Assembly (NCBI GenBank): GCA_020860565.1
Contig: JAJBUA010000010.1
Location: 1 to 53,702, forward strand
Length of the DNA stretch: 53,702 bases
Reading direction: 5' to 3'
Source: Clostridiales bacterium
GTDB lineage: Bacteria > Bacillota > Clostridia > Lachnospirales > Lachnospiraceae
The position numbers and the translations under genes are program-made. Under the pieces are notes generated by a model. It saw only the letters and a list, made by a program, of their open reading frames with translations. It had not been told where the DNA came from and searched no databases. Each line of letters starts with the position of its first letter. Position 1 is the stretch's first letter. Positions 1 to 53,702 of the stretch are shown here, piece by piece.

Positions 1-17
1 TAATAAGATAATAGGAA

Positions 18-33
18 TGTTTCACGTGAAACA
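18..33. other. parS: parS site (ParB/Spo0J binding palindrome)
   Basis: The 16-bp sequence TGTTTCACGTGAAACA is a perfect palindrome and matches the parS consensus known from Bacillus and other Firmicutes. ParB loads at such sites and they cluster around oriC, so the site suggests an origin-proximal position. It lies in non-coding DNA upstream of the ABC-F gene. Confidence 0.85.
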
Positions 34-95
34 TGATAACAATGGTATTTTCGGATGTTGGCCTGACAAAAGTTTGGTAAACTGATGAAAAAGGC

Positions 96-123
96 TTGCA
101 AATCGGACATTTTCCTGTAAAAT
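96..123 (+). promoter_or_regulatory. Probable sigma-A promoter of the ABC-F gene
   Basis: TTGCAA at 96-101 and TAAAAT at 118-123 are separated by 16 bp. The position leaves a leader of about 100 nt before the ABC-F start. Both hexamers deviate from consensus, so this is a moderate call. Confidence 0.45.
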
Positions 124-226
124 GAAACTTGCGTGGCTATTTAGGCGATCATCCGGATGGGAAAATATGATCTGGAGATGCGTTGAAGAGACAGTTAAAG
201 TTTGATTGATGTAGAAAGGTGTTAAA

Positions 227-1864
227 ATGATCAGTGCGAATGGAGTTACACTTCGATTAGGGAAAAAAGCATTATTTGAAGATGTAAATATCAAATTTAC
301 AGAGGGAAACTGTTATGGCATCATCGGAGCCAACGGAGCAGGAAAATCTACATTTTTAAGAATTCTTTCGGGACAGTTGGAGCCGACAAACGGAGATATC
401 GTGATTACTCCGGGGCAGCGTCTTTCTTTTCTGCAGCAGGACCATTTTAAGTATGATGAATATACGGTACTGGATACGGTTATTATGGGAAATCAGCATC
501 TATATGATGTAATGAAGGAAAAAGATGCAATCTATATGAAGCCGGACTTTACCGATGAAGATGGAATCCATGCGGCGGAACTGGAAGGTGAATTTGCCGA
601 AATGAATGGATGGGAAGCTGAATCTGAGGCAGAGAGCCTGTTAAATGGACTTGGCATAGAAAATGAATACCATTACAGTCTGATGAAGGATCTGATTGGT
701 TCGATGAAGGTTAAAGTCTTATTGGCCCAGGCGTTATTTGGCAATCCGGATATCCTTTTGCTGGATGAGCCGACAAACCATCTGGATCTGGATGCCATTG
801 CCTGGCTGGAAGAATTTCTGATTGGTTTTCAGAACACGGTTATCGTAGTTTCGCATGACCGGTATTTCCTGAACAAGGTGTGTACGAATATTGCGGATAT
901 CGATTATGGCAAAATCCAGCTTTATGCCGGTAACTATGATTTCTGGTATGAATCGAGTCAGCTGATGGTTCGTCAGATGAAGGAAGCAAACCGCAAAAAA
1001 GAAGAAAAAATCAAGGAACTGCAGGAATTTATCCGCAGATTTTCTGCAAACGCTTCCAAATCAAAGCAGGCGACATCGCGTAAGCGTGCTCTGGAAAAGA
1101 TCGAACTGGATGATATCAAACCATCCAGCCGTAAATATCCTTATATCGATTTCCGTCCTTTCCGGGAAATCGGAAATGAAGTTCTGACAGTGGAAAATCT
1201 GACAAAGACGATTGACGGAGTAAAAGTGCTGGATCATATTTCATTTACACTGAATCGTGAGGACAAGGTTGCACTGGTCGGTCCGAATGAGCATGCAAAG
1301 ACAATCCTTTTTAAGATTCTGGCCGGAGAGATGGAGCCGGATGAGGGAAATTATAAATGGGGGCTGACGACAACACAATCTTATTTTCCAAAGGATAACA
1401 CTGCAGAGTTCGACAGCGACGACACGATCGTAGAATGGCTGACTCAGTATTCGGAAGAAAAGGATGTTACGTATGTAAGAGGATTCCTCGGACGCATGCT
1501 GTTTGCTGGTGAAGATGGAGTAAAAAAAGTGAGAATTCTGTCTGGTGGAGAAAAGGTTCGCTGTATGTTGTCCAAGCTGATGATTTCCGGCGCGAATGTG
1601 TTGATGCTTGATGAACCGACTGACCATCTGGATATGGAATCGATTACCGCATTAAATACCGGACTGGTAAAATTTCATGGCGTGCTGATCTTTTCCTCGC
1701 GTGACCATCAGATTGTGCAGACAACGGCAAACCGCATCATGGAAATTATAAACGGTAAACTGATTGATAAAATTACTACTTATGATGAATATCTGGAAAG
1801 TGATGAGATGGCAAGAAAACGTTTCGTATACCAGGTATCAGAAAAGCAGGAGGAAGACGATTAA
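227..1864 (+). CDS. ABC-F family ATPase, YbiT-like
   Basis: A 545-residue soluble protein with two ATP-binding cassettes and no membrane segments, the layout of ABC-F translation factors that act at the ribosomal E site. Cassette 1 has Walker A GANGAGKST (residues 34-42) and Walker B LLLDEPTNHLD near residue 180. The linker contains RFSANASKSKQATSRKR, typical of the YbiT branch. The cassette 1 signature reads IGSMK instead of LSGGE, and YbiT-type proteins are known to be degenerate there. Cassette 2 keeps LSGGEK but has GPNEHAKT as Walker A, DEPTDHLD for the usual DEPTNHLD, and SSRDH where SHDH is expected. The ribosome binding site GAAAGGTG sits just upstream of the ATG. The exact cellular role is unknown. 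Confidence 0.88.
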   Translation: MISANGVTLRLGKKALFEDVNIKFTEGNCYGIIGANGAGKSTFLRILSGQLEPTNGDIVITPGQRLSFLQQDHFKYDEYTVLDTVIMGNQHLYDVMKEKDAIYMKPDFTDEDGIHAAELEGEFAEMNGWEAESEAESLLNGLGIENEYHYSLMKDLIGSMKVKVLLAQALFGNPDILLLDEPTNHLDLDAIAWLEEFLIGFQNTVIVVSHDRYFLNKVCTNIADIDYGKIQLYAGNYDFWYESSQLMVRQMKEANRKKEEKIKELQEFIRRFSANASKSKQATSRKRALEKIELDDIKPSSRKYPYIDFRPFREIGNEVLTVENLTKTIDGVKVLDHISFTLNREDKVALVGPNEHAKTILFKILAGEMEPDEGNYKWGLTTTQSYFPKDNTAEFDSDDTIVEWLTQYSEEKDVTYVRGFLGRMLFAGEDGVKKVRILSGGEKVRCMLSKLMISGANVLMLDEPTDHLDMESITALNTGLVKFHGVLIFSSRDHQIVQTTANRIMEIINGKLIDKITTYDEYLESDEMARKRFVYQVSEKQEEDD

Positions 1865-1926
1865 TCGCATAAACTTTATAATCATAAAGGAATCATTAAA
1901 AAAGATAAGAGATACACTTAAAAAAC

Positions 1927-1955
1927 TTGACTTTCCGGATATATATTGTTATAAT
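1927..1955 (+). promoter_or_regulatory. Strong sigma-A promoter of gdhA
   Basis: TTGACT at 1927-1932 and TATAAT at 1950-1955 with an ideal 17-bp spacer. The predicted start near 1962 gives gdhA a leader of about 100 nt. Confidence 0.85.
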
Positions 1956-1980
1956 TCTTAAGAATGTCGAGAGCAAAGGG

Positions 1981-2018
1981 GCTCCTGCTTATATAAGCAG
2001 GGGCTTTTCTGCCCTTTT
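1981..2018 (+). promoter_or_regulatory. Terminator-like hairpin(s) in the gdhA leader
   Basis: GCTCCTGCTT (1981-1990) pairs with AAGCAGGGGC (1995-2004) around an ATAT loop and is followed by TTTT. A second, overlapping hairpin GGGC-TTTTCT-GCCC (2001-2014), also followed by TTTT, cannot form together with the first. Both lie downstream of the gdhA promoter and upstream of its start codon, so they could attenuate gdhA rather than merely end the ABC-F transcript. Confidence 0.5.
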
Positions 2019-2045
2019 GGCGGATAATCAGAGAAAGATAAATAA

Positions 2046-3398
<1,353 letters not shown>

Positions 3399-3423
3399 AT
3401 TGAAATGTTAAATTGATAAAATG

Positions 3424-3477
3424 AAAAAAGCTGGAAGTATGCTGTCTTGAAAGGAAAGTTTACTTTCAGCTTTTTAA
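3424..3477 (+). terminator. Rho-independent terminator of gdhA
   Basis: AAAAGCTGGAAGTA (from 3426) pairs with TACTTTCAGCTTTT (3461-3474) with one G-U pair, followed by a T run. Confidence 0.8.
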
Positions 3478-3483
3478 TTTTTA

Positions 3484-3512
3484 TTGACTAAGAATGGCGT
3501 TTTCTGTATAAT
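3484..3512 (+). promoter_or_regulatory. Sigma-A promoter of the DUF3881-like gene
   Basis: TTGACT at 3484-3489 and TATAAT at 3507-3512, 17-bp spacer. The predicted transcription start near 3519 fits translation from the GTG at 3556 better than from the ATG at 3529. Confidence 0.8.
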
Positions 3513-3555
3513 CCATTTACAGTAATTGATGTCATTTTTAAAAGAAGGTGATTGT

Positions 3556-4479
3556 GTGCATAGATTTTTACGCAGTATCGGATTCAGCACATATCAAAAA
3601 AGAAGAGATATTTTCGTTTTGCTGGAAAGCCTGGCGGAGGGTGAAAGTAAAAAAAGAAGGATATTGAGCGAAGAAGATTTCAGTCTCTGTGAGATCCGCG
3701 CGGAAGTCGCGCCGGGGATGGGAATAGCAATGATCGGAGAGATTGATGATTCCGGGAAATTTCATCGAGATTCCTATTATCCTTATGTGAATGGAAATGA
3801 CATTTCATCAACAGCAGAGTGTACCATTCAACGGCATACGGATAAGGAAAGTTATGCGGGACTTCTGGATGAAAACAGAGTAGGAATTTCTCTGATATTT
3901 TTCATGAACAATAGTTTTGATTATATAGAGAGGCTTGCTCATCGTGCTGTGAAGCAGCCGGAATCTGTAAAACTGACCGGACTTTCTGTGGAAGGGAAAA
4001 TTTTATTGCCGATTCAGCGGAATCAAAAACAGACAGATCAGTCAAAATTATCGGCGGCAGATCGTAACAGTCTGATGGAAGCGGCAAAAAACGGCGACCA
4101 GAATGCAATTGAAACGCTTACCATCGAGGATATCGATATGTATTCGCAGATTTCCCGCAGAATTATGAAGGAAGATGTATATTCGATTGTGGATTCGAGT
4201 TTCATGCCGAGCGGGGTAGAATGCGACCAGTATTCGATCATCGGAACTATTTTTCATGTAGAAGAAATACAGAACCGCCTGACAGGAGAAATGGTTTATG
4301 ATCTGACCGTTGACTGCAATGATATGATTTTTCATGTGATCATTGCGAAACAGGATCTGTTTGGGGAGCCTAAAGTGGGGAGACGTTTTAAGGGAGCAAT
4401 CTGGATGCAGGGAATTGCAGAATTTGCAGGAGAGGGAATTCTGGATGGGAAAATGCCTGAGCCAGGTGCTGCAATATAG
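3556..4479 (+). CDS. Conserved clostridial protein, DUF3881-like
   Basis: A soluble protein of about 307 residues that I take to be the DUF3881 family, mainly from its opening MHRFLRSIGFS; that match is from memory. No enzymatic motif, signal peptide or membrane segment is visible. I chose the GTG at 3556 because AGAAGGTG lies 5 nt upstream of it; the in-frame TTG (3526) and ATG (3529) fall almost on the predicted transcription start and have no ribosome binding site. The gene is monocistronic between its own promoter and a terminator that runs into the tRNA promoter. Function is unknown. Confidence 0.75.
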   Translation: MHRFLRSIGFSTYQKRRDIFVLLESLAEGESKKRRILSEEDFSLCEIRAEVAPGMGIAMIGEIDDSGKFHRDSYYPYVNGNDISSTAECTIQRHTDKESYAGLLDENRVGISLIFFMNNSFDYIERLAHRAVKQPESVKLTGLSVEGKILLPIQRNQKQTDQSKLSAADRNSLMEAAKNGDQNAIETLTIEDIDMYSQISRRIMKEDVYSIVDSSFMPSGVECDQYSIIGTIFHVEEIQNRLTGEMVYDLTVDCNDMIFHVIIAKQDLFGEPKVGRRFKGAIWMQGIAEFAGEGILDGKMPEPGAAI

Positions 4480-4504
4480 AAAATATAAGGGGAATCATTG
4501 GATC

Positions 4505-4548
4505 AGAGCGAAAAGTCAGAGGATTACCACTTGACGATTCGCTCTTTT
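4505..4548 (+). terminator. Terminator overlapping the tRNA promoter
   Basis: AGAGCGAA (4505-4512) pairs with TTCGCTCT (4538-4545), followed by TTTTG. It ends the DUF3881-like transcript. Its loop and 3' arm contain the -35 box and part of the spacer of the tRNA promoter. Confidence 0.65.
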
Positions 4549-4559
4549 GTTAATATAAT
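4531..4559 (+). promoter_or_regulatory. Sigma-A promoter of tRNA-Arg
   Basis: TTGACG at 4531-4536 and TATAAT at 4554-4559, 17-bp spacer, about 57 bp upstream of the tRNA. Confidence 0.8.
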
Positions 4560-4616
4560 GTAATCGTTCGCAAATTTTGGATAATTTGCATGATTAAAAG
4601 TAGTTTTATAACTGAT

Positions 4617-4690
4617 GTCTCCGTAGCTCAGCAGGATAGAGCGTTCGCCTCCTAAGCGAAAGGCCGGCGGTTCGAATCCGCCCGGGGACG
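4617..4690 (+). tRNA. tRNA-Arg, anticodon CCT
   Basis: A complete cloverleaf of 74 nt without encoded CCA. The acceptor arm GTCTCCG/CGGGGAC has one G-U pair, the D arm is GCTC/GAGC, the anticodon arm TTCGC/GCGAA encloses the loop CTCCTAA, and the T arm GGCGG/CCGCC encloses TTCGAAT. The anticodon CCT reads AGG codons. Integrative-element debris begins a few hundred bases downstream, but no att duplication of the tRNA 3' end was found. Confidence 0.95.
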
Positions 4691-4699
4691 GGAATTTTA

Positions 4700-4757
4700 A
4701 GCGGGAATCTGCTAAGAACGTGTTAGCTGACACGAAAACAGGTTCCGCTTTTTTTAT
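4700..4757 (+). terminator. Terminator downstream of tRNA-Arg
   Basis: AGCGGGAATCTG pairs with CAGGTTCCGCT, enclosing a smaller hairpin with arms CGTGT and ACACG, followed by a long T run. Confidence 0.7.
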
Positions 4758-4785
4758 TTTCTAACGAATGGGGAGAGCAGAATTC

Positions 4786-5072
4786 CAGCTAAGAAAAAAG
4801 GCCCTCCAGCTAAGAAAAGTGTTTGTTGAAGAAACAATAAAGATCAGGGAAAATCAGCCCTGGTCAATCCTTCTAAAATTATCTTTATGTTCAGTCATAC
4901 CTCCTTTGAGCTAAGACCGGTTAGCAGGAAACTGTTCTCTGTCTAAGAAAAATTCCGTTTTGCTAACAGAACGGAATCCTGGTCTTAGCTGTACATAGTC
5001 CGTCTGTTTCTGATGTTTAACAGAATGCAGGCGGGCATTTTTTTGTTTCCGGTCTATGGATACCGGAAACAA
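4786..5072. repeat. Non-coding stretch with AGCTAAGA repeats and inverted repeats
   Basis: No gene is visible between the tRNA terminator and about 5083. CCAGCTAAGAAAA occurs twice, near 4786 and 4806. AGCTAAGACC at 4909-4918 is inverted as GGTCTTAGCT at 4981-4990, enclosing a smaller hairpin ATTCCGTT/AACGGAAT (4952-4978). An 11-bp stem TTGTTTCCGGT/ACCGGAAACAA follows at 5043-5072. The origin is unknown; it may be the edge of the decayed element. Confidence 0.55.
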
Positions 5073-5082
5073 CGCATATTAA

Positions 5083-5666
5083 AGGAGGTTTGCAGGGAAA
5101 ACCTACACAGAAAAGGTAGATGCCGGGGAAGCAATCCTCGCTGTTTGCAAAACGGCTTATGCCGTGGAAGGTTATCCGCTGGGCAGTTATCGGGGATTTC
5201 AGATGGAGTTGTCGTTTGACAGTTTCTCCAAAGAATTCAATATTGCGCTGAAAGGCAGTATGACTCACCGCGTTCCCATCGGCAGCGACGCCAGAGGCAA
5301 CCTGATCCGGCTCGACAATGCGCTGAATCATATTTCCGCGAAAATGGAGCAGGCACAGGAAAACTGGAGACGCTTAAACAGCAGCAGGAAGCAGCGCGGG
5401 AGGAGGTCGGGAAACCATTCCCGCAGGAGGAAGAACTGGCTGAGAAATCCGCACGGCTGGCAGAACTGGATGCTGCCCTCAATATGGAGAACGGTTCTCT
5501 TGTTGAACGGGAAACTGCAGAAACAGGACAGGAATCGGAAGACCGGGAGGAGCGAAACAGCGGTGGCGGAGAGCGCCGTTCTGTCCTGGCAGATTTAAAG
5601 CAGAAGGCTGGCCAGGTGCCGCCGCCCCGCAGGGAGAGTGACCGGAGCAGAGAGGAGGCTTTGTGA
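5083..5666 (+). pseudogene. C-terminal remnant of conjugative-element helicase/methylase, frameshifted
   Basis: The reading frame from about 5083 contains EGYPLGSYRGF and LKGSMTHRVPIGSDARGN, which I recognise as the end of the very large SNF2-helicase/DNA-methylase protein of clostridial integrative conjugative elements. After KMEQAQEN near 5365 the homologous reading (ETLKQQQEAAREEVGKPFPQ) continues in the next frame, as expected from loss of one base in or near an A run. That frame runs to the TGA at 5664-5666. Everything N-terminal, including helicase and methylase cores, is missing. The stop overlaps the mobC start, as in an intact operon. Confidence 0.75.
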
Positions 5667-6004
5667 TGGATGGAGAAAACCGGGATATTTTCCTGAACTT
5701 TCGTGTTTCCGCATCGGAAGCGGAGCGTATCCGGAAAAAGATGGAGGAAAGCGGCATTACCAGTATGAGCGCTTATCTCCGTAAAATGGCGCTGGATGGA
5801 TATTGTGTGAAGCTGGATTATGATTATCCGAAGCAGATCAGTTCCCTTCTCCGGCGCTGCAGTAATAACCTGAACCAATACGCAAAGATTGCCAATACCA
5901 ATGGCAGTATTTACGCTGCTGACATTCAGGACCTGCAGGAGAGACTGGACGAAATCTGGGAGAAACAGAAGGAATCGCTGAAAGCACTTTCTGAAATCCT
6001 GTGA
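5666..6004 (+). CDS. mobC: MobC-like relaxosome accessory protein
   Basis: A 112-residue protein with NFRVSASEAERIRKKMEESG near the start, a ribbon-helix-helix-like DNA-binding segment, then MSAYLRKMALDGY and a conserved NNLNQYAKIAN, all typical of MobC proteins that help the relaxase at oriT. Its ATG overlaps the TGA of the helicase remnant. I prefer this ATG to the GTG one codon earlier. The relaxase gene that should follow is absent, so the protein is probably a functional orphan although its frame is intact. Confidence 0.75.
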   Translation: MDGENRDIFLNFRVSASEAERIRKKMEESGITSMSAYLRKMALDGYCVKLDYDYPKQISSLLRRCSNNLNQYAKIANTNGSIYAADIQDLQERLDEIWEKQKESLKALSEIL

Positions 6005-6132
6005 GCGCGGCAATCAGGCATGGGAAGAAATTTCCATGCTGATACATATTTTTGTTTATATCATTGCAGATTTGCCATTTTCCGGTTACAATCCTGTTAT
6101 AGCAGTTATCGTTGTTGACAGAGGAGCTTAGC

Positions 6133-6399
6133 ATGAATGTAGATTTTATGAAGGATTTTTATAATAAATATTATGAGGATCCGGTTTATGAAGCGACAAA
6201 AGCAGATAAAGAATCTATGTGTGAAAAACATAAACATACAGAGATGGTGAACGAGCTGGCAGTGATTCTTGGCGGGTTTGAGTCGATGGCATGGAAAAAG
6301 TATGAAGAATGCATGATTCAGTTTTATAAAGCAGAGGAAAAGATGATTTTTGACATATATCTTATGGGAGCAATGGACAAGGAAAAGATGCTTCAGTGA
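6133..6399 (+). CDS. Small protein of element origin, possibly DUF6809-like
   Basis: An acidic, Met-rich protein of 88 residues, predicted mainly helical, with no membrane segment. The start at 6133 has GAGGAG 6 nt upstream; the in-frame TTG codons at 6112 and 6115 have no ribosome binding site. The length and the ending IYLMGAMDKEKML recall DUF6809 proteins on clostridial mobile elements, a weak match from memory. It ends just before the ribosome binding site of the CD1845-like gene, so the two are probably cotranscribed. Function is unknown. Confidence 0.5.
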   Translation: MNVDFMKDFYNKYYEDPVYEATKADKESMCEKHKHTEMVNELAVILGGFESMAWKKYEECMIQFYKAEEKMIFDIYLMGAMDKEKMLQ

Positions 6400-6417
6400 G
6401 GAGGGGTGAAAGAAAGT

Positions 6418-6717
6418 ATGAAGCTGTTAAAATTACCGTTAAAATTGATTGTGTTACCAATCGCGTTGGTTGTCACTGTGGCAAAGTGGGCCGGTATATT
6501 TATGACCAGCTTTGCCGTCGCGATTTGCTGTATGCTATCGTGCCTGTGTGTTGTACTTGGTGTCCTCAGTTATCTGATGGGCATCCGAACCGGCTCGGAA
6601 GCGATTGAGGCGCTTGTGATCGGATTTGTAATCTTTCTTTTACCAGTCATGGCAAGCTGGCTGATCGAAAAAGTTGTGTTACTGAATGAAATGCTATGGG
6701 ATTTTATCAAGTCCTGA
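6418..6717 (+). CDS. CD1845-like integrative-element membrane protein
   Basis: A 99-residue protein with two or three hydrophobic segments (about residues 10-55 and 65-82) and the ending WLIEKVVLLNEMLWDFIKS. It resembles the CD1845 family encoded near the mobilization genes of Tn916/CTn-type elements. The ATG at 6418 is preceded by GAGGAGGGG about 11 nt away; a GTG at 6406 directly abuts that site and is less likely. A terminator-like hairpin at about 6743-6775, already inside the downstream repeat, follows it. Confidence 0.6.
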   Translation: MKLLKLPLKLIVLPIALVVTVAKWAGIFMTSFAVAICCMLSCLCVVLGVLSYLMGIRTGSEAIEALVIGFVIFLLPVMASWLIEKVVLLNEMLWDFIKS

Positions 6718-6741
6718 CGAATATATCTACATAAAAGACTG

Positions 6742-6960
6742 AGAGCTGTCCTTTGCGAGAGGGATGGCTTTTTTATGCGCACGTGCGGATATGGAAATTT
6801 TGTAGCTGATGCCGCATCCGGTCTACGCTCCACTTCGGTCGTTGCTAAACGTGTGCCACCGGCACACAGCAACGGCGCGGCGAGTATGAGGCAAAAAGCC
6901 GCCTCCTACTCGATCAGATTTAAAACGAAACGAGGTGAGACTTATCGCGGCAACAAGAAT
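6742..6960 (+). repeat. 219-bp direct repeat, copy 1
   Basis: Nearly identical to 12827-13046, with a handful of substitutions and one 1-bp indel. In order it holds a terminator-like hairpin, a long inverted repeat resembling oriT, and the ribosome binding site plus first codons of a relaxase gene (reading LIAATR). It diverges from copy 2 right after CAACAAGAAT. The two copies enclose the RpiR/PTS/GH4/dehydrogenase cassette. Confidence 0.9.
6840..6874 (+). other. oriT-like hairpin, copy 1
   Basis: CGTTGCT (6840-6846) and GTGTGCC (6851-6857) pair with GGCACAC (6861-6867) and AGCAACG (6868-6874). The result is a 14-bp stem with an AAAC bulge and a 3-nt loop. It lies just upstream of a relaxase start, where oriT is commonly found. 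The nick site is not identified. Confidence 0.5.
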
Positions 6961-6999
6961 GATTCTTCTTCAAGTTTTTTCCGTCGTTATTGGTGTTTG

Positions 7000-7008
7000 T
7001 GTTATAAT
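7000..7008 (+). promoter_or_regulatory. Extended -10 promoter of the rpiR-type gene
   Basis: TGTTATAAT is an extended -10 element (TG-N-TATAAT) about 85 bp upstream of the RpiR start. No convincing -35 box is present. Confidence 0.5.
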
Positions 7009-7090
7009 ATTTTATACAGCATTGTGTTGCAGAAATGATGGGGCACGCAGTCGGAACAGTTACCGGAAAAGACAGTAAAGGAGCAACGAA

Positions 7091-7855
7091 ATGAGACTGG
7101 AAGAATTAGTAAATGACCGCTATTGTAGATTAAATGAAAATGATCTGCTGATCTGGGGTTATATTCAGACACATAAACGGGAGTGCTGCGATATCGCCAT
7201 TGAGGAACTGGCGAAGAAATGCTGTATTTCGAGGACGACGATCTCGCGTTTTACTCAGAAGCTGGGATTTTCAGGCTTTCGCGAATTTAAGATCCGGCTG
7301 CAGATGGAGCGGGAAGGAGATGCGATTCAGCGGGAGATTCTGCTGGATCATGTCTGTAAAAATTTTGAAAAAAGTATCGATGAGGCGAAAAATACAGACA
7401 TGAATTCGATCTGCGAGAGTATTTATTCGGCAAGAAGGCTTTTTGTTTATGGGACGGGAGAGGTCCAGGATGCCGCAGCCAAAATGGTGAAGAGGATGTT
7501 CCTGAATGCAGATAAGCTGTTTGTGGCATTGTATGGCAGAAGTGAGCTGATTATGGCAACAGAAAATCTGGGGCCGGAGGATTTTGTTATGCTGATTTCA
7601 CTTTCAGGGGAAAATGAACTGGCGATCAATGCGGCTAAAAGACTGAAATCACAGGGCGTCAGTACATTATCGATAACAAAACTGAGCGACAATACGCTTT
7701 CCGGCCTGTGTGACAGGAATTTGTATATCCGGACAGATATCCTGATGAACCGGGCAGGAGTGACCTTTGAGACGGGAAGTTCCTATTTCAATCTGATTGA
7801 AATTTTGTGCATACGGTACCTGATGTATATTCGAAAAATAGAAAGTGAGAAATAG
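7091..7855 (+). CDS. RpiR-family sugar-phosphate-responsive regulator
   Basis: A 254-residue regulator. Residues 1-75 form the RpiR-type helix-turn-helix, with CCISRTTISRFTQKLGFSGF as recognition region and FREFKIRLQ after it. Residues about 105-235 form a SIS sugar-phosphate-binding domain (VYGTGEVQDAA, LISLSGENELAINAAKRLK). Such proteins sense a phosphosugar, here probably the product of the adjacent PTS. AAAGGAGCAACGAAATG gives a good start. It is transcribed in the same direction as the PTS operon but separated from it by a 20-bp hairpin and a separate promoter. It is the first gene of the cassette between the two repeats. Confidence 0.9.
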   Translation: MRLEELVNDRYCRLNENDLLIWGYIQTHKRECCDIAIEELAKKCCISRTTISRFTQKLGFSGFREFKIRLQMEREGDAIQREILLDHVCKNFEKSIDEAKNTDMNSICESIYSARRLFVYGTGEVQDAAAKMVKRMFLNADKLFVALYGRSELIMATENLGPEDFVMLISLSGENELAINAAKRLKSQGVSTLSITKLSDNTLSGLCDRNLYIRTDILMNRAGVTFETGSSYFNLIEILCIRYLMYIRKIESEK

Positions 7856-7897
7856 AAAAGCGAGAAACCGGAAACAAAAAGAACAGAGATGTAGGGG

Positions 7898-7942
7898 AAA
7901 TGCCCGAAACGCGGTCTGACATAGACCGCGTTTCGGGCATTT
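7898..7942. terminator. Perfect 20-bp hairpin between rpiR and PTS genes
   Basis: AAATGCCCGAAACGCGGTCT pairs perfectly with 7923-7942 around a 5-nt loop. It probably terminates the regulator transcript. The T tract is poor, with only TTT at the stem end, so an operator or RNA-stability role is also possible. Confidence 0.55.
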
Positions 7943-8023
7943 AGCTTAAAAATCGTGTTCTTAAGTACAGAAAAAGTGAAAAGGAAATAACGCTGTTCAT
8001 CGTCAGTAAATGCGGTGAAAACG

Positions 8024-8052
8024 TTGAATTGACAGGATTTTCCGGGTATTAT
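8024..8052 (+). promoter_or_regulatory. Probable promoter of the PTS operon
   Basis: TTGAAT at 8024-8029 and TATTAT at 8047-8052, 17-bp spacer. The TTGACA at 8029-8034 is only 12 bp from the same -10 box and is not usable with it. Confidence 0.5.
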
Positions 8053-8135
8053 GTACGTGTAAATCAAAGACGTCTTGATGTAACGCAGGAACAAGTGGTT
8101 GTTTACACAGTCAAATCGATATGGGAGGTTTTACC

Positions 8136-10229
8136 ATGAAAGGGGTCATGCAAAAAGTACAGAGGTTTGGAGGGGCGATGTTTACACCGGTTTTGCTTTT
8201 CAGTTTTGCCGGTATTATGGTCGGCCTTTCAACCCTGTTCTTAAACGAAGGTATTTTTGGTTCGCTTGCAGCAGAAGAAAGTCTTTGGTACAGGCTTTGG
8301 TTTATCATACAGGAGGGTGCCTGGATGGTATTCCGCCAGATGCCGGTATTATTTGTCATCGGTTTGCCAATCGGCCTGGCAAAAAAACAGAATGCGCGTT
8401 GTGTTCTTGAGGCTTTTGTCATTTATGTCACATTCAATTATTTCCTGGCCGCGATTCTCGGCTTCTGGGGAACATCTTTCGGTGTGGATTATCTGGCAGA
8501 GACGGGCGGGACGAGTGGTCTGGCCATGATTTGCGGAGTTAAGTCATTGGATACCGGCATGTTGGGTGCGCTGATTATCGCTGGAATTGTGGTCTATATC
8601 CACAACCGATATTTTGATACGGAGCTGCCGGAATGGCTGGGTATTTTTTCTGGCTCCAGTTTTGTGGTTATCATAGGTTTTTTTGTCATGATCCCAATGG
8701 CATTCCTCTTCGCTGCGTTCTGGCCAAAGGTTCAGGCAGCAATGCTTCTTTTGCAGGAATTCTTCAAGGCAAGTGGAACAGTCGGAGTAGGACTTTACGC
8801 TTTTTGTGAAAAGATACTCCTGCCTACAGGACTCCACCATTTCATTTATACTCCGTTTACTCTGGATTCAGCGGTTGTTCCCGGAGGAATTGAAGCCTAC
8901 TGGCCGCTTCATCTGAGTGAGTTCGCCAACAGTACGGAGCCGTTGATCGAGCTGTTTCCGCAGGGCGGTTTTGAACTTTTTGGAAACGCGAAGGTATTTG
9001 CGCCGATCGGAATTACGCTGGCGTTTTATTCTACGGCAAAGAAAGAAAAGAGAAGTCAGGTCCTTGCCCTTATGATTCCGGCGGCACTGACATCAATGCT
9101 TACAGGAATTACGGAGCCGATCGAATACACGTTCCTTTTTATAGCGCCGATGCTCTTTGTAACACATGCGATTTTATGTGCCTGCATCAACGCAGCGATG
9201 TTTACGGCAGGTGTGACAGGAGCTTTTGGCAATGGTTTGATTGCGTTTCTTTCCCTCAACTGGATTCCCTGCGGAAAAAACCACTGGAGGACTTATGTCA
9301 TTCAGATTATTGTAGGACTTATCTTTTCCGGAATCTGGTTCCTCGTATTCCGGACGCTGATTCAGAAATTTAATTTCCTTACGCCGGGAAGAGAAGCGGA
9401 TGACGAGGAGGCCAGGCTTTACACGAAAAAGGATTATCGGGAAAAGAAGGCAGGAGAAGGAAGTTCTTATGCGGCCCAGATCCTGGAATACCTGGGTGGA
9501 AAAGATAATATTATCGATGTTACCAACTGTGCGACCCGTCTCCGGGTAAACGTAAATGATGCGGCGCTTGTCGCTTCGGAAAAGGATTTTAAGGCGATTG
9601 GAGCGCACGGTCTGAGCGCGAACGGCACGGCGATCCAGGTCATCGTAGGATTGAAGGTGCCGAAAGTGAGAGAGGAGTTTGAAAATTGTCTCTCACAGGC
9701 ATCGAAGGTTTCCGATGATTCAGAGAAAGCTGCCTTGAATCAGGTGGAGAAAAAGGAGAAAATTGGTTCCGGGACAGGTTGCCTGTATGCGGCTCAGAAT
9801 GGTGCCATCATTCCCCTGGAACAGGTTCCGGATAAAACATTTTCGGAAAAACTCCTGGGTGACGGTGTAGCGATTATTCCGTCGGACGGCATGGTGGTTT
9901 CGCCGGCAAAGGGAAAGATTATCGTGATTGCAGAGACAAAGCACGCCTGCGCGATAGAAACTGACGATGGGGCAGAATTATTGATCCATATAGGACTTGA
10001 GACGGTAGGCCTGGGTGGAAAAGGTTTTGAATCGCTCGTGAAAGTCGGAGACAGGGTTGATGTGGGCATGCCAATTTGCAGGATAGACAGAACGCTGTGG
10101 GACTCGGCGGAAAAGCCGCTGTATACACCTCTGGTTATTACAAACAGCCTGGATTATGAAATGATTGTAACAGCGGAAAAGACAGCAAAAGCAGGGGAAA
10201 CCTGTGTTATCCGGTATACACGTAAATAA
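8136..10229 (+). CDS. Alpha-glucoside-type PTS EIICBA fusion
   Basis: A 697-residue permease that imports and phosphorylates a sugar using phosphoenolpyruvate. Residues about 1-425 form the EIIC membrane domain with around ten membrane segments and the family motif ITEPIEYTFLF. The EIIB domain (about 450-530) carries the phosphocysteine in TNCATRLRV. The EIIA domain of the glucose type (about 565-690) carries the phosphohistidine in LLIHIGLETV. EIIC resembles the MalX/AglA alpha-glucoside branch. I start at 8136 because GGGAGG lies 7 nt upstream; the ATG at 8121 contains that site in its own codons. The next gene, a GH4 6-phospho-alpha-glucosidase, supports an alpha-glucoside substrate. Confidence 0.92.
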   Translation: MKGVMQKVQRFGGAMFTPVLLFSFAGIMVGLSTLFLNEGIFGSLAAEESLWYRLWFIIQEGAWMVFRQMPVLFVIGLPIGLAKKQNARCVLEAFVIYVTFNYFLAAILGFWGTSFGVDYLAETGGTSGLAMICGVKSLDTGMLGALIIAGIVVYIHNRYFDTELPEWLGIFSGSSFVVIIGFFVMIPMAFLFAAFWPKVQAAMLLLQEFFKASGTVGVGLYAFCEKILLPTGLHHFIYTPFTLDSAVVPGGIEAYWPLHLSEFANSTEPLIELFPQGGFELFGNAKVFAPIGITLAFYSTAKKEKRSQVLALMIPAALTSMLTGITEPIEYTFLFIAPMLFVTHAILCACINAAMFTAGVTGAFGNGLIAFLSLNWIPCGKNHWRTYVIQIIVGLIFSGIWFLVFRTLIQKFNFLTPGREADDEEARLYTKKDYREKKAGEGSSYAAQILEYLGGKDNIIDVTNCATRLRVNVNDAALVASEKDFKAIGAHGLSANGTAIQVIVGLKVPKVREEFENCLSQASKVSDDSEKAALNQVEKKEKIGSGTGCLYAAQNGAIIPLEQVPDKTFSEKLLGDGVAIIPSDGMVVSPAKGKIIVIAETKHACAIETDDGAELLIHIGLETVGLGGKGFESLVKVGDRVDVGMPICRIDRTLWDSAEKPLYTPLVITNSLDYEMIVTAEKTAKAGETCVIRYTRK

Positions 10230-10257
10230 AAATATTTATTATTGAAAGAGAGGATGA

Positions 10258-11586
<1,329 letters not shown>

Positions 11587-11623
11587 AGGAGTAGGCAGAA
11601 ATGCCTATCGAGAGGTGCTGAAC

Positions 11624-12652
11624 ATGAGAAGTGCGATTTTTTACGGAATGCATGATTTAAGAGTAGAGGAAAGTGAGAAACCCGTAATCAAAGAAGATGA
11701 AGTTCTGATCCGGGTGAAAGCCTGTGGCGTATGCGGAACGGATGTTCATATTTATGAGGGCCACAAGGGAGCGGCGGAGGTAACTCCGCCCACCATCCTG
11801 GGTCATGAATTTGCCGGAGTGATCGAAGCGGCCGGCAGCTATGTGACCGGTTTCAAGCCGGGTGACAGAGTTTGTATTGATCCAAACTGCTACTGCGGAA
11901 GCTGTAATCCATGCCGAAGTGGAAAAGCTCATTTTTGTGAGCATATGGTAGGATACGGAACAACGGTAAACGGTGGTTTTGCGGAGTATTGTAAGGCAAA
12001 AGCAAGCCAGGTTTATCGCCTGGGTGAAAATACAACATTTGAGCAGGGGGCGATGGCAGAACCACTTGCCTGTTGCCTGCATGGGATTGATATGTGCGAG
12101 ATTCAACCGGGATATCAGGTTGTTGTTGTAGGTGGCGGAATGATCGGACTTTTAATGGTGCAGCTTGCAAAGCTGGAAGGAGCTGCAAAGATTGTACTTC
12201 TTGAACCGGTAGAAAATAAGAGACAAATGGGCAGGAGGTTAGGTGCTGATGTCTGTATTGATCCTGCGGCACAGGATGTAAAGACAGAACTTGAACTATC
12301 GGGAATAACTGATATCAATGTAGTGATCGAGTGTGTAGGACGTCCATCTACGATTCAGGAAGCGATTGAAATCGCTGGCAACAAAGCAGTTGTCATGATG
12401 TTTGGCTTAACAGCTCCTGATGAAAAAATCCAGGTTGAGCCTTACATGATTTTTCGAAAGGAACTGACGTTAAAATCCTCCTATATCAATCCATACACTC
12501 AAAAACGAGCTCTGGAATTAATTGATTCGGGAAAAATTGATGTGGAGAGTATGGTTTGTGACACGTGTGGTTTAGAGATGCTTGAAGAAATTTTGAAAAA
12601 CCCTCAGATAAGGGCAAGAGGGAAATATATCATTTCGCCGGAGACGGTGTAA
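11624..12652 (+). CDS. Zinc-dependent medium-chain dehydrogenase, sorbitol-dehydrogenase-like
   Basis: A 342-residue MDR oxidoreductase. ACGVCGTDVHIYEG near residue 35 holds the catalytic zinc cysteine, GHEFAGV follows, and the structural zinc site is the cysteine cluster NCYCGSCNPCRSGKAHFC around residues 88-105. The NAD-binding loop is VVGGGMIGLL near 170. The start at 11624 has AGAGG 7-8 nt upstream. It lies 37 bp after malA and is probably the last gene of the operon. The substrate cannot be read from sequence; polyol dehydrogenases such as sorbitol dehydrogenase are the nearest type, suggesting that the aglycone of the imported glucoside is a sugar alcohol. Confidence 0.8.
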   Translation: MRSAIFYGMHDLRVEESEKPVIKEDEVLIRVKACGVCGTDVHIYEGHKGAAEVTPPTILGHEFAGVIEAAGSYVTGFKPGDRVCIDPNCYCGSCNPCRSGKAHFCEHMVGYGTTVNGGFAEYCKAKASQVYRLGENTTFEQGAMAEPLACCLHGIDMCEIQPGYQVVVVGGGMIGLLMVQLAKLEGAAKIVLLEPVENKRQMGRRLGADVCIDPAAQDVKTELELSGITDINVVIECVGRPSTIQEAIEIAGNKAVVMMFGLTAPDEKIQVEPYMIFRKELTLKSSYINPYTQKRALELIDSGKIDVESMVCDTCGLEMLEEILKNPQIRARGKYIISPETV

Positions 12653-12826
12653 ATTTTCCTGTATATTTTACGAAGATAATATAGCTGATGTTTTCCACGG
12701 ATTCAAAGAGGTAAAAATAATAGAGAAAAGCTCTCTTCTTTAGTTATATTCGCCATCAGCCCTGTTATAATGATAAAAGTAAATGGCATCCGATCCTGAT
12801 GTTGATAGTTGATTAAAATAATCCAT
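12653..12826. other. Non-coding stretch after the sugar cassette
   Basis: No gene is visible. A weak hairpin AGAG/CTCT followed by CTTCTTT near 12722-12741 may end the dehydrogenase transcript. TGTTATAAT near 12768-12776 resembles an extended -10 element pointing to the second repeat. Confidence 0.4.
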
Positions 12827-13046
12827 AGAGCTGTCCTTTGCGAGAGGGATGGCTCTTTTTATGCGCACGGGCGGATATGGAAATTTTGTAGCTGACGCTA
12901 CAACCGGTCTACGCTCCGCTTCGGTCGTTGCTAAACGTGTGCCACCGGCACACAGCAACGGCGCGGCGAGTATGAGGCAAAAAGCCGCCTCCTACTCGAT
13001 CAGATTTAAAACGAAACGAGGTGAGACTTATCGCGGCAACAAGAAT
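12827..13046 (+). repeat. 220-bp direct repeat, copy 2
   Basis: The second copy of 6742-6960. It contains the same terminator-like hairpin, oriT-like inverted repeat and relaxase start. After it the relaxase reading continues for a few more codons (IIPLHINKGK) and then breaks into integrase sequence. Confidence 0.9.
12926..12960 (+). other. oriT-like hairpin, copy 2
   Basis: Identical to 6840-6874: CGTTGCT-AAAC-GTGTGCC-ACC-GGCACAC-AGCAACG, upstream of the relaxase start. Confidence 0.5.
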
Positions 13047-14162
13047 TATTCCTCTCCATATCAATAAGGGAAAGCAGCTGCGCGCGATCGAACAGTTCCT
13101 CGACCGGGAAAAGCCGGATAAGGCACTGGCCGCACAGGTGATGAAAGAATGCTGTGCAAAGTACCGTTATCAGTTTTCACAGTTCAAGGTTGTTTTCGAC
13201 CTTGCACGGGCGGGCCGGGAGCTTTCCGCGGATGACAGCCGCGCACAGGTTCCCACAGGGGATGTCAGTTATACGGACCTTATGCTAAAAGAGAGATCTG
13301 GACAGCAGATGTTCTTTTCCATGCGATGGAAGTATGTGATGATGAGCGGCTGAAACTTAGTATGAATCTGGCATTTGCCTGTTCGCTCCGGATTGGCGAG
13401 CTGCTTGGCCTTACATGGGACTGTGTTGATATTTCTCAGGAAAGTATTGATGAGGAAACTGCATATATTTATATCAATAAGGAATTGCAGAGGGTCAACC
13501 GTGATGTCCTCAACGCTTTGGATAAGAAGGATGTTGTGATTATTTTCCCGCCGATTACGTCCAGGACGTCAACGGTACAGGTTCTGAAAGCGCCAAAGAC
13601 ACAGACCAGTACCCGGAAAATATTCCTGCCGAAGACAGTGGCGGAAATGCTTGCTGAGTGGAAAAGGAAACAAGATGCCACACGGGAAATGCTGGGATGC
13701 GAATATCAGGATTTCAACCTCGTTATGGCCGGCCCGCTGGGAATGCCAACAGAAGCAGCAACAATTACATCTGCATTTCGTAAATTGATCGAAGTGAATG
13801 ATCTTCCGCCTGTGGTGTTTCACAGCCTCAGACATTCCAGTATCACTTATAAGCTGAAACTGAATGGCGGAGATATCAAATCAGTGCAGGGTGATTCCGG
13901 CCATGCGCAGGCAAAAATGGTCACAGACCAGTATTCGCATATCATCGACGATGACAGGAAGCATAACGCGGAACTGTTTGAAGAAGCGTTTTATGGGAAA
14001 AAGGGAGTTGAGGATGCAGAGGTAACAAAGCAGGAAGCGCCCAACGGAGAGGCACCGGCAGACGGCGTTGCAGACAGTGGAATTGATGCGGAGACACTTG
14101 CAAAGCTGGTAAGCTCTCCGGAACTTGCTTCCCTTCTGAAAATTCTTGCGAAGAATATCTGA
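13021..14162 (+). pseudogene. Relaxase-start / tyrosine integrase chimera, frameshifted
   Basis: The frame from the GTG at 13021 begins like a mobilization relaxase (AATRIIPLHINKGK, to about 13074) and then switches to the middle of an integrative-element tyrosine recombinase (KECCAKYRYQFSQFK). At about 13320 a 1-bp shift moves the homology to the next frame, which runs to 14162. The catalytic residues survive: Arg in CSLRIGELLGL, His and Arg in FHSLRHSS, His in DSGHAQ and Tyr in TDQYSH. The N-terminal arm-binding part and most of the relaxase are missing. An intact 279-codon C-terminal piece (13326-14162) could in principle be translated but is unlikely to be an active integrase. Confidence 0.8.
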
Positions 14163-14197
14163 AATACATAGCCAGGGCAGACCGGAAACGGGAATGC
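14122..14197 (+). repeat. Integrase 3'-end repeat, copy 1
   Basis: These 76 bp cover the last integrase codons and the first part of the terminator. They match 15302-15377 at 72 of 76 positions by eye. The three differences inside the codons are all synonymous. Confidence 0.85.
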
Positions 14198-14212
14198 GCT
14201 CTGGCTATTTTT
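14168..14212 (+). terminator. Terminator of the integrase remnant
   Basis: ATAGCCAG (14168-14175) pairs with CTGGCTAT (14201-14208), followed by TTTT. Confidence 0.65.
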
Positions 14213-14271
14213 ACTGTTTGTGAAATTCGGATCATAAATGATAGATCTTTAAAAAATGTCGGTGTTTTAGC

Positions 14272-14299
14272 TTGCGCACAGAGACCTTTTTGGTATAAT
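14272..14299 (+). promoter_or_regulatory. Probable promoter of the DUF3791/DUF3990 module
   Basis: TTGCGC at 14272-14277 and TATAAT at 14294-14299, 16-bp spacer, about 40 bp upstream of the first gene's ribosome binding site. Confidence 0.55.
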
Positions 14300-14347
14300 G
14301 AAAATGTCAGGTATGACTAGAAGTCAATGTGGCATGGAGGTGATAGC

Positions 14348-14581
14348 ATGGCGACAGTTGCGCAAAACGAAAGGAATCTATTGGATTATATTGTAGTTTG
14401 CGTCAGTGAATTTGCCAGTCGATATGGTATGCATATGAGAGATGCTTATATGTATCTGCGGCAATATAAAGGAATTGACTTTCTTCATGAATTTTATGAT
14501 GTGGAGCATACATTGTCTTTTGATGACACAATAGATGATTTAAGTGTTATATGCAGGAAAAATGGAGGAACAATATTTTGA
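14348..14581 (+). CDS. DUF3791-like small protein, putative antitoxin partner
   Basis: A 77-residue protein with the segment YLRQYKGIDFLHEFYDVEHTL, which I recognise as the core of DUF3791. The ribosome binding site GGAGGTGAT is excellent. Its TGA stop overlaps the TTG start of the next gene, so the two are translationally coupled. DUF3791 genes are recurrently found next to DUF3990 genes. An antitoxin or chaperone role is an inference from gene size and order, not shown by the sequence. Confidence 0.7.
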   Translation: MATVAQNERNLLDYIVVCVSEFASRYGMHMRDAYMYLRQYKGIDFLHEFYDVEHTLSFDDTIDDLSVICRKNGGTIF

Positions 14582-15093
14582 AACTTTATCATGGCTCCAA
14601 TATAGAAATAGAACATGTTGATTTATCAAAATGTATGCCCTATAAGGATTTTGGTCGTGGTTTTTATACAACTGTTCTTGAGGATCAGGCGTGGAGAATG
14701 GCGAAAAGAAGAGCAAAAATTGCTGGCGGAACCCCAACAGTTACGATTTTTGAAGTGCCAGATAATTTATTAGAGAAAAGAGATATTAATTGCCGGTTAT
14801 TTGATGAAAAACCCAGCATTGAATGGGCTGTATTTATCAATAATAACCGAAATCGCAAATTTGCGGATATTTCAAGTCCTGAGTGTAATACAGATAATAA
14901 ATATGATATTGTTGCGGGGCCGGTTGCAAATGATACAGTAGGGTTATTGATCAGACAATTTTCCAGAGGAACCATAGATGCTGAGTATTTAAAACGGGAA
15001 TTTGATTTTGGAAAACTGACGAATCAATACACATTTCACACAGAGAAAGCATTGCAGTATCTGAAAAAGGTGGGTGTTAGATATGACAGATAA
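14578..15093 (+). CDS. DUF3990 protein, ADP-ribosyltransferase-like
   Basis: A 171-residue protein opening with KLYHGSN and carrying DFGRGFYTT at about residues 22-30. These fit the His and Tyr positions of H-Y-E type ADP-ribosyltransferase folds, which is how I read DUF3990; the third catalytic residue cannot be assigned. The start is the TTG at 14578, with GGAGGA 8 nt upstream, overlapping the stop of the DUF3791 gene. The upstream ATG at 14551 has no ribosome binding site and lies inside the previous gene. A toxin function modifying a cellular target is plausible but unproven. Base composition is more AT-rich than the flanking genes. Confidence 0.7.
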   Translation: MKLYHGSNIEIEHVDLSKCMPYKDFGRGFYTTVLEDQAWRMAKRRAKIAGGTPTVTIFEVPDNLLEKRDINCRLFDEKPSIEWAVFINNNRNRKFADISSPECNTDNKYDIVAGPVANDTVGLLIRQFSRGTIDAEYLKREFDFGKLTNQYTFHTEKALQYLKKVGVRYDR

Positions 15094-15286
15094 ACAACAG
15101 GAGATGATAGAATACACAACCCAAGATATTATAGCGTATATTATGGAAGATAACGGTAGCACAATAGATGAAGCAATGGATCTTTTTTATGGTTCCAAAA
15201 CCTTTGATCAACTCACAGATGTTGAGACGGGTCTTTATTTGCAGGGTTCTGCTTATGTTTATGAGATGTTTAAAATGGGACAATAA
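15083..15286 (+). CDS. Small acidic protein, third gene of the DUF3990 module
   Basis: A 67-residue acidic protein (MIEYTTQDIIAYIMEDNG near the start, ETGLYLQGSAYVYEMFK near the end), predicted helical. The ATG at 15083 overlaps the end of the DUF3990 gene by 11 nt, and AAGGTGG lies upstream. Similar short genes commonly follow DUF3990 genes and may belong to a DUF3791-related family. With the first gene it gives a toxin flanked by two small putative partners. Confidence 0.6.
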   Translation: MTDKQQEMIEYTTQDIIAYIMEDNGSTIDEAMDLFYGSKTFDQLTDVETGLYLQGSAYVYEMFKMGQ

Positions 15287-15301
15287 AATTTTGCTGTATG
15301 T

Positions 15302-15377
15302 AACTTGCTTCTCTTCTGAAAATTCTTGCAAAAAATATCTGAAATATATAGCCAGGGCAGACCGGAAACGGGAATGC
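15302..15377 (+). repeat. Integrase 3'-end repeat, copy 2
   Basis: A fragment coding for the same last residues, LASLLKILAKNI and stop, as the integrase at 14122-14162, followed by the same terminator start. No integrase sequence lies upstream of it. It is best explained as the stump of a second, related integrase or as an attachment-type duplication. Confidence 0.8.
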
Positions 15378-15532
15378 TCTGACTTTTTGTATGTATGCAA
15401 TATTTTGACTAAGAGGAAAAGTGGGAAAATTAAATGGGGAAATAAATGGGGAAATAAAAGCCAGGTAATAGGGGGATAATGATAATGGCGACTGGCACGC
15501 AAAGTGAAAGATAATTTTTGAAAAGGATTCTC

Positions 15533-15625
15533 TTGAATTTCTGGTGATATGCGGTATAATGAGCAGGAAAATACGCAAGATAATACGCAAGTTGTGAATC
15601 TGTTACACAGTCGAATCTTGCGTAT
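15533..15625 (+). promoter_or_regulatory. fic promoter with repeated operator-like sites
   Basis: TTGAAT (15533-15538) and TATAAT (15555-15560) are 16 bp apart. Directly downstream ATACGCAAG occurs twice in tandem (15571-15579 and 15583-15591) and once inverted as CTTGCGTAT (15617-15625). The arrangement suggests an autoregulatory operator or an RNA hairpin in the leader. The rest of 15378-15532 holds nothing recognisable. Confidence 0.6.
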
Positions 15626-15642
15626 GCAGATATGGAGGAAGA

Positions 15643-16638
15643 ATGGAGAATTATAAGCCGCCTTTTAATATAACAAATGAAATGCTGACCTGTGTGGCTT
15701 CTGTTTCAGAGAAAATCGGAAGGATTACCGCGGTTGGGAGCCTGGATTCTAAGCCGCACCTGAGAAAGAACAACCGAATCCGTTCCATTCATTCCTCTTT
15801 AAAGATTGAGGCGAATTCTCTCACACTTGGGCAGGTGAGGGATGTTATAAATGGGAAAACTGTGCTGGGTGAGCAAAAGGAGATTCAGGAAGTAAAAAAT
15901 GCTTACGCGGCATATGAGCTGCTGGATGAAATAGACCCATGGAGTATTGAAGATCTGAAGCGTTTCCATGGGATCATCACAAAATATGTTGTGGAGGAAT
16001 CCGGCACTTTCCGTCAGGGTGAGGAAGGAGTATTCCATGGCGACCAGTGCATCTTTATGGCACCGCCTGCCAGAATGGTCCCGCAGCTTATGGAAGACCT
16101 TTTTGGCTGGATGGAAGAATCACGGAACAGTATTCACCCGCTGATTCTCAGCTGTGTGTTTCACTATGAATTCGTATTTATTCATCCATTTGCAGATGGA
16201 AATGGCAGAATGGCACGGTTATGGCAGACGGCGATTCTTTCAAAGTGGAAACCTGTTTTTGCGTATATTCCGCTGGAAAGTCAGATTGAGCGATTCCAGG
16301 AGCAATATTATGCTGCGATTGCAAGATGCCATGTGGAGGGAAAGTCGAACGCATTTATAGAATTTATGCTGACGCAGATTGATGGGATTCTGGATGATGT
16401 TGCGGTGCAGATTGATGAAGAAGGTGCGCAGGTGTCCGAATATGTCAGGAAACTACTGGGGGTAATGGAATATAACATCCCCTATACAGCGAAAACATTG
16501 ATGGACAGGCTGGGTTTAAAATCCAGAGAGACCTTCCGCAGGAATTATCTGCATCCCGCGATGGAGCAGGGACTTGTCCGGATGTCTATTCCGGATAAAC
16601 CGCAGAGCAGAAATCAGAGGTATGAAAAGGTTGGATGA
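15643..16638 (+). CDS. fic: Fic-domain protein (probable AMP transferase)
   Basis: A 331-residue Fic enzyme. The active-site loop HPFADGNGRMAR lies near residue 183, with the catalytic His first and the Asp and Arg needed for ATP use present. An N-terminal segment SLKIEANSLTLGQ around residues 48-60 resembles the inhibitory helix motif [S/T]xxxE of class II Fic proteins, so the enzyme is probably self-inhibited. The C-terminal 70 residues look like a winged helix (YTAKTLMDRLGLKSRETFRRNYL), typical of Fic proteins that bind their own promoter. It begins with ATGGAGGAAGAATG spacing. Targets are unknown. It lies in the mobile-element region beside a toxin-like module. Confidence 0.88.
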   Translation: MENYKPPFNITNEMLTCVASVSEKIGRITAVGSLDSKPHLRKNNRIRSIHSSLKIEANSLTLGQVRDVINGKTVLGEQKEIQEVKNAYAAYELLDEIDPWSIEDLKRFHGIITKYVVEESGTFRQGEEGVFHGDQCIFMAPPARMVPQLMEDLFGWMEESRNSIHPLILSCVFHYEFVFIHPFADGNGRMARLWQTAILSKWKPVFAYIPLESQIERFQEQYYAAIARCHVEGKSNAFIEFMLTQIDGILDDVAVQIDEEGAQVSEYVRKLLGVMEYNIPYTAKTLMDRLGLKSRETFRRNYLHPAMEQGLVRMSIPDKPQSRNQRYEKVG

Positions 16639-16639
16639 T

Positions 16640-16972
16640 TTTTCATTCAGGAGTATCTGGTGAATAAGATTGCACCGGGCAAAAGCTGATATCAATGAAC
16701 TGCTGATGCCTTCGGAGTCTTTGAAAGAAAATGTGATACGTACGATACTCAATCCGTCCAGCGCTGTCTATTACTACGCCGATAATCTATTGCTGTCCGA
16801 TCTCTCTGTCAGCAGTAATATGGAGCGTATTTTGTTTGCCATTGCAAACGGCAAAAAGAGATATATAGAGATTGAAGAAAAGCTGAATATGACCTCAAAC
16901 GGTCTGCTCAGCAAGAAAATGAAGACGTTTGCCGTACTTATTTTTCCTTACAGGTTCGGAGTCGTAAATTAA
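16640..16972 (+). pseudogene. Fragment of an AAA-type (DUF234-like) ATPase C-terminus
   Basis: The frame around 16670-16972 reads LNPSSAVYYYADNLLLSDL and IANGKKRYIEIEEKLNM, resembling the winged-helix end of archaeal-type AAA ATPases with a DUF234 tail. There is no start codon with a ribosome binding site, no Walker motif and the end is abrupt. I treat it as debris. Confidence 0.5.
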
Positions 16973-16982
16973 AAGGGATGCC

Positions 16983-17258
16983 CTATAAGGCCGCAGCCAG
17001 CAGTTCCTTTGTATATTCATGCTGTGGATGTTCCAGAACGCGGCGCACCTCGCCCTGTTCCACGATTTCGCCCTCATACATGACGAGGACGTTATCACAG
17101 ATTTTCTTAATCATATTCAAATTGTGGGAGATAAAGAGAATGGCCACGTTCTTTTTGCTGCGCAATTCCAGTAAAAGTTCCAGAATCTGCTGTTGTGTGA
17201 GGACGTCCAGAGTGGTCGTGGGCTCGTCTGCGATGAGAAGCTTCGGCTCACAGATCAT
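16983..17258 (-). pseudogene. C-terminal fragment of a peptide-type ABC ATPase
   Basis: 91 codons on the minus strand contain the Walker B region LLIADEPTTTLDV, the H-loop LFISHNL and the oligopeptide-type ending EHPQHEYTKELL. Walker A, the Q-loop and the signature motif are missing, and the ATG is simply an internal Met of the family. It is a truncated DppD/OppD/GsiA-like gene without a promoter. Confidence 0.75.
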
Positions 17259-17429
17259 AGTAATATTTCTCCCATTATTTGATTGTCCCAGTCATTGTAC
17301 GCTTTTTTGGAGAAAATTGTAATAACTGAAAGGCGGGGAGATTATGCCTTGCGAAATCCTGACCGGGATGGTACAATTCATAAATCATACCGGAAAAGTC
17401 GGTAATCAATATGAATGAGGAGGGAGACA

Positions 17430-18416
17430 ATGAGGGTAACATTGGAAGAAACATTGCGTCGGAATGGGCTTATGGTCATTGATGGCTCCATGTCTACAGC
17501 GTTGGAAAGGCTGGGTGCGAATCTGAATTCCCGCCTTTGGACCGCCAAAGCGCTCGCTGAGACGCCGGATCTGGTGAAACAGGTTCATCTGGATTATTTC
17601 CGGGCAGGAGCTGACTGCGGCATCACATGCAGCTATCAGGCCACGATTCCCGGATTGACGGAAAACGGATACACCAGGGATGAGGCAAAGTAGCTGATTG
17701 CAAAGAGTGTTTCGATCTTTTTAGAAGCGAGGGACGAGTGGTGGGAAGCTGAAGGCAGCCAGTCCGGTCGCAGTTATCCGCTGTGTCTGGCCGGGATCGG
17801 ACCTTATGGCGCTTATCTGGCGGACGGTTCCGAATATCGCGGAAGATATGGCATTGATCAAGCCGAGTTAAGGGCATTTCATCAGGAGCGAATGGAGATT
17901 CTGTGGAACGCCGGGGCGGATATTCTGTTGATTGAAACGCAGCCTTCCCTGCAGGAAGCGCTTATCGAAGCTGAGATCGCTGAGGAGATGGGCGCTGACT
18001 ATTGGATCAGTTTTTCCTGTTGTGACGGCAGACATATCAATGAGGGCGACCGGATTCGTGACTGTGCGAAGACTTTGTCGGCTGATCATCCGCATCTGAA
18101 AATGATCGGAGTCAACTGCACGAAACCGGAATATATTGAAGAACTGATTAGGGAGCTGAAGCGGGGAACGACACTTCCTGTTGCGGTATATCCTAACAGC
18201 GGCGAGGAATATGATCCGATCACAAAAACCTGGCATGGCCAGGGCGACTCGAAAAGCTTTGGCGAATATGCGTTGGATTATTATCGCTGCGGCGCGGACG
18301 CCGTGGGCGGCTGCTGCACGACGGTAGATGAGCATGTGAGACAGGTTGTTTCGGCAAGAAATCAGTACTTAAAAGAAAAAAAGAATGTGAGGATAAAGTA
18401 TGCAGGCCTTAACTGA
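17430..18416 (+). pseudogene. mmuM: Homocysteine S-methyltransferase gene with in-frame TAG
   Basis: The reading matches MmuM-type homocysteine S-methyltransferases, which make methionine from S-methylmethionine or a similar donor. Present are MVIDGSMSTALERLGA near the start, and the zinc cysteines in GVNCTKPEY and VGGCCTT. The frame is continuous except for one TAG at 17692-17694, where Glu, Lys or Gln is expected in the helix TRDEAK-x-LIAKSV. Upstream there are 87 codons, downstream 240. AGGAGGG precedes the ATG at 17430. The stop may be a nonsense mutation, a sequencing error or a readthrough site. The AGCS gene overlaps its end and was probably coupled to it. Confidence 0.8.
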
Positions 18417-19836
18417 CTGGCTGTATTGGGTGGATGATCTGCTGTGGGGCACCCCGATGATTGTTATACTGGTGGGACTGGGTATCCTGCTCTCAATCCG
18501 CTTCGGTTTTCGTTACCAGAGAAAAATCATTTTTAACTTTAAAAATACATATGCAAAAATTGGCCGCGAGGGGGAAGGCAGCGGTACGATTTCCGGGTTC
18601 AAAGCCGCCTGTACGGCTCTTGCCAATACGGTGGGTACCGGCAATATTTCCGGTGTGGCGACGGCTATCGTCAGCGGCGGTCCCGGCGCATTAGTCTGGA
18701 TGTGGTTTTCCGCTTTTTTTGGTATGTCCACAAAAGCCTGTGAGATCATTCTGGGCCAGCGTTACAGAGAGCATTACAGTAAGTCCATGGACGAATATGT
18801 GTGTGACCGTTCATTTGTCCTGAAGAACGCTTTTGGTATGAAAAGGGGAGCGGTGGCGCTGGCTGTATTCTGTTTCCTGCTGGGCCCATGGACCTGCTGT
18901 GTACAGACGGAGGCTGTCACCAGCTCCATCAGCGAGGCCTTTGGCGTTCCTACCATTATAACGGTTGCAGTCATCGGAGTGACCTGTCTTGTGACGATCT
19001 GGGGCGGCCTGAAGCGGATTTCTCAGGTTATGTCTACAGCTGTTCCTGTTATGGCCGTGTTGTATATTATGATGGGGCTGGGTGTGCTGATCCTCAATAT
19101 TCAGGAAGTTCCCGGAGTGATCGTGCTTATTTTCAGGAGCGCGTTTTCTCCCACGGCAGCTTTCGGCGGATTTGCCGGCGCAACTGTCCGGGAGGCGATC
19201 AAGTACGGTGTTGCCCGCGGGATTTACTCCAATGATGCAGGTACCGGTTATGGCATGATTGCCCATGCGTCTGCGATCACCGATCATCCGGTTCGTCAGT
19301 CTCTGTGGGGATGGGGCGAGATCTTCATTGACACCATTATCATCTGCTCTATCACCGCTTTTACGATTATCATCACGGGATCTTATTATTCATCGGAAGC
19401 CACTTCCGGGGCGCTGACCACCGTTGCTTTCACCAACGCATATGGCTCCGTCGGCGGTAAGTTTACGGCCATAGCGATTGCCGTATTTGCGTGGACTACG
19501 ATTATCGGTATGTATTACACCTGCGAGAAGTCGGTGAATTACGCTTTTGGTGACACGGAGAGAAACCGGAGGCTGATGCCCGTTTATATGCTCTATTACA
19601 TGGTTCCCTGTGTGCTGCTCTATAACATTGAGGCCGATATTCTCTGGGCGTTTACGGATATCCTTTCCGCCGCCTATGTTGCGATTACGGTAGTGTTTAT
19701 CATTGCAAGGCATAAAGAGATATTCCGTCTGTTTGATGATTTCTGGAAACGTTACGAACCGGCGAGAGAGCGCGGCGAGAATCCTCCTTATGTGACTTTT
19801 GACTGCGCGAAGGAAAAAGGGTTTATCGAGAAATAA
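18400..19836 (+). CDS. AGCS-family sodium:alanine/glycine symporter
   Basis: A 478-residue membrane protein with about eleven hydrophobic segments. Family signatures are ANTVGTGNISGVATAI near residue 75, GPGALVWMWFSAFFGM after it, and YSNDAGTGYGMIAHA near 280. It imports a small amino acid with sodium. It starts 17 bp inside the end of the methyltransferase gene, with GAGGA upstream, so a methionine-related substrate such as S-methylmethionine is possible. Alanine or glycine is the family default. Confidence 0.9.
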   Translation: MQALTDWLYWVDDLLWGTPMIVILVGLGILLSIRFGFRYQRKIIFNFKNTYAKIGREGEGSGTISGFKAACTALANTVGTGNISGVATAIVSGGPGALVWMWFSAFFGMSTKACEIILGQRYREHYSKSMDEYVCDRSFVLKNAFGMKRGAVALAVFCFLLGPWTCCVQTEAVTSSISEAFGVPTIITVAVIGVTCLVTIWGGLKRISQVMSTAVPVMAVLYIMMGLGVLILNIQEVPGVIVLIFRSAFSPTAAFGGFAGATVREAIKYGVARGIYSNDAGTGYGMIAHASAITDHPVRQSLWGWGEIFIDTIIICSITAFTIIITGSYYSSEATSGALTTVAFTNAYGSVGGKFTAIAIAVFAWTTIIGMYYTCEKSVNYAFGDTERNRRLMPVYMLYYMVPCVLLYNIEADILWAFTDILSAAYVAITVVFIIARHKEIFRLFDDFWKRYEPARERGENPPYVTFDCAKEKGFIEK

Positions 19837-19896
19837 ACTGTTTCTGGGATGAGTAGGATGGGGAGAGCCTGAGGTGACGATTGTTAAAAGATTATT

Positions 19897-19926
19897 TTGA
19901 CAATTATACAATGGGTGTGTTATGAT
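19897..19926 (+). promoter_or_regulatory. Probable promoter of the DUF3842 gene
   Basis: TTGACA at 19897-19902 and TATGAT at 19921-19926, 18-bp spacer. The predicted start falls at 19933-19934, on the A of the ATG, implying a leaderless or nearly leaderless message. A weaker alternative is TTGTTA (19881) with TATACA (19905). Confidence 0.5.
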
Positions 19927-19933
19927 CTTAACT

Positions 19934-20353
19934 ATGAATATTTTAGTCATCGACGGACAGGGCGGCGGATGCGGAAAGCAGATCATCTCTGCCATTAAAA
20001 AAGATAAAACAATACAGGGAACGATCATGGCTGTGGGAACGAACAGCACAGCGACTGCCGCGATGGCAAAGGCGGGAGCAGATCGGATCGCGACCGGAAC
20101 GAATCCGATCGTAGTCTGCTCGGCAAGAGCAGATGTGATCATCGGGCCGATCGGGATTGTGATAGCGAACTCGATGCTGGGTGAGATTACTGCGGAGGCT
20201 GCCGCGGCGGTTGCGAACAGTTCTGCGGTACGGTTGCTTCTTCCGATGAATCAGTGTGACAATATTGTCATCGGTGTGCAGGACGCCTCGCTGAAAGTGA
20301 CGATACCGGCGCTTATGGAGGCGCTGCATCGGTTGTGCGTTCAGGATTGCTGA
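19934..20353 (+). CDS. DUF3842 family protein
   Basis: A 139-residue protein with a nucleotide-binding-like start NILVIDGQGGGCGKQ and the conserved segments AVGTNSTATAAM, ADVIIGPIGIVIANSMLGEIT and LLLPMNQCDN, which I recognise as DUF3842. The biochemical function is unknown. I start at 19934 because the family begins M-x-ILVIDGQGG. The ATG at 19922 overlaps the predicted -10 box, though GGGTG lies 4 nt upstream of it. It precedes the leader RNA and transporter operon, and linkage with metal-related genes is consistent with this neighbourhood. Confidence 0.8.
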   Translation: MNILVIDGQGGGCGKQIISAIKKDKTIQGTIMAVGTNSTATAAMAKAGADRIATGTNPIVVCSARADVIIGPIGIVIANSMLGEITAEAAAAVANSSAVRLLLPMNQCDNIVIGVQDASLKVTIPALMEALHRLCVQDC

Positions 20354-20564
20354 CGATTGATCAACCAGAAAAGGATCGAAAACCATCAGGAAGATGGCGG
20401 AGTGGCTCAGAAGAGCAAGGTTATTGTCGAAGGCTCCAGAGGATTCCGGTTGCCTGGAATCTTATTATTGACTCAACTGGGCTAAAGTATAATTTAAAAG
20501 TGAAGCGCTATTACCACGAAGGTAATTTTCCTCTTTTGAAGGGAGGAGAATTATCTTCTTTTTT
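20354..20564 (+). promoter_or_regulatory. Leader RNA copy A upstream of the transporter operon
   Basis: Contains hairpin 1, CCATC-AGGAA-GATGG (20383-20397), a 7-nt linker, hairpin 2, GCTC-AGAA-GAGC (20405-20416), about 100 nt of variable sequence with a GATTCC/GGAATC stem, and an intrinsic terminator whose first 23 nt (20518-20540) are identical to leader B. Flanking AACC (about 20381) and GGTT could close a junction around both hairpins. The layout is that of a transcription-attenuating riboswitch or protein-bound leader. I cannot assign it to a known class. No good promoter was found inside, so it may be read from the DUF3842 promoter. Confidence 0.65.
20518..20564 (+). terminator. Intrinsic terminator of leader A
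   Basis: GAAGGTAATTTTCCTC pairs with the segment ending GAATTATCTTC (20558), followed by TTTTTT. It stands before the methyltransferase gene, so transcription of the operon must pass it. Confidence 0.75.
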
Positions 20565-20628
20565 GCGTCCGAGGCGGGTATCAAAAATAGTATTTAAACC
20601 TATAAGTAAAATCAATAGGAGAAAAGAA

Positions 20629-21345
20629 ATGGAAGAGATTAAAAAACAGATCACAGATTACTGGGCCAGACGCACGCCGTCGTTTTGTGTGCAGAAGATG
20701 AGAGAGTTGTCAGGAGATAAGCATTTCCTGTGGCTGGAGGAGTTTGGCAAATATCTGCCAGAGGGGAAACGGTTGAAAATCCTGGATATTGGTACGGGAA
20801 CCGGTTTTTTTGTCTTTCTGCTGGCAAAGCTCGGACATGAGATGACGGGGATTGATCTGACGGAGAAGATGATCCGGGAAGCGAAGGAAACAGCAGAATT
20901 GATGGGAATATCTGCAGGGTTTGAAGTTATGGACGCGGAGGAGCCATCCTTTGCTCCAGGCACGTTTGATGCGATTGTCACGCGGAATCTGACATGGGGA
21001 TTGCCGCATCTGGGGCGGGCTTATCGGAGATGGCATGCTTTGCTGAAGCCGGAAGGGATTCTGATCAATTTTGACGCGGACTACTGCAGGGAGAAGCGGA
21101 ATATTGAGCTGCCGGCAAATCACGCCCATAAAGAGATCGGAGCAGATATGATGCAGAAATATGAGGAAATCAAGGAAGCGTTGCGTCCGTGTCAGCGGCC
21201 CAGGCCGGAGTGGGATGTGGAATTGCTAAAAGATGCCGGATTTCGTGAGATCCATGTGGATACTGATGTGTGGGAACGCATTTATCATGATAAGGATGAG
21301 TTTTATAACCCGACGCCCATTTTCGCAATTACGGCAAAAGCATAG
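20629..21345 (+). CDS. Class I SAM-dependent methyltransferase
   Basis: A 238-residue enzyme of the UbiE/Methyltransf_11 type. Motif I is ILDIGTGTGFFVFLLAKLG (about residues 50-68), the acidic residue after strand 2 is in GIDLTEKM, and motif FDAIVTRNLTWGL follows. The start has TAGGAGAAAAG upstream. It is the first gene after leader A and lies 10 bp before the permease gene, so it is part of the transporter operon. The substrate is unknown. Modification of a metal-binding molecule would fit the context but is a guess. Confidence 0.85.
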   Translation: MEEIKKQITDYWARRTPSFCVQKMRELSGDKHFLWLEEFGKYLPEGKRLKILDIGTGTGFFVFLLAKLGHEMTGIDLTEKMIREAKETAELMGISAGFEVMDAEEPSFAPGTFDAIVTRNLTWGLPHLGRAYRRWHALLKPEGILINFDADYCREKRNIELPANHAHKEIGADMMQKYEEIKEALRPCQRPRPEWDVELLKDAGFREIHVDTDVWERIYHDKDEFYNPTPIFAITAKA

Positions 21346-21355
21346 GAGGAAGGTA

Positions 21356-22300
21356 ATGGGATCATACGTGTGTAAACGGCTGCTGCAGCTTATACCGATT
21401 CTTCTGGTTATTACTTTTTTATCATTTGGTATGATGCGGATCGCGGGAAGCGACGCGGTGCTGCAGAAGATGGAGAATACGGGCATGGTATTGTCGCAGG
21501 ATGTGATTGATCAGGCGAGGACAGAACTGGGACTGGACCGCCCATTTCTGGTTCAGTATCTGACATGGTTGTGGGATCTGCTTCACGGTGATATGGGAAC
21601 CAGTTACATATCAGGGAAAGAGGTGTTCCCGACGTTTGTTTCCAAACTTCCGGCAACGTTGCTGCTGACAGTGATCTCCATCGGGCTGACGATTGTGATT
21701 TCTATTCCGCTGGGAGTTGTAGCTGCAGTGAAACAGAACCGATTTACGGATTATCTGATCCGGTTTTGCAGCTTTCTTGGAAACAGCATGCCAAACTTTT
21801 TTGTAGCACTGCTTCTGATGTATGTTCTGGCGATTCGTCTGCATGTGCTGCCGGTGATCTCGAACGGCGTTAACGGGAGGAGTGTGGCGATGCCGGCGCT
21901 GACACTCGCGATCGCCATGTCCGCGAAATATCTGAGGCAGGTACGGGCAACGGTATTGGATGAACTGAACAGGGAGTATGTGACGGGGGCAAAGGCGAGA
22001 GGTGTACGGTTTTCCGCCACGCTGATAAAGAGCGTCCTGCGGACGTCGATGGTTACGATATTTACATTGCTTACGTTGTCTATCGGCAGTCTGCTGGGCG
22101 GCACGGCCATTGTGGAATCAATTTTTCTCTGGGATGGCGTGGGAAAGCTGGCGGTCGACGCGATTAATATGCGGGATTATCCGATGATTCAGGCATATGT
22201 GATGTGGATGGCGATAATCTATGTCGTGGTTAATCTGGTTACCGATCTTTCTTACCGTTTGCTGGATCCGAGGATACGTCTGGGAGGGATGGAGGCATGA
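21356..22300 (+). CDS. nikB: Nickel/peptide-type ABC permease, NikB-like
   Basis: A 314-residue DppB/OppB/NikB-type permease. It has an N-terminal membrane segment (LLQLIPILLVITFLSF), the conserved LGLDRPFLVQYLTWL, five further membrane segments and the ATPase-coupling EAA loop around YVTGAKARGVRF (near residue 200). The end DLSYRLLDPRIRLG is typical. AGGAGGAAGGTAATG gives the start. The next permease gene overlaps by 4 bp (ATGA). Nickel as substrate is inferred from larC and the shared leader; peptides remain possible. Confidence 0.85.
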   Translation: MGSYVCKRLLQLIPILLVITFLSFGMMRIAGSDAVLQKMENTGMVLSQDVIDQARTELGLDRPFLVQYLTWLWDLLHGDMGTSYISGKEVFPTFVSKLPATLLLTVISIGLTIVISIPLGVVAAVKQNRFTDYLIRFCSFLGNSMPNFFVALLLMYVLAIRLHVLPVISNGVNGRSVAMPALTLAIAMSAKYLRQVRATVLDELNREYVTGAKARGVRFSATLIKSVLRTSMVTIFTLLTLSIGSLLGGTAIVESIFLWDGVGKLAVDAINMRDYPMIQAYVMWMAIIYVVVNLVTDLSYRLLDPRIRLGGMEA

Positions 22301-23160
22301 AAGAAGAGAAAATGATTCCGGTGCGCAGGCCGAAGATCAGGAAAAATCACATTCGGTTCAGACTTGCTTTTTTTGTGGTGATTGCTGTGATACTGATGTT
22401 TGCTGTAATATTTGCGGAATATCTGTGCCCTTATGATCCAAATGTGCAGGACTACAGTGTTTCTCTGCAGGCGCCGAATCTGCTGCATCCCGCAGGTACA
22501 GATTCCTATGGCAGGGATATGTTGTCACGGATTTTGATGGGGCTGCATACCAGCGTCCTTGCGACTCTCGCATTGGTCGTGATCATTACGCTGACAGGAA
22601 CGACAATTGGCGTTATCTGTGGATATTGGGGAGGCTTCATGGATGCGTTGGTTATGCGGATTTCCGATATATTTCTGGCCTTTCCCGGACTGGTATTTGC
22701 GCTGGCGATTGCAGCGATCCTCAATGGCGGTTTGTCCAATGCGGTGATTGCGCTGGCTGTAATCAGCTGGCCGAAATATGCCAGGATCGCGAGAAGCCAG
22801 ACTCTGGCACAGAAAAGCATGCCATATATCTGGGCAGCGAGATTGTCCGGGGATACGGCGGGACAGATTATCTTCCGGCATATTCTGCCAAACAGTGTGG
22901 GCCCGATCCTGGTGACAGCCATGCTGGATATTGGTACGATGATGATGGAGCTGGTGGGGCTTTCTTATCTTGGCCTGGGAGCGCAGCCGCCGACAGCAGA
23001 GCTTGGCAATATGATGAGCGGCGGGCGCAGTATGCTGCAGACGTATCCGTGGGTGGTGATCGGCCCGGGCGTCGCCATCTTTGTGGCAGTGGTCATTTTT
23101 AATCTGCTGGGGGATACCGCTCGGGATTATCTGGATCCGCGAAATATGGAAAAATGCTAA
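22297..23160 (+). CDS. nikC: Nickel/peptide-type ABC permease, NikC-like
   Basis: A 287-residue DppC/OppC/NikC-type permease. It has an N-terminal membrane segment, the periplasmic LHPAGTDSYGRDMLSRIL that is the family hallmark, and the EAA loop around YIWAARLSGDTAGQIIFRHILPN, with the end DTARDYLDPR. It overlaps the previous gene by 4 bp. It pairs with the NikB-like protein as the membrane channel. Confidence 0.87.
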   Translation: MKEEKMIPVRRPKIRKNHIRFRLAFFVVIAVILMFAVIFAEYLCPYDPNVQDYSVSLQAPNLLHPAGTDSYGRDMLSRILMGLHTSVLATLALVVIITLTGTTIGVICGYWGGFMDALVMRISDIFLAFPGLVFALAIAAILNGGLSNAVIALAVISWPKYARIARSQTLAQKSMPYIWAARLSGDTAGQIIFRHILPNSVGPILVTAMLDIGTMMMELVGLSYLGLGAQPPTAELGNMMSGGRSMLQTYPWVVIGPGVAIFVAVVIFNLLGDTARDYLDPRNMEKC

Positions 23161-23240
23161 GGAGATTTTGTATGGACAAAGGTAAATTTTTCATTAATCG
23201 TTTATGTCAATTTGGAAAAAGCAGAGGAAGGGAGATTGGT

Positions 23241-24827
23241 ATGAGAAGAATAAAAGAAAGCATTCTGCTTATGTTGGTGTTGTGTATGGGATTTGGGAGT
23301 CTTTCCGGGTGCTCCGGGAATGTTGGCGGCGCGGAAAGTGCCGGGAATGAAGCCGCGGAAGCAGAAGCGTCGAAAACGTTTATATTTGGCGATACAACCT
23401 TTAATCCGGAGAATGAGGAACCAGATGTGAATCCGCATCGCGCTTATTCTGGTTGGGCGTGTATCCGCTATGGGATCGGGGAGACTTTGTTTCATTATTC
23501 GGACTCCATGGAGATGGAGCCATGGCTGGCGGTTGGCTATGAAAATCCAGATGAGCGGACCTGGGTGATTACTCTGCGCGATGGTGTTACTTTTTCAAGT
23601 GGGAGAAAGATGGACGGAGAGGCAGTGAAAGAGTGTCTGGAGCATCTGATCGAGACACATGACCGGGCCAGAGGTGATCTGAGTATTGAGAGCATTGAGG
23701 CGGATGGACAGGTCATTACGATTACAACGTCTGAGCCCAAACCTGCTTTTTTAAATTATCTGTCAGATCCTTATGGATGTATCATCGATATGCAGGCGGG
23801 GATTACGGATGATGGAATCGTTGCCGGTACCGGGCCTTATATTGCCATATCTCTGGTGTCCGGCGAGCGTCTGGAACTGGTAAAAAATGAGGATTACTGG
23901 GATGGTACGCCGGGATATGATTCGATCACCGTGCGCACGATTTCCGACGGGGATACTTTGACTCTGGCGTTGCAGTCCGGCGAGATTGACGGAGCTTACG
24001 GACTTCCTTATGCCAGCTATGCAATTTTCCAAAATGAGGATTACCATATCTCGAGCTGCGCGACGAGTCGTGCCTTTTTCCTGGAGATGAATGCCAAAAG
24101 TGCGGTGATCGCAGATGACGCGGTACGGCAGGCGATTGCCATGGGGATTGACAAAGATGGGTTTGTCAATACGCTTCTGCAGGGCAACGGTTATGCCGCC
24201 GTGGGTATCTATCCGGACAGCTTTTCTTTTGGCGGAGACGCTGTAAAAGCGGAGAAGTATGATCCGGACGGAGCGAAGGCAATTCTGGACGCTGCCGGAT
24301 GGCTCGACCGTGACGGTGATGGATATCGGGAGAAGGATGGCACGAAACTGTCGATTCGCTGGCTGACTTATCCCAGCAGGCAGGAGCTTCCTCTGCTGGC
24401 GGAGTCCGCGCAGGCCACATTAAAAGAGATTGGCATAGAGGTCGCGATCAACTCTACCGCAGACCATAACAGCCTGCGCGTGGATCCGGCGGCCTGGGAC
24501 GTCTATGTCAGCGCCATGGTAACGGCGCCAACCGGGGATCCGGAGTATTTCTTCACGACACATTGTCTGGACTCCTCGTCCGCAAACAATGGTTCTTATC
24601 ATAGCGACGAGCTGGAATCGCTGGCGGCAGAGATGGCGGCGACGTTTGACGTCAGCCAACGGGCGGAGCTGGCGGTGCAGATGCAGCAGGTCATTCTGGA
24701 TGATCATGCCTTTGTATTTTGTTCTCATCTGAAAATGAGCATGGTGAGCCGGGCTTCGGCGTCCGGGCTGACCGCGCATCCCTGTGATTTTTATGAGATC
24801 ACGGCAGATCTGGCGCCGGTAAGTTGA
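23241..24827 (+). CDS. nikA: Nickel/peptide-type substrate-binding lipoprotein, NikA-like
   Basis: A 528-residue SBP_bac_5 protein. I start at 23241 because AGGAAGGGAG lies 6 nt upstream and the first 25 residues are a lipoprotein signal (MRRIKESILLML, lipobox LSGC), so the mature protein is anchored to the membrane surface. Conserved family segments include NPHRAYSGWACIRYGIGETL, TWVITLRDGVTFSSG and AVRQAIAMGIDKDGF. It delivers the ligand to the two permeases. Ligand identity is inferred only from context. Confidence 0.85.
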   Translation: MRRIKESILLMLVLCMGFGSLSGCSGNVGGAESAGNEAAEAEASKTFIFGDTTFNPENEEPDVNPHRAYSGWACIRYGIGETLFHYSDSMEMEPWLAVGYENPDERTWVITLRDGVTFSSGRKMDGEAVKECLEHLIETHDRARGDLSIESIEADGQVITITTSEPKPAFLNYLSDPYGCIIDMQAGITDDGIVAGTGPYIAISLVSGERLELVKNEDYWDGTPGYDSITVRTISDGDTLTLALQSGEIDGAYGLPYASYAIFQNEDYHISSCATSRAFFLEMNAKSAVIADDAVRQAIAMGIDKDGFVNTLLQGNGYAAVGIYPDSFSFGGDAVKAEKYDPDGAKAILDAAGWLDRDGDGYREKDGTKLSIRWLTYPSRQELPLLAESAQATLKEIGIEVAINSTADHNSLRVDPAAWDVYVSAMVTAPTGDPEYFFTTHCLDSSSANNGSYHSDELESLAAEMAATFDVSQRAELAVQMQQVILDDHAFVFCSHLKMSMVSRASASGLTAHPCDFYEITADLAPVS

Positions 24828-24839
24828 GGATAGTTGAGT

Positions 24840-25622
24840 ATGGATGCGTTATTACAATATGAATCAGTAGAGATTTCTTTTGGGGAGCGGGCTGTCATCC
24901 ATGATGTGAATTTTTCTCTGCACCCATCAGAGATTCTTGGTGTCGTGGGAGAATCGGGAAGCGGGAAAAGTACGCTTTTAAGAGCGGCGCTGGGGATTCT
25001 GGGTGAAAATGGTGTAGTGACCAGGGGAAATCTGATCTATCAGGGAAAAAATATCCCGGATCTGAGTGAGAGAGCGATGCGAAAGATTCGCGGGCCGGAG
25101 ATTGGCATGATTTTTCAGAACGCAGAAGGTTCTCTTTGTCCGGTTCGTACCATTGGAGATCAGATTTATGAAAGTATGGTCTCACATATGCGTATTTCGC
25201 GGGCGCAGGCCAGAGAGAAGGCGCTGAATCTTTTTGAAAAACTGAAATTCAGGGATGGAGAGCGGCTCTGGAGAAGTTACCCGTTTGAAATATCCGGCGG
25301 CATGAACCAGCGTGTCGGCATTGCGATTGCCATGTTGATGGAGCCATCTGTCCTGCTGGCGGATGAGCCGACCAGTGCGCTGGACGTTGCAATTCAGCGG
25401 CAGGTTGTCTGTGAACTGCTTCAGATGCGGGAACTGTTTGGCACGGCGATCATTCTGGTGACGCACGATATTGGCGTAGTATCTGCCATGGCGGATACGA
25501 TTCTGGTATTAAAAGATGGAAAAATGATGGAATATGGCGAGGCGAAGAGTGTACTGCAAAACCCGCAAAACGCATATACCAGGCGGCTGTTATCCGCAGT
25601 TCCAAGACTGAGGAGGGCGTAA
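24840..25622 (+). CDS. nikD: Nickel/peptide-type ABC ATPase, NikD-like
   Basis: A 260-residue ATPase with Walker A GESGSGKST (about residues 40-48), a signature reading ISGGMNQR, Walker B LLADEPTSALDV and the H-loop VTHDIG. The end NPQNAYTRRLLSAVP is the oligopeptide/nickel-transporter tail. The ATG at 24840 has GAGGA about 10 nt upstream. Its stop abuts the start of the second ATPase gene. Confidence 0.88.
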   Translation: MDALLQYESVEISFGERAVIHDVNFSLHPSEILGVVGESGSGKSTLLRAALGILGENGVVTRGNLIYQGKNIPDLSERAMRKIRGPEIGMIFQNAEGSLCPVRTIGDQIYESMVSHMRISRAQAREKALNLFEKLKFRDGERLWRSYPFEISGGMNQRVGIAIAMLMEPSVLLADEPTSALDVAIQRQVVCELLQMRELFGTAIILVTHDIGVVSAMADTILVLKDGKMMEYGEAKSVLQNPQNAYTRRLLSAVPRLRRA

Positions 25623-26381
25623 ATGGAGACAATATTGGAAGTGAAGGATCTGAGTGTGACTTTTCGGACAGAGGGAAAGCCGCCTTTTACCGCACTGGAT
25701 CAGATATGCCTGTCTCTGCACAGCGGTGAAACGCTGGGAGTCGTAGGGGAATCGGGCAGCGGGAAAAGCACATTGGCAAAGGCGGTTACCCGGCTGCTTG
25801 ATCCGACGGAAGGAACGGTCAGTCTGTTCGGGGAGGATATTACGCATGTCCGGGGATCTGCGCTGCGCCGTATCTATCGTGATATTCAGATGGTATTTCA
25901 GAATCCGATGAGTTCTTTTGATCCGCGCAGGACACTGGGAGACGGGATCGGAGAAAGTCTCCGCAACCGTGGTCTGCCGAAGGCTGAGATTGAGAAAAGA
26001 GTGTCTGGTCTCCTGCGGCAGTGCGAACTGTCGGAAGAATTCGCAAAGCGGTATTCTCATGAAGTGAGCGGAGGGCAGTGTCAGCGGACCGCAATCGCCA
26101 GGGCGCTGGCGGCAGAGCCGAAGATTCTGATCTGCGACGAAGCGACATCCGCGCTGGATGTGACGGTACAGCAGGAGATCATGGAACTGTTAAAACGATT
26201 AAAGCAGGAAAAGGGTTTGTCCTGCCTGTTTATCAGCCATAACCTCGCCCTGGTGCAGTCCTTCTGCGACCGGCTGGTGGTTATGCGCGAGGGGAGGATT
26301 GTGGAGGAAGGGACGGTAGATGAGGTGATCGGGAATCCCCGGTCGGAATATACGAAATTATTAATCGAGTGCGTGTTATGA
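25623..26381 (+). CDS. nikE: Nickel/peptide-type ABC ATPase, NikE-like
   Basis: A 252-residue partner ATPase with Walker A GESGSGKST near residue 40, MVFQNPMSSFDPRRTL as Q-loop region, signature VSGGQCQRTAIARAL, Walker B LICDEATSALDV and H-loop ISHNLA. Walker B has EAT in place of the commoner EPT, which also occurs elsewhere in the family. It starts immediately after the NikD-like gene and ends the transporter operon. Confidence 0.88.
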   Translation: METILEVKDLSVTFRTEGKPPFTALDQICLSLHSGETLGVVGESGSGKSTLAKAVTRLLDPTEGTVSLFGEDITHVRGSALRRIYRDIQMVFQNPMSSFDPRRTLGDGIGESLRNRGLPKAEIEKRVSGLLRQCELSEEFAKRYSHEVSGGQCQRTAIARALAAEPKILICDEATSALDVTVQQEIMELLKRLKQEKGLSCLFISHNLALVQSFCDRLVVMREGRIVEEGTVDEVIGNPRSEYTKLLIECVL

Positions 26382-26383
26382 TT

Positions 26384-26618
26384 TGGCGGAGAACATACTT
26401 TTGTGGCCTGTTTAGCCGTCATTGGCATGATAATCCGGCATGGCAGATAAGGCTGCGGGAGCGCCGCCGCGTTTATGATAACCGGTCCGGCGACAAAGAT
26501 CACCAATCTCGGCGCAGTAAAAATCGTGCTGGGAACGAGGCGGTTTCTGATGTATCTTGCGTTTGTTGCTGCGTTCGCGCTGGTTACGGTGATGACTGTA
26601 AATGTGTTTTTGACATAA
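26384..26618 (+). pseudogene. C-terminal remnant of a YraQ/DUF318-type permease
   Basis: One frame reads GGEHTFVACLAVIGMIIRHGR, then a TAA, then GCGSAAAFMITGPATKITNLG and a final membrane segment ending at the TAA near 26618. This looks like the tail of a predicted heavy-metal-related permease (DUF318/YraQ family, from memory). The start is absent and the frame carries an internal stop. Confidence 0.55.
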
Positions 26619-26688
26619 AGAGCCATCAGAAATCAAAAAACAAATATAATTTTTTAGATCGGGTTAACATCGGAGAAAAAGAATATCT

Positions 26689-26718
26689 TTGACAGATTGG
26701 TGGCAGGCGTGCTATTAT
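26689..26718 (+). promoter_or_regulatory. Promoter of the larC leader
   Basis: TTGACA at 26689-26694 and TATTAT at 26713-26718, 18-bp spacer. Predicted start near 26725. Confidence 0.7.
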
Positions 26719-26724
26719 GAGACA

Positions 26725-26904
26725 TATCTGGTAAAATCCCTGGAACAGGATAGACGAATCATCAGGAAGATGATTATTGGCTCAGAAGAGCAGTGGTTTT
26801 GTATTTGCGGATGAATGATAAATATTGAAATAAGGTTTTTAGAGTTGCCGTGAAGGTAATTTTCCTCTTTTGAAAAGAGAGAGATTATTTTCACGGCCTT
26901 TTTT
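26725..26904 (+). promoter_or_regulatory. Leader RNA copy B upstream of larC
   Basis: Hairpin 1 is AATCATC-AGGAA-GATGATT (26757-26775); its core ATCAGGAAGATG is identical to leader A. Hairpin 2 is GGCTCAGAAGAGCA (26779-26792), also identical. About 60 nt later comes the shared 23-nt terminator start (26852-26874). The stems differ in sequence but stay paired, while the loops AGGAA and AGAA are unchanged, as expected of a conserved RNA fold. Confidence 0.7.
26847..26904 (+). terminator. Intrinsic terminator of leader B
   Basis: GCCGTGAA (from 26847) pairs with TTCACGGC (ending 26897), with a long inner helix, followed by a T run. It lies between the larC promoter and larC. Confidence 0.8.
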
Positions 26905-26949
26905 AGAAATAGAAACTATGAGCAATGTGATAGCAGGAGGAAAAATTTC

Positions 26950-28416
26950 ATGAAAAAGAAAAATCAGTTATATTTAGAATGTTACACCGGTATCAGCGGA
27001 GATATGACCGTGGCGGCGCTTCTGGATCTGGGTGCAGATGAGCGGACACTGAGGGAATCTCTTGCCAGCCTGCCGGTTGACGGATTTGAAATAAAGATCA
27101 GCCGGGTTAAGAAGTCAGGCCTGGACGCTTGCGATTTCAACGTGATTCTTGACCATGTGCATGAAAATCATGATCATGATATGGAATATCTGCACGGGGC
27201 ATCCCAACATCATGAGGGTGACCATCACCATGAAGATGACCATCATCACGAGGGCGATCATTACCATGAGGACGACCATCATCATAATATTGCAGCGGAG
27301 AGTAATCCTGGCTGTGAGGAAATCCACAGCCATCACCATGACGAGTCTCACAGCCATAACCACAGTCACGCCCATCATCATGAGCATCGGGGAATGCGTG
27401 AGATCCGCGAGATTATCGGGCAGTCTGCGATCTCTGACCATGCAAAGGAAATCGCACTCCGGATTTTTGAAATTCTGGGGGAAGCAGAGGCGAAGGCTCA
27501 TGGGGAAACGTTGGAAACCGTACATTTTCACGAGGTTGGTGCGGTCGATTCGATTGTAGATATTGTGGCCGCGGCGGTTTGCCTGGATAATCTGGGGATC
27601 GACGAGGTGATTGTGCCGTTTCTCTGCGAGGGCGGCGGGACGATCCGCTGCGCACATGGGATCCTGCCGGTACCGGTCCCTGCAGTGGCAAATATTGTGG
27701 CGGCGCATGGCCTGAAGCTTTGCTTGACTGGTGAGGAGGCAGAGTATGTGACTCCAACCGGTGCCGCGATTGCAGCAGCGGTACGGACATCGGATCGCCT
27801 GCCAGAAGAGTTTACGGTAGAGCGAATTGGTCTGGGAGCGGGAAAGCGGAATTATCAGCGGCCGGGATTGCTGCGGGCAATGCTGATTCAGGAAGTTTCA
27901 GGCGAAACAGATGACAGTAACGACAATGATAACAAGGGTAACGCTGTGATTTGGAAACTGGAGAGCAATATCGATGACACAAACGGAGAGAATTTTGGCT
28001 ATGTGATGGAGAAGCTTCTGGAAGCCGGTGCGAGAGATGTGTTTTATAGTCCGGTTTATATGAAGAAGAACCGGCCGGCGTATATGCTGAGTGTCCTTTG
28101 CATGGAAAAAGACATCGAGGTTATGGAACATATTATCTTCCGTGAGACGACGACGATCGGGATCCGGCGGTGCCGGATGGAGCGGACAGTTCTTGATCGG
28201 CGGATTGAGACGGTACAGACGCCGCTTGGCGAAGCGACGGTTAAAATTTGCAAGTTGCCTCGGGCGCAATCTGACCTGGCAGGGGAATCGGAAATAAAAG
28301 AAGAAGTACGCTGCTATCCGGAATATGAGAGTGTTGTGCAGTTGTGCAGGGAGTGTGGCAGATCTTACCGGGAAGTGTATGATATCGTGTGTCAGACATA
28401 TCGGGATAAAAATTAA
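26950..28416 (+). CDS. larC: LarC, nickel insertion protein for the nickel-pincer cofactor
   Basis: A 488-residue protein of the LarC family, which installs nickel into the pyridinium bis-thiocarboxylate mononucleotide to give the nickel-pincer cofactor. It opens with LYLECYTGISGDM. Residues about 68-150 form a His/Asp/Glu-rich insertion with about 30 histidines, probably a nickel store. The segments TVHFHEVGAVDSIVD and YVTPTGAAI follow. The C-terminal domain (from about residue 330, ESNIDDTNGE) is in the same frame, unlike the L. plantarum gene, where larC1 and larC2 are joined by frameshifting. The gene has GGAGG before the ATG. No larA, larB or larE lies in the window. Confidence 0.9.
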   Translation: MKKKNQLYLECYTGISGDMTVAALLDLGADERTLRESLASLPVDGFEIKISRVKKSGLDACDFNVILDHVHENHDHDMEYLHGASQHHEGDHHHEDDHHHEGDHYHEDDHHHNIAAESNPGCEEIHSHHHDESHSHNHSHAHHHEHRGMREIREIIGQSAISDHAKEIALRIFEILGEAEAKAHGETLETVHFHEVGAVDSIVDIVAAAVCLDNLGIDEVIVPFLCEGGGTIRCAHGILPVPVPAVANIVAAHGLKLCLTGEEAEYVTPTGAAIAAAVRTSDRLPEEFTVERIGLGAGKRNYQRPGLLRAMLIQEVSGETDDSNDNDNKGNAVIWKLESNIDDTNGENFGYVMEKLLEAGARDVFYSPVYMKKNRPAYMLSVLCMEKDIEVMEHIIFRETTTIGIRRCRMERTVLDRRIETVQTPLGEATVKICKLPRAQSDLAGESEIKEEVRCYPEYESVVQLCRECGRSYREVYDIVCQTYRDKN

Positions 28417-28449
28417 TCTGGGACGGGAGGATACACGGATATCTTTCTA

Positions 28450-28498
28450 CAAAAAATAAACCCCACAGCCGACACCATCAACAGTTGTCGGCTGTGGG
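28450..28498 (-). terminator. Terminator between larC and hsp20, mainly for hsp20
   Basis: CCCACAGCCGACA (28462-28474) pairs perfectly with TGTCGGCTGTGGG (28486-28498). On the minus strand it is followed by GTTTATTTTTTG, so it chiefly ends the hsp20 message; it may also stop larC transcription. Confidence 0.8.
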
Positions 28499-28622
28499 AA
28501 GTTAGGGGGGAGATATATATAAACGCCTCGTTTTATCATTCGTCTTTCTATCGTATGAGAACATCATCCGGCGGCAATGATATTCTTCTTATCGTCTGCA
28601 AATGTTTCTGATGCTACTGAGA

Positions 28623-29069
28623 TTACTCAATCGCAATGTAATGATTTTCTTCGACAACAGGCTGCTGCACTTTCTTTGGGATGCTCATCAAAAGAGTACC
28701 ATTCTCAAACTTCGCCTTGATATCTTCCTGTTTCACATCGTCGCCCACGTAGAAGGATCTGCTGAACGAGCCGACATAACGCTCGCGGCGGATGTATTTG
28801 CCGTTATCGTCCTTTTCATCGTTGTCGGAGTTGCTGGAAGCGGCAATGGTAAGGTAGCCATCCTTCAACTCAGCCTTGACATTCTCTTTCTTAATTCCCG
28901 GAAGATTCATCGTGATCTCGTAGTCGGAATCGTTTTCCTTTACGTCTGTCCGCATCATTTCTGCTGTGTTGGCGTTAGAAGCGTACGCAACGGTTCTGAG
29001 CGGATTGAAAAATGCATCATTGAAAAACTCATCCCATAAATTTTCTCCATAAATACTCGGTCTTAACAT
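28623..29069 (-). CDS. hsp20: Hsp20/alpha-crystallin small heat shock protein
   Basis: A 148-residue holdase chaperone. The alpha-crystallin domain spans about residues 38-138 (DYEITMNLPGIKKENVKAEL, then the A-x-x-x-n-G-x-L motif as FENGTLLMSIPKK). The N-terminus MLRPSIYGENLWDEFF is typical of clostridial Hsp18/Hsp20. AAAGGAG precedes the ATG. The upstream CIRCE element indicates HrcA repression and heat induction. It is monocistronic and convergent with larC. Confidence 0.95.
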   Translation of the reverse strand: MLRPSIYGENLWDEFFNDAFFNPLRTVAYASNANTAEMMRTDVKENDSDYEITMNLPGIKKENVKAELKDGYLTIAASSNSDNDEKDDNGKYIRRERYVGSFSRSFYVGDDVKQEDIKAKFENGTLLMSIPKKVQQPVVEENHYIAIE

Positions 29070-29154
29070 AATTCATCGCTCCTTTGCTGAAATAATATAT
29101 TTGGAAAGCGGAAGGCGGTGATTGATTTGTCATCTCTTTCTTTGTTCTATATGT

Positions 29155-29183
29155 GTTATAACACACATTATTAGCACTGTCAA
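29155..29183 (-). promoter_or_regulatory. Sigma-A promoter of hsp20
   Basis: On the minus strand TTGACA (29183-29178) and TATAAC (29160-29155) are 17 bp apart. The -35 box lies inside the CIRCE operator. Confidence 0.8.
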
Positions 29184-29197
29184 GAGGCGAGTGCTAA
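29171..29197. promoter_or_regulatory. CIRCE operator (HrcA binding site)
   Basis: TTAGCACTG-N9-GAGTGCTAA matches the CIRCE consensus TTAGCACTC-N9-GAGTGCTAA at all but one position. It overlaps the hsp20 -35 box, so HrcA would block polymerase. The rest of 29198-29425 holds nothing recognisable. Confidence 0.9.
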
Positions 29198-29425
29198 TTT
29201 AATTGTGAACTTTTTGTGAACATCATGCCGCAGATATTCGTGTGGGAGACAGTTTGATTTCAGAAAAGCAAAGGTGCGCATTTATCGAGGGTTTCCATTA
29301 CGTGATATGGATGTGAGAAAATGCTACCACTATAATTAAGATTTGGCGCTGACTTTTCCCTGCCGAATCTTTATACTGAGCAGCAGAAAAGGAAATACCC
29401 AGCAGGAAAATTACTTTTCTTAAAC

Positions 29426-29890
29426 ATGTCGAGCAGGAATGGCAGGCCGGAACTCGTAAGTCTGCTGCAGTATATGAAGAATACGACATTAGACAATCCT
29501 GATATTACCTGCAAAGACGAGCGCATTCTTGATGTGGATCGTGTAGTAAAAGAAGTAAAGCAGTCAGAAGAATGGGAGGCTGTCAGAATGAGCATTTTAT
29601 CAAGAGGGTTTGAATTAGGTAAAGCGGAAGGCAGAAAAGTAGGAGAGGCCGAAGGAAGAGCTGAGGGAAGAGCTGAAGGAAAGATTGAGGGACGATTGGA
29701 AGGGCAGATTGCGGCTCGTGGGGATATGATTCTGGAATTGTTAGAAGAATACGGATCAATCCCGGAAACGGTTCGTAATCGGATCAGAAACGAAAAAGAT
29801 ATGGAGATTTTAAAGGTCTGGAGCAAAATAGCGGCGAAATCGGTATCTGTAGATGATTTTATTAAGAGGATTGGAGAGGAATCCTGTTAG
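29426..29890 (+). pseudogene. Truncated Rpn/PDDEXK-type nuclease (transposase-like) gene
   Basis: 154 codons match the C-terminal half of Rpn-family recombination-promoting nucleases: ELVSLLQYMKNTT, VDRVVKEVKQSEEWEAVRM, and a repetitive charged helix GKAEGRKVGEAEGRAEGRAEG. The N-terminal PD-(D/E)xK catalytic domain is absent and the upstream DNA does not encode it in any frame. No ribosome binding site precedes the ATG. Probably a dead fragment. Confidence 0.65.
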
Positions 29891-29901
29891 CGATAAGAAA
29901 A

Positions 29902-29942
29902 AACGGCAGATTGTCACGACTTTGTGGCGATCTGCCGGTTTC
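29902..29942. terminator. Probable bidirectional terminator
   Basis: AACGGCAGAT pairs with ATCTGCCGGTT with one bulged base. T or A runs lie on both sides. It lies between the Rpn remnant and the convergent small gene. Confidence 0.5.
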
Positions 29943-29966
29943 AGACTATGTATGGTATTCCTTTCA

Positions 29967-30206
29967 TCAATCCAGATAATTGCCTACCGGACTGTTATTA
30001 TACTGCTTGATGACCTTCAGCATGATGGAGCCGTCCGGCTCATCGGTCTGGTCAACGATTTTATACTGCGTATGGTTACGGTCAAGCGTCTTTTTGTAGT
30101 GCTCGACTTCCTCATGGACAAGTTTTACAGCATAATCATGGCCAAGGTCTTCTTTCAGCATAAAATGCAGTGTCTGGCAAATGCAGGCAGCTTTTACTCG
30201 TTTCAT
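29967..30206 (-). CDS. Small conserved protein of unknown function
   Basis: A 79-residue soluble protein starting MKRVKAACICQTLHF and rich in charged residues (HEEVEHYKKTLDR); it ends NSPVGNYLD. It has a perfect ribosome binding site AGGAGGTG 6 nt from the ATG. I believe similar proteins occur in other Lachnospiraceae, but no domain name comes to mind. Cys and His residues are present (CIC, HF, GH, HEE, EH), without a clear metal-site pattern. Confidence 0.65.
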   Translation of the reverse strand: MKRVKAACICQTLHFMLKEDLGHDYAVKLVHEEVEHYKKTLDRNHTQYKIVDQTDEPDGSIMLKVIKQYNNSPVGNYLD

Positions 30207-30412
30207 CTTTACACCTCCTGGGAAACTATACCTTCTGTTGCAGAGAGTTATGAAGATTGAGCTTAGCTATGAAGTAATAGTAATGAGACATGTGTCTGAC
30301 AATAAGATATACGGCGCAAAAATGAGCACCGTATATGATGAATCACAAGCACAATTTTCAATAAACTCTGTTATTTCAATTTTACAGGTTTTAATCAAAA
30401 AAATCAAAAGAC
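30207..30412. other. Intergenic stretch
   Basis: Nothing convincing is visible apart from the ribosome binding site of the 79-residue gene and an AT-rich stretch. An open frame around 30250-30432 has no supporting signal. Confidence 0.4.
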
Positions 30413-30453
30413 AAAATCCCCAAATTTTCTGACAACAGAATTTGGGGATTTTT
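30413..30453. terminator. Bidirectional terminator downstream of the antiporter
   Basis: AAATCCCCAAATT pairs with AATTTGGGGATTT. A run of A before and T after the stem makes it usable from both strands, chiefly the antiporter message. Confidence 0.75.
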
Positions 30454-30466
30454 ACCAGTCTGAGCG

Positions 30467-31753
30467 TTAATGGAGAGCTGCCTTCCGTGATCCGTTGATC
30501 ACACGCTCGCTGTCCGGATTTTCCGTAGCAATCTCACCGGCAGCGATCAGAGAACGCTTGGTGAGTGTCGGTCCGATCATCTCGTAGACGAGTACGGAGA
30601 AGAGCACTACATTACGGACAATCGCGCCATCGGACAGATTGGCAGCGGTAACTGCCATCCCGAGGGCCACGCCGGCCTGCGGCAGCAGGGTGATTCCCAG
30701 ATGATCGGTAACCTTCTTTTCACATCCGGTTGCCCGGCAGCTGATGTAGGCGCCGGAGATCTTGCCGATCGATCGGAACAGGATGTAGACGATACCGATG
30801 GTCAGAACCAGCGGATTTTTCAGCACAACCAGATCAAGCTCTGCGCCGGAGATGATGAAAAACAATACATTGATCGGCGCGGTCCACTGATCGACGCGAT
30901 TCATCAATTCTTCTGAAGTCTCACAGATGTTGCAGAAGACGGTACCGGTCATCATACATACCAGTAACAATGAGAAACTGATATGCACGCCGGCGATAGT
31001 ATACTCGGTCATCGAGACGCCGACCATCAGCAGTACGAACGCGACAGAGACGGCGATCCTTTTTTCTCTGGAGTGATAGTATTTCTCGATGAAATTCATA
31101 AAAAGACCGGCGATTGCGCCAATCAACAGCGAGAAGACGATTTCAAGCAGTGGCTCTACTACGACACTGATTACGCTGACACTTCCCTGTTCCAGTGCGT
31201 TTGCGATTCCGTAAGAAGCAGCAAACAGGATTAATCCGACTGCGTCGTCGATTGCGACGACCATCAGCAGCAGATGGGTCAGAAGACCGTGCGCCCTGTA
31301 CTGTTTGACAACCATCAGAGTTGCCGCCGGAGCTGTCGCCGCAGCGATTGCGCCGAGGGTAATCGCGGATGACAGCGAGATGATATCCGGACGCAGATAA
31401 TGGAGCGCACAAAGCGCAATATCAACGACGGCAGTCGTAATTACCGCCTGAAAAATGCCGACGATGATGGCCTGACGTCCCATACTCTTTAACTGCGTCA
31501 GACGGAATTCATTTCCGATCGTAAACGCGATAAATCCCAGTGCGACCTGGGACACCATACCGTATCTCTCAACGGTTTCCATGCTTTCAAATCCAACATA
31601 GGGAATATGCAGCACGCCCAGCGCGTAAGGCCCCAGCAGCAATCCGGTAATCAGATAGCCCGTAACGGCGGGAAGATGAAATAACTTCGCAGCGCGGGAC
31701 ATCAGAAGACCTGCCAGCAAAGCTGTTGATAAACAAATCAGAATTTCTACCAT
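30467..31753 (-). CDS. CPA-type cation/proton antiporter
   Basis: A 428-residue membrane protein with about twelve hydrophobic segments, of the Na+/H+ exchanger (KefB/NhaS-like, PF00999) type. Visible features are AVTGYLITGLLLGPYALG near residue 30, ITLGAIAAATAPAATLMV near 130 and VVAIDDAVGLILFA near 165, the last holding the paired aspartates typical of the ion site. There is no C-terminal TrkA-N domain. It has its own promoter with a leader of about 90 nt. The transported ion (Na+ or K+) cannot be told from sequence. Confidence 0.85.
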   Translation of the reverse strand: MVEILICLSTALLAGLLMSRAAKLFHLPAVTGYLITGLLLGPYALGVLHIPYVGFESMETVERYGMVSQVALGFIAFTIGNEFRLTQLKSMGRQAIIVGIFQAVITTAVVDIALCALHYLRPDIISLSSAITLGAIAAATAPAATLMVVKQYRAHGLLTHLLLMVVAIDDAVGLILFAASYGIANALEQGSVSVISVVVEPLLEIVFSLLIGAIAGLFMNFIEKYYHSREKRIAVSVAFVLLMVGVSMTEYTIAGVHISFSLLLVCMMTGTVFCNICETSEELMNRVDQWTAPINVLFFIISGAELDLVVLKNPLVLTIGIVYILFRSIGKISGAYISCRATGCEKKVTDHLGITLLPQAGVALGMAVTAANLSDGAIVRNVVLFSVLVYEMIGPTLTKRSLIAAGEIATENPDSERVINGSRKAALH

Positions 31754-31849
31754 AATTTATAACCTTACTTTCTGCTATGGATATCCGCCAACAGAACCGC
31801 AAGCGGTCAGGAAATCCGAGCGTTTTCAATTCTTTTTTTAGCAGAATAT

Positions 31850-31878
31850 GTTATAATACCAGACAACTTTAAATTCAA
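31850..31878 (-). promoter_or_regulatory. Promoter of the antiporter gene
   Basis: On the minus strand TTGAAT (31878-31873) and TATAAC (31855-31850) are 17 bp apart. Confidence 0.65.
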
Positions 31879-32095
31879 GTTTAAAATAAAACAAAAATTA
31901 AAGCTATTGTCACGAAATTATGTTCAAAAGTGAGGATGACAGAAATTTGGGAGGATATTTTTCCCGGAATGTTAAAAATTTTACAAAGAAAAACAGGCAT
32001 TTTTACAAGTAACATTGCGGCGGATGGTATATCCGAGAAATGTTTCGGATATATGGATAAAGACAGGTGGAAAGGAATGGGATTTCAACTGGATA

Positions 32096-32124
32096 TTTCC
32101 TGTAAAGGGAAATTGTGATACAAT
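32096..32124 (+). promoter_or_regulatory. Extended -10 promoter of tex
   Basis: TGATACAAT at 32116-32124 is an extended -10 element. A weak -35 TTTCCT lies 17 bp before the hexamer. Confidence 0.5.
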
Positions 32125-32189
32125 GAGCGAAAGTGAGGAAAGAACATGCTAAAAAGGCATGATTATAGAATAAAGGCAGAGAGATCATT

Positions 32190-34331
32190 ATGGACATTTT
32201 ACAGAGACTGACAGAAGAATTACAGGTAAAGAAATGGCAGGTGGAGGCCGCGGTAAAGCTGATCGACGAGGGGAATACGATTCCGTTTATCTCCCGTTAC
32301 CGCAAGGAGGCGACAGGAGCGTTAAATGATGAGCAACTGCGAAAGCTGGACGAGCGTTTGACCTATCTGCGCAATCTGGAAGAAAAGAAAGTTCAGGTGC
32401 TCTCGGCGATTGAGGAGCAGGGTAAACTTACCGATGAACTGCGTACACAGATCGAGGCGGCGGAGACGCAGGTGGCGGTCGACGATCTGTACCGGCCATA
32501 TCGTCCGAAGCGCAGGACGCGCGCGACGATGGCGAAAGAGAAAGGCCTGGAGGGCCTGGCCAATATCATCCTGCTGCAGATGACGAAGCGCCCGCTTGCG
32601 GAGGAGGCAGCCGCATATCTGTCTGAGAAGAAGGAAGTATCGAATGCGGAGGAGGCGCTTGCGGGCGCGAGGGATATCATCGCGGAAGTGATTTCTGATG
32701 AGGCGGCTTACCGGACGCGCATCCGGGAGATGACGCTGCGGGAGGGTCAGATCACCTCGGAGGCAAAGGATGAGAAGCAGGAATCAGTCTATGAGACTTA
32801 TTATCATTTCTCACAGCCGGTCAGTAAGATGGCCGGGCACCGCACCCTGGCTCTGAATCGTGGAGAAAAGGAAAAATTCCTGACGGTGAAGATTGAGGCG
32901 CCGACGGAGAAAATCCTGTCCTGGCTCGAACGACAGGTCATTCGGAAAAATAACCCGAATACGACGCCGGCGCTGCGGGAGACGATCGCGGACAGTTATG
33001 CGCGTCTGATCGCTCCGGCCATCGAACGGGAGATCCGTAATCTTCTGACGGAGCAGGCCGAGGAAGGTTCGATCAGCGTATTTGGTAAGAATCTGGAGCA
33101 GCTGCTCATGCAGCCGCCGATCGCAGGACAGACAGTGCTTGGCTGGGATCCCGGCTATCGCAACGGCTGCAAGCTGGCCGTCGTGGATCCCACCGGGAAA
33201 GTGCTGGACGCCCTTGTGGTCTATCCGACCGCACCGCGTAATCAGGTGAAAGAAACAAAGGCGACGGTGAAAAAACTGATTGAGAAATATCACATTACAC
33301 TGGTTTCACTGGGGAATGGGACGGCGTCGCGCGAATCCGAGCAGATCCTTGTGGAACTTTTGAAAGAGATCCCGCAGAAGGTGCAGTATGTGATCGTCAG
33401 TGAATCGGGGGCGTCGATCTACTCCGCGAGCAAGCTGGCTTCGGAGGAGTTCCCGGATCTGGACGTCGGACAGCGCAGCGCGGCGTCGATCGCCAGAAGA
33501 CTGCAGGATCCGCTGGCGGAGATGGTAAAGATCGATCCGAAATCGATCGGCGTGGGACAGTATCAGTATGACATGAATCAGAAACGGCTGGGAGAAGCGC
33601 TGGGAAGCGTGGTCGAGGACGTGGTAAACCGGGTTGGCGTGGATTTGAATACGGCGTCCGCGCCGTTGCTGGAATATATCTCCGGCATTACAAAGACGCT
33701 CGCGAAAAATATTGTGTCTTATCGGGAGGCGAACGGCCGTTTTACTGATCGCAGACAGCTGTTAAAAGTGCCGAAGCTGGGACCCAAGGCTTACGAGCAG
33801 TGCGCTGGTTTCCTGCGCATCACTGGAGGAAAAAATCCTCTGGATGCTACGAGTGTGCATCCGGAGAGTTACGGGGCGGCGACAAAGCTGCTGCAAAGCC
33901 TTGGTTATGCACCGGAGGATATCGCGAAAGGCGGGCTGCGCGGCATTACCGGCAAAGTGACACAGCCAAAGCAGACGGCGGAGGCACTGGGTATCGGAGA
34001 ACTGACTTTAAAAGACATCCTGCAGGAGCTGGAGAAGCCGGCCCGCGATCCGCGTGACGAGATGCCGCGTCCGATCCTGCGCAGCGACGTGCTTGGTATC
34101 GAGGATCTGAAACCGGGCATGGCGCTTAAGGGGACAGTTCGCAATATCATTGATTTCGGCGCGTTTGTGGACATCGGCGTACATCAGGACGGACTGGTAC
34201 ATATCTCACAGATGTCAGACCGTTATATTAAACATCCGCTTGAGGTTGTGAAGGTGGGAGATGTGGTGGATGTGAAGGTGTTGAGTGTGGATGTGGGGAA
34301 GAAGAGAATCGCGTTGACGATGAAAAATTGA
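32190..34331 (+). CDS. tex: Tex-family RNA-binding transcription accessory protein
   Basis: A 713-residue protein of normal Tex length. In order: an N-terminal helical domain (PFISRYRKEATGALNDEQLR near residue 32), a YqgF/RNase H-like domain from about residue 318 (VLGWDPGYRNGCKLAVVDP), helix-hairpin-helix motifs (SGITKTLAKNIVSYREANG near 505) and a C-terminal S1 RNA-binding domain (GTVRNIIDFGAFVDIGVHQD near 650). Tex binds nucleic acid and affects transcription and stress survival. The gene is monocistronic. Confidence 0.96.
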   Translation: MDILQRLTEELQVKKWQVEAAVKLIDEGNTIPFISRYRKEATGALNDEQLRKLDERLTYLRNLEEKKVQVLSAIEEQGKLTDELRTQIEAAETQVAVDDLYRPYRPKRRTRATMAKEKGLEGLANIILLQMTKRPLAEEAAAYLSEKKEVSNAEEALAGARDIIAEVISDEAAYRTRIREMTLREGQITSEAKDEKQESVYETYYHFSQPVSKMAGHRTLALNRGEKEKFLTVKIEAPTEKILSWLERQVIRKNNPNTTPALRETIADSYARLIAPAIEREIRNLLTEQAEEGSISVFGKNLEQLLMQPPIAGQTVLGWDPGYRNGCKLAVVDPTGKVLDALVVYPTAPRNQVKETKATVKKLIEKYHITLVSLGNGTASRESEQILVELLKEIPQKVQYVIVSESGASIYSASKLASEEFPDLDVGQRSAASIARRLQDPLAEMVKIDPKSIGVGQYQYDMNQKRLGEALGSVVEDVVNRVGVDLNTASAPLLEYISGITKTLAKNIVSYREANGRFTDRRQLLKVPKLGPKAYEQCAGFLRITGGKNPLDATSVHPESYGAATKLLQSLGYAPEDIAKGGLRGITGKVTQPKQTAEALGIGELTLKDILQELEKPARDPRDEMPRPILRSDVLGIEDLKPGMALKGTVRNIIDFGAFVDIGVHQDGLVHISQMSDRYIKHPLEVVKVGDVVDVKVLSVDVGKKRIALTMKN

Positions 34332-34353
34332 GTAGAAGCTTACAACCGGAAAA

Positions 34354-34377
34354 TTCCCCGCCGGATGGCGGGGAATC
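34354..34377. terminator. Bidirectional terminator-like hairpin after tex
   Basis: ATTCCCCGCC pairs perfectly with GGCGGGGAAT around GGAT. On the minus strand TTTT follows, and on the plus strand a T run comes 13 nt later. Confidence 0.55.
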
Positions 34378-34389
34378 GGATGAGGGTTT

Positions 34390-34455
34390 TTATCGAATCT
34401 GGAGAGAAAAACTCCTGTAGTATTCTTCCAAAAGAGCGACTAATTTCTTTAACAT
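34390..34455 (-). CDS. Possible 21-residue amphipathic peptide
   Basis: The minus strand carries AAAGGAGG about 8 nt before an ATG, then 21 codons and TAA, encoding MLKKLVALLEEYYRSFSLQIR. The first half would form an amphipathic helix. A TATAAT on the same strand near 34523 and the hairpin at 34354-34377 would frame a short transcription unit. No family is recognised; it could be a leader or signalling peptide, or a chance frame with a good ribosome binding site. Confidence 0.4.
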   Translation of the reverse strand: MLKKLVALLEEYYRSFSLQIR

Positions 34456-34534
34456 AATAGATACCTCCTTTATAATTATCAATGTATGGTTCATCGGTGA
34501 AAAGATTTCTTTGTTCTGATTATAGGATAGCATA

Positions 34535-34563
34535 TTGACGCTACGACGTAAAATACATATAAT
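34535..34563 (+). promoter_or_regulatory. Sigma-A promoter of the LysR-type gene
   Basis: TTGACG at 34535-34540 and TATAAT at 34558-34563, 17-bp spacer. It gives a leader of about 160 nt that contains a 4-codon frame (MLLM, 34674-34688) behind GAGAGGAGAG. Confidence 0.75.
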
Positions 34564-34729
34564 AAAACCATTACGATACCTTTTGAGTATTATAGTTTTT
34601 GAAATGATGGGACCTGATAAGGTGTGAGAATATATTGTTGAAAAGGTGTTCGTACGTGAGAGGAGAGTCTGTCATGTTGTTGATGTAATTCAGTTGCGGT
34701 ATTAATCTGCTGTAAATAAAGGAGGCGTC

Positions 34730-35641
34730 ATGGAACTGCGGCATATCCGTTATTTCCTCGCGGTAGCCGAGGAGTTAAATTTCACACGTGCGGCGGAGAA
34801 GCTGTGTATGGCCCAGCCGCCGCTCAGTCGTCAGATTCGGGATCTGGAGGAAGAACTGGGGGTTGATCTGTTTGTGCGTAAGCCGCACGCCCTGCAGCTG
34901 ACGGAGGCGGGGGTTCTGTACCGGCAGTATGCTTTACAGATTATGAATCTGGTAAACCGTTCTTCTGAGGAAATTCATGAGATCAGCGGGGACCTTTACG
35001 GGACTTTGTATCTGGCGTCAGTGGAGGGAAGCGCTCCGCATCTGCTGGCGGGGTGGATCGCGGGATTTCGAAGGCTGCATCCGCAGGTGCAGTATAATCT
35101 CTGGAATGGAAATTCGGATGATGTGGTCAATCGTGTCATGAAGGAACTCTGTGAGATGGCGGTTATCATGGAGCCGCACAACGCGGAGGGCGTGGAGTCC
35201 ATGCCGGTCTTTCAGGAACCGTGGGTCGCCATCATTCCGGAGGGGCATCCGCTGGCGGAGAAAAAAGGCTATCCCATCGAAGCAGAGGAGCTGTTTCCCT
35301 ATGATCTGATCATCCCGTCACGGGCCTCGCGTCTGGATGAGATCAACAGCTGGTTTGCCGATACGGGGAAACTCCCGACGATCCGCTGTCGGATGGCGCA
35401 TATGCTGACCGCCTATGAATTGACGAGACAGGGCGTGGGCATTTCAATCTATCCGGCTGCCGGAGGGAGTCTCGTATATCCGGATGTCTGCGTCAGAGAG
35501 ATCAGAAAGCCGGCGGTGACGGCGTCCTATGTGCTGATCTGGAATAAAAGTCACCAGTTATCCCATGTCGCGCAGCAGTTTATTTCTTATATACGGGCAG
35601 ATATAGGAATAGACATAAAATATATGGGAAACGACAAATAA
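34730..35641 (+). CDS. LysR-family transcriptional regulator
   Basis: A 303-residue regulator. The N-terminal winged helix (residues 1-60) reads MELRHIRYFLAVAEELNFTR and AQPPLSRQIRDLEEELGVDLF. Residues about 90-295 are the periplasmic-binding-like effector domain (LAGWIAGFRRLHPQVQYNLW). AAAGGAGG precedes the ATG. LysR regulators often control a neighbouring divergent gene, but the only divergent unit here is the possible 21-residue peptide, so the target is unclear. Confidence 0.92.
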   Translation: MELRHIRYFLAVAEELNFTRAAEKLCMAQPPLSRQIRDLEEELGVDLFVRKPHALQLTEAGVLYRQYALQIMNLVNRSSEEIHEISGDLYGTLYLASVEGSAPHLLAGWIAGFRRLHPQVQYNLWNGNSDDVVNRVMKELCEMAVIMEPHNAEGVESMPVFQEPWVAIIPEGHPLAEKKGYPIEAEELFPYDLIIPSRASRLDEINSWFADTGKLPTIRCRMAHMLTAYELTRQGVGISIYPAAGGSLVYPDVCVREIRKPAVTASYVLIWNKSHQLSHVAQQFISYIRADIGIDIKYMGNDK

Positions 35642-35703
35642 AATTTGCGGTTTCTAGTAGCTGTCAGCAATACGGTAAGCACAGCGACGGGGAGGAGAAA
35701 AGG

Positions 35704-36372
35704 ATGACGGAAACGGGAATTGATGCCAGAGTAATACAGGAAATAGATAAGCTTGCTGTAACACACGGAATTCATAAGATCATTTTATTTGGCTCCAGAG
35801 CCAGGGGAGATTATCACAGGACAAGCGATATTGATCTTGCAGTTTCCGGAGGGAATATCCCGGAATTTTCTCTGGATGTGGATGAAGACACGTCTACTCT
35901 TTTAAAATTCGATGTAGTCAATCTGGATGGGAGAGTGCAGGAGGAATTGCTGGAGTCCATTCAGAGGGAAGGAATCATTTTATATGAAAAATATGAAAAT
36001 TTTTGTGCTGCCCTGAAAAATCTGCATGAGATTTATGATTATGAGGAGCCTTATAGTACAGTTGAACTGACCGGCCTGGTCGGTTTATATGAAATCTGTT
36101 TTGAGCAGTCATGGAAAGCGGTGAAAGAACTCCTGGCTGACAGCGGATATGAAGAGAGCGCCACCGGTTCGCCGAAAACAATATTAAAGACGGCGTATCA
36201 GGCCGGTATGATACGGGATGAGAAATTGTGGCTTGCGGCCCTGCAGGCGAGAAATAATGTTGCGCATGCGTATAATCAAGTTGTGGCTCTGGATATCGTG
36301 GAACAGACAAAAAGCCGGTTTTACGATATGTTCATCACTTTGAAAGAAGAACTGGAAGCAAACTGGATATAA
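35704..36372 (+). CDS. MNT-HEPN fusion: nucleotidyltransferase joined to HEPN domain
   Basis: A 222-residue protein joining two usually separate partners. Residues about 1-100 are a minimal nucleotidyltransferase with GSRARGDYHRTSDIDLAV (two catalytic aspartates) and a third Asp in LKFDVVNLD. Residues about 100-220 are an HI0074-type HEPN domain ending in ARNNVAHAY, which fits the R-x4-H-x-Y motif. In MntA-HepT systems the MNT protein inactivates the HEPN RNase by adding AMP to that Tyr; here both parts are on one chain. GGGAGGAG precedes the ATG. It stands alone without an operon partner. A toxin-antitoxin or RNA-regulatory role is inferred. Confidence 0.85.
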   Translation: MTETGIDARVIQEIDKLAVTHGIHKIILFGSRARGDYHRTSDIDLAVSGGNIPEFSLDVDEDTSTLLKFDVVNLDGRVQEELLESIQREGIILYEKYENFCAALKNLHEIYDYEEPYSTVELTGLVGLYEICFEQSWKAVKELLADSGYEESATGSPKTILKTAYQAGMIRDEKLWLAALQARNNVAHAYNQVVALDIVEQTKSRFYDMFITLKEELEANWI

Positions 36373-36501
36373 GAAGCAAATCAGATATAAAAAGAAGGAT
36401 CCTATTCCGTTGAAATTTTAAACTTGTTACTATGGCGCCTGTGGTGGCAGACTGTGGCGGCACAAAGGTTATCCTGTGAGTTTTACAAAACTTTCATACT
36501 T

Positions 36502-36535
36502 ATTCAAGGTTCATTCAAGGTTTCTGCCTTATGAT
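36502..36535 (+). promoter_or_regulatory. Response-regulator-type promoter of the NEW3/ABC operon
   Basis: ATTCAAGGTTC (36502-36512) is followed at once by ATTCAAGGTTT (36513-36523), an 11-bp tandem repeat of the kind bound by OmpR-type regulators. TATGAT (36530-36535) lies 6 bp further, and the expected -35 position falls inside the repeats, suggesting activation. A hairpin TGCCGCA/TGCGGCA (36554-36576) lies in the leader. Confidence 0.6.
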
Positions 36536-36593
36536 AGCAAGGTAAAAAGAGAAGTGCCGCAGGAGTCTCATGCGGCAAAAGGAGGAGCCTTTT

Positions 36594-37781
36594 ATGATTC
36601 GATCAGAGAGTAAAAAGATAATGGGAATGCTGCTGGCATTTGTGCTGGCAGCATTTCTTGCGGTAACAGGAATGGGAACGGTTTACGCAGCGGGCGGCCT
36701 GGAGCTGGTGACGAGCTATCCGGGGATGTCGGTAAAGCCGGGTGATTCACCGAGTATCACGATCAACCTGGAGAACAGCAGCGGGGCGGGAATGGACGCG
36801 GATGTGGAGATCGCGTCGCTGCCGGACGGCTGGGAAGGTTACCTGCAGGGCGGCAGCTATCAGGTAAACCGGGTACATGTGGGGACAGAGGGAGCTTCGA
36901 TCACCCTGCATGTGACAGTGCCGAAGGAATGTGAGGAAGGTACTTATGAAGTCGTGGTAAAGGCATCGTCGGATACTGGTGCTTCCGATACGCTTCCGAT
37001 TTCCTTCCGGATCAGTGAGGAGAAGGCAGGAGCGGGAAGCTTCACGTCTGAGTATCCGCAGCAGGAAGGCGCTTCCGGTACCAGTTTCAGCTTCAGCACG
37101 ACACTGATTAATAATGGGCTTACGACAAAGTCTTACAGCCTGTATTCCAACGTACCGGCCGGATGGACGCTGACGTTCGTCCCGTCAGGAGAATCGACGA
37201 AAATCGCGGGAATCGATGTGGAATCGGGTGAGAGTAAGGGAATTACGGTGTCTGTGACGCCGCCGGAGCAGGTTGATGCCGGAGAGTATGACATCTCATG
37301 CAGCGCGGTATCTGCGGATGAGACACTTGCTGTGGATCTGAGGGTAGTGATTACGGGAACCTACGGATTGTCGGTGACGACACCGGACGGACGTCTGAGC
37401 TTTGATGCGCAGTCGGGCAAAACGTCCGATGTGACGCTGAATCTGGTTAATACAGGAAATGTGGATCTGGAAAATGTATCGCTCAATTCGTCCGCGCCTA
37501 CCGGCTGGACCGTGACATACGAGGGAATCGAAGACAACACCATCGATTCGATTGCGGCCGGCGCTACGAAGGAAGTGATCGCTCATGTGAAGCCGGCAAA
37601 TGATACGATCACGGGAGATTACGTAACATCATTTACAGCACGGACCAATGAGACTTCATCGGATGCGACGTTCCGGGTATCGGTAAAGACCAGCACGTTC
37701 TGGGGGCTCGTGGCAGTGGTGATTATCATTGCGGTAATCGGCGGACTGGGGTATGTGTTCCGCAAATATGGACGCCGGTGA
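36594..37781 (+). CDS. Secreted membrane-anchored NEW3-domain protein
   Basis: A 395-residue protein with an N-terminal signal peptide (hydrophobic core MLLAFVLAAFLAV, Ala-rich cleavage site about residue 31), three repeated beta-sandwich units of about 110 residues recognised as NEW3-like by the recurring PxGW (LPDGWEG, VPAGWTL, APTGWTV), and one C-terminal membrane segment (WGLVAVVIIIAVIGGLGYVF). It therefore sits outside the cell, tethered by its tail. The start at 36594 is set by AAAGGAGGAG. It is followed by an ABC ATPase and permease gene and probably forms the extracellular part of that system. Its ligand is unknown. Confidence 0.8.
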   Translation: MIRSESKKIMGMLLAFVLAAFLAVTGMGTVYAAGGLELVTSYPGMSVKPGDSPSITINLENSSGAGMDADVEIASLPDGWEGYLQGGSYQVNRVHVGTEGASITLHVTVPKECEEGTYEVVVKASSDTGASDTLPISFRISEEKAGAGSFTSEYPQQEGASGTSFSFSTTLINNGLTTKSYSLYSNVPAGWTLTFVPSGESTKIAGIDVESGESKGITVSVTPPEQVDAGEYDISCSAVSADETLAVDLRVVITGTYGLSVTTPDGRLSFDAQSGKTSDVTLNLVNTGNVDLENVSLNSSAPTGWTVTYEGIEDNTIDSIAAGATKEVIAHVKPANDTITGDYVTSFTARTNETSSDATFRVSVKTSTFWGLVAVVIIIAVIGGLGYVFRKYGRR

Positions 37782-37817
37782 CTTTTATGGTGAAAGCTTG
37801 AGAAAGGATAGCGGACG

Positions 37818-38852
37818 ATGGAATATAATCTTGAGGAAAGTATCGCAGGCGCGACAGCCAGACCCCTCATCCGTACCGTCGGACTGACTAAGGAGTACGG
37901 TGCCAAAAAGGCGGTGTCCAACCTGAATCTTGAGATCTATCCGGGGGAGATCTTCGGTCTGCTGGGGCCGAACGGCGCCGGTAAGACAACGACCACGCTG
38001 ATGCTGCTCGGTCTGACGGAACCGACGGCCGGGCAGGCGTGGATCGATGAGATGGACTGCACGCGGGATACGATCGATGTGAAAAAAATTACCGGGTATA
38101 TGCCGGATAACGTGGGCTTTTACGGAGATATGACAGGAAGAGAAAATCTGCGTTTTACGGGCAGGTTAAACGGACTTCCTGAGAATGTGATCGAGACGCG
38201 GTGTGCGGAGCTGCTGGAGCGGGTCGGCATGACCTATGCGGCAGATCAGAAGACCAGTACTTATTCCCGCGGAATGAGACAGAGGCTCGGAGTGGCGGAT
38301 GTGCTGATGAAGGATCCGAAGGTGATCATCATGGATGAGCCGACGCTGGGTATTGATCCCGAAGGGATGCGTGAGTTGATGCAGCTGATCCAGGATCTGG
38401 CAAAGAAAGACGGCAGGACGATTCTGATCTCCTCCCACCAGCTGTATCAGATCCAGCAGATTTGTGACCGGGTGGGGCTCTTTGTGGACGGTGAACTGAT
38501 CGCCTGTGGACGGATTGACGAACTCGCCGGTCAGATGCAGCAGGAAGGCCATCAGGTTCTGGAGGTAGCCGGGCTGCCGGATAATGAAGGTTTGCGGGCG
38601 CTTCTGGAGCGTCTGGGAAATGTTGATTCTGTAGAACGGGAAGGTGAGTATTATCTGGTGCGGTCACGTTTTGATCTGCGCAGAGAACTGATGCGCCGTT
38701 TCTTAAGCGAGGGATATACGCTGACACATCTGCGGCAGCGTGGCAGCGACCTCGATGAGATTTACCGGAGATATTTTGAGAAGGGAGATGAGGAGAATGA
38801 CAGCGATAACCGGAAAGCCGGAAAGAAACGAACAGAGGCAGGAGCGGTTTAA
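37818..38852 (+). CDS. ABC-2-type transporter ATPase
   Basis: A 344-residue ATPase with Walker A GPNGAGKTT (about residue 52), signature TYSRGMRQRLGVADVL, Walker B VIIMDEPTLGID and H-loop SSHQL, where Gln follows the His. A C-terminal extension of about 100 residues ends in a DLDEIYRRYF motif seen in NatA/CcmA-type exporters. The signature is SRGM rather than SGGQ, common in this subgroup. It overlaps the permease gene by 56 bp and lies 36 bp after the NEW3 gene. Confidence 0.9.
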   Translation: MEYNLEESIAGATARPLIRTVGLTKEYGAKKAVSNLNLEIYPGEIFGLLGPNGAGKTTTTLMLLGLTEPTAGQAWIDEMDCTRDTIDVKKITGYMPDNVGFYGDMTGRENLRFTGRLNGLPENVIETRCAELLERVGMTYAADQKTSTYSRGMRQRLGVADVLMKDPKVIIMDEPTLGIDPEGMRELMQLIQDLAKKDGRTILISSHQLYQIQQICDRVGLFVDGELIACGRIDELAGQMQQEGHQVLEVAGLPDNEGLRALLERLGNVDSVEREGEYYLVRSRFDLRRELMRRFLSEGYTLTHLRQRGSDLDEIYRRYFEKGDEENDSDNRKAGKKRTEAGAV

Positions 38853-39786
38853 CGGATTGTGGGCGCTTTATCAGAAGGAAATGGCGGATCATATCCACAG
38901 CAGACGCTTTCTGATCGTCATGATTCTCATTGGACTTACCAGCTGCGCCAGTATTTACGGCGCGACCTCATCCCTTTCGGAAGCTGTGGCGTCTGATTCA
39001 AATTTTATCTTTCTGAAACTATTTACTCTGAGCGGGAGTTCGATTCCTTCATTTGCTTCTTTTATCGCACTGCTTGGACCGTTCGTGGGACTGAGTCTGG
39101 GCTTTGACGCGATCAACAGTGAACGCTCGGAGGGAACGTTAAACCGGCTGGTAGCACAGCCGATCTACCGGGATTCCGTGATCAATGGGAAATTCCTTGC
39201 CGGAGCGACGGTGATCTTTACAATGGTATTCGCGATGGGATGTCTGGTGGGAGCCGTAGGACTGCTGGTGACCGGGATCCTGCCGGATGGTGAGGAGATC
39301 GGGCGGCTGGCGGTATTTCTGCTGTTTACCTCGGTATATATCTGCTTCTGGCTGGCGCTCTCGATCCTTTTTTCTGTGATTTGCCGTCACTCGGCGACAT
39401 CGGCCATGCTGGGGATCGGCTGCTGGATCTTTTTCGCGCTTTTCATGTCGATGGTGGTCAGTATCCTGATGGGGATTCTCTATCCGACGGAGCAGGTGAA
39501 TACGCTGGGGGATCTGGTAAGCTACTATGACCTGCAGCTGAATCTGAACCGGATCTCGCCGTATTATCTGTACAGCGAGGCGGTTTCAACGATCATGGAT
39601 CCGACGGTACGCTCGACGAATATCATCCTGCCGCAGCAGTTGTCCGGCGCGGTGAGCGGCTATCTGTCGCTGGGGCAGAGCCTGCTGCTGGTGTGGCCGC
39701 ATATGACAGGGCTGCTGGCGCTGGCGGCGGTGGTGTTTGCGATATCATATATCTGCTTTATGCGGAAGGAGATCCGGAGTCGGTAA
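38797..39786 (+). CDS. ABC-2-type permease
   Basis: A 330-residue membrane protein with six hydrophobic segments. Near its start WALYQKEMADHIHSRRF precedes the first segment, followed later by SERSEGTLNRLVAQPI, the classic cytoplasmic motif of ABC-2 permeases with NatB-like topology. I start at 38797 (GATGAGGAGA just before it). The operon of NEW3 protein, ATPase and permease ends at the terminator behind this gene. Confidence 0.87.
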   Translation: MTAITGKPERNEQRQERFNGLWALYQKEMADHIHSRRFLIVMILIGLTSCASIYGATSSLSEAVASDSNFIFLKLFTLSGSSIPSFASFIALLGPFVGLSLGFDAINSERSEGTLNRLVAQPIYRDSVINGKFLAGATVIFTMVFAMGCLVGAVGLLVTGILPDGEEIGRLAVFLLFTSVYICFWLALSILFSVICRHSATSAMLGIGCWIFFALFMSMVVSILMGILYPTEQVNTLGDLVSYYDLQLNLNRISPYYLYSEAVSTIMDPTVRSTNIILPQQLSGAVSGYLSLGQSLLLVWPHMTGLLALAAVVFAISYICFMRKEIRSR

Positions 39787-39817
39787 GAAACCTGTAACAT
39801 TTTGGAGTTGGAAAATG

Positions 39818-39872
39818 AGAGCTGGAGCGATTGGAAAAAAATAAAAAACAATCGTTCCGGCTCTTGCTTTTA
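39818..39872 (+). terminator. Terminator of the NEW3/ABC operon
   Basis: AGAGCTGGAGCGATTG (39818-39833) pairs with CAATCGTTCCGGCTCT (39849-39864), with one G-U pair, followed by TGCTTTT. Confidence 0.75.
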
Positions 39873-39920
39873 TGTGCAAAGCCGCGTAAGGTAAATAACA
39901 GAAGAATTGAGGTGTAAACG

Positions 39921-40595
39921 ATGCGTATTTTGATCGTGGAGGACAACCGCCGTCTGGCGGAATCGATTCAGGATATCTTAAAGCAGAGCTGGTACGAGTC
40001 GGACATCTGTATGGATGGGGTGACCGGTCAGGAACTGCTGGAGAGCGGAGATTATGATGCGGCGATTCTGGATCTGATGCTGCCGGGCAGGGACGGGATC
40101 ACGCTTTTAAAGGAAGCGCGCACGAAGGGCTGCGGGCTGCCGGTACTGATCCTGACGGCACGCAGTCAGGTGGAGGACCGGGTACTGGGGCTGGAGAGCG
40201 GTGCGGATTATTATCTGACCAAGCCGTTTGACGGTCAGGAGCTGTTGGCGGTGATGAAAACTCTTGCCCGCAGGCAGGGGGAGTACGTCTCGGAAAACCT
40301 GACTTATGGGGATATGGTCCTGAACCAGTCGACGTTCTGCCTGAGCGGGTCGTCCAAATCTCTGCAGCTTGGCCGGAAAGAATATGAGGTGATGCGGATC
40401 CTGATGACGAATAAGGAATCGATCGTCTCCAAGGAAACCATCCTGCGCCGGGTCTGGGGCAGTGAGAGTGAGGCGGGAGATAATAATGTAGAGATCTATA
40501 TCTCCTTCCTGCGCAAAAAAATGAAATTTCTGCGGGTGCAGGCGTCGATTGTGACCATGCGGAATCTGGGGTATCGGCTGACATTGGAGAACTGA
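39921..40595 (+). CDS. OmpR-family response regulator
   Basis: A 224-residue regulator. The receiver domain has the acidic pair ED at residues 7-8, phospho-acceptor Asp51 in AAILDLMLPG, and Lys in YYLTKPFDGQE. Residues about 125-222 are the winged-helix DNA-binding domain (LQLGRKEYEVMRILM, NVEIYISFLRKKM). It lies directly downstream of the NEW3/ABC operon, whose promoter carries 11-bp tandem repeats fitting this protein class. The histidine kinase gene follows. Confidence 0.93.
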   Translation: MRILIVEDNRRLAESIQDILKQSWYESDICMDGVTGQELLESGDYDAAILDLMLPGRDGITLLKEARTKGCGLPVLILTARSQVEDRVLGLESGADYYLTKPFDGQELLAVMKTLARRQGEYVSENLTYGDMVLNQSTFCLSGSSKSLQLGRKEYEVMRILMTNKESIVSKETILRRVWGSESEAGDNNVEIYISFLRKKMKFLRVQASIVTMRNLGYRLTLEN

Positions 40596-40684
40596 GCGGA
40601 GAACAGATACAAAAATATTTCATGATTAAAAACGGGTATTTGCCGTTTGCTGAGGGGAAAGTCAGAGAAAATGGAGAACTACCT

Positions 40685-41956
40685 ATGACAGAGATAAAGC
40701 GTTTGCGGTTGAAATTTGTATTTTATCATATGTTGACAGTAACGCTCGTGATAGCTGTGAGTATGCTGATCGGTATCACCGTATTGGGACAGCGGATCTC
40801 ACAGGAGCGGGATGAAGTCCTTGCGCGGGCCGCCGCGGGAGAGAGTGCCGCGCAGATCTTCGAGGTAACGTCTTATGTGCGCATCCCGTATTTTGCGCTG
40901 ACCGTAGACGATGAAGGGGAAGTTGTGCTGATGGAGGGCAGTTATAATTCCTTCCCGGAGGAGGACTTTCTGGAGAGACTCGCGGCGCTTGGCATATCTG
41001 CGGTATCGGAGGAAGGAATCCTGCCTGATTATCAGCTGAGATATCTGCGGCTGGTGACCCCGGCCGGATATATCCTTGCTTTTGCAGATACGTCCTACGA
41101 GGATTCGGTGCGGACGAACCTGACACGTAATCTCCTGCTGATCGGCGGGGGAATGTGGATCGGTCTGCTGGCCATGTCGTGGTTTTTTGCGCGCTGGGCA
41201 GTCCGTCCGGTGGAAGAGTCGGTGAGAAAACAGAAGGAATTTGTAGCGGACGCGTCGCATGAATTAAAGACGCCGCTCACGGTGATCCATGCCAATGCCG
41301 AGCTGATCGCGGGCCAGGCGGGCGGTATCTCCGCGGATATCGACAAATGGCTGAAAAATATGAATCAGGAATGTGGCCAGATGCGGCATCTGATCGATGA
41401 GCTGCTCCTTCTTGCCAGAAGTGAAAAGTCCGCGGGCGCTGTCTTAAAAGAGACGGTAGACCTCAGCGAACTGGCGATGGAGACAGGATTGGAATTTGAG
41501 TCGGTATTTTTTCAGAACGGCAGGGAGATTGATTGTGAGGTTGAGGAGAATATCACGGTACGCGGTGATCGGGAGCAGATGCACAGTCTGATCAAAATCC
41601 TTCTGGATAATGCGGTGAAGTATTCCGCACCGGGAAGTCAGACGAAGCTGACGCTGGAAGCGTTCGGCCGCAGACGGGTGTGCCTCTCCGTCATAACACC
41701 GGGAACGCCGCTCTCCAGACAGGAATGTAAGGATGTCTTCCGCCGCTTTTATCGCGCGGAAGGGACAAGACAGACCAAAGAAGGCTGCGGACTCGGACTA
41801 GCGATCGCGGCCGAGATTGTCCGCAGCCATCATGCCGGGATCGAGGCGGCAGGCGTCAGCGATCCCGATGGTACAGGAAAAAATATTTTTAAAGTGACAT
41901 TTCGGAACTTCTCTCATCAGTCCGGATCCACCAGCCCCAGCTTGGCCCAGCGGTAG
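40685..41956 (+). CDS. Sensor histidine kinase partner of the 39921 regulator
   Basis: A 423-residue kinase with two membrane segments (about residues 14-36 and 150-172) enclosing an extracellular region of about 110 residues. The H-box is ASHELKTPLTVIHA, then the N-box (LLDNAVKYSA) and G-box (GCGLGLAIAAEIV). No clear HAMP domain. The ATG at 40685 has GGAG upstream; the ATG at 40622 would add 21 residues without a ribosome binding site. Its 3' end overlaps the convergent TolC-like gene by 40 bp. Confidence 0.9.
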   Translation: MTEIKRLRLKFVFYHMLTVTLVIAVSMLIGITVLGQRISQERDEVLARAAAGESAAQIFEVTSYVRIPYFALTVDDEGEVVLMEGSYNSFPEEDFLERLAALGISAVSEEGILPDYQLRYLRLVTPAGYILAFADTSYEDSVRTNLTRNLLLIGGGMWIGLLAMSWFFARWAVRPVEESVRKQKEFVADASHELKTPLTVIHANAELIAGQAGGISADIDKWLKNMNQECGQMRHLIDELLLLARSEKSAGAVLKETVDLSELAMETGLEFESVFFQNGREIDCEVEENITVRGDREQMHSLIKILLDNAVKYSAPGSQTKLTLEAFGRRRVCLSVITPGTPLSRQECKDVFRRFYRAEGTRQTKEGCGLGLAIAAEIVRSHHAGIEAAGVSDPDGTGKNIFKVTFRNFSHQSGSTSPSLAQR

Positions 41957-43113
41957 GTCTCCAGTGCGAGCAGAAGTCCGGTATCCGCGCTGTCATAAGT
42001 GGCCTTTTCATTATAATAGCTGAGCATATAAGCGATGTATTCGGTCTCGGACAGCATGCCGAGATCGTACATTTTCTGGTAGGACGCAGCGGAGAGCTGT
42101 GCGCTTTCATAGCCGGCCTGAGCGCCTTCAAAAGCAGCCTGTTTGGCGAGCACGTCATTGTAAAGCTCCTGCATTTTGATCGTCATCCGCGCGTCGCCGT
42201 CATTGATCAGAGCAAGACGGGTCGTTATCTCGCCGTCAGTCCGGCCCTTGTCGGAGTGACGCTGATCCTGAAGGGTCGAGTTGTTGCCGATGGCTTTTGA
42301 CGTGTCGTACTGCAGATCGAGTTCATCGATGCGAGAGACGTCCACCGTGGGAATAGCCGCAATCGTGGGCGGGTCGTTGGGGTCGTAGCCGAGCAGCGGA
42401 CAGAGGGTGTTCATCAGCTGGGTGATGCCGCTGTCGACTGCCTGAAGGTTCGATTCGGCGGAGAGCTGGTTGATCCGCGCTTCTAGTACTTCTGTGGAGG
42501 TCGCCATGCCGAGTTCCTGCTGTCTCACCAGAATCTGGCACTGGCGGTCATAGAGCTCCTTCATCTGAGTGAGGGTCTCCCTCGTCGCACGCAGTGAGTC
42601 ATATGAAATCAGCGCGGACTGTGCGTACATGCTGATCGTATTTTCTGCCTTGGTCAGAGACGCCTGTGTGGTCCGGCTGGGGAGGTTATTGACGGTGGAA
42701 CTAAGTGAAGTGATGACTGCACTCAGAATGATCTGTGAGGTGGCAGCCGTGATCAGATCAGTTGTATTGCCGTTATCCTCCGCGGTTTCTTCCAGCCGCT
42801 TGGAGTCCCATTTGGCAAACTGCAGTTCATTGATGGCGTTCTTAAAATCTTCTTTCGTCCGATCCAGAATGTCATACTGAGCGGTAATCGTACTGTTGAA
42901 GGAATGAACCAGATCCGGCACTTCATCGTATTCGAGGACGTCATCCGTCAGAGTTGCCCATGTTTCACTGGAATACTCGGTGTTTTCCAGATCACCTGCC
43001 GGGCCGGATGCGGCGTAGGCGGGGACGGAGCAGACGGGTGTCAGTACCGTTACAACCGCGAGAATCCAGGCGGTTGTCTGTCGGCATGTTCTGAAGTTGT
43101 AGAAATGCATCAT
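41917..43113 (-). CDS. TolC-like secreted coiled-coil protein 2
   Basis: A 398-residue protein with a signal peptide (core TTAWILAVVTVLTPVCSVPAY) followed by long helices with the paired repeat architecture of TolC/outer-membrane-factor proteins (RQQELGMATSTEVLEARINQ and KMYDLGMLSETEYIAYMLSY mark the two halves). It is 12 bp after its paralogue at 43126-44292 and shares the opening WATL-D-VLEYDE. In a cell without an outer membrane it is probably a surface or wall-spanning adaptor of an efflux system. A C-terminal anchor is not visible. Confidence 0.75.
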   Translation of the reverse strand: MMHFYNFRTCRQTTAWILAVVTVLTPVCSVPAYAASGPAGDLENTEYSSETWATLTDDVLEYDEVPDLVHSFNSTITAQYDILDRTKEDFKNAINELQFAKWDSKRLEETAEDNGNTTDLITAATSQIILSAVITSLSSTVNNLPSRTTQASLTKAENTISMYAQSALISYDSLRATRETLTQMKELYDRQCQILVRQQELGMATSTEVLEARINQLSAESNLQAVDSGITQLMNTLCPLLGYDPNDPPTIAAIPTVDVSRIDELDLQYDTSKAIGNNSTLQDQRHSDKGRTDGEITTRLALINDGDARMTIKMQELYNDVLAKQAAFEGAQAGYESAQLSAASYQKMYDLGMLSETEYIAYMLSYYNEKATYDSADTGLLLALETYRWAKLGLVDPD

Positions 43114-43125
43114 AATCTCACCACC

Positions 43126-44292
43126 TTACGCATTGGCCAGACCATCCACAGCCCACTCATAACTCTGGATTGCCTGGAAGAGATTCAGCCGGGCGATCTC
43201 GACGCTCAACTGCGCGGTCTCGGCGGTATTCTGCTGAGTGAGCAGAGACAGGTTATCCAGTTGTCCGTTTGCCGCCTGGGTCTGCGCGATAACCAGGTTC
43301 TGTTCCTCAAGCGCTGCCTGTGCCGCAGTGAGTTCATAGGCGGTCGCGGAGGACAGGACGCTCTGATAGCAGCTGCTGACGGAGGCTTTGATATTTCGCT
43401 CATTATCGGCGATGCTGACCTCCAGCGAGGATTTCTTATCCACGCTGCGGGCGTTTTCATACTGACGCTTATTGCTTAAGAGTGTGTAGTTGTTGTCGAT
43501 CGCGGTCTGTGTGTCGGCTTCGGGGTCCAGCGAAGTGATCTTATCATCGGCGATCTCCGGGATCTCCATGATATCGGCGTCGGCGTTGGCGTCCCAGCCG
43601 CACATGACGAGGAGCGACCGGCGGCCGGTGTCGATTGCGGACTGGTCGTCGATGAGCGCCTGATCAGAGTTGCGGAGCGTCTCCTTCGCGGAGAGAACCT
43701 GAATGGCCGTCGCCTGTCCGACCTCCTGCTGCTTCATCGTGTAGTTATAGGTGATCTCGGAAAGCTCCTGAGATTTGGGATCGATCTCCATCTGCAGCTG
43801 ATTGATATAATAATTGATCATCTCAGTCTGGGCGGACTGCACCAGCTGAGCCTCCGCCTGACAGTATTCGATATACTTGACATAACTGTCTTCCAGCGCG
43901 TCATCAGCCGCACTCTCGTAGGTCTCGGCGCTGGCTTCATTAGTGATCGCCGTAGAGGCGAGAGAAGCGTAGCTGCTGTCCTCGACGTCGGGAATGTCAA
44001 CGGCGTCCCGCAGATCCGCGGCGAGATCGCGGTATTTATCCGCCCATTCGCTGTTGGTTTCGCCGTATTCATTGCGGAAATATGCGTATTCGATAGCGTT
44101 TTGCTGGACGGTCGCGTTATATTCGTGGATCAGTCCGGCGATCTCGTCATATTCCAGGACATTGTCCTGAAGAGTGGCCCACTCCTCGTCGGACCGGGCA
44201 AAGGCCGGACTGGCGGCAAAAGCACTCATAGGTGCGGCGGCCGCAAGGATCGCGGCGGTGCTAAAGGCGAATGCCTGTTTCCATTTTTTCAT
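43126..44292 (-). CDS. TolC-like secreted coiled-coil protein 1
   Basis: A 388-residue protein with a signal peptide (MKKWKQAFAFSTAAILAAAA, cleavage after AFA) and a helical TolC-like body: MKQQEVGQATAIQVLSAKE in the first half, ALEEQNLVIAQTQAANGQLD in the second. Normal TolC-family domains have the same internal duplication. AAGGAG precedes the ATG. It is the first gene of a two-gene unit with the second TolC-like gene and lies 71 bp after the TetR gene. Confidence 0.75.
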   Translation of the reverse strand: MKKWKQAFAFSTAAILAAAAPMSAFAASPAFARSDEEWATLQDNVLEYDEIAGLIHEYNATVQQNAIEYAYFRNEYGETNSEWADKYRDLAADLRDAVDIPDVEDSSYASLASTAITNEASAETYESAADDALEDSYVKYIEYCQAEAQLVQSAQTEMINYYINQLQMEIDPKSQELSEITYNYTMKQQEVGQATAIQVLSAKETLRNSDQALIDDQSAIDTGRRSLLVMCGWDANADADIMEIPEIADDKITSLDPEADTQTAIDNNYTLLSNKRQYENARSVDKKSSLEVSIADNERNIKASVSSCYQSVLSSATAYELTAAQAALEEQNLVIAQTQAANGQLDNLSLLTQQNTAETAQLSVEIARLNLFQAIQSYEWAVDGLANA

Positions 44293-44363
44293 GTGATTGC
44301 AATCTCCTTCTTTTATAATGTGAAAGGGACGAAAAACATCTGTCCCTGTGTGTTATGGTTTGT

Positions 44364-45056
44364 TTATGCAGGAGGCCTATCCTGTTCGGGGCCGGGTTGT
44401 GCGGAGGTTTCTGCGTGTGCCCGTAAAGCCCCATGTCGCAGGATATTGATACTTCTGTGATAATTGTTCCGGATTTTTTCCAGAGCTTCCGGATGCTCAT
44501 AGTATTGTTTCAGTGATAAAAAGAGCGCCGCGCCGCCCAGAGAGATCAGAGGGGAGATATCCAGCCGGTTATCGGGGCGGAATCTGCTGGTGTCAATCCG
44601 TTCAAAAAACCATTCGGCCGGACTGACTGTCTGATTTGAAGTCTTTGCGGCGGAGACGATTGCTGTTCCGGCGGGAGGGATATCAATAGCTCTGAAGTTT
44701 TCCGGGCTGGAAAAGATACAGCGGATAACGTCGAACAGCTGCCATTCCTCGTTCAGCATTTCAACATTGAAATCAAACATGCTGTCCATCAGATCAAAAT
44801 AATCGCCGCCGTTTTCTTCCAGAGTCTTCAGGCAGCGGTTTTCCAGTTTCTGTCCGACTTCCCAGACCAGATAATCGGCGAGATCCTGTTTTCCATCAAA
44901 ATAAGTGTAAAAGCTTCCCCTTGAAATGCAGGCGGTCTTGATGATCTGGTTGATGGAAACCTTTTCAAACGGAACCCGGGCAAATTCCTTCATGGCAGCT
45001 CTTCGGATCGTGTTTTTCTTTCTTTCCGGCAGTCGGTTAAATCGTTCGGTAGGCAT
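44364..45056 (-). CDS. TetR-family regulator of the TolC-like genes
   Basis: A 230-residue regulator. The helix-turn-helix lies in residues 10-55 (AAMKEFARVPFEKVSINQII, ISRGSFYTYFDGKQDLADYL). The rest is a divergent ligand-binding region. The ATG at 45056 has AGAGGAAC upstream; the longer reading from 45125 has no ribosome binding site. All genes from 46017 to 41917 run in the same direction, so this regulator probably controls the TolC-like genes and the former RND pump. Confidence 0.85.
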   Translation of the reverse strand: MPTERFNRLPERKKNTIRRAAMKEFARVPFEKVSINQIIKTACISRGSFYTYFDGKQDLADYLVWEVGQKLENRCLKTLEENGGDYFDLMDSMFDFNVEMLNEEWQLFDVIRCIFSSPENFRAIDIPPAGTAIVSAAKTSNQTVSPAEWFFERIDTSRFRPDNRLDISPLISLGGAALFLSLKQYYEHPEALEKIRNNYHRSINILRHGALRAHAETSAQPGPEQDRPPA

Positions 45057-45224
45057 GATGTTCCTCTTTCTTTTGTGGTGTTTCGGTCCGCGGGGGGCGG
45101 TGGAAAATCGCCGCCATCCCCGCATGGATGCCGTGTGTCAATGACATTCAGTCGGTACTGACCGAAACGGGATATAGAGTATTCGAAAAAAGAGATTGAA
45201 ATGTCTGTGAAACAATGATGCGCT

Positions 45225-45822
45225 TTAATCAATATCCAGCAAATCAAGTTCATCTGGTTTCCTGCGTCCGGCGTGGTGCACGAAGCGATAGAAGGTCGGC
45301 AGCAGGAACAGGGTCAGGATGGTGGAGGCCGTCAGACCGCCCACATCGACCAGGGCCATACCCTGCATCATGGCGCCTGCTCGCCCGAAAGCAAAAGCGT
45401 TAGGCAACATGGAGATTACGGTGGTCAGCGTCGTCATCAGGATCGGGCGGGTACGGAGAACCCCCGCATCCACCAGCGCCTGGTCGAGAGGTACTCGTTG
45501 TGCCAGCATCTGGTTGACAGTATCCACATAGAGGATACCGTTGTTTACTACGGTACCGACCAGCATCAGGAATCCGAGCATGGAGACCATGCTGATCGGG
45601 CTGTCTGCCAGAAAGAGCAGTCCGAAGGAACCGATCAGGGCGAAGGGGATCGTCGCCATAACCATCAGGGAGTATTTTGGCGACTCAAACTGGATACCCA
45701 TGACGATGAACACCAGGAAGATACCGGTGATCAGGGCGCCGGCCAGGGCGCCGAGTTCTTCTCTGACGAGTTTGTCTGTGCTGCTTTCTGACATCTCAAC
45801 GCCAGTAGGCATTTCCCATGCC
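45225..45822 (-). pseudogene. C-terminal remnant of an RND efflux permease
   Basis: About 199 codons match the last membrane domain of AcrB/RND pumps: ALAGALITGIFLVFIVMGIQ, DSPISMVSMLGFLMLVGTVVNN, RTRPILMTTLTTVISMLPNA and a final segment with LPTFYRFVHH. The first 80 percent of the pump is missing. The homology begins abruptly near 45820, inside the end of another small gene, so a deletion joined the two. Confidence 0.8.
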
Positions 45823-46017
45823 GGATGTCGCCGCTTTGGACTGCAGGATACTGTTGCGCACGTGCAACTCATTGCTGGTATATTCTTCGTTCAGAGCATT
45901 GATCTCCTCGCGGAGCTGCTCCCGGGAAAATGAATTGCTCGTCTGAATCAGATCATGCATGCGGGTGAACAGACGGTCAAATTCATTTAGTTTCACTGCT
46001 AAAATTTCCTCTGTCAT
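45796..46017 (-). CDS. Small helical protein, probably 3'-truncated by the deletion
   Basis: 73 codons from the ATG at 46017, with AAAGGAG upstream. MTEEILAVKLNEFDRLF and SREQLREEINALNEEY suggest coiled-coil helices. The frame ends TSGMGNAYWR just after entering RND-derived DNA, so the original C-terminus has been replaced. No family is recognised. Confidence 0.55.
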   Translation of the reverse strand: MTEEILAVKLNEFDRLFTRMHDLIQTSNSFSREQLREEINALNEEYTSNELHVRNSILQSKAATSGMGNAYWR

Positions 46018-46104
46018 GGGATAACTCCTTTCGTAAAATTCCTTTCCGCATTCACAAAGCACATTATAAAGAAAGGAAGAATCTCTTCTCAATAGACAAA
46101 AAAA

Positions 46105-46140
46105 CCGGAGTGTCAAAAATTTTTACACTCCGGAGTTTTT
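46105..46140. terminator. Strong bidirectional terminator
   Basis: CCGGAGTGT (46105-46113) pairs with ACACTCCGG (46125-46133). An A run before and T runs after the stem serve both strands; the likely user is the TetR-type gene at 46170-46460. Confidence 0.75.
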
Positions 46141-46169
46141 GTCAAAAATATGTGAAGTTATATGTATGG

Positions 46170-46460
46170 TCAGATCTGGGGGCCGGAACCGCCGCTGTCG
46201 GCTTGCCTGTTTTGTTCGAACAGTGAGAATTGGCCGGATATAAAAATATAACAGTCGAAAAGTGTTCGATCCAGTTCTTCTTCTTTCTGAGTGATAATCC
46301 AGTCGAGAAGATCCGGGATATCGGCAAAATGATAGTAAAAAGCCTGCCTTGTGATATGGCACTCCTCGACGATATCTTTGACGGTCAGTTTCAGCGCCTT
46401 TTTTTCCAGTAAAAGTTTCTCGACCGCTTTTGCGATCGTATGTTTCATGTCGACGGGCAT
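46170..46460 (-). CDS. Short TetR-type regulator, probably truncated
   Basis: 96 codons carrying only the N-terminal DNA-binding part: AVEKLLLEKKALKLTVKDIV, then CHITRQAFYYHFADIPDLLD. Full TetR proteins have about 190 residues; the ligand domain is missing after residue about 65, and the end SLFEQNRQADSGGSGPQI looks random. The ribosome binding site AGGAGGAGG is strong. It may be a decayed gene or a DNA-binding-only repressor. Confidence 0.65.
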   Translation of the reverse strand: MPVDMKHTIAKAVEKLLLEKKALKLTVKDIVEECHITRQAFYYHFADIPDLLDWIITQKEEELDRTLFDCYIFISGQFSLFEQNRQADSGGSGPQI

Positions 46461-46560
46461 AGATTCCTCCTCCTGACAGCGGATGGCTCCGTTGTGACGT
46501 TCCTTCCTATTATAACGGATAATTGGATTTATGCCAATAAAGATTTTGAGAAGGCTGCAT

Positions 46561-46600
46561 AAAGGGAGGGCATGACCGCTTTGATCATGCCCTCCCGGTT
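46561..46600 (-). terminator. Terminator of rplY
   Basis: GGGAGGGCATGA (46564-46575) pairs perfectly with TCATGCCCTCCC (46585-46596). On the minus strand TTTATG follows. Confidence 0.7.
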
Positions 46601-46637
46601 TTACATAGTATTGTATTTGTGGTTACTGGATCAAGGA

Positions 46638-47243
46638 TTATTTTGCCGCTGCTTTTGAGGTCTCATCATTCTCCGTCGTCTCTGCGTCCTTGATTGAGGA
46701 GTCGTGCGGTTCGGAAACGAGGACGACAATGGTATCGCGGCTTACGCCAAGTTCTATGTCTGCATCGGACGCGATCGGCAGATCGCTGACTTTAACCGCG
46801 TCGCCCGGCCTCATGGAACCGACGTCGATTTCCACTGTTTCCACCAACGCGGACGGCAATGCCTTGTAAGGAATTTCCTCCAGAACGACCTGAACGATGC
46901 CGTTTACGACTTTATCGTGGTTGATGAGGACGACCTCGGCGACGGAATGAACCTTTTCATTGCTCACAAGTGCCTGAAAATCAATCTCATCATATTGACC
47001 TTTCATGAAATTATAGCTGATATCCTTGATCAGGACGTCCATTTTGGTGCCGTCTACATCGAGATAGAGCTGGCTGCCTTTCTTTTTTGTTTTGAAAATG
47101 CGCTCGGCTTCCAGCTTTGCAATCTTGATCGGGATGGAACCTTTGATATCGCGGCCGAAGATATTGCCGGTTACATATCCTTCCCGTCTGAGTTTCTTAG
47201 CTTTCGTTGACATGTCTCTTTTTTCAGCTTTTAAAGTATCCAT
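46638..47243 (-). CDS. rplY: Ribosomal protein bL25 / general stress protein Ctc
   Basis: A 201-residue two-domain bL25. The N-terminal 5S-rRNA-binding domain spans residues 1-90 (LRREGYVTGNIFGRD, SYNFMKGQYDEIDFQAL), the TL5-type C-terminal beta domain about 95-185 (LPSALVETVEIDVGSMRPGD). It ends in an acidic tail. GGAGGAAGAG precedes the ATG. It is transcribed alone from an extended -10 promoter near 47368. Confidence 0.93.
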   Translation of the reverse strand: MDTLKAEKRDMSTKAKKLRREGYVTGNIFGRDIKGSIPIKIAKLEAERIFKTKKKGSQLYLDVDGTKMDVLIKDISYNFMKGQYDEIDFQALVSNEKVHSVAEVVLINHDKVVNGIVQVVLEEIPYKALPSALVETVEIDVGSMRPGDAVKVSDLPIASDADIELGVSRDTIVVLVSEPHDSSIKDAETTENDETSKAAAK

Positions 47244-47367
47244 TTTATCTCTTCCTCCAAATTCTGATAAGCTGCAGACTTGCCATGCGAGGGACTGCGG
47301 AAATTGCCATTCCGTGAATCGATGTGTGGATCATGGTCTGTTGAGTTGTTCTCGCTGTTACACCTGT

Positions 47368-47376
47368 ATTATAACA
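47368..47376 (-). promoter_or_regulatory. Extended -10 promoter of rplY
   Basis: On the minus strand TGTTATAAT is an extended -10 element; no good -35 box is seen. The leader is about 120 nt. The remaining intergenic DNA to 47457 holds nothing else recognisable. Confidence 0.55.
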
Positions 47377-47457
47377 CGCAAACTCGATAAAGATTCACTA
47401 AAAAATATTTTTTTGATCGGGATAATTTGGTTGTTTTGTATATCGTCAAGTTCGCCG

Positions 47458-47486
47458 TTGTTTGATCAGAGGAAATTTGTTATAAT
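47458..47486 (+). promoter_or_regulatory. Promoter of the metallo-hydrolase gene
   Basis: TTGTTT at 47458-47463 and TATAAT at 47481-47486, 17-bp spacer, with TG one base before the -10 box. Confidence 0.7.
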
Positions 47487-47547
47487 GAAAACAACATTTT
47501 GTGAGGGAACAGTAAGACTTTTTAGAGAATATCAGGAGGGAGTCAAG

Positions 47548-48174
47548 ATGAAACTTACATGGATCGGTCATTCTTGTTTTAAATTGGAAAAGGACGGTTA
47601 TTCGATTATCACGGATCCGTATGCGGACGGCAGCGTACCGGGCTGTAAACCGGTGAGGGAGACGGCGGATCTGGTTCTCTGCAGCCATGAACATGGAGAC
47701 CACAATTACCGTGAAGGTGTGATACTTACCGGACGGGCAGGAGGTCCGTTTGCGGTGGAGAAGATTGATACTTACCATGATGATGTAATGGGAGCAAAGA
47801 GGGGCAGCAATGAGATATCCATTATCAGCGACGGCGAGAACCGGGTGGCACATCTGGGTGATCTGGGCTGCGATCTGGAGCCGGAGCAGGCAGAGAAACT
47901 GAAAGGTCTGGACGTGGTTATGATCCCGATCGGCGGCTTTTATACGATCGACGCAAAGCAGGCCGCGGAGATTGTTCGTCAGTTGAATCCGCGGATTGTG
48001 ATCCCGATGCATTATCGTAGTGAAGCGGGCGGATTTGGATATGATGTGATCGGGACAGTCGAGGAGTTTGCAGCAGAGATGGGGGATGCGGTGACGCTTG
48101 CCGGGAGTGAGATTGAGACGACGGAGAAGCAGACTGCACAGGTAGTCATATTGCAGCCGAGAAATGCAGGGTAA
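47548..48174 (+). CDS. Metallo-beta-lactamase-fold hydrolase (UlaG/UPF0173-like)
   Basis: A 208-residue soluble protein starting MKLTWIGHSCFKLE. Metal ligands are visible in CSHEHGDHN (HxHxDH), in HLGDLG (Asp) and in IPMHYRS (His). The compact form without extra domains is that of UPF0173/YtkL-type hydrolases, whose substrate is mostly unknown. GGAGGGAG precedes the ATG at 47548. It is monocistronic. Confidence 0.88.
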   Translation: MKLTWIGHSCFKLEKDGYSIITDPYADGSVPGCKPVRETADLVLCSHEHGDHNYREGVILTGRAGGPFAVEKIDTYHDDVMGAKRGSNEISIISDGENRVAHLGDLGCDLEPEQAEKLKGLDVVMIPIGGFYTIDAKQAAEIVRQLNPRIVIPMHYRSEAGGFGYDVIGTVEEFAAEMGDAVTLAGSEIETTEKQTAQVVILQPRNAG

Positions 48175-48327
48175 TTCATTATAGAACAGCAATCAGGGGA
48201 GGTTGTGTTGGCAATTTGTTGTAAAGAAATCACAGATTGTGAGGTCGCTGATTGTTGAGTGTTGTTCATGTGTTAAAGAAGGTTATGGTGCGTATGATGG
48301 ACGGGTGGGAAGAAAGGAACGGTGGGT

Positions 48328-49008
48328 ATGAGGATTCTTCTGGCCGAGGATGAGCGGGATCTGAACCGCATTATCACCCAGAAACTTACTTCGGACGGAT
48401 ACAGTGTGGACAGCTGCTATGACGGCAGAGAGGCGATCGATATTCTCTCATATACCGAGTATGATGCGGTGATCCTGGATATCTTGATGCCGGGGGCAGA
48501 CGGATTTGCCGTGCTGCGGTCGCTGCGCGGGATGGGCAAGATGACGCCGGTTCTCTTTCTGACGGCGCGGGATTCCGTCGCGGACAAGGTAAAAGGTCTG
48601 GACAGCGGAGCGAATGATTACCTTGTGAAGCCGTTTTCCTTTGAGGAGCTTGGCGCACGTTTGAGGGCAATGATCCGGGTCTCCCACGGTGCAGTGCAAA
48701 ATGAACTCATCGTCGGAGATCTGGTGATGGACTGTGCCGCGAAGCGGGTCACCCGCGGTGGACGTGAGATCACGCTTTCTGCGAAGGAATATGCTTTGCT
48801 AGAGTACCTGATGCACAATGCGGGAATCATCCTCTCCCGGGAGAAGATCGAGGATCATATCTGGAATTATGATTATGAAGGTGGGACCAATGTGGTTGAC
48901 GTCTATATCAGTTATCTCCGCCGTAAAATCGATCAGGGGCAGGAGCAGAAGCTGATTCACACGGTGCGCGGCAGAGGCTATGTGATCCGGGAAGGGGAAA
49001 AGGCGTGA
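48328..49008 (+). CDS. OmpR-family response regulator 2
   Basis: A 226-residue regulator: acidic pair ED at residues 7-8, Asp51 in AVILDILMPGADG, Lys in YLVKPFSFEE, and the C-terminal winged helix (ITLSAKEYALLEYLM, NVVDVYISYLRRKI). The ATG at 48328 is preceded by AAAGGA at about 10 nt; the GTG at 48322 is an alternative. The kinase gene overlaps by 4 bp. It probably controls the downstream PepSY gene. Confidence 0.93.
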   Translation: MRILLAEDERDLNRIITQKLTSDGYSVDSCYDGREAIDILSYTEYDAVILDILMPGADGFAVLRSLRGMGKMTPVLFLTARDSVADKVKGLDSGANDYLVKPFSFEELGARLRAMIRVSHGAVQNELIVGDLVMDCAAKRVTRGGREITLSAKEYALLEYLMHNAGIILSREKIEDHIWNYDYEGGTNVVDVYISYLRRKIDQGQEQKLIHTVRGRGYVIREGEKA

Positions 49009-50408
49009 AGCAGTTATCGATACGGATGAAGATCACACTCTGGTTCTCCGGAGCTCTGATCGTGATGATGGCTCTTACTTATTTTGTGGTTTTATCGGTG
49101 GGTGAGAGGATTATACAAAAAGGGATCCGGGACATGCTGGTGCGGACGGTGCAGGGGAATGTCGATGAGATCGAGTATTACGCTGTGCTTAAGGCGGAAG
49201 ATCTGAATGAAGTCGATTATTATGTCCGTTACGGCGAGGGGTATCTTGAGATCGACGATGATTTCCTTGATGAGGTCAATGAAATTTACACTTCTCTCTG
49301 TCATTCGGATGGAACACTGGTTTATGGCGAAAATCCGGTTATGAGAGAAACGGAAGAAGTGGGATTTCTGAACGCGCAGATACAACGCGTGACGATCAAT
49401 GGGACGCTTTATTATATTTTCGACCGCAAGCTGGAAACGGCTGGTCTGGAGGAACTCTGGCTGCGGGGAGTGGTTTCCGAGTTGCAGGGCAAGGAGGCGC
49501 TGGCATCTGTTTCCCGTATTTCATTGGTTGCGTTGCCGATTTTGCTGCTGATCGCTGTGGTTGGTGGGTACCTGATTGCCGCAAGGGTACTTTGGCCGAT
49601 CCGGCAGATCGCGGATACGGCGTCGCAGATTCGTCATGGGGATGATTTGAAAAAGAGAATTGATCTTGGTGATGGAGAGGACGAACTGCATCTGCTGGCA
49701 CGGGAATTTGACCAGATGTTTTCCCGGCTGGAGGAGGCTTTTCAGACGGAGCAGCAGTTTGTCTCGGACGCTTCGCATGAATTGCGGACGCCGGTATCTG
49801 TAATTAACGCACAGTGCGAACTGACACTCGAAAAAGAACGGGAACCGGCTGAATATGAGGAGGCACTGCAGGTGATCTGGCGGCAGGGACGCAAGCTGAA
49901 CCGCCTGATCGGTACGATGCTGGACTTTGCCCGGCTGGAACTGCAGCCGGAGCGCTATGAAAAGGAAACAATTGATCTGACAGAACTGACAGAGAGTCTC
50001 TGCACCGACATGGCGCTGATACGGGAAAATGATATCTCGCTGACCTGGAATGTAGAAAAAGGTGTGTATTTTGACGGCAGCCGGGAACTGCTCACAAGAC
50101 TTTTATCTAATCTGATCAGCAATGCTTATCGTTACGGGAGGCCGGAAGGACATACGGAGGTCTGTTTGAAAACAGAGAAATCCTGCGTGGTTTTGTCGGT
50201 AAAGGATGACGGGATTGGTATCGCGCCGGAGGATACGGCAAAGATTTTCGACCGTTTTTATCAGGCGGACGTATCGCGCACCGGGAGCGGAAATGGCCTG
50301 GGACTCGCGATGGTGAAAGAGATCGCGGGATTTTACGGGGGTACGGTGTCGGTGGAGAGCGAATTGGAAAGCGGCAGTATTTTTACCGTACAGCTGCCGG
50401 GATTCTAA
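49005..50408 (+). CDS. Sensor histidine kinase 2
   Basis: A 467-residue kinase with two membrane segments (about residues 9-30 and 165-190), an extracellular region of about 130 acidic residues, a HAMP linker (ARVLWPIRQIADTASQIRHG), the H-box SDASHELRTPVSVINA, an N-box NLISNAYRYG and a G-box GNGLGLAMVKEI. It begins with GTG in the GTGA overlap with the regulator gene. Confidence 0.93.
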   Translation: MKQLSIRMKITLWFSGALIVMMALTYFVVLSVGERIIQKGIRDMLVRTVQGNVDEIEYYAVLKAEDLNEVDYYVRYGEGYLEIDDDFLDEVNEIYTSLCHSDGTLVYGENPVMRETEEVGFLNAQIQRVTINGTLYYIFDRKLETAGLEELWLRGVVSELQGKEALASVSRISLVALPILLLIAVVGGYLIAARVLWPIRQIADTASQIRHGDDLKKRIDLGDGEDELHLLAREFDQMFSRLEEAFQTEQQFVSDASHELRTPVSVINAQCELTLEKEREPAEYEEALQVIWRQGRKLNRLIGTMLDFARLELQPERYEKETIDLTELTESLCTDMALIRENDISLTWNVEKGVYFDGSRELLTRLLSNLISNAYRYGRPEGHTEVCLKTEKSCVVLSVKDDGIGIAPEDTAKIFDRFYQADVSRTGSGNGLGLAMVKEIAGFYGGTVSVESELESGSIFTVQLPGF

Positions 50409-50466
50409 TGTTCTTTTAATATTAGCATGCTATACTACAGGCAGATCAGGAAAGGAGGACCACAAA

Positions 50467-51039
50467 ATGAAAAATATGATGATGAATTACCTGGAAAGAA
50501 CGCGGAGAATGATCCTCCGGGCTGTCTGTGTGACCGCAATGATCGGAATGATCGGAGTGGGAACCGCATATGCTGCAGTCACGTTGGATGGAGCTAAGTC
50601 CGTAGCTCTCGCCGATGCCGGAGTCTCAGAGAGCGAAGCTGTTTTTACTGAGGTAAAAGAAAAGCAGGAGAAGAAAGAGGCAGCGAAGTACGAGATCGAG
50701 TTTTACACGGATGAGGCTGAGTATGAGTACGAGATCCGTAAGTCAGATGGGGCAATTCTGGAAGTCAAGGTGGAGATGTTCAAAAAGGAGCATGCGCATT
50801 ACGGTTCCACGAGCGGTACATCCGGCACTTACATCAGTGTAGACGACGCCAAGGAGATCGCGTTAAAGAGAGCCGGACTCTCTGAGTCAGAGGTAAGATT
50901 TAAAAAAGCTAAGCTGGATAAGGACGACGGGATTATGGTATATGAGATCGAGTTCTATCACGGCAGGAGTGAGTATGAATGCGCCGTAGATGCGTCGACA
51001 GGAAAGATTGTCGAGTATGACGTCGAGATCGACGATTGA
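50467..51039 (+). CDS. Secreted protein with two PepSY domains
   Basis: A 190-residue protein with an N-terminal signal segment (core AVCVTAMIGMIGVGTAYA) and two PepSY units, each reading T(L/I)..A(K)..AL..AG(V/L)SESE and ending in YEIEFY plus a D-x-x-G turn (about residues 40-95 and 120-190). A short His/Ser/Thr linker joins them. PepSY domains bind or inhibit extracellular enzymes. AAAGGAGG precedes the ATG. The promoter has TATACT (50431) without a -35 box, fitting activation by the two-component system just upstream. Confidence 0.88.
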   Translation: MKNMMMNYLERTRRMILRAVCVTAMIGMIGVGTAYAAVTLDGAKSVALADAGVSESEAVFTEVKEKQEKKEAAKYEIEFYTDEAEYEYEIRKSDGAILEVKVEMFKKEHAHYGSTSGTSGTYISVDDAKEIALKRAGLSESEVRFKKAKLDKDDGIMVYEIEFYHGRSEYECAVDASTGKIVEYDVEIDD

Positions 51040-51058
51040 GCGGAAAAAGCATGAAAGG

Positions 51059-51101
51059 GACAAGAGAAGCACGCTGTTACCGGCGTGCTTCTCTTGTCTT
51101 T
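51059..51101. terminator. Terminator after the PepSY gene
   Basis: GACAAGAGAAGCACGC (51059-51074) pairs perfectly with GCGTGCTTCTCTTGTC (51083-51098), followed by TTTC. Confidence 0.75.
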
Positions 51102-51193
51102 CGGAATCCGGTCGGGTGATGAAAAAACACTGGCAAACAGGATCGATGTATGTTTGAAACCTGAGAAAAAGCATATATTTTGCTGTGAAAAAA

Positions 51194-51202
51194 TGATACA
51201 AT
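51194..51202 (+). promoter_or_regulatory. Extended -10 promoter of the 51267 gene
   Basis: TGATACAAT is an extended -10 element. Its predicted start near 51209 makes the ATG at 51210 unsuitable and supports the ATG at 51267. Confidence 0.55.
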
Positions 51203-51266
51203 AATATTTATGAATGAAGCCTATGATTCTATAAAGCGCAAACTACAGGAAAAGGAGATTATCATT

Positions 51267-51623
51267 ATGACCAGAGAATTAGCAAACTATGTTATGGAAA
51301 AATCAAAAGAACTGATCGTTGCGCCGTCGTGCAGTGCGGAAGCGAAAGCAGCTGCCAACAGCTGGATAGAGGCTGCCGGGACAGAGAAGGAAGCCGAAGA
51401 GACAAAGAAATATCTCGCGGAGCTGGAAGAAGATGTGATGAGTATTGATGATCTGATCGGTCTGCTGGAATCCGATATGGGAACGAAGATCTTCGGAGCG
51501 GAGCGCGCGGCGGCGATGATTCAGCATTCAAAGGAGAGAAAAGCGGCGGGAGCGGCATACTGTGACTGCCCGGCTTGTGCGGCCGGAGCGGCGATATTGG
51601 AAAAGAAAGAAGAACTGCTTTGA
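51267..51623 (+). CDS. Small helical protein with C-terminal CxCxxC motif
   Basis: A 118-residue acidic helical protein. The start at 51267 has AAGGAG 9 nt upstream. An APSCSAEAKAAANSW segment near residue 22 and the Cys cluster AYCDCPACAAG near 100 suggest a metal or redox site. Similar short proteins are, as I recall, present in many Lachnospiraceae, sometimes with misleading chaperone names. The nitroreductase gene starts 26 bp later, so the two may be cotranscribed. Function is unknown. Confidence 0.7.
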   Translation: MTRELANYVMEKSKELIVAPSCSAEAKAAANSWIEAAGTEKEAEETKKYLAELEEDVMSIDDLIGLLESDMGTKIFGAERAAAMIQHSKERKAAGAAYCDCPACAAGAAILEKKEELL

Positions 51624-51649
51624 AAATAAGTTAAGGGAAGGGGAAGTGT

Positions 51650-52237
51650 ATGATTAACAATGAAGTTATGGAGACGATCATTCGTCGCCGCAGTACAAGA
51701 AAATATCGCCCGGAGCAGATCGGGCAGGAGGAACTGGAAACTATCATCGAAGCCGGGAGATATGCGCCGAGCGGCGGTAATCTCCAGAATAATCATCTGA
51801 TCGTGATTCAGAATCCGCAGATTCTGTCAGAACTGGAAAAACTGGTAGAGAGAGAATTCGCCGGGATGGAGTACCGGGAGGATCTGTACAGCAGCGTGAA
51901 AAATTCAATCCGGAAATCACTGGCAGGCGGATATCATTTCTTTTATGAATCACCGACACTTGTGATTGTTGCGAGCCCTAAGGATTATCCGAATAACATT
52001 GCGAATGCCTCCTGTGTACTGGAAAATATGATGATTGCTGCGGAGTCGGTCGGGGCAGGCGCCTGCTGGATCAACCAGCTGCACTGGCTGGATGAGAATG
52101 AAAATGTCCGTGCATTTGAGGAAAAACTGGGTCTTAAAAAAGAAGAAACTGTAGTTGGGGCTTTGTCGCTGGGATACCGGGCGGAGGAAGCGCAGCCGCT
52201 TCCGAGAAAAGGGAATCCGGTGGATTATATCCGATAA
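51650..52237 (+). CDS. Nitroreductase-family flavoprotein
   Basis: A 195-residue FMN oxidoreductase. It opens with RRRSTRKYRPEQI, the FMN-phosphate-binding Arg motif, followed by AGRYAPSGGNLQNNHLIVI. The second half has VGAGACWINQL and GALSLGYRAEEA before the typical ending (PLPRKGNPVDYI). It probably uses NAD(P)H to reduce nitro or quinone-like compounds. AAGGGAAGGGG precedes the ATG. A terminator follows. Confidence 0.92.
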   Translation: MINNEVMETIIRRRSTRKYRPEQIGQEELETIIEAGRYAPSGGNLQNNHLIVIQNPQILSELEKLVEREFAGMEYREDLYSSVKNSIRKSLAGGYHFFYESPTLVIVASPKDYPNNIANASCVLENMMIAAESVGAGACWINQLHWLDENENVRAFEEKLGLKKEETVVGALSLGYRAEEAQPLPRKGNPVDYIR

Positions 52238-52242
52238 CATGG

Positions 52243-52275
52243 AAATCGAGCAGAAAAATTCCTGCTCGATTTTTT
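52243..52275 (+). terminator. Terminator of the nitroreductase gene, bidirectional in form
   Basis: AAATCGAGCAG (52243-52253) pairs perfectly with CTGCTCGATTT (52262-52272), followed by TTT. It also faces the end of the convergent M20 gene. Confidence 0.85.
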
Positions 52276-52291
52276 CCGGGATGGCATATCG

Positions 52292-53650
52292 TTATTTACA
52301 GAAATCCAGCGTAATCGTGCCGTCCTCGTTATAAATGACAGCGTCCTTATCCATGGTCAGGCGGTCGATGGCGGCCAGATATTCCTCCTTGGATTTAAAA
52401 TATGGCTTTGACTCGGCGATGACTTTTTTCGCCAGAGCCGCGTCGTCGCTCAGCAGTCTTGCGGCGGTCAGTACGAGGCATTCGGTTGGATAGAGACAGC
52501 CGAGTTTTTTGTCAGCGACATAATAATCCTTGCCGTGGCCGGTACCGATGGAGCCGCTGGCATGCGGATGGATCGCGGGCATGATTGCGGAGACATCGCC
52601 CATATCGGTACTGCCGGTACTCCATGGTCCGGCGATAACTGTATCCGGACCGGCGATGGATTCCATGGCGTCAGTCATAATGGCGGTCAGGTTTTTGTCG
52701 TTATTTAAGGGGAAGTAACCGGGATGATCGTCGATTTCCACATTACAACCGATGGATGCGGCGGATGCGGCGATTGCCTGATTGACTTTTTTATTGTAAG
52801 CATAGATACTGTCATAAGAAGCGCCGCGTACATAGCTTTCCACTTTTGCCGTTTCCGGGATGGCATTGACTGCCAGTCCTGCTTCGGTAATAATGGGATG
52901 GAACCGGATATGTTCCTGATCGACAAAAGTCTCGCGGATGGCGTTCACCGCGTTCAGACCGCAGGTTGCTGCGTAGAGCGCATTCCTTCCTTCTTCCGGG
53001 GCGGCGCCGGCGTGAGCAGAGACGCCCTTGAACGTGATATTTTTGATGAGGCAGCCATTGCAGCCGGAGCCGATGGACAGGGTTTTCCCTTCTTCAAGCG
53101 TGCCGGAGTGAATCATCATGGCGATATCGACACCATCGAAATAGCCTCTGGAGATAAATTCGACTTTGCCGCCAAAGTATTTAATGATGCCCCGTTTACG
53201 AAGTCCCTCACGGAAACCAAGTTCGATCAGTTCTTCAGCGGGTACTGACATCAGGCGGATCGAACCGCATAAGCCGTCGAGAGCACCGGGTTCCTTCAGA
53301 GCCGCGGCAACGCCGAGGAGGACGGCGCACTGTGCGTTATGACCGCAGGCGTGGACTGCGGAGGTTTCCGGATCAGCGTCCGGATGGTTTGCCACGATCA
53401 GGGAATCCAGTTCTCCGAGGATCGCGATCTTAGGGCCGGGTTTGCCGGTATCCAGATCTGTGTAAAAGCCGGGGATATTTCCTGCCATGGTGAGCGTATA
53501 GCCGAGCGCCTCAAAATGCTCCGCCATATAGGCAGAGGTTTTCCATTCCCGGTAGCCCGTTTCCGGGTGCTTAAAGATGTGGTCGGCAGTTTCATAAATC
53601 AGATTTTCGTACTTTTCTACCAGACCAATGAGCTTTTTATCTTGTTCCAT
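52292..53650 (-). CDS. M20-family amidohydrolase/peptidase
   Basis: A 452-residue zinc hydrolase of the M20D/AbgB-like type. Metal-binding segments are AVHACGHNAQ and VPAEELIELG, and the dimerization-domain motif HAGAAPEEGRNALYAA is present. Substrates of such enzymes are N-acyl amino acids or small peptides such as aminobenzoyl-glutamate; the exact one is not evident. I chose the ATG at 53650 because GGAG lies 6-7 nt upstream; the ATG at 53662 is a close alternative. The promoter probably lies beyond the window. The gene converges on the nitroreductase gene. Confidence 0.9.
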   Translation of the reverse strand: MEQDKKLIGLVEKYENLIYETADHIFKHPETGYREWKTSAYMAEHFEALGYTLTMAGNIPGFYTDLDTGKPGPKIAILGELDSLIVANHPDADPETSAVHACGHNAQCAVLLGVAAALKEPGALDGLCGSIRLMSVPAEELIELGFREGLRKRGIIKYFGGKVEFISRGYFDGVDIAMMIHSGTLEEGKTLSIGSGCNGCLIKNITFKGVSAHAGAAPEEGRNALYAATCGLNAVNAIRETFVDQEHIRFHPIITEAGLAVNAIPETAKVESYVRGASYDSIYAYNKKVNQAIAASAASIGCNVEIDDHPGYFPLNNDKNLTAIMTDAMESIAGPDTVIAGPWSTGSTDMGDVSAIMPAIHPHASGSIGTGHGKDYYVADKKLGCLYPTECLVLTAARLLSDDAALAKKVIAESKPYFKSKEEYLAAIDRLTMDKDAVIYNEDGTITLDFCK

Positions 53651-53702
53651 AGTAATCTCCATTCCGCCGCCTTTCAGTTGGCGGCACAAATAGTAATGAA
53701 AG

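Follow-up and report, generated by a model that had tools for sequence, protein, structure and literature searches.

NGAA-loop dual-hairpin leaders before nickel-uptake and nickel-pincer-cofactor genes of a Lachnospiraceae bacterium: a very probable transcription attenuator

The window analysed here is a stretch of 53,702 nucleotides from a Clostridiales bacterium (Lachnospiraceae; contig JAJBUA010000010.1). It carries a nik-type operon followed by larC, all features described below lying on the + strand. The operon is preceded by a DUF3842 gene (PF12953; 19934..20353, alternative start 19922) whose product has a predicted Rossmann-like fold; no literature naming DUF3842 was found. A promoter-like site, TTGACA-18-TATGAT (19897..19926, 11 of 12 consensus matches), lies before this gene, in a scan that returned 3 sites against 1.0 expected in shuffles. 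The first operon gene encodes a class I methyltransferase (20629..21345) and is followed by nikB, nikC, nikA, nikD and nikE-like ABC importer genes (21356..26381). Four of the five importer genes have a nickel-named model as best NCBIfam match and the other an OppF model, all below the curated cut-offs. The larC gene (26950..28416) encodes the protein that inserts nickel in the nickel-pincer cofactor pathway, and its product scores above cut-off with both LarC domain models. Its leader follows a second promoter-like site, TTGACA-18-TATTAT (26689..26718, again 11 of 12 matches; 1 site found against 1.1 expected in shuffles).

The initial annotation had proposed a shared leader pattern before the methyltransferase-nikBCADE operon and before larC, and this pattern is real. 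ATCAGGAAGATG occurs at 20385-20396 in the nik leader and at 26761-26772 in the larC leader, and GGCTCAGAAGAGCA at 20404-20417 and 26779-26792, after a linker of 7 and 6 nt respectively. The combined pattern is present twice in the window (0.00 expected, 100 shuffles), and a looser form also twice in the complete set of contigs, an assembly of 2.8 Mb at 95% completeness. The 23 identical nucleotides further downstream, GAAGGTAATTTTCCTCTTTTGAA (20518-20540 and 26852-26874), form a portion of the terminator 5' arm in both leaders and are contained in a second hairpin module. The predicted folds show 5-nt and 4-nt loops. In the nik leader, P1 (20383..20397) is CCATC-AGGAA-GATGG, P2 (20405..20416) GCTC-AGAA-GAGC, P3 (20510..20526) ATTACC-ACGAA-GGTAAT and P4 (20528..20548) TTCCTCTT-TTGAA-GGGAGGAG. 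In the larC leader, P1 (26757..26775) is AATCATC-AGGAA-GATGATT, P2 (26780..26791) GCTC-AGAA-GAGC, P3 (26842..26862) GAGTTGCC-GTGAA-GGTAATTT and P4 (26865..26879) CTCTT-TTGAA-AAGAG. Stem 1 is thus extended by unlike bases in the two copies (CC/GG and AATC/GATT). Pairs of C-G closed NGAA-loop hairpins 14-26 nt apart are found on the + strand of the window only as P1-P2 of the two leaders, and none was seen on the - strand.

Both leaders end in an intrinsic terminator, at 20518..20564 in the nik leader (stem at 20518-20558, followed by a T tract; -26.3 kcal/mol, z -4.35) and at 26847..26904 in the larC leader (stem at 26847-26897, likewise with a T tract; -28.3 kcal/mol, z -6.20); a simple terminator scan picked the former and missed the latter. 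P3 uses a terminator arm and P4 is the terminator top, so that P3 and the terminator cannot form together. A scripted search recovered a terminator overlapping and excluding a P3-type hairpin in 19 of 24 leaders and missed it or picked it wrongly in the other 5; the larC terminator of the window escaped this search too. The attenuation suggested by the initial annotation is supported. The terminator arms covary (8 double-change cells, a number matched by 1 of 500 shuffles), and the changes in P3 among leaders are one-sided only (A-U to G-U). P2 was also considered as an antiterminator partner: its UCAGAAGAG can pair with CUCUUUUGA of the terminator, a pairing that appears in the G000 and G256 nik leader folds cut before the terminator 3' arm (G and L numbers denote genomes and loci). 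This role was dropped as general because P2 stems vary freely elsewhere and the G258 leader has the same terminator but no P2. The larC leader has a promoter-like site of its own; for the nik leader no separate transcript start is apparent. The latter is probably an intercistronic attenuator, since it follows the DUF3842 stop codon and the promoter-like site lies 5' of DUF3842. The shared leader of the initial annotation stands, with this correction for the nik copy.

Related leaders were sought in other genomes. The exact-sequence search reached 3 of 250 genomes, own genome included. Strong rows from a first model were confined to three species; of its weak rows, one (G271, E 0.004) later proved real. 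A second model returned our own leaders and one chance match among 397 genomes. The wider set was reached through a divergent copy before larE in G252 and a loop-plus-stem rule. The exact two-hairpin rule gave 8 distinct matches in the loci examined; 40 Mb of random order-1 sequence yielded none, nor did 7 permuted loop pairs. Under a wider rule the 992,565 bases examined contain 21 distinct pairs, 17 of them inside these leaders and four outside (L042, L060, L131:4965 and L194); no pair was listed at L198 or L201-L205. Several candidates were discarded: L080, a chance match inside a coding frame, together with L085, nearly identical to it in sequence; L087 (G404), a chance match antisense to a gene start; L173-L185, read at the site and rejected; and G252:C124:178726, a single hairpin.

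The full form of the leader consists of four small hairpins with (N)NGAA loops. They form two dual modules, and within each the loops are spaced by about 20 nt (P1-P2 18-22 nt, P3-P4 17-21 nt). Both modules were recognised by rule in only 14 of 25 leaders; the G258 leader has P3-P4 only, and the G305 and G262 leaders the 3' module only. A tally restricted by its rule to 4-5 nt NGAA-type loops gave, in the 25 leaders, AGAA 32, AGGAA 30, TGAA 5, ACGAA 3, GTGAA 2, ATGAA 2 and GCGAA 1. P4 loops deviate in G351, G035, G019, G119 and G065. All 23 modules assessed for covariation have C-G closing pairs, which the search rule demanded for most of them; U-A or U-G closure is found in P4 of own-type leaders and in P3 of G252, G070 and G269.

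Covariation was assessed on 23 dual modules, which come from 20 leaders in 17 genomes. Paired cells amount to 94.3% and double-change cells to 84, values attained by none of 500 shuffles. The pairing counts are favoured by the way in which part of the modules was found, namely under a rule that asked for stems and C-G closed loops. In slid controls the double-change cells number 6 to 13 and pairing does not exceed 54%. Double changes are carried by 8 of the 10 pairs, but 221 of 500 shuffles attain that count. Loops are held while stems are rebuilt with other bases across genera. The RNA-level constraint which the initial annotation had suggested from stem 1, paired by different bases around fixed loops, is supported on this larger set, and the homologues recur before nik and lar genes.

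The leaders precede larE-larB(-larC-nik) in G372, G351, G035 and G374 (in G065 only the start of larE is visible), larB in G070, larC-larB-larE in G256, larE followed by two methyltransferase genes and nik in G252, nikABCDE-like operons in G305, G019 and G396, and cbiM-cbiQ in G075. In some relatives an ECF S-component and a kinase gene also lie downstream, as in two of the four members of the genus that lack a larC match. Among 25 loci read in the family search, 10 are leaders before lar or nickel-uptake genes in independent genera and 15 were judged chance matches, being either within a coding frame or at a site with at most one NGAA hairpin; L226 and L230 are truncated at contig ends and so were not read at the correct place. 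Of the best 16 rows, 14 are lar, nik or ECF-S leaders (5 of these 14 in the model); the remaining two are a stretch of coding sequence and a site that precedes a response regulator. These contexts make a nickel and pincer-cofactor regulon a well-supported reading, and a leader common to nickel-uptake and pincer-cofactor genes implies that one sensor is probably shared. Fewer than two NGAA hairpins were seen in 22 of 30 ECF-S upstream regions (for L143, L147 and L158, which are truncated, the place read may be wrong). No NGAA hairpin was seen in the ECF-S leader of our own genome or upstream of G255 larC, nor any hairpin pair in 16 other larC upstream rows of the genus, in several of which a coding frame taken for larB reaches right up to larC. 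The two LarA-family loci of our own genome gave no R2 match at E 1.

The initial annotation had recognised no NiCo (czcD), cobalamin, Moco or Mn (yybP) riboswitch consensus in the leaders, and Rfam agrees. A scan of the window with Rfam 15 at gathering score returned one tRNA and nothing at the leaders. With E up to 10, the best match of the two window leaders is a microRNA model with E 0.0075 and 24.3 bits, where the gathering score is 92. Sixteen distinct leader loci, a set that leaves out L199, L207, L244, L245 and L247, gave matches to two tRNAs and a TPP riboswitch, all of them away from the leaders. NiCo, cobalamin, Moco, yybP-ykoY and mini-ykkC gave no gathering-score match at the leaders scanned. 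The NiCo (czcD) riboswitch is a Ni2+/Co2+ RNA that controls transcription, with sites before efflux genes; the NGAA leader shares the link to nickel and the transcriptional control but has another architecture and no Rfam match at the loci scanned. The guanidine-II (mini-ykkC) riboswitch likewise has two small hairpins, with constant ACGR tetraloops, while here the loops are AGGAA or AGAA, the genes are others and no Rfam match was obtained.

The leader is very probably a transcription attenuator of a nickel-uptake and nickel-pincer-cofactor regulon. Here the nickel- or cofactor-sensing attenuator of the initial annotation stands in part: attenuator and regulon are supported, while the RNA as the sensor fares less well. 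Dual hairpins that recur with nearly constant loops suggest a site for a protein rather than a single aptamer, the predicted default is OFF, and such a leader also precedes an ECF S-component with a kinase. That control is protein-mediated is an evenly balanced proposition. The best overall explanation, in which we place middling confidence, is an NGAA-hairpin attenuator that a trans-acting factor switches on when bound. Its sequence basis is the hairpins, the covariation, the terminator overlap and the gene contexts, to which we add by inference that the bound leader is ON, that there is a factor, of what kind it would be and which signal it would read. In a leader left alone the strong terminator would win and the genes would be off. 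Termination being the predicted default, a bound factor should switch the genes on. It would recognise the NGAA-loop hairpins in pairs and hold P3 (with P4), so that the terminator is blocked and RNA polymerase enters the nik or lar genes; the 5' module (P1-P2), which is free, would provide a second site. The main options are a dimeric RNA-binding protein or a cofactor-status ligand. If bound means ON, plain nickel binding before a nickel importer fits poorly, and a dimeric RNA-binding protein reporting nickel or cofactor need appears more likely than free nickel bound by the RNA.

A riboswitch is a possible, somewhat less probable alternative. The RNA would bind Ni2+, the nickel-pincer nucleotide or a precursor (e.g. 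the nickel-free dithio mononucleotide) through two tandem two-hairpin aptamers, and binding would stabilise P3, leading to antitermination. The near-invariance of the loops over many genera while stems vary, the tandem modules, the lar and nickel-uptake contexts and the strong terminators are all consistent with this, and a nickel-free precursor rising under nickel shortage would explain an ON response for uptake and larC. However conservation is confined to loops and closing pairs, with no larger core seen, a nickel importer switched on by free nickel has the wrong sign for homeostasis, and an ECF S-component and kinase also lie behind such a leader. A rather doubtful extension is that the leaders form an undescribed RNA class reporting pincer-cofactor status, with DUF3842 as partner, a pyridine-nucleotide or cofactor sensor on the RNA, and the ECF-S/kinase pair salvaging the cofactor or a nucleoside precursor.

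It is improbable that the leaders are divergent targets of an ANTAR antiterminator protein. In two reports (PMC3369931, PMC7496416), EutV and NasR targets are described as tandem small hairpins with a C:G closing pair and overlap with the terminator, features that the NGAA leaders share together with near-constant loops. However an ANTAR loop has six nucleotides, the first being A and the fourth G, while here the loops have 4 or 5 nt (AGAA, AGGAA, RYGAA) with G third from the end, and the leaders often carry two dual modules each and precede lar or nickel genes. The two leaders could also be a recently duplicated intercistronic region whose terminator is an ordinary one, without regulatory function, and in the window and the two nearest species they are similar enough for this. 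That reading is very improbable given stems rebuilt around fixed loops across genera (covariation which already contradicts it), recurrent placement before lar and nik genes, and the terminator exclusion.

RNA-level coordination of nickel uptake with nickel-pincer nucleotide synthesis may be previously undescribed; no account of it was found among the open-licence titles and abstract starts listed. The leader class may establish either a novel class of riboswitch or a novel RNA-binding regulator and, being common to nik, lar and ECF operons, makes their regulation directly testable by reporters. It also offers a pathway for DUF3842 and for the ECF-S/kinase pair. The gene for the Rossmann-like DUF3842 repeatedly adjoins NGAA leaders, often directly upstream.

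Both leaders described in the initial annotation are present in the window. One (20383-20564, + strand) lies 3' of the stop codon of DUF3842 (PF12953; 19934-20353, +) and 5' of genes for a class I methyltransferase and a nikBCADE-like importer; the other (26757-26904, +) precedes larC, whose product scores above the cut-off of each of the two LarC domain models. A pattern search of the 2.8 Mb assembly gave no further copies. Both proposed intrinsic terminators fold far better than shuffled sequence. The importer was called Nik-type, and a nickel-named NCBIfam model is indeed the best for 4 of its 5 proteins, but scores are under the curated cut-off and nickel is thus a presumed substrate. Promoter-like sites (11/12 consensus matches) occur at DUF3842 and at the larC leader, a quality reached about once per shuffled sequence by chance. 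As anticipated, no known RNA class was recognized: the sole Rfam match in the window is one tRNA, and in a permissive scan all matches of both leaders are far under the families' gathering scores.

The leaders are composed of small hairpins with (N)NGAA loops, arranged in a 5' (P1-P2) and a 3' (P3-P4) dual module. P3 is ATTACC-ACGAA-GGTAAT (nik) or GAGTTGCC-GTGAA-GGTAATTT (larC), and P4 carries a TTGAA loop 20 nt from P3. The 23 identical nucleotides originally read as the beginning of the terminator run from the P3 loop to the P4 loop and are explained by this second module. C-G-closed loops of this type in 25 leaders are AGAA (32), AGGAA (30), TGAA (5) and ACGAA (3), more rarely GTGAA (2), ATGAA (2) and GCGAA (1). 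Two dual modules, with 17-22 nt between loops, were identified by the hairpin rule in 14 of the 25. According to our script, the terminator uses one arm of a P3-type hairpin, thus excluding P3, in 19 of 24 leaders, while P4, where it passed the hairpin rule, persists within the terminator fold. For the other five (G000 larC, in the window's own genome, G252, G070, G351 and G035) the script picked no terminator or another stem; the G000 larC terminator was seen by separate folding, and the G351 sequence suggests one.

That stems are re-paired by other bases around fixed loops is borne out by aligning 23 modules drawn from 20 leaders of 17 genomes. None of 500 shuffles reached either its 94.3% of paired cells or its 84 double-change cells (29 in an earlier 12-module set); 8 of 10 pairs show double changes, a count also obtained in 221/500 shuffles. 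The terminator exhibits 8 double-change cells (1/500 shuffles), and P3 in seven copies resembling the window pair shows one-sided changes only. Some modules were chosen for having stems, the control being the zero rate in random sequence: the exact AGGAA/AGAA two-hairpin rule gave no match in 40 Mb of order-1 random sequence, nor did seven permuted loop pairs. The exact loops with stems of at least 4 pairs gave 8 distinct matches in the collected loci, and a loop-plus-stem rule 9 distinct stretches in 659,446 bases of locus sequence. A hairpin-pair scan of 992,565 bases identified 21 distinct pairs, 17 in these leaders and 4 elsewhere.

A larC match is present in 20 of the 24 genus genomes. 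Strong leader matches occur in three species (G000, G257, G256), 5' of nik and larC. Across the 24 genomes, the conserved terminator stretch occurs eight times, six of these being leaders of the three species; in G258 it lies directly 3' of DUF3842 and 5' of larB-larE, and in G260 it carries two mismatches. In G256 one leader sits between DUF3842 and larC-larB-larE, the DUF3842 gene preceding the larC leader being intact. An apparent DUF3842 gene start also runs directly into the G256 nik leader (L068:11268-11400, - strand) and is probably the remnant of a lost gene.

A 12-module model returned 14 rows from 40 chosen genomes at E 3.4e-6 or better, corresponding to 13 distinct leaders, 12 of which are the model's own sequences; the single new one is from G295. 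Run on 397 genomes, the model matched in 56 at an E of 0.005 or lower. The best 16 rows include 14 lar, nik or ECF transporter S-component (ECF-S) leaders, 9 of them absent from the model; the remaining two are coding sequence (G097) and a site 5' of a response regulator (G225). Inspection of 25 loci from this search gave 10 leaders and 15 other sites. These leaders stand before larB (G070), larE (G372, G351, G035, G374 and G065, the latter with only the first larE codons at a contig end) and nikA-like genes (G305, G019, G396); another precedes cbiM-cbiQ (G075). The G372 leader heads larE-larB-larC-nikABCDE. A weak model match in G252 is a rebuilt copy (stems CAGC/GCTG and TGATGC/GCATTG, loops AGGAA and AGAA) 5' of larE-methyltransferase-methyltransferase-nikBCADE, and G269 carries a partial, relaxed version with a run of larB-larE-larC-methyltransferases-nik. 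Two tandem methyltransferase genes separate lar from nikBCADE in both genomes (L119:8108-9716, L118:11632-13217).

AGGAA/AGAA leaders also precede ECF-S and kinase-like genes in G262 and G271; four genus genomes lack a larC match, and these are two of them. The ECF-S (PF12822, weak folT-family match) is followed by the kinase-like gene at L131:3564-5239, L207:4242-5882, L208:2965-4695 and L199:3593-5378; the kinase-like protein has an extra N-terminal region. Of 348 family genomes, 64 have a match to the ECF-S protein. At least two NGAA hairpins were found in 8 of 30 ECF-S upstream regions (L132, L133, L134, L136, L137, L139, L141, L151) and not in the other 22. The G048 and G198 ECF-S leaders each contain two full dual modules. 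The ECF-S and kinase genes of the window's own genome (L162:2564-5275) have no such leader; downstream are what we take to be a cyclodeaminase-like and a folD-like gene.

DUF3842 lies directly 5' of the leader, on the same strand, in nine genomes (G000, G257, G256, G258, G198, G295, G065, G337, G114); the ECF-S leader loops of G337 and G114 are AUGAA, GUGAA or UGAA. It is convergent, 3' of ECF-S or kinase, in G262, G173, G362 and G194. Besides the window copy, neighbouring DUF3842 genes occupy L209:3047-3472, L172:919-1347, L139:2294-2725 and L151:2299-2712. In G351 and G374 it is located about 3 kb 5' of the leader; 2-hydroxyglutaryl-CoA dehydratase-like genes intervene in G351 (L244:1046-4011), and G374 has reading frames resembling them (L246:1987-4934). 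It was not found in the stretches examined of G252, G271, G070, G305, G019, G396, G075, G372, G035, G048 and G119, nor on the G269 lar-nik contig. Since DUF3842 is a common gene, present in 22 of the 24 genus genomes, co-occurrence is weak evidence and adjacency the stronger sign. No leader match was obtained in the two genomes without it (G255, G172), and the larC of G255 has no leader. The predicted fold is Rossmann-like; a regulator or a pathway enzyme are candidate roles.

Terminator energies, where correctly identified, range from -20 to -31 kcal/mol, and termination is therefore the expected outcome for a leader without help. Readthrough could result if a factor held P3-P4, a possibility that the structure offers. 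A nickel-bound ON state before a nickel importer would be odd; a better fit is a protein, or a ligand that accumulates during a shortage of nickel or cofactor. According to PMC11796402, LarB uses NaAD as its starting compound, and nicotinate nucleotides thus belong to the pincer cofactor pathway. Neither NiCo nor mini-ykkC gave an Rfam match to the window leaders or to the leaders of 16 scanned loci. The layout works like ANTAR antitermination as described in PMC3369931 and PMC7496416, but ANTAR targets have hexanucleotide loops, which the NGAA leader lacks, and it is therefore not assigned to that class. Among the open-licence papers listed, none was seen to describe the NGAA leader.

Elsewhere in the window, a homocysteine S-methyltransferase gene (17415-18416) looks disrupted, its matches being split between one open frame at 17415-17693 and another at 17892-18416.
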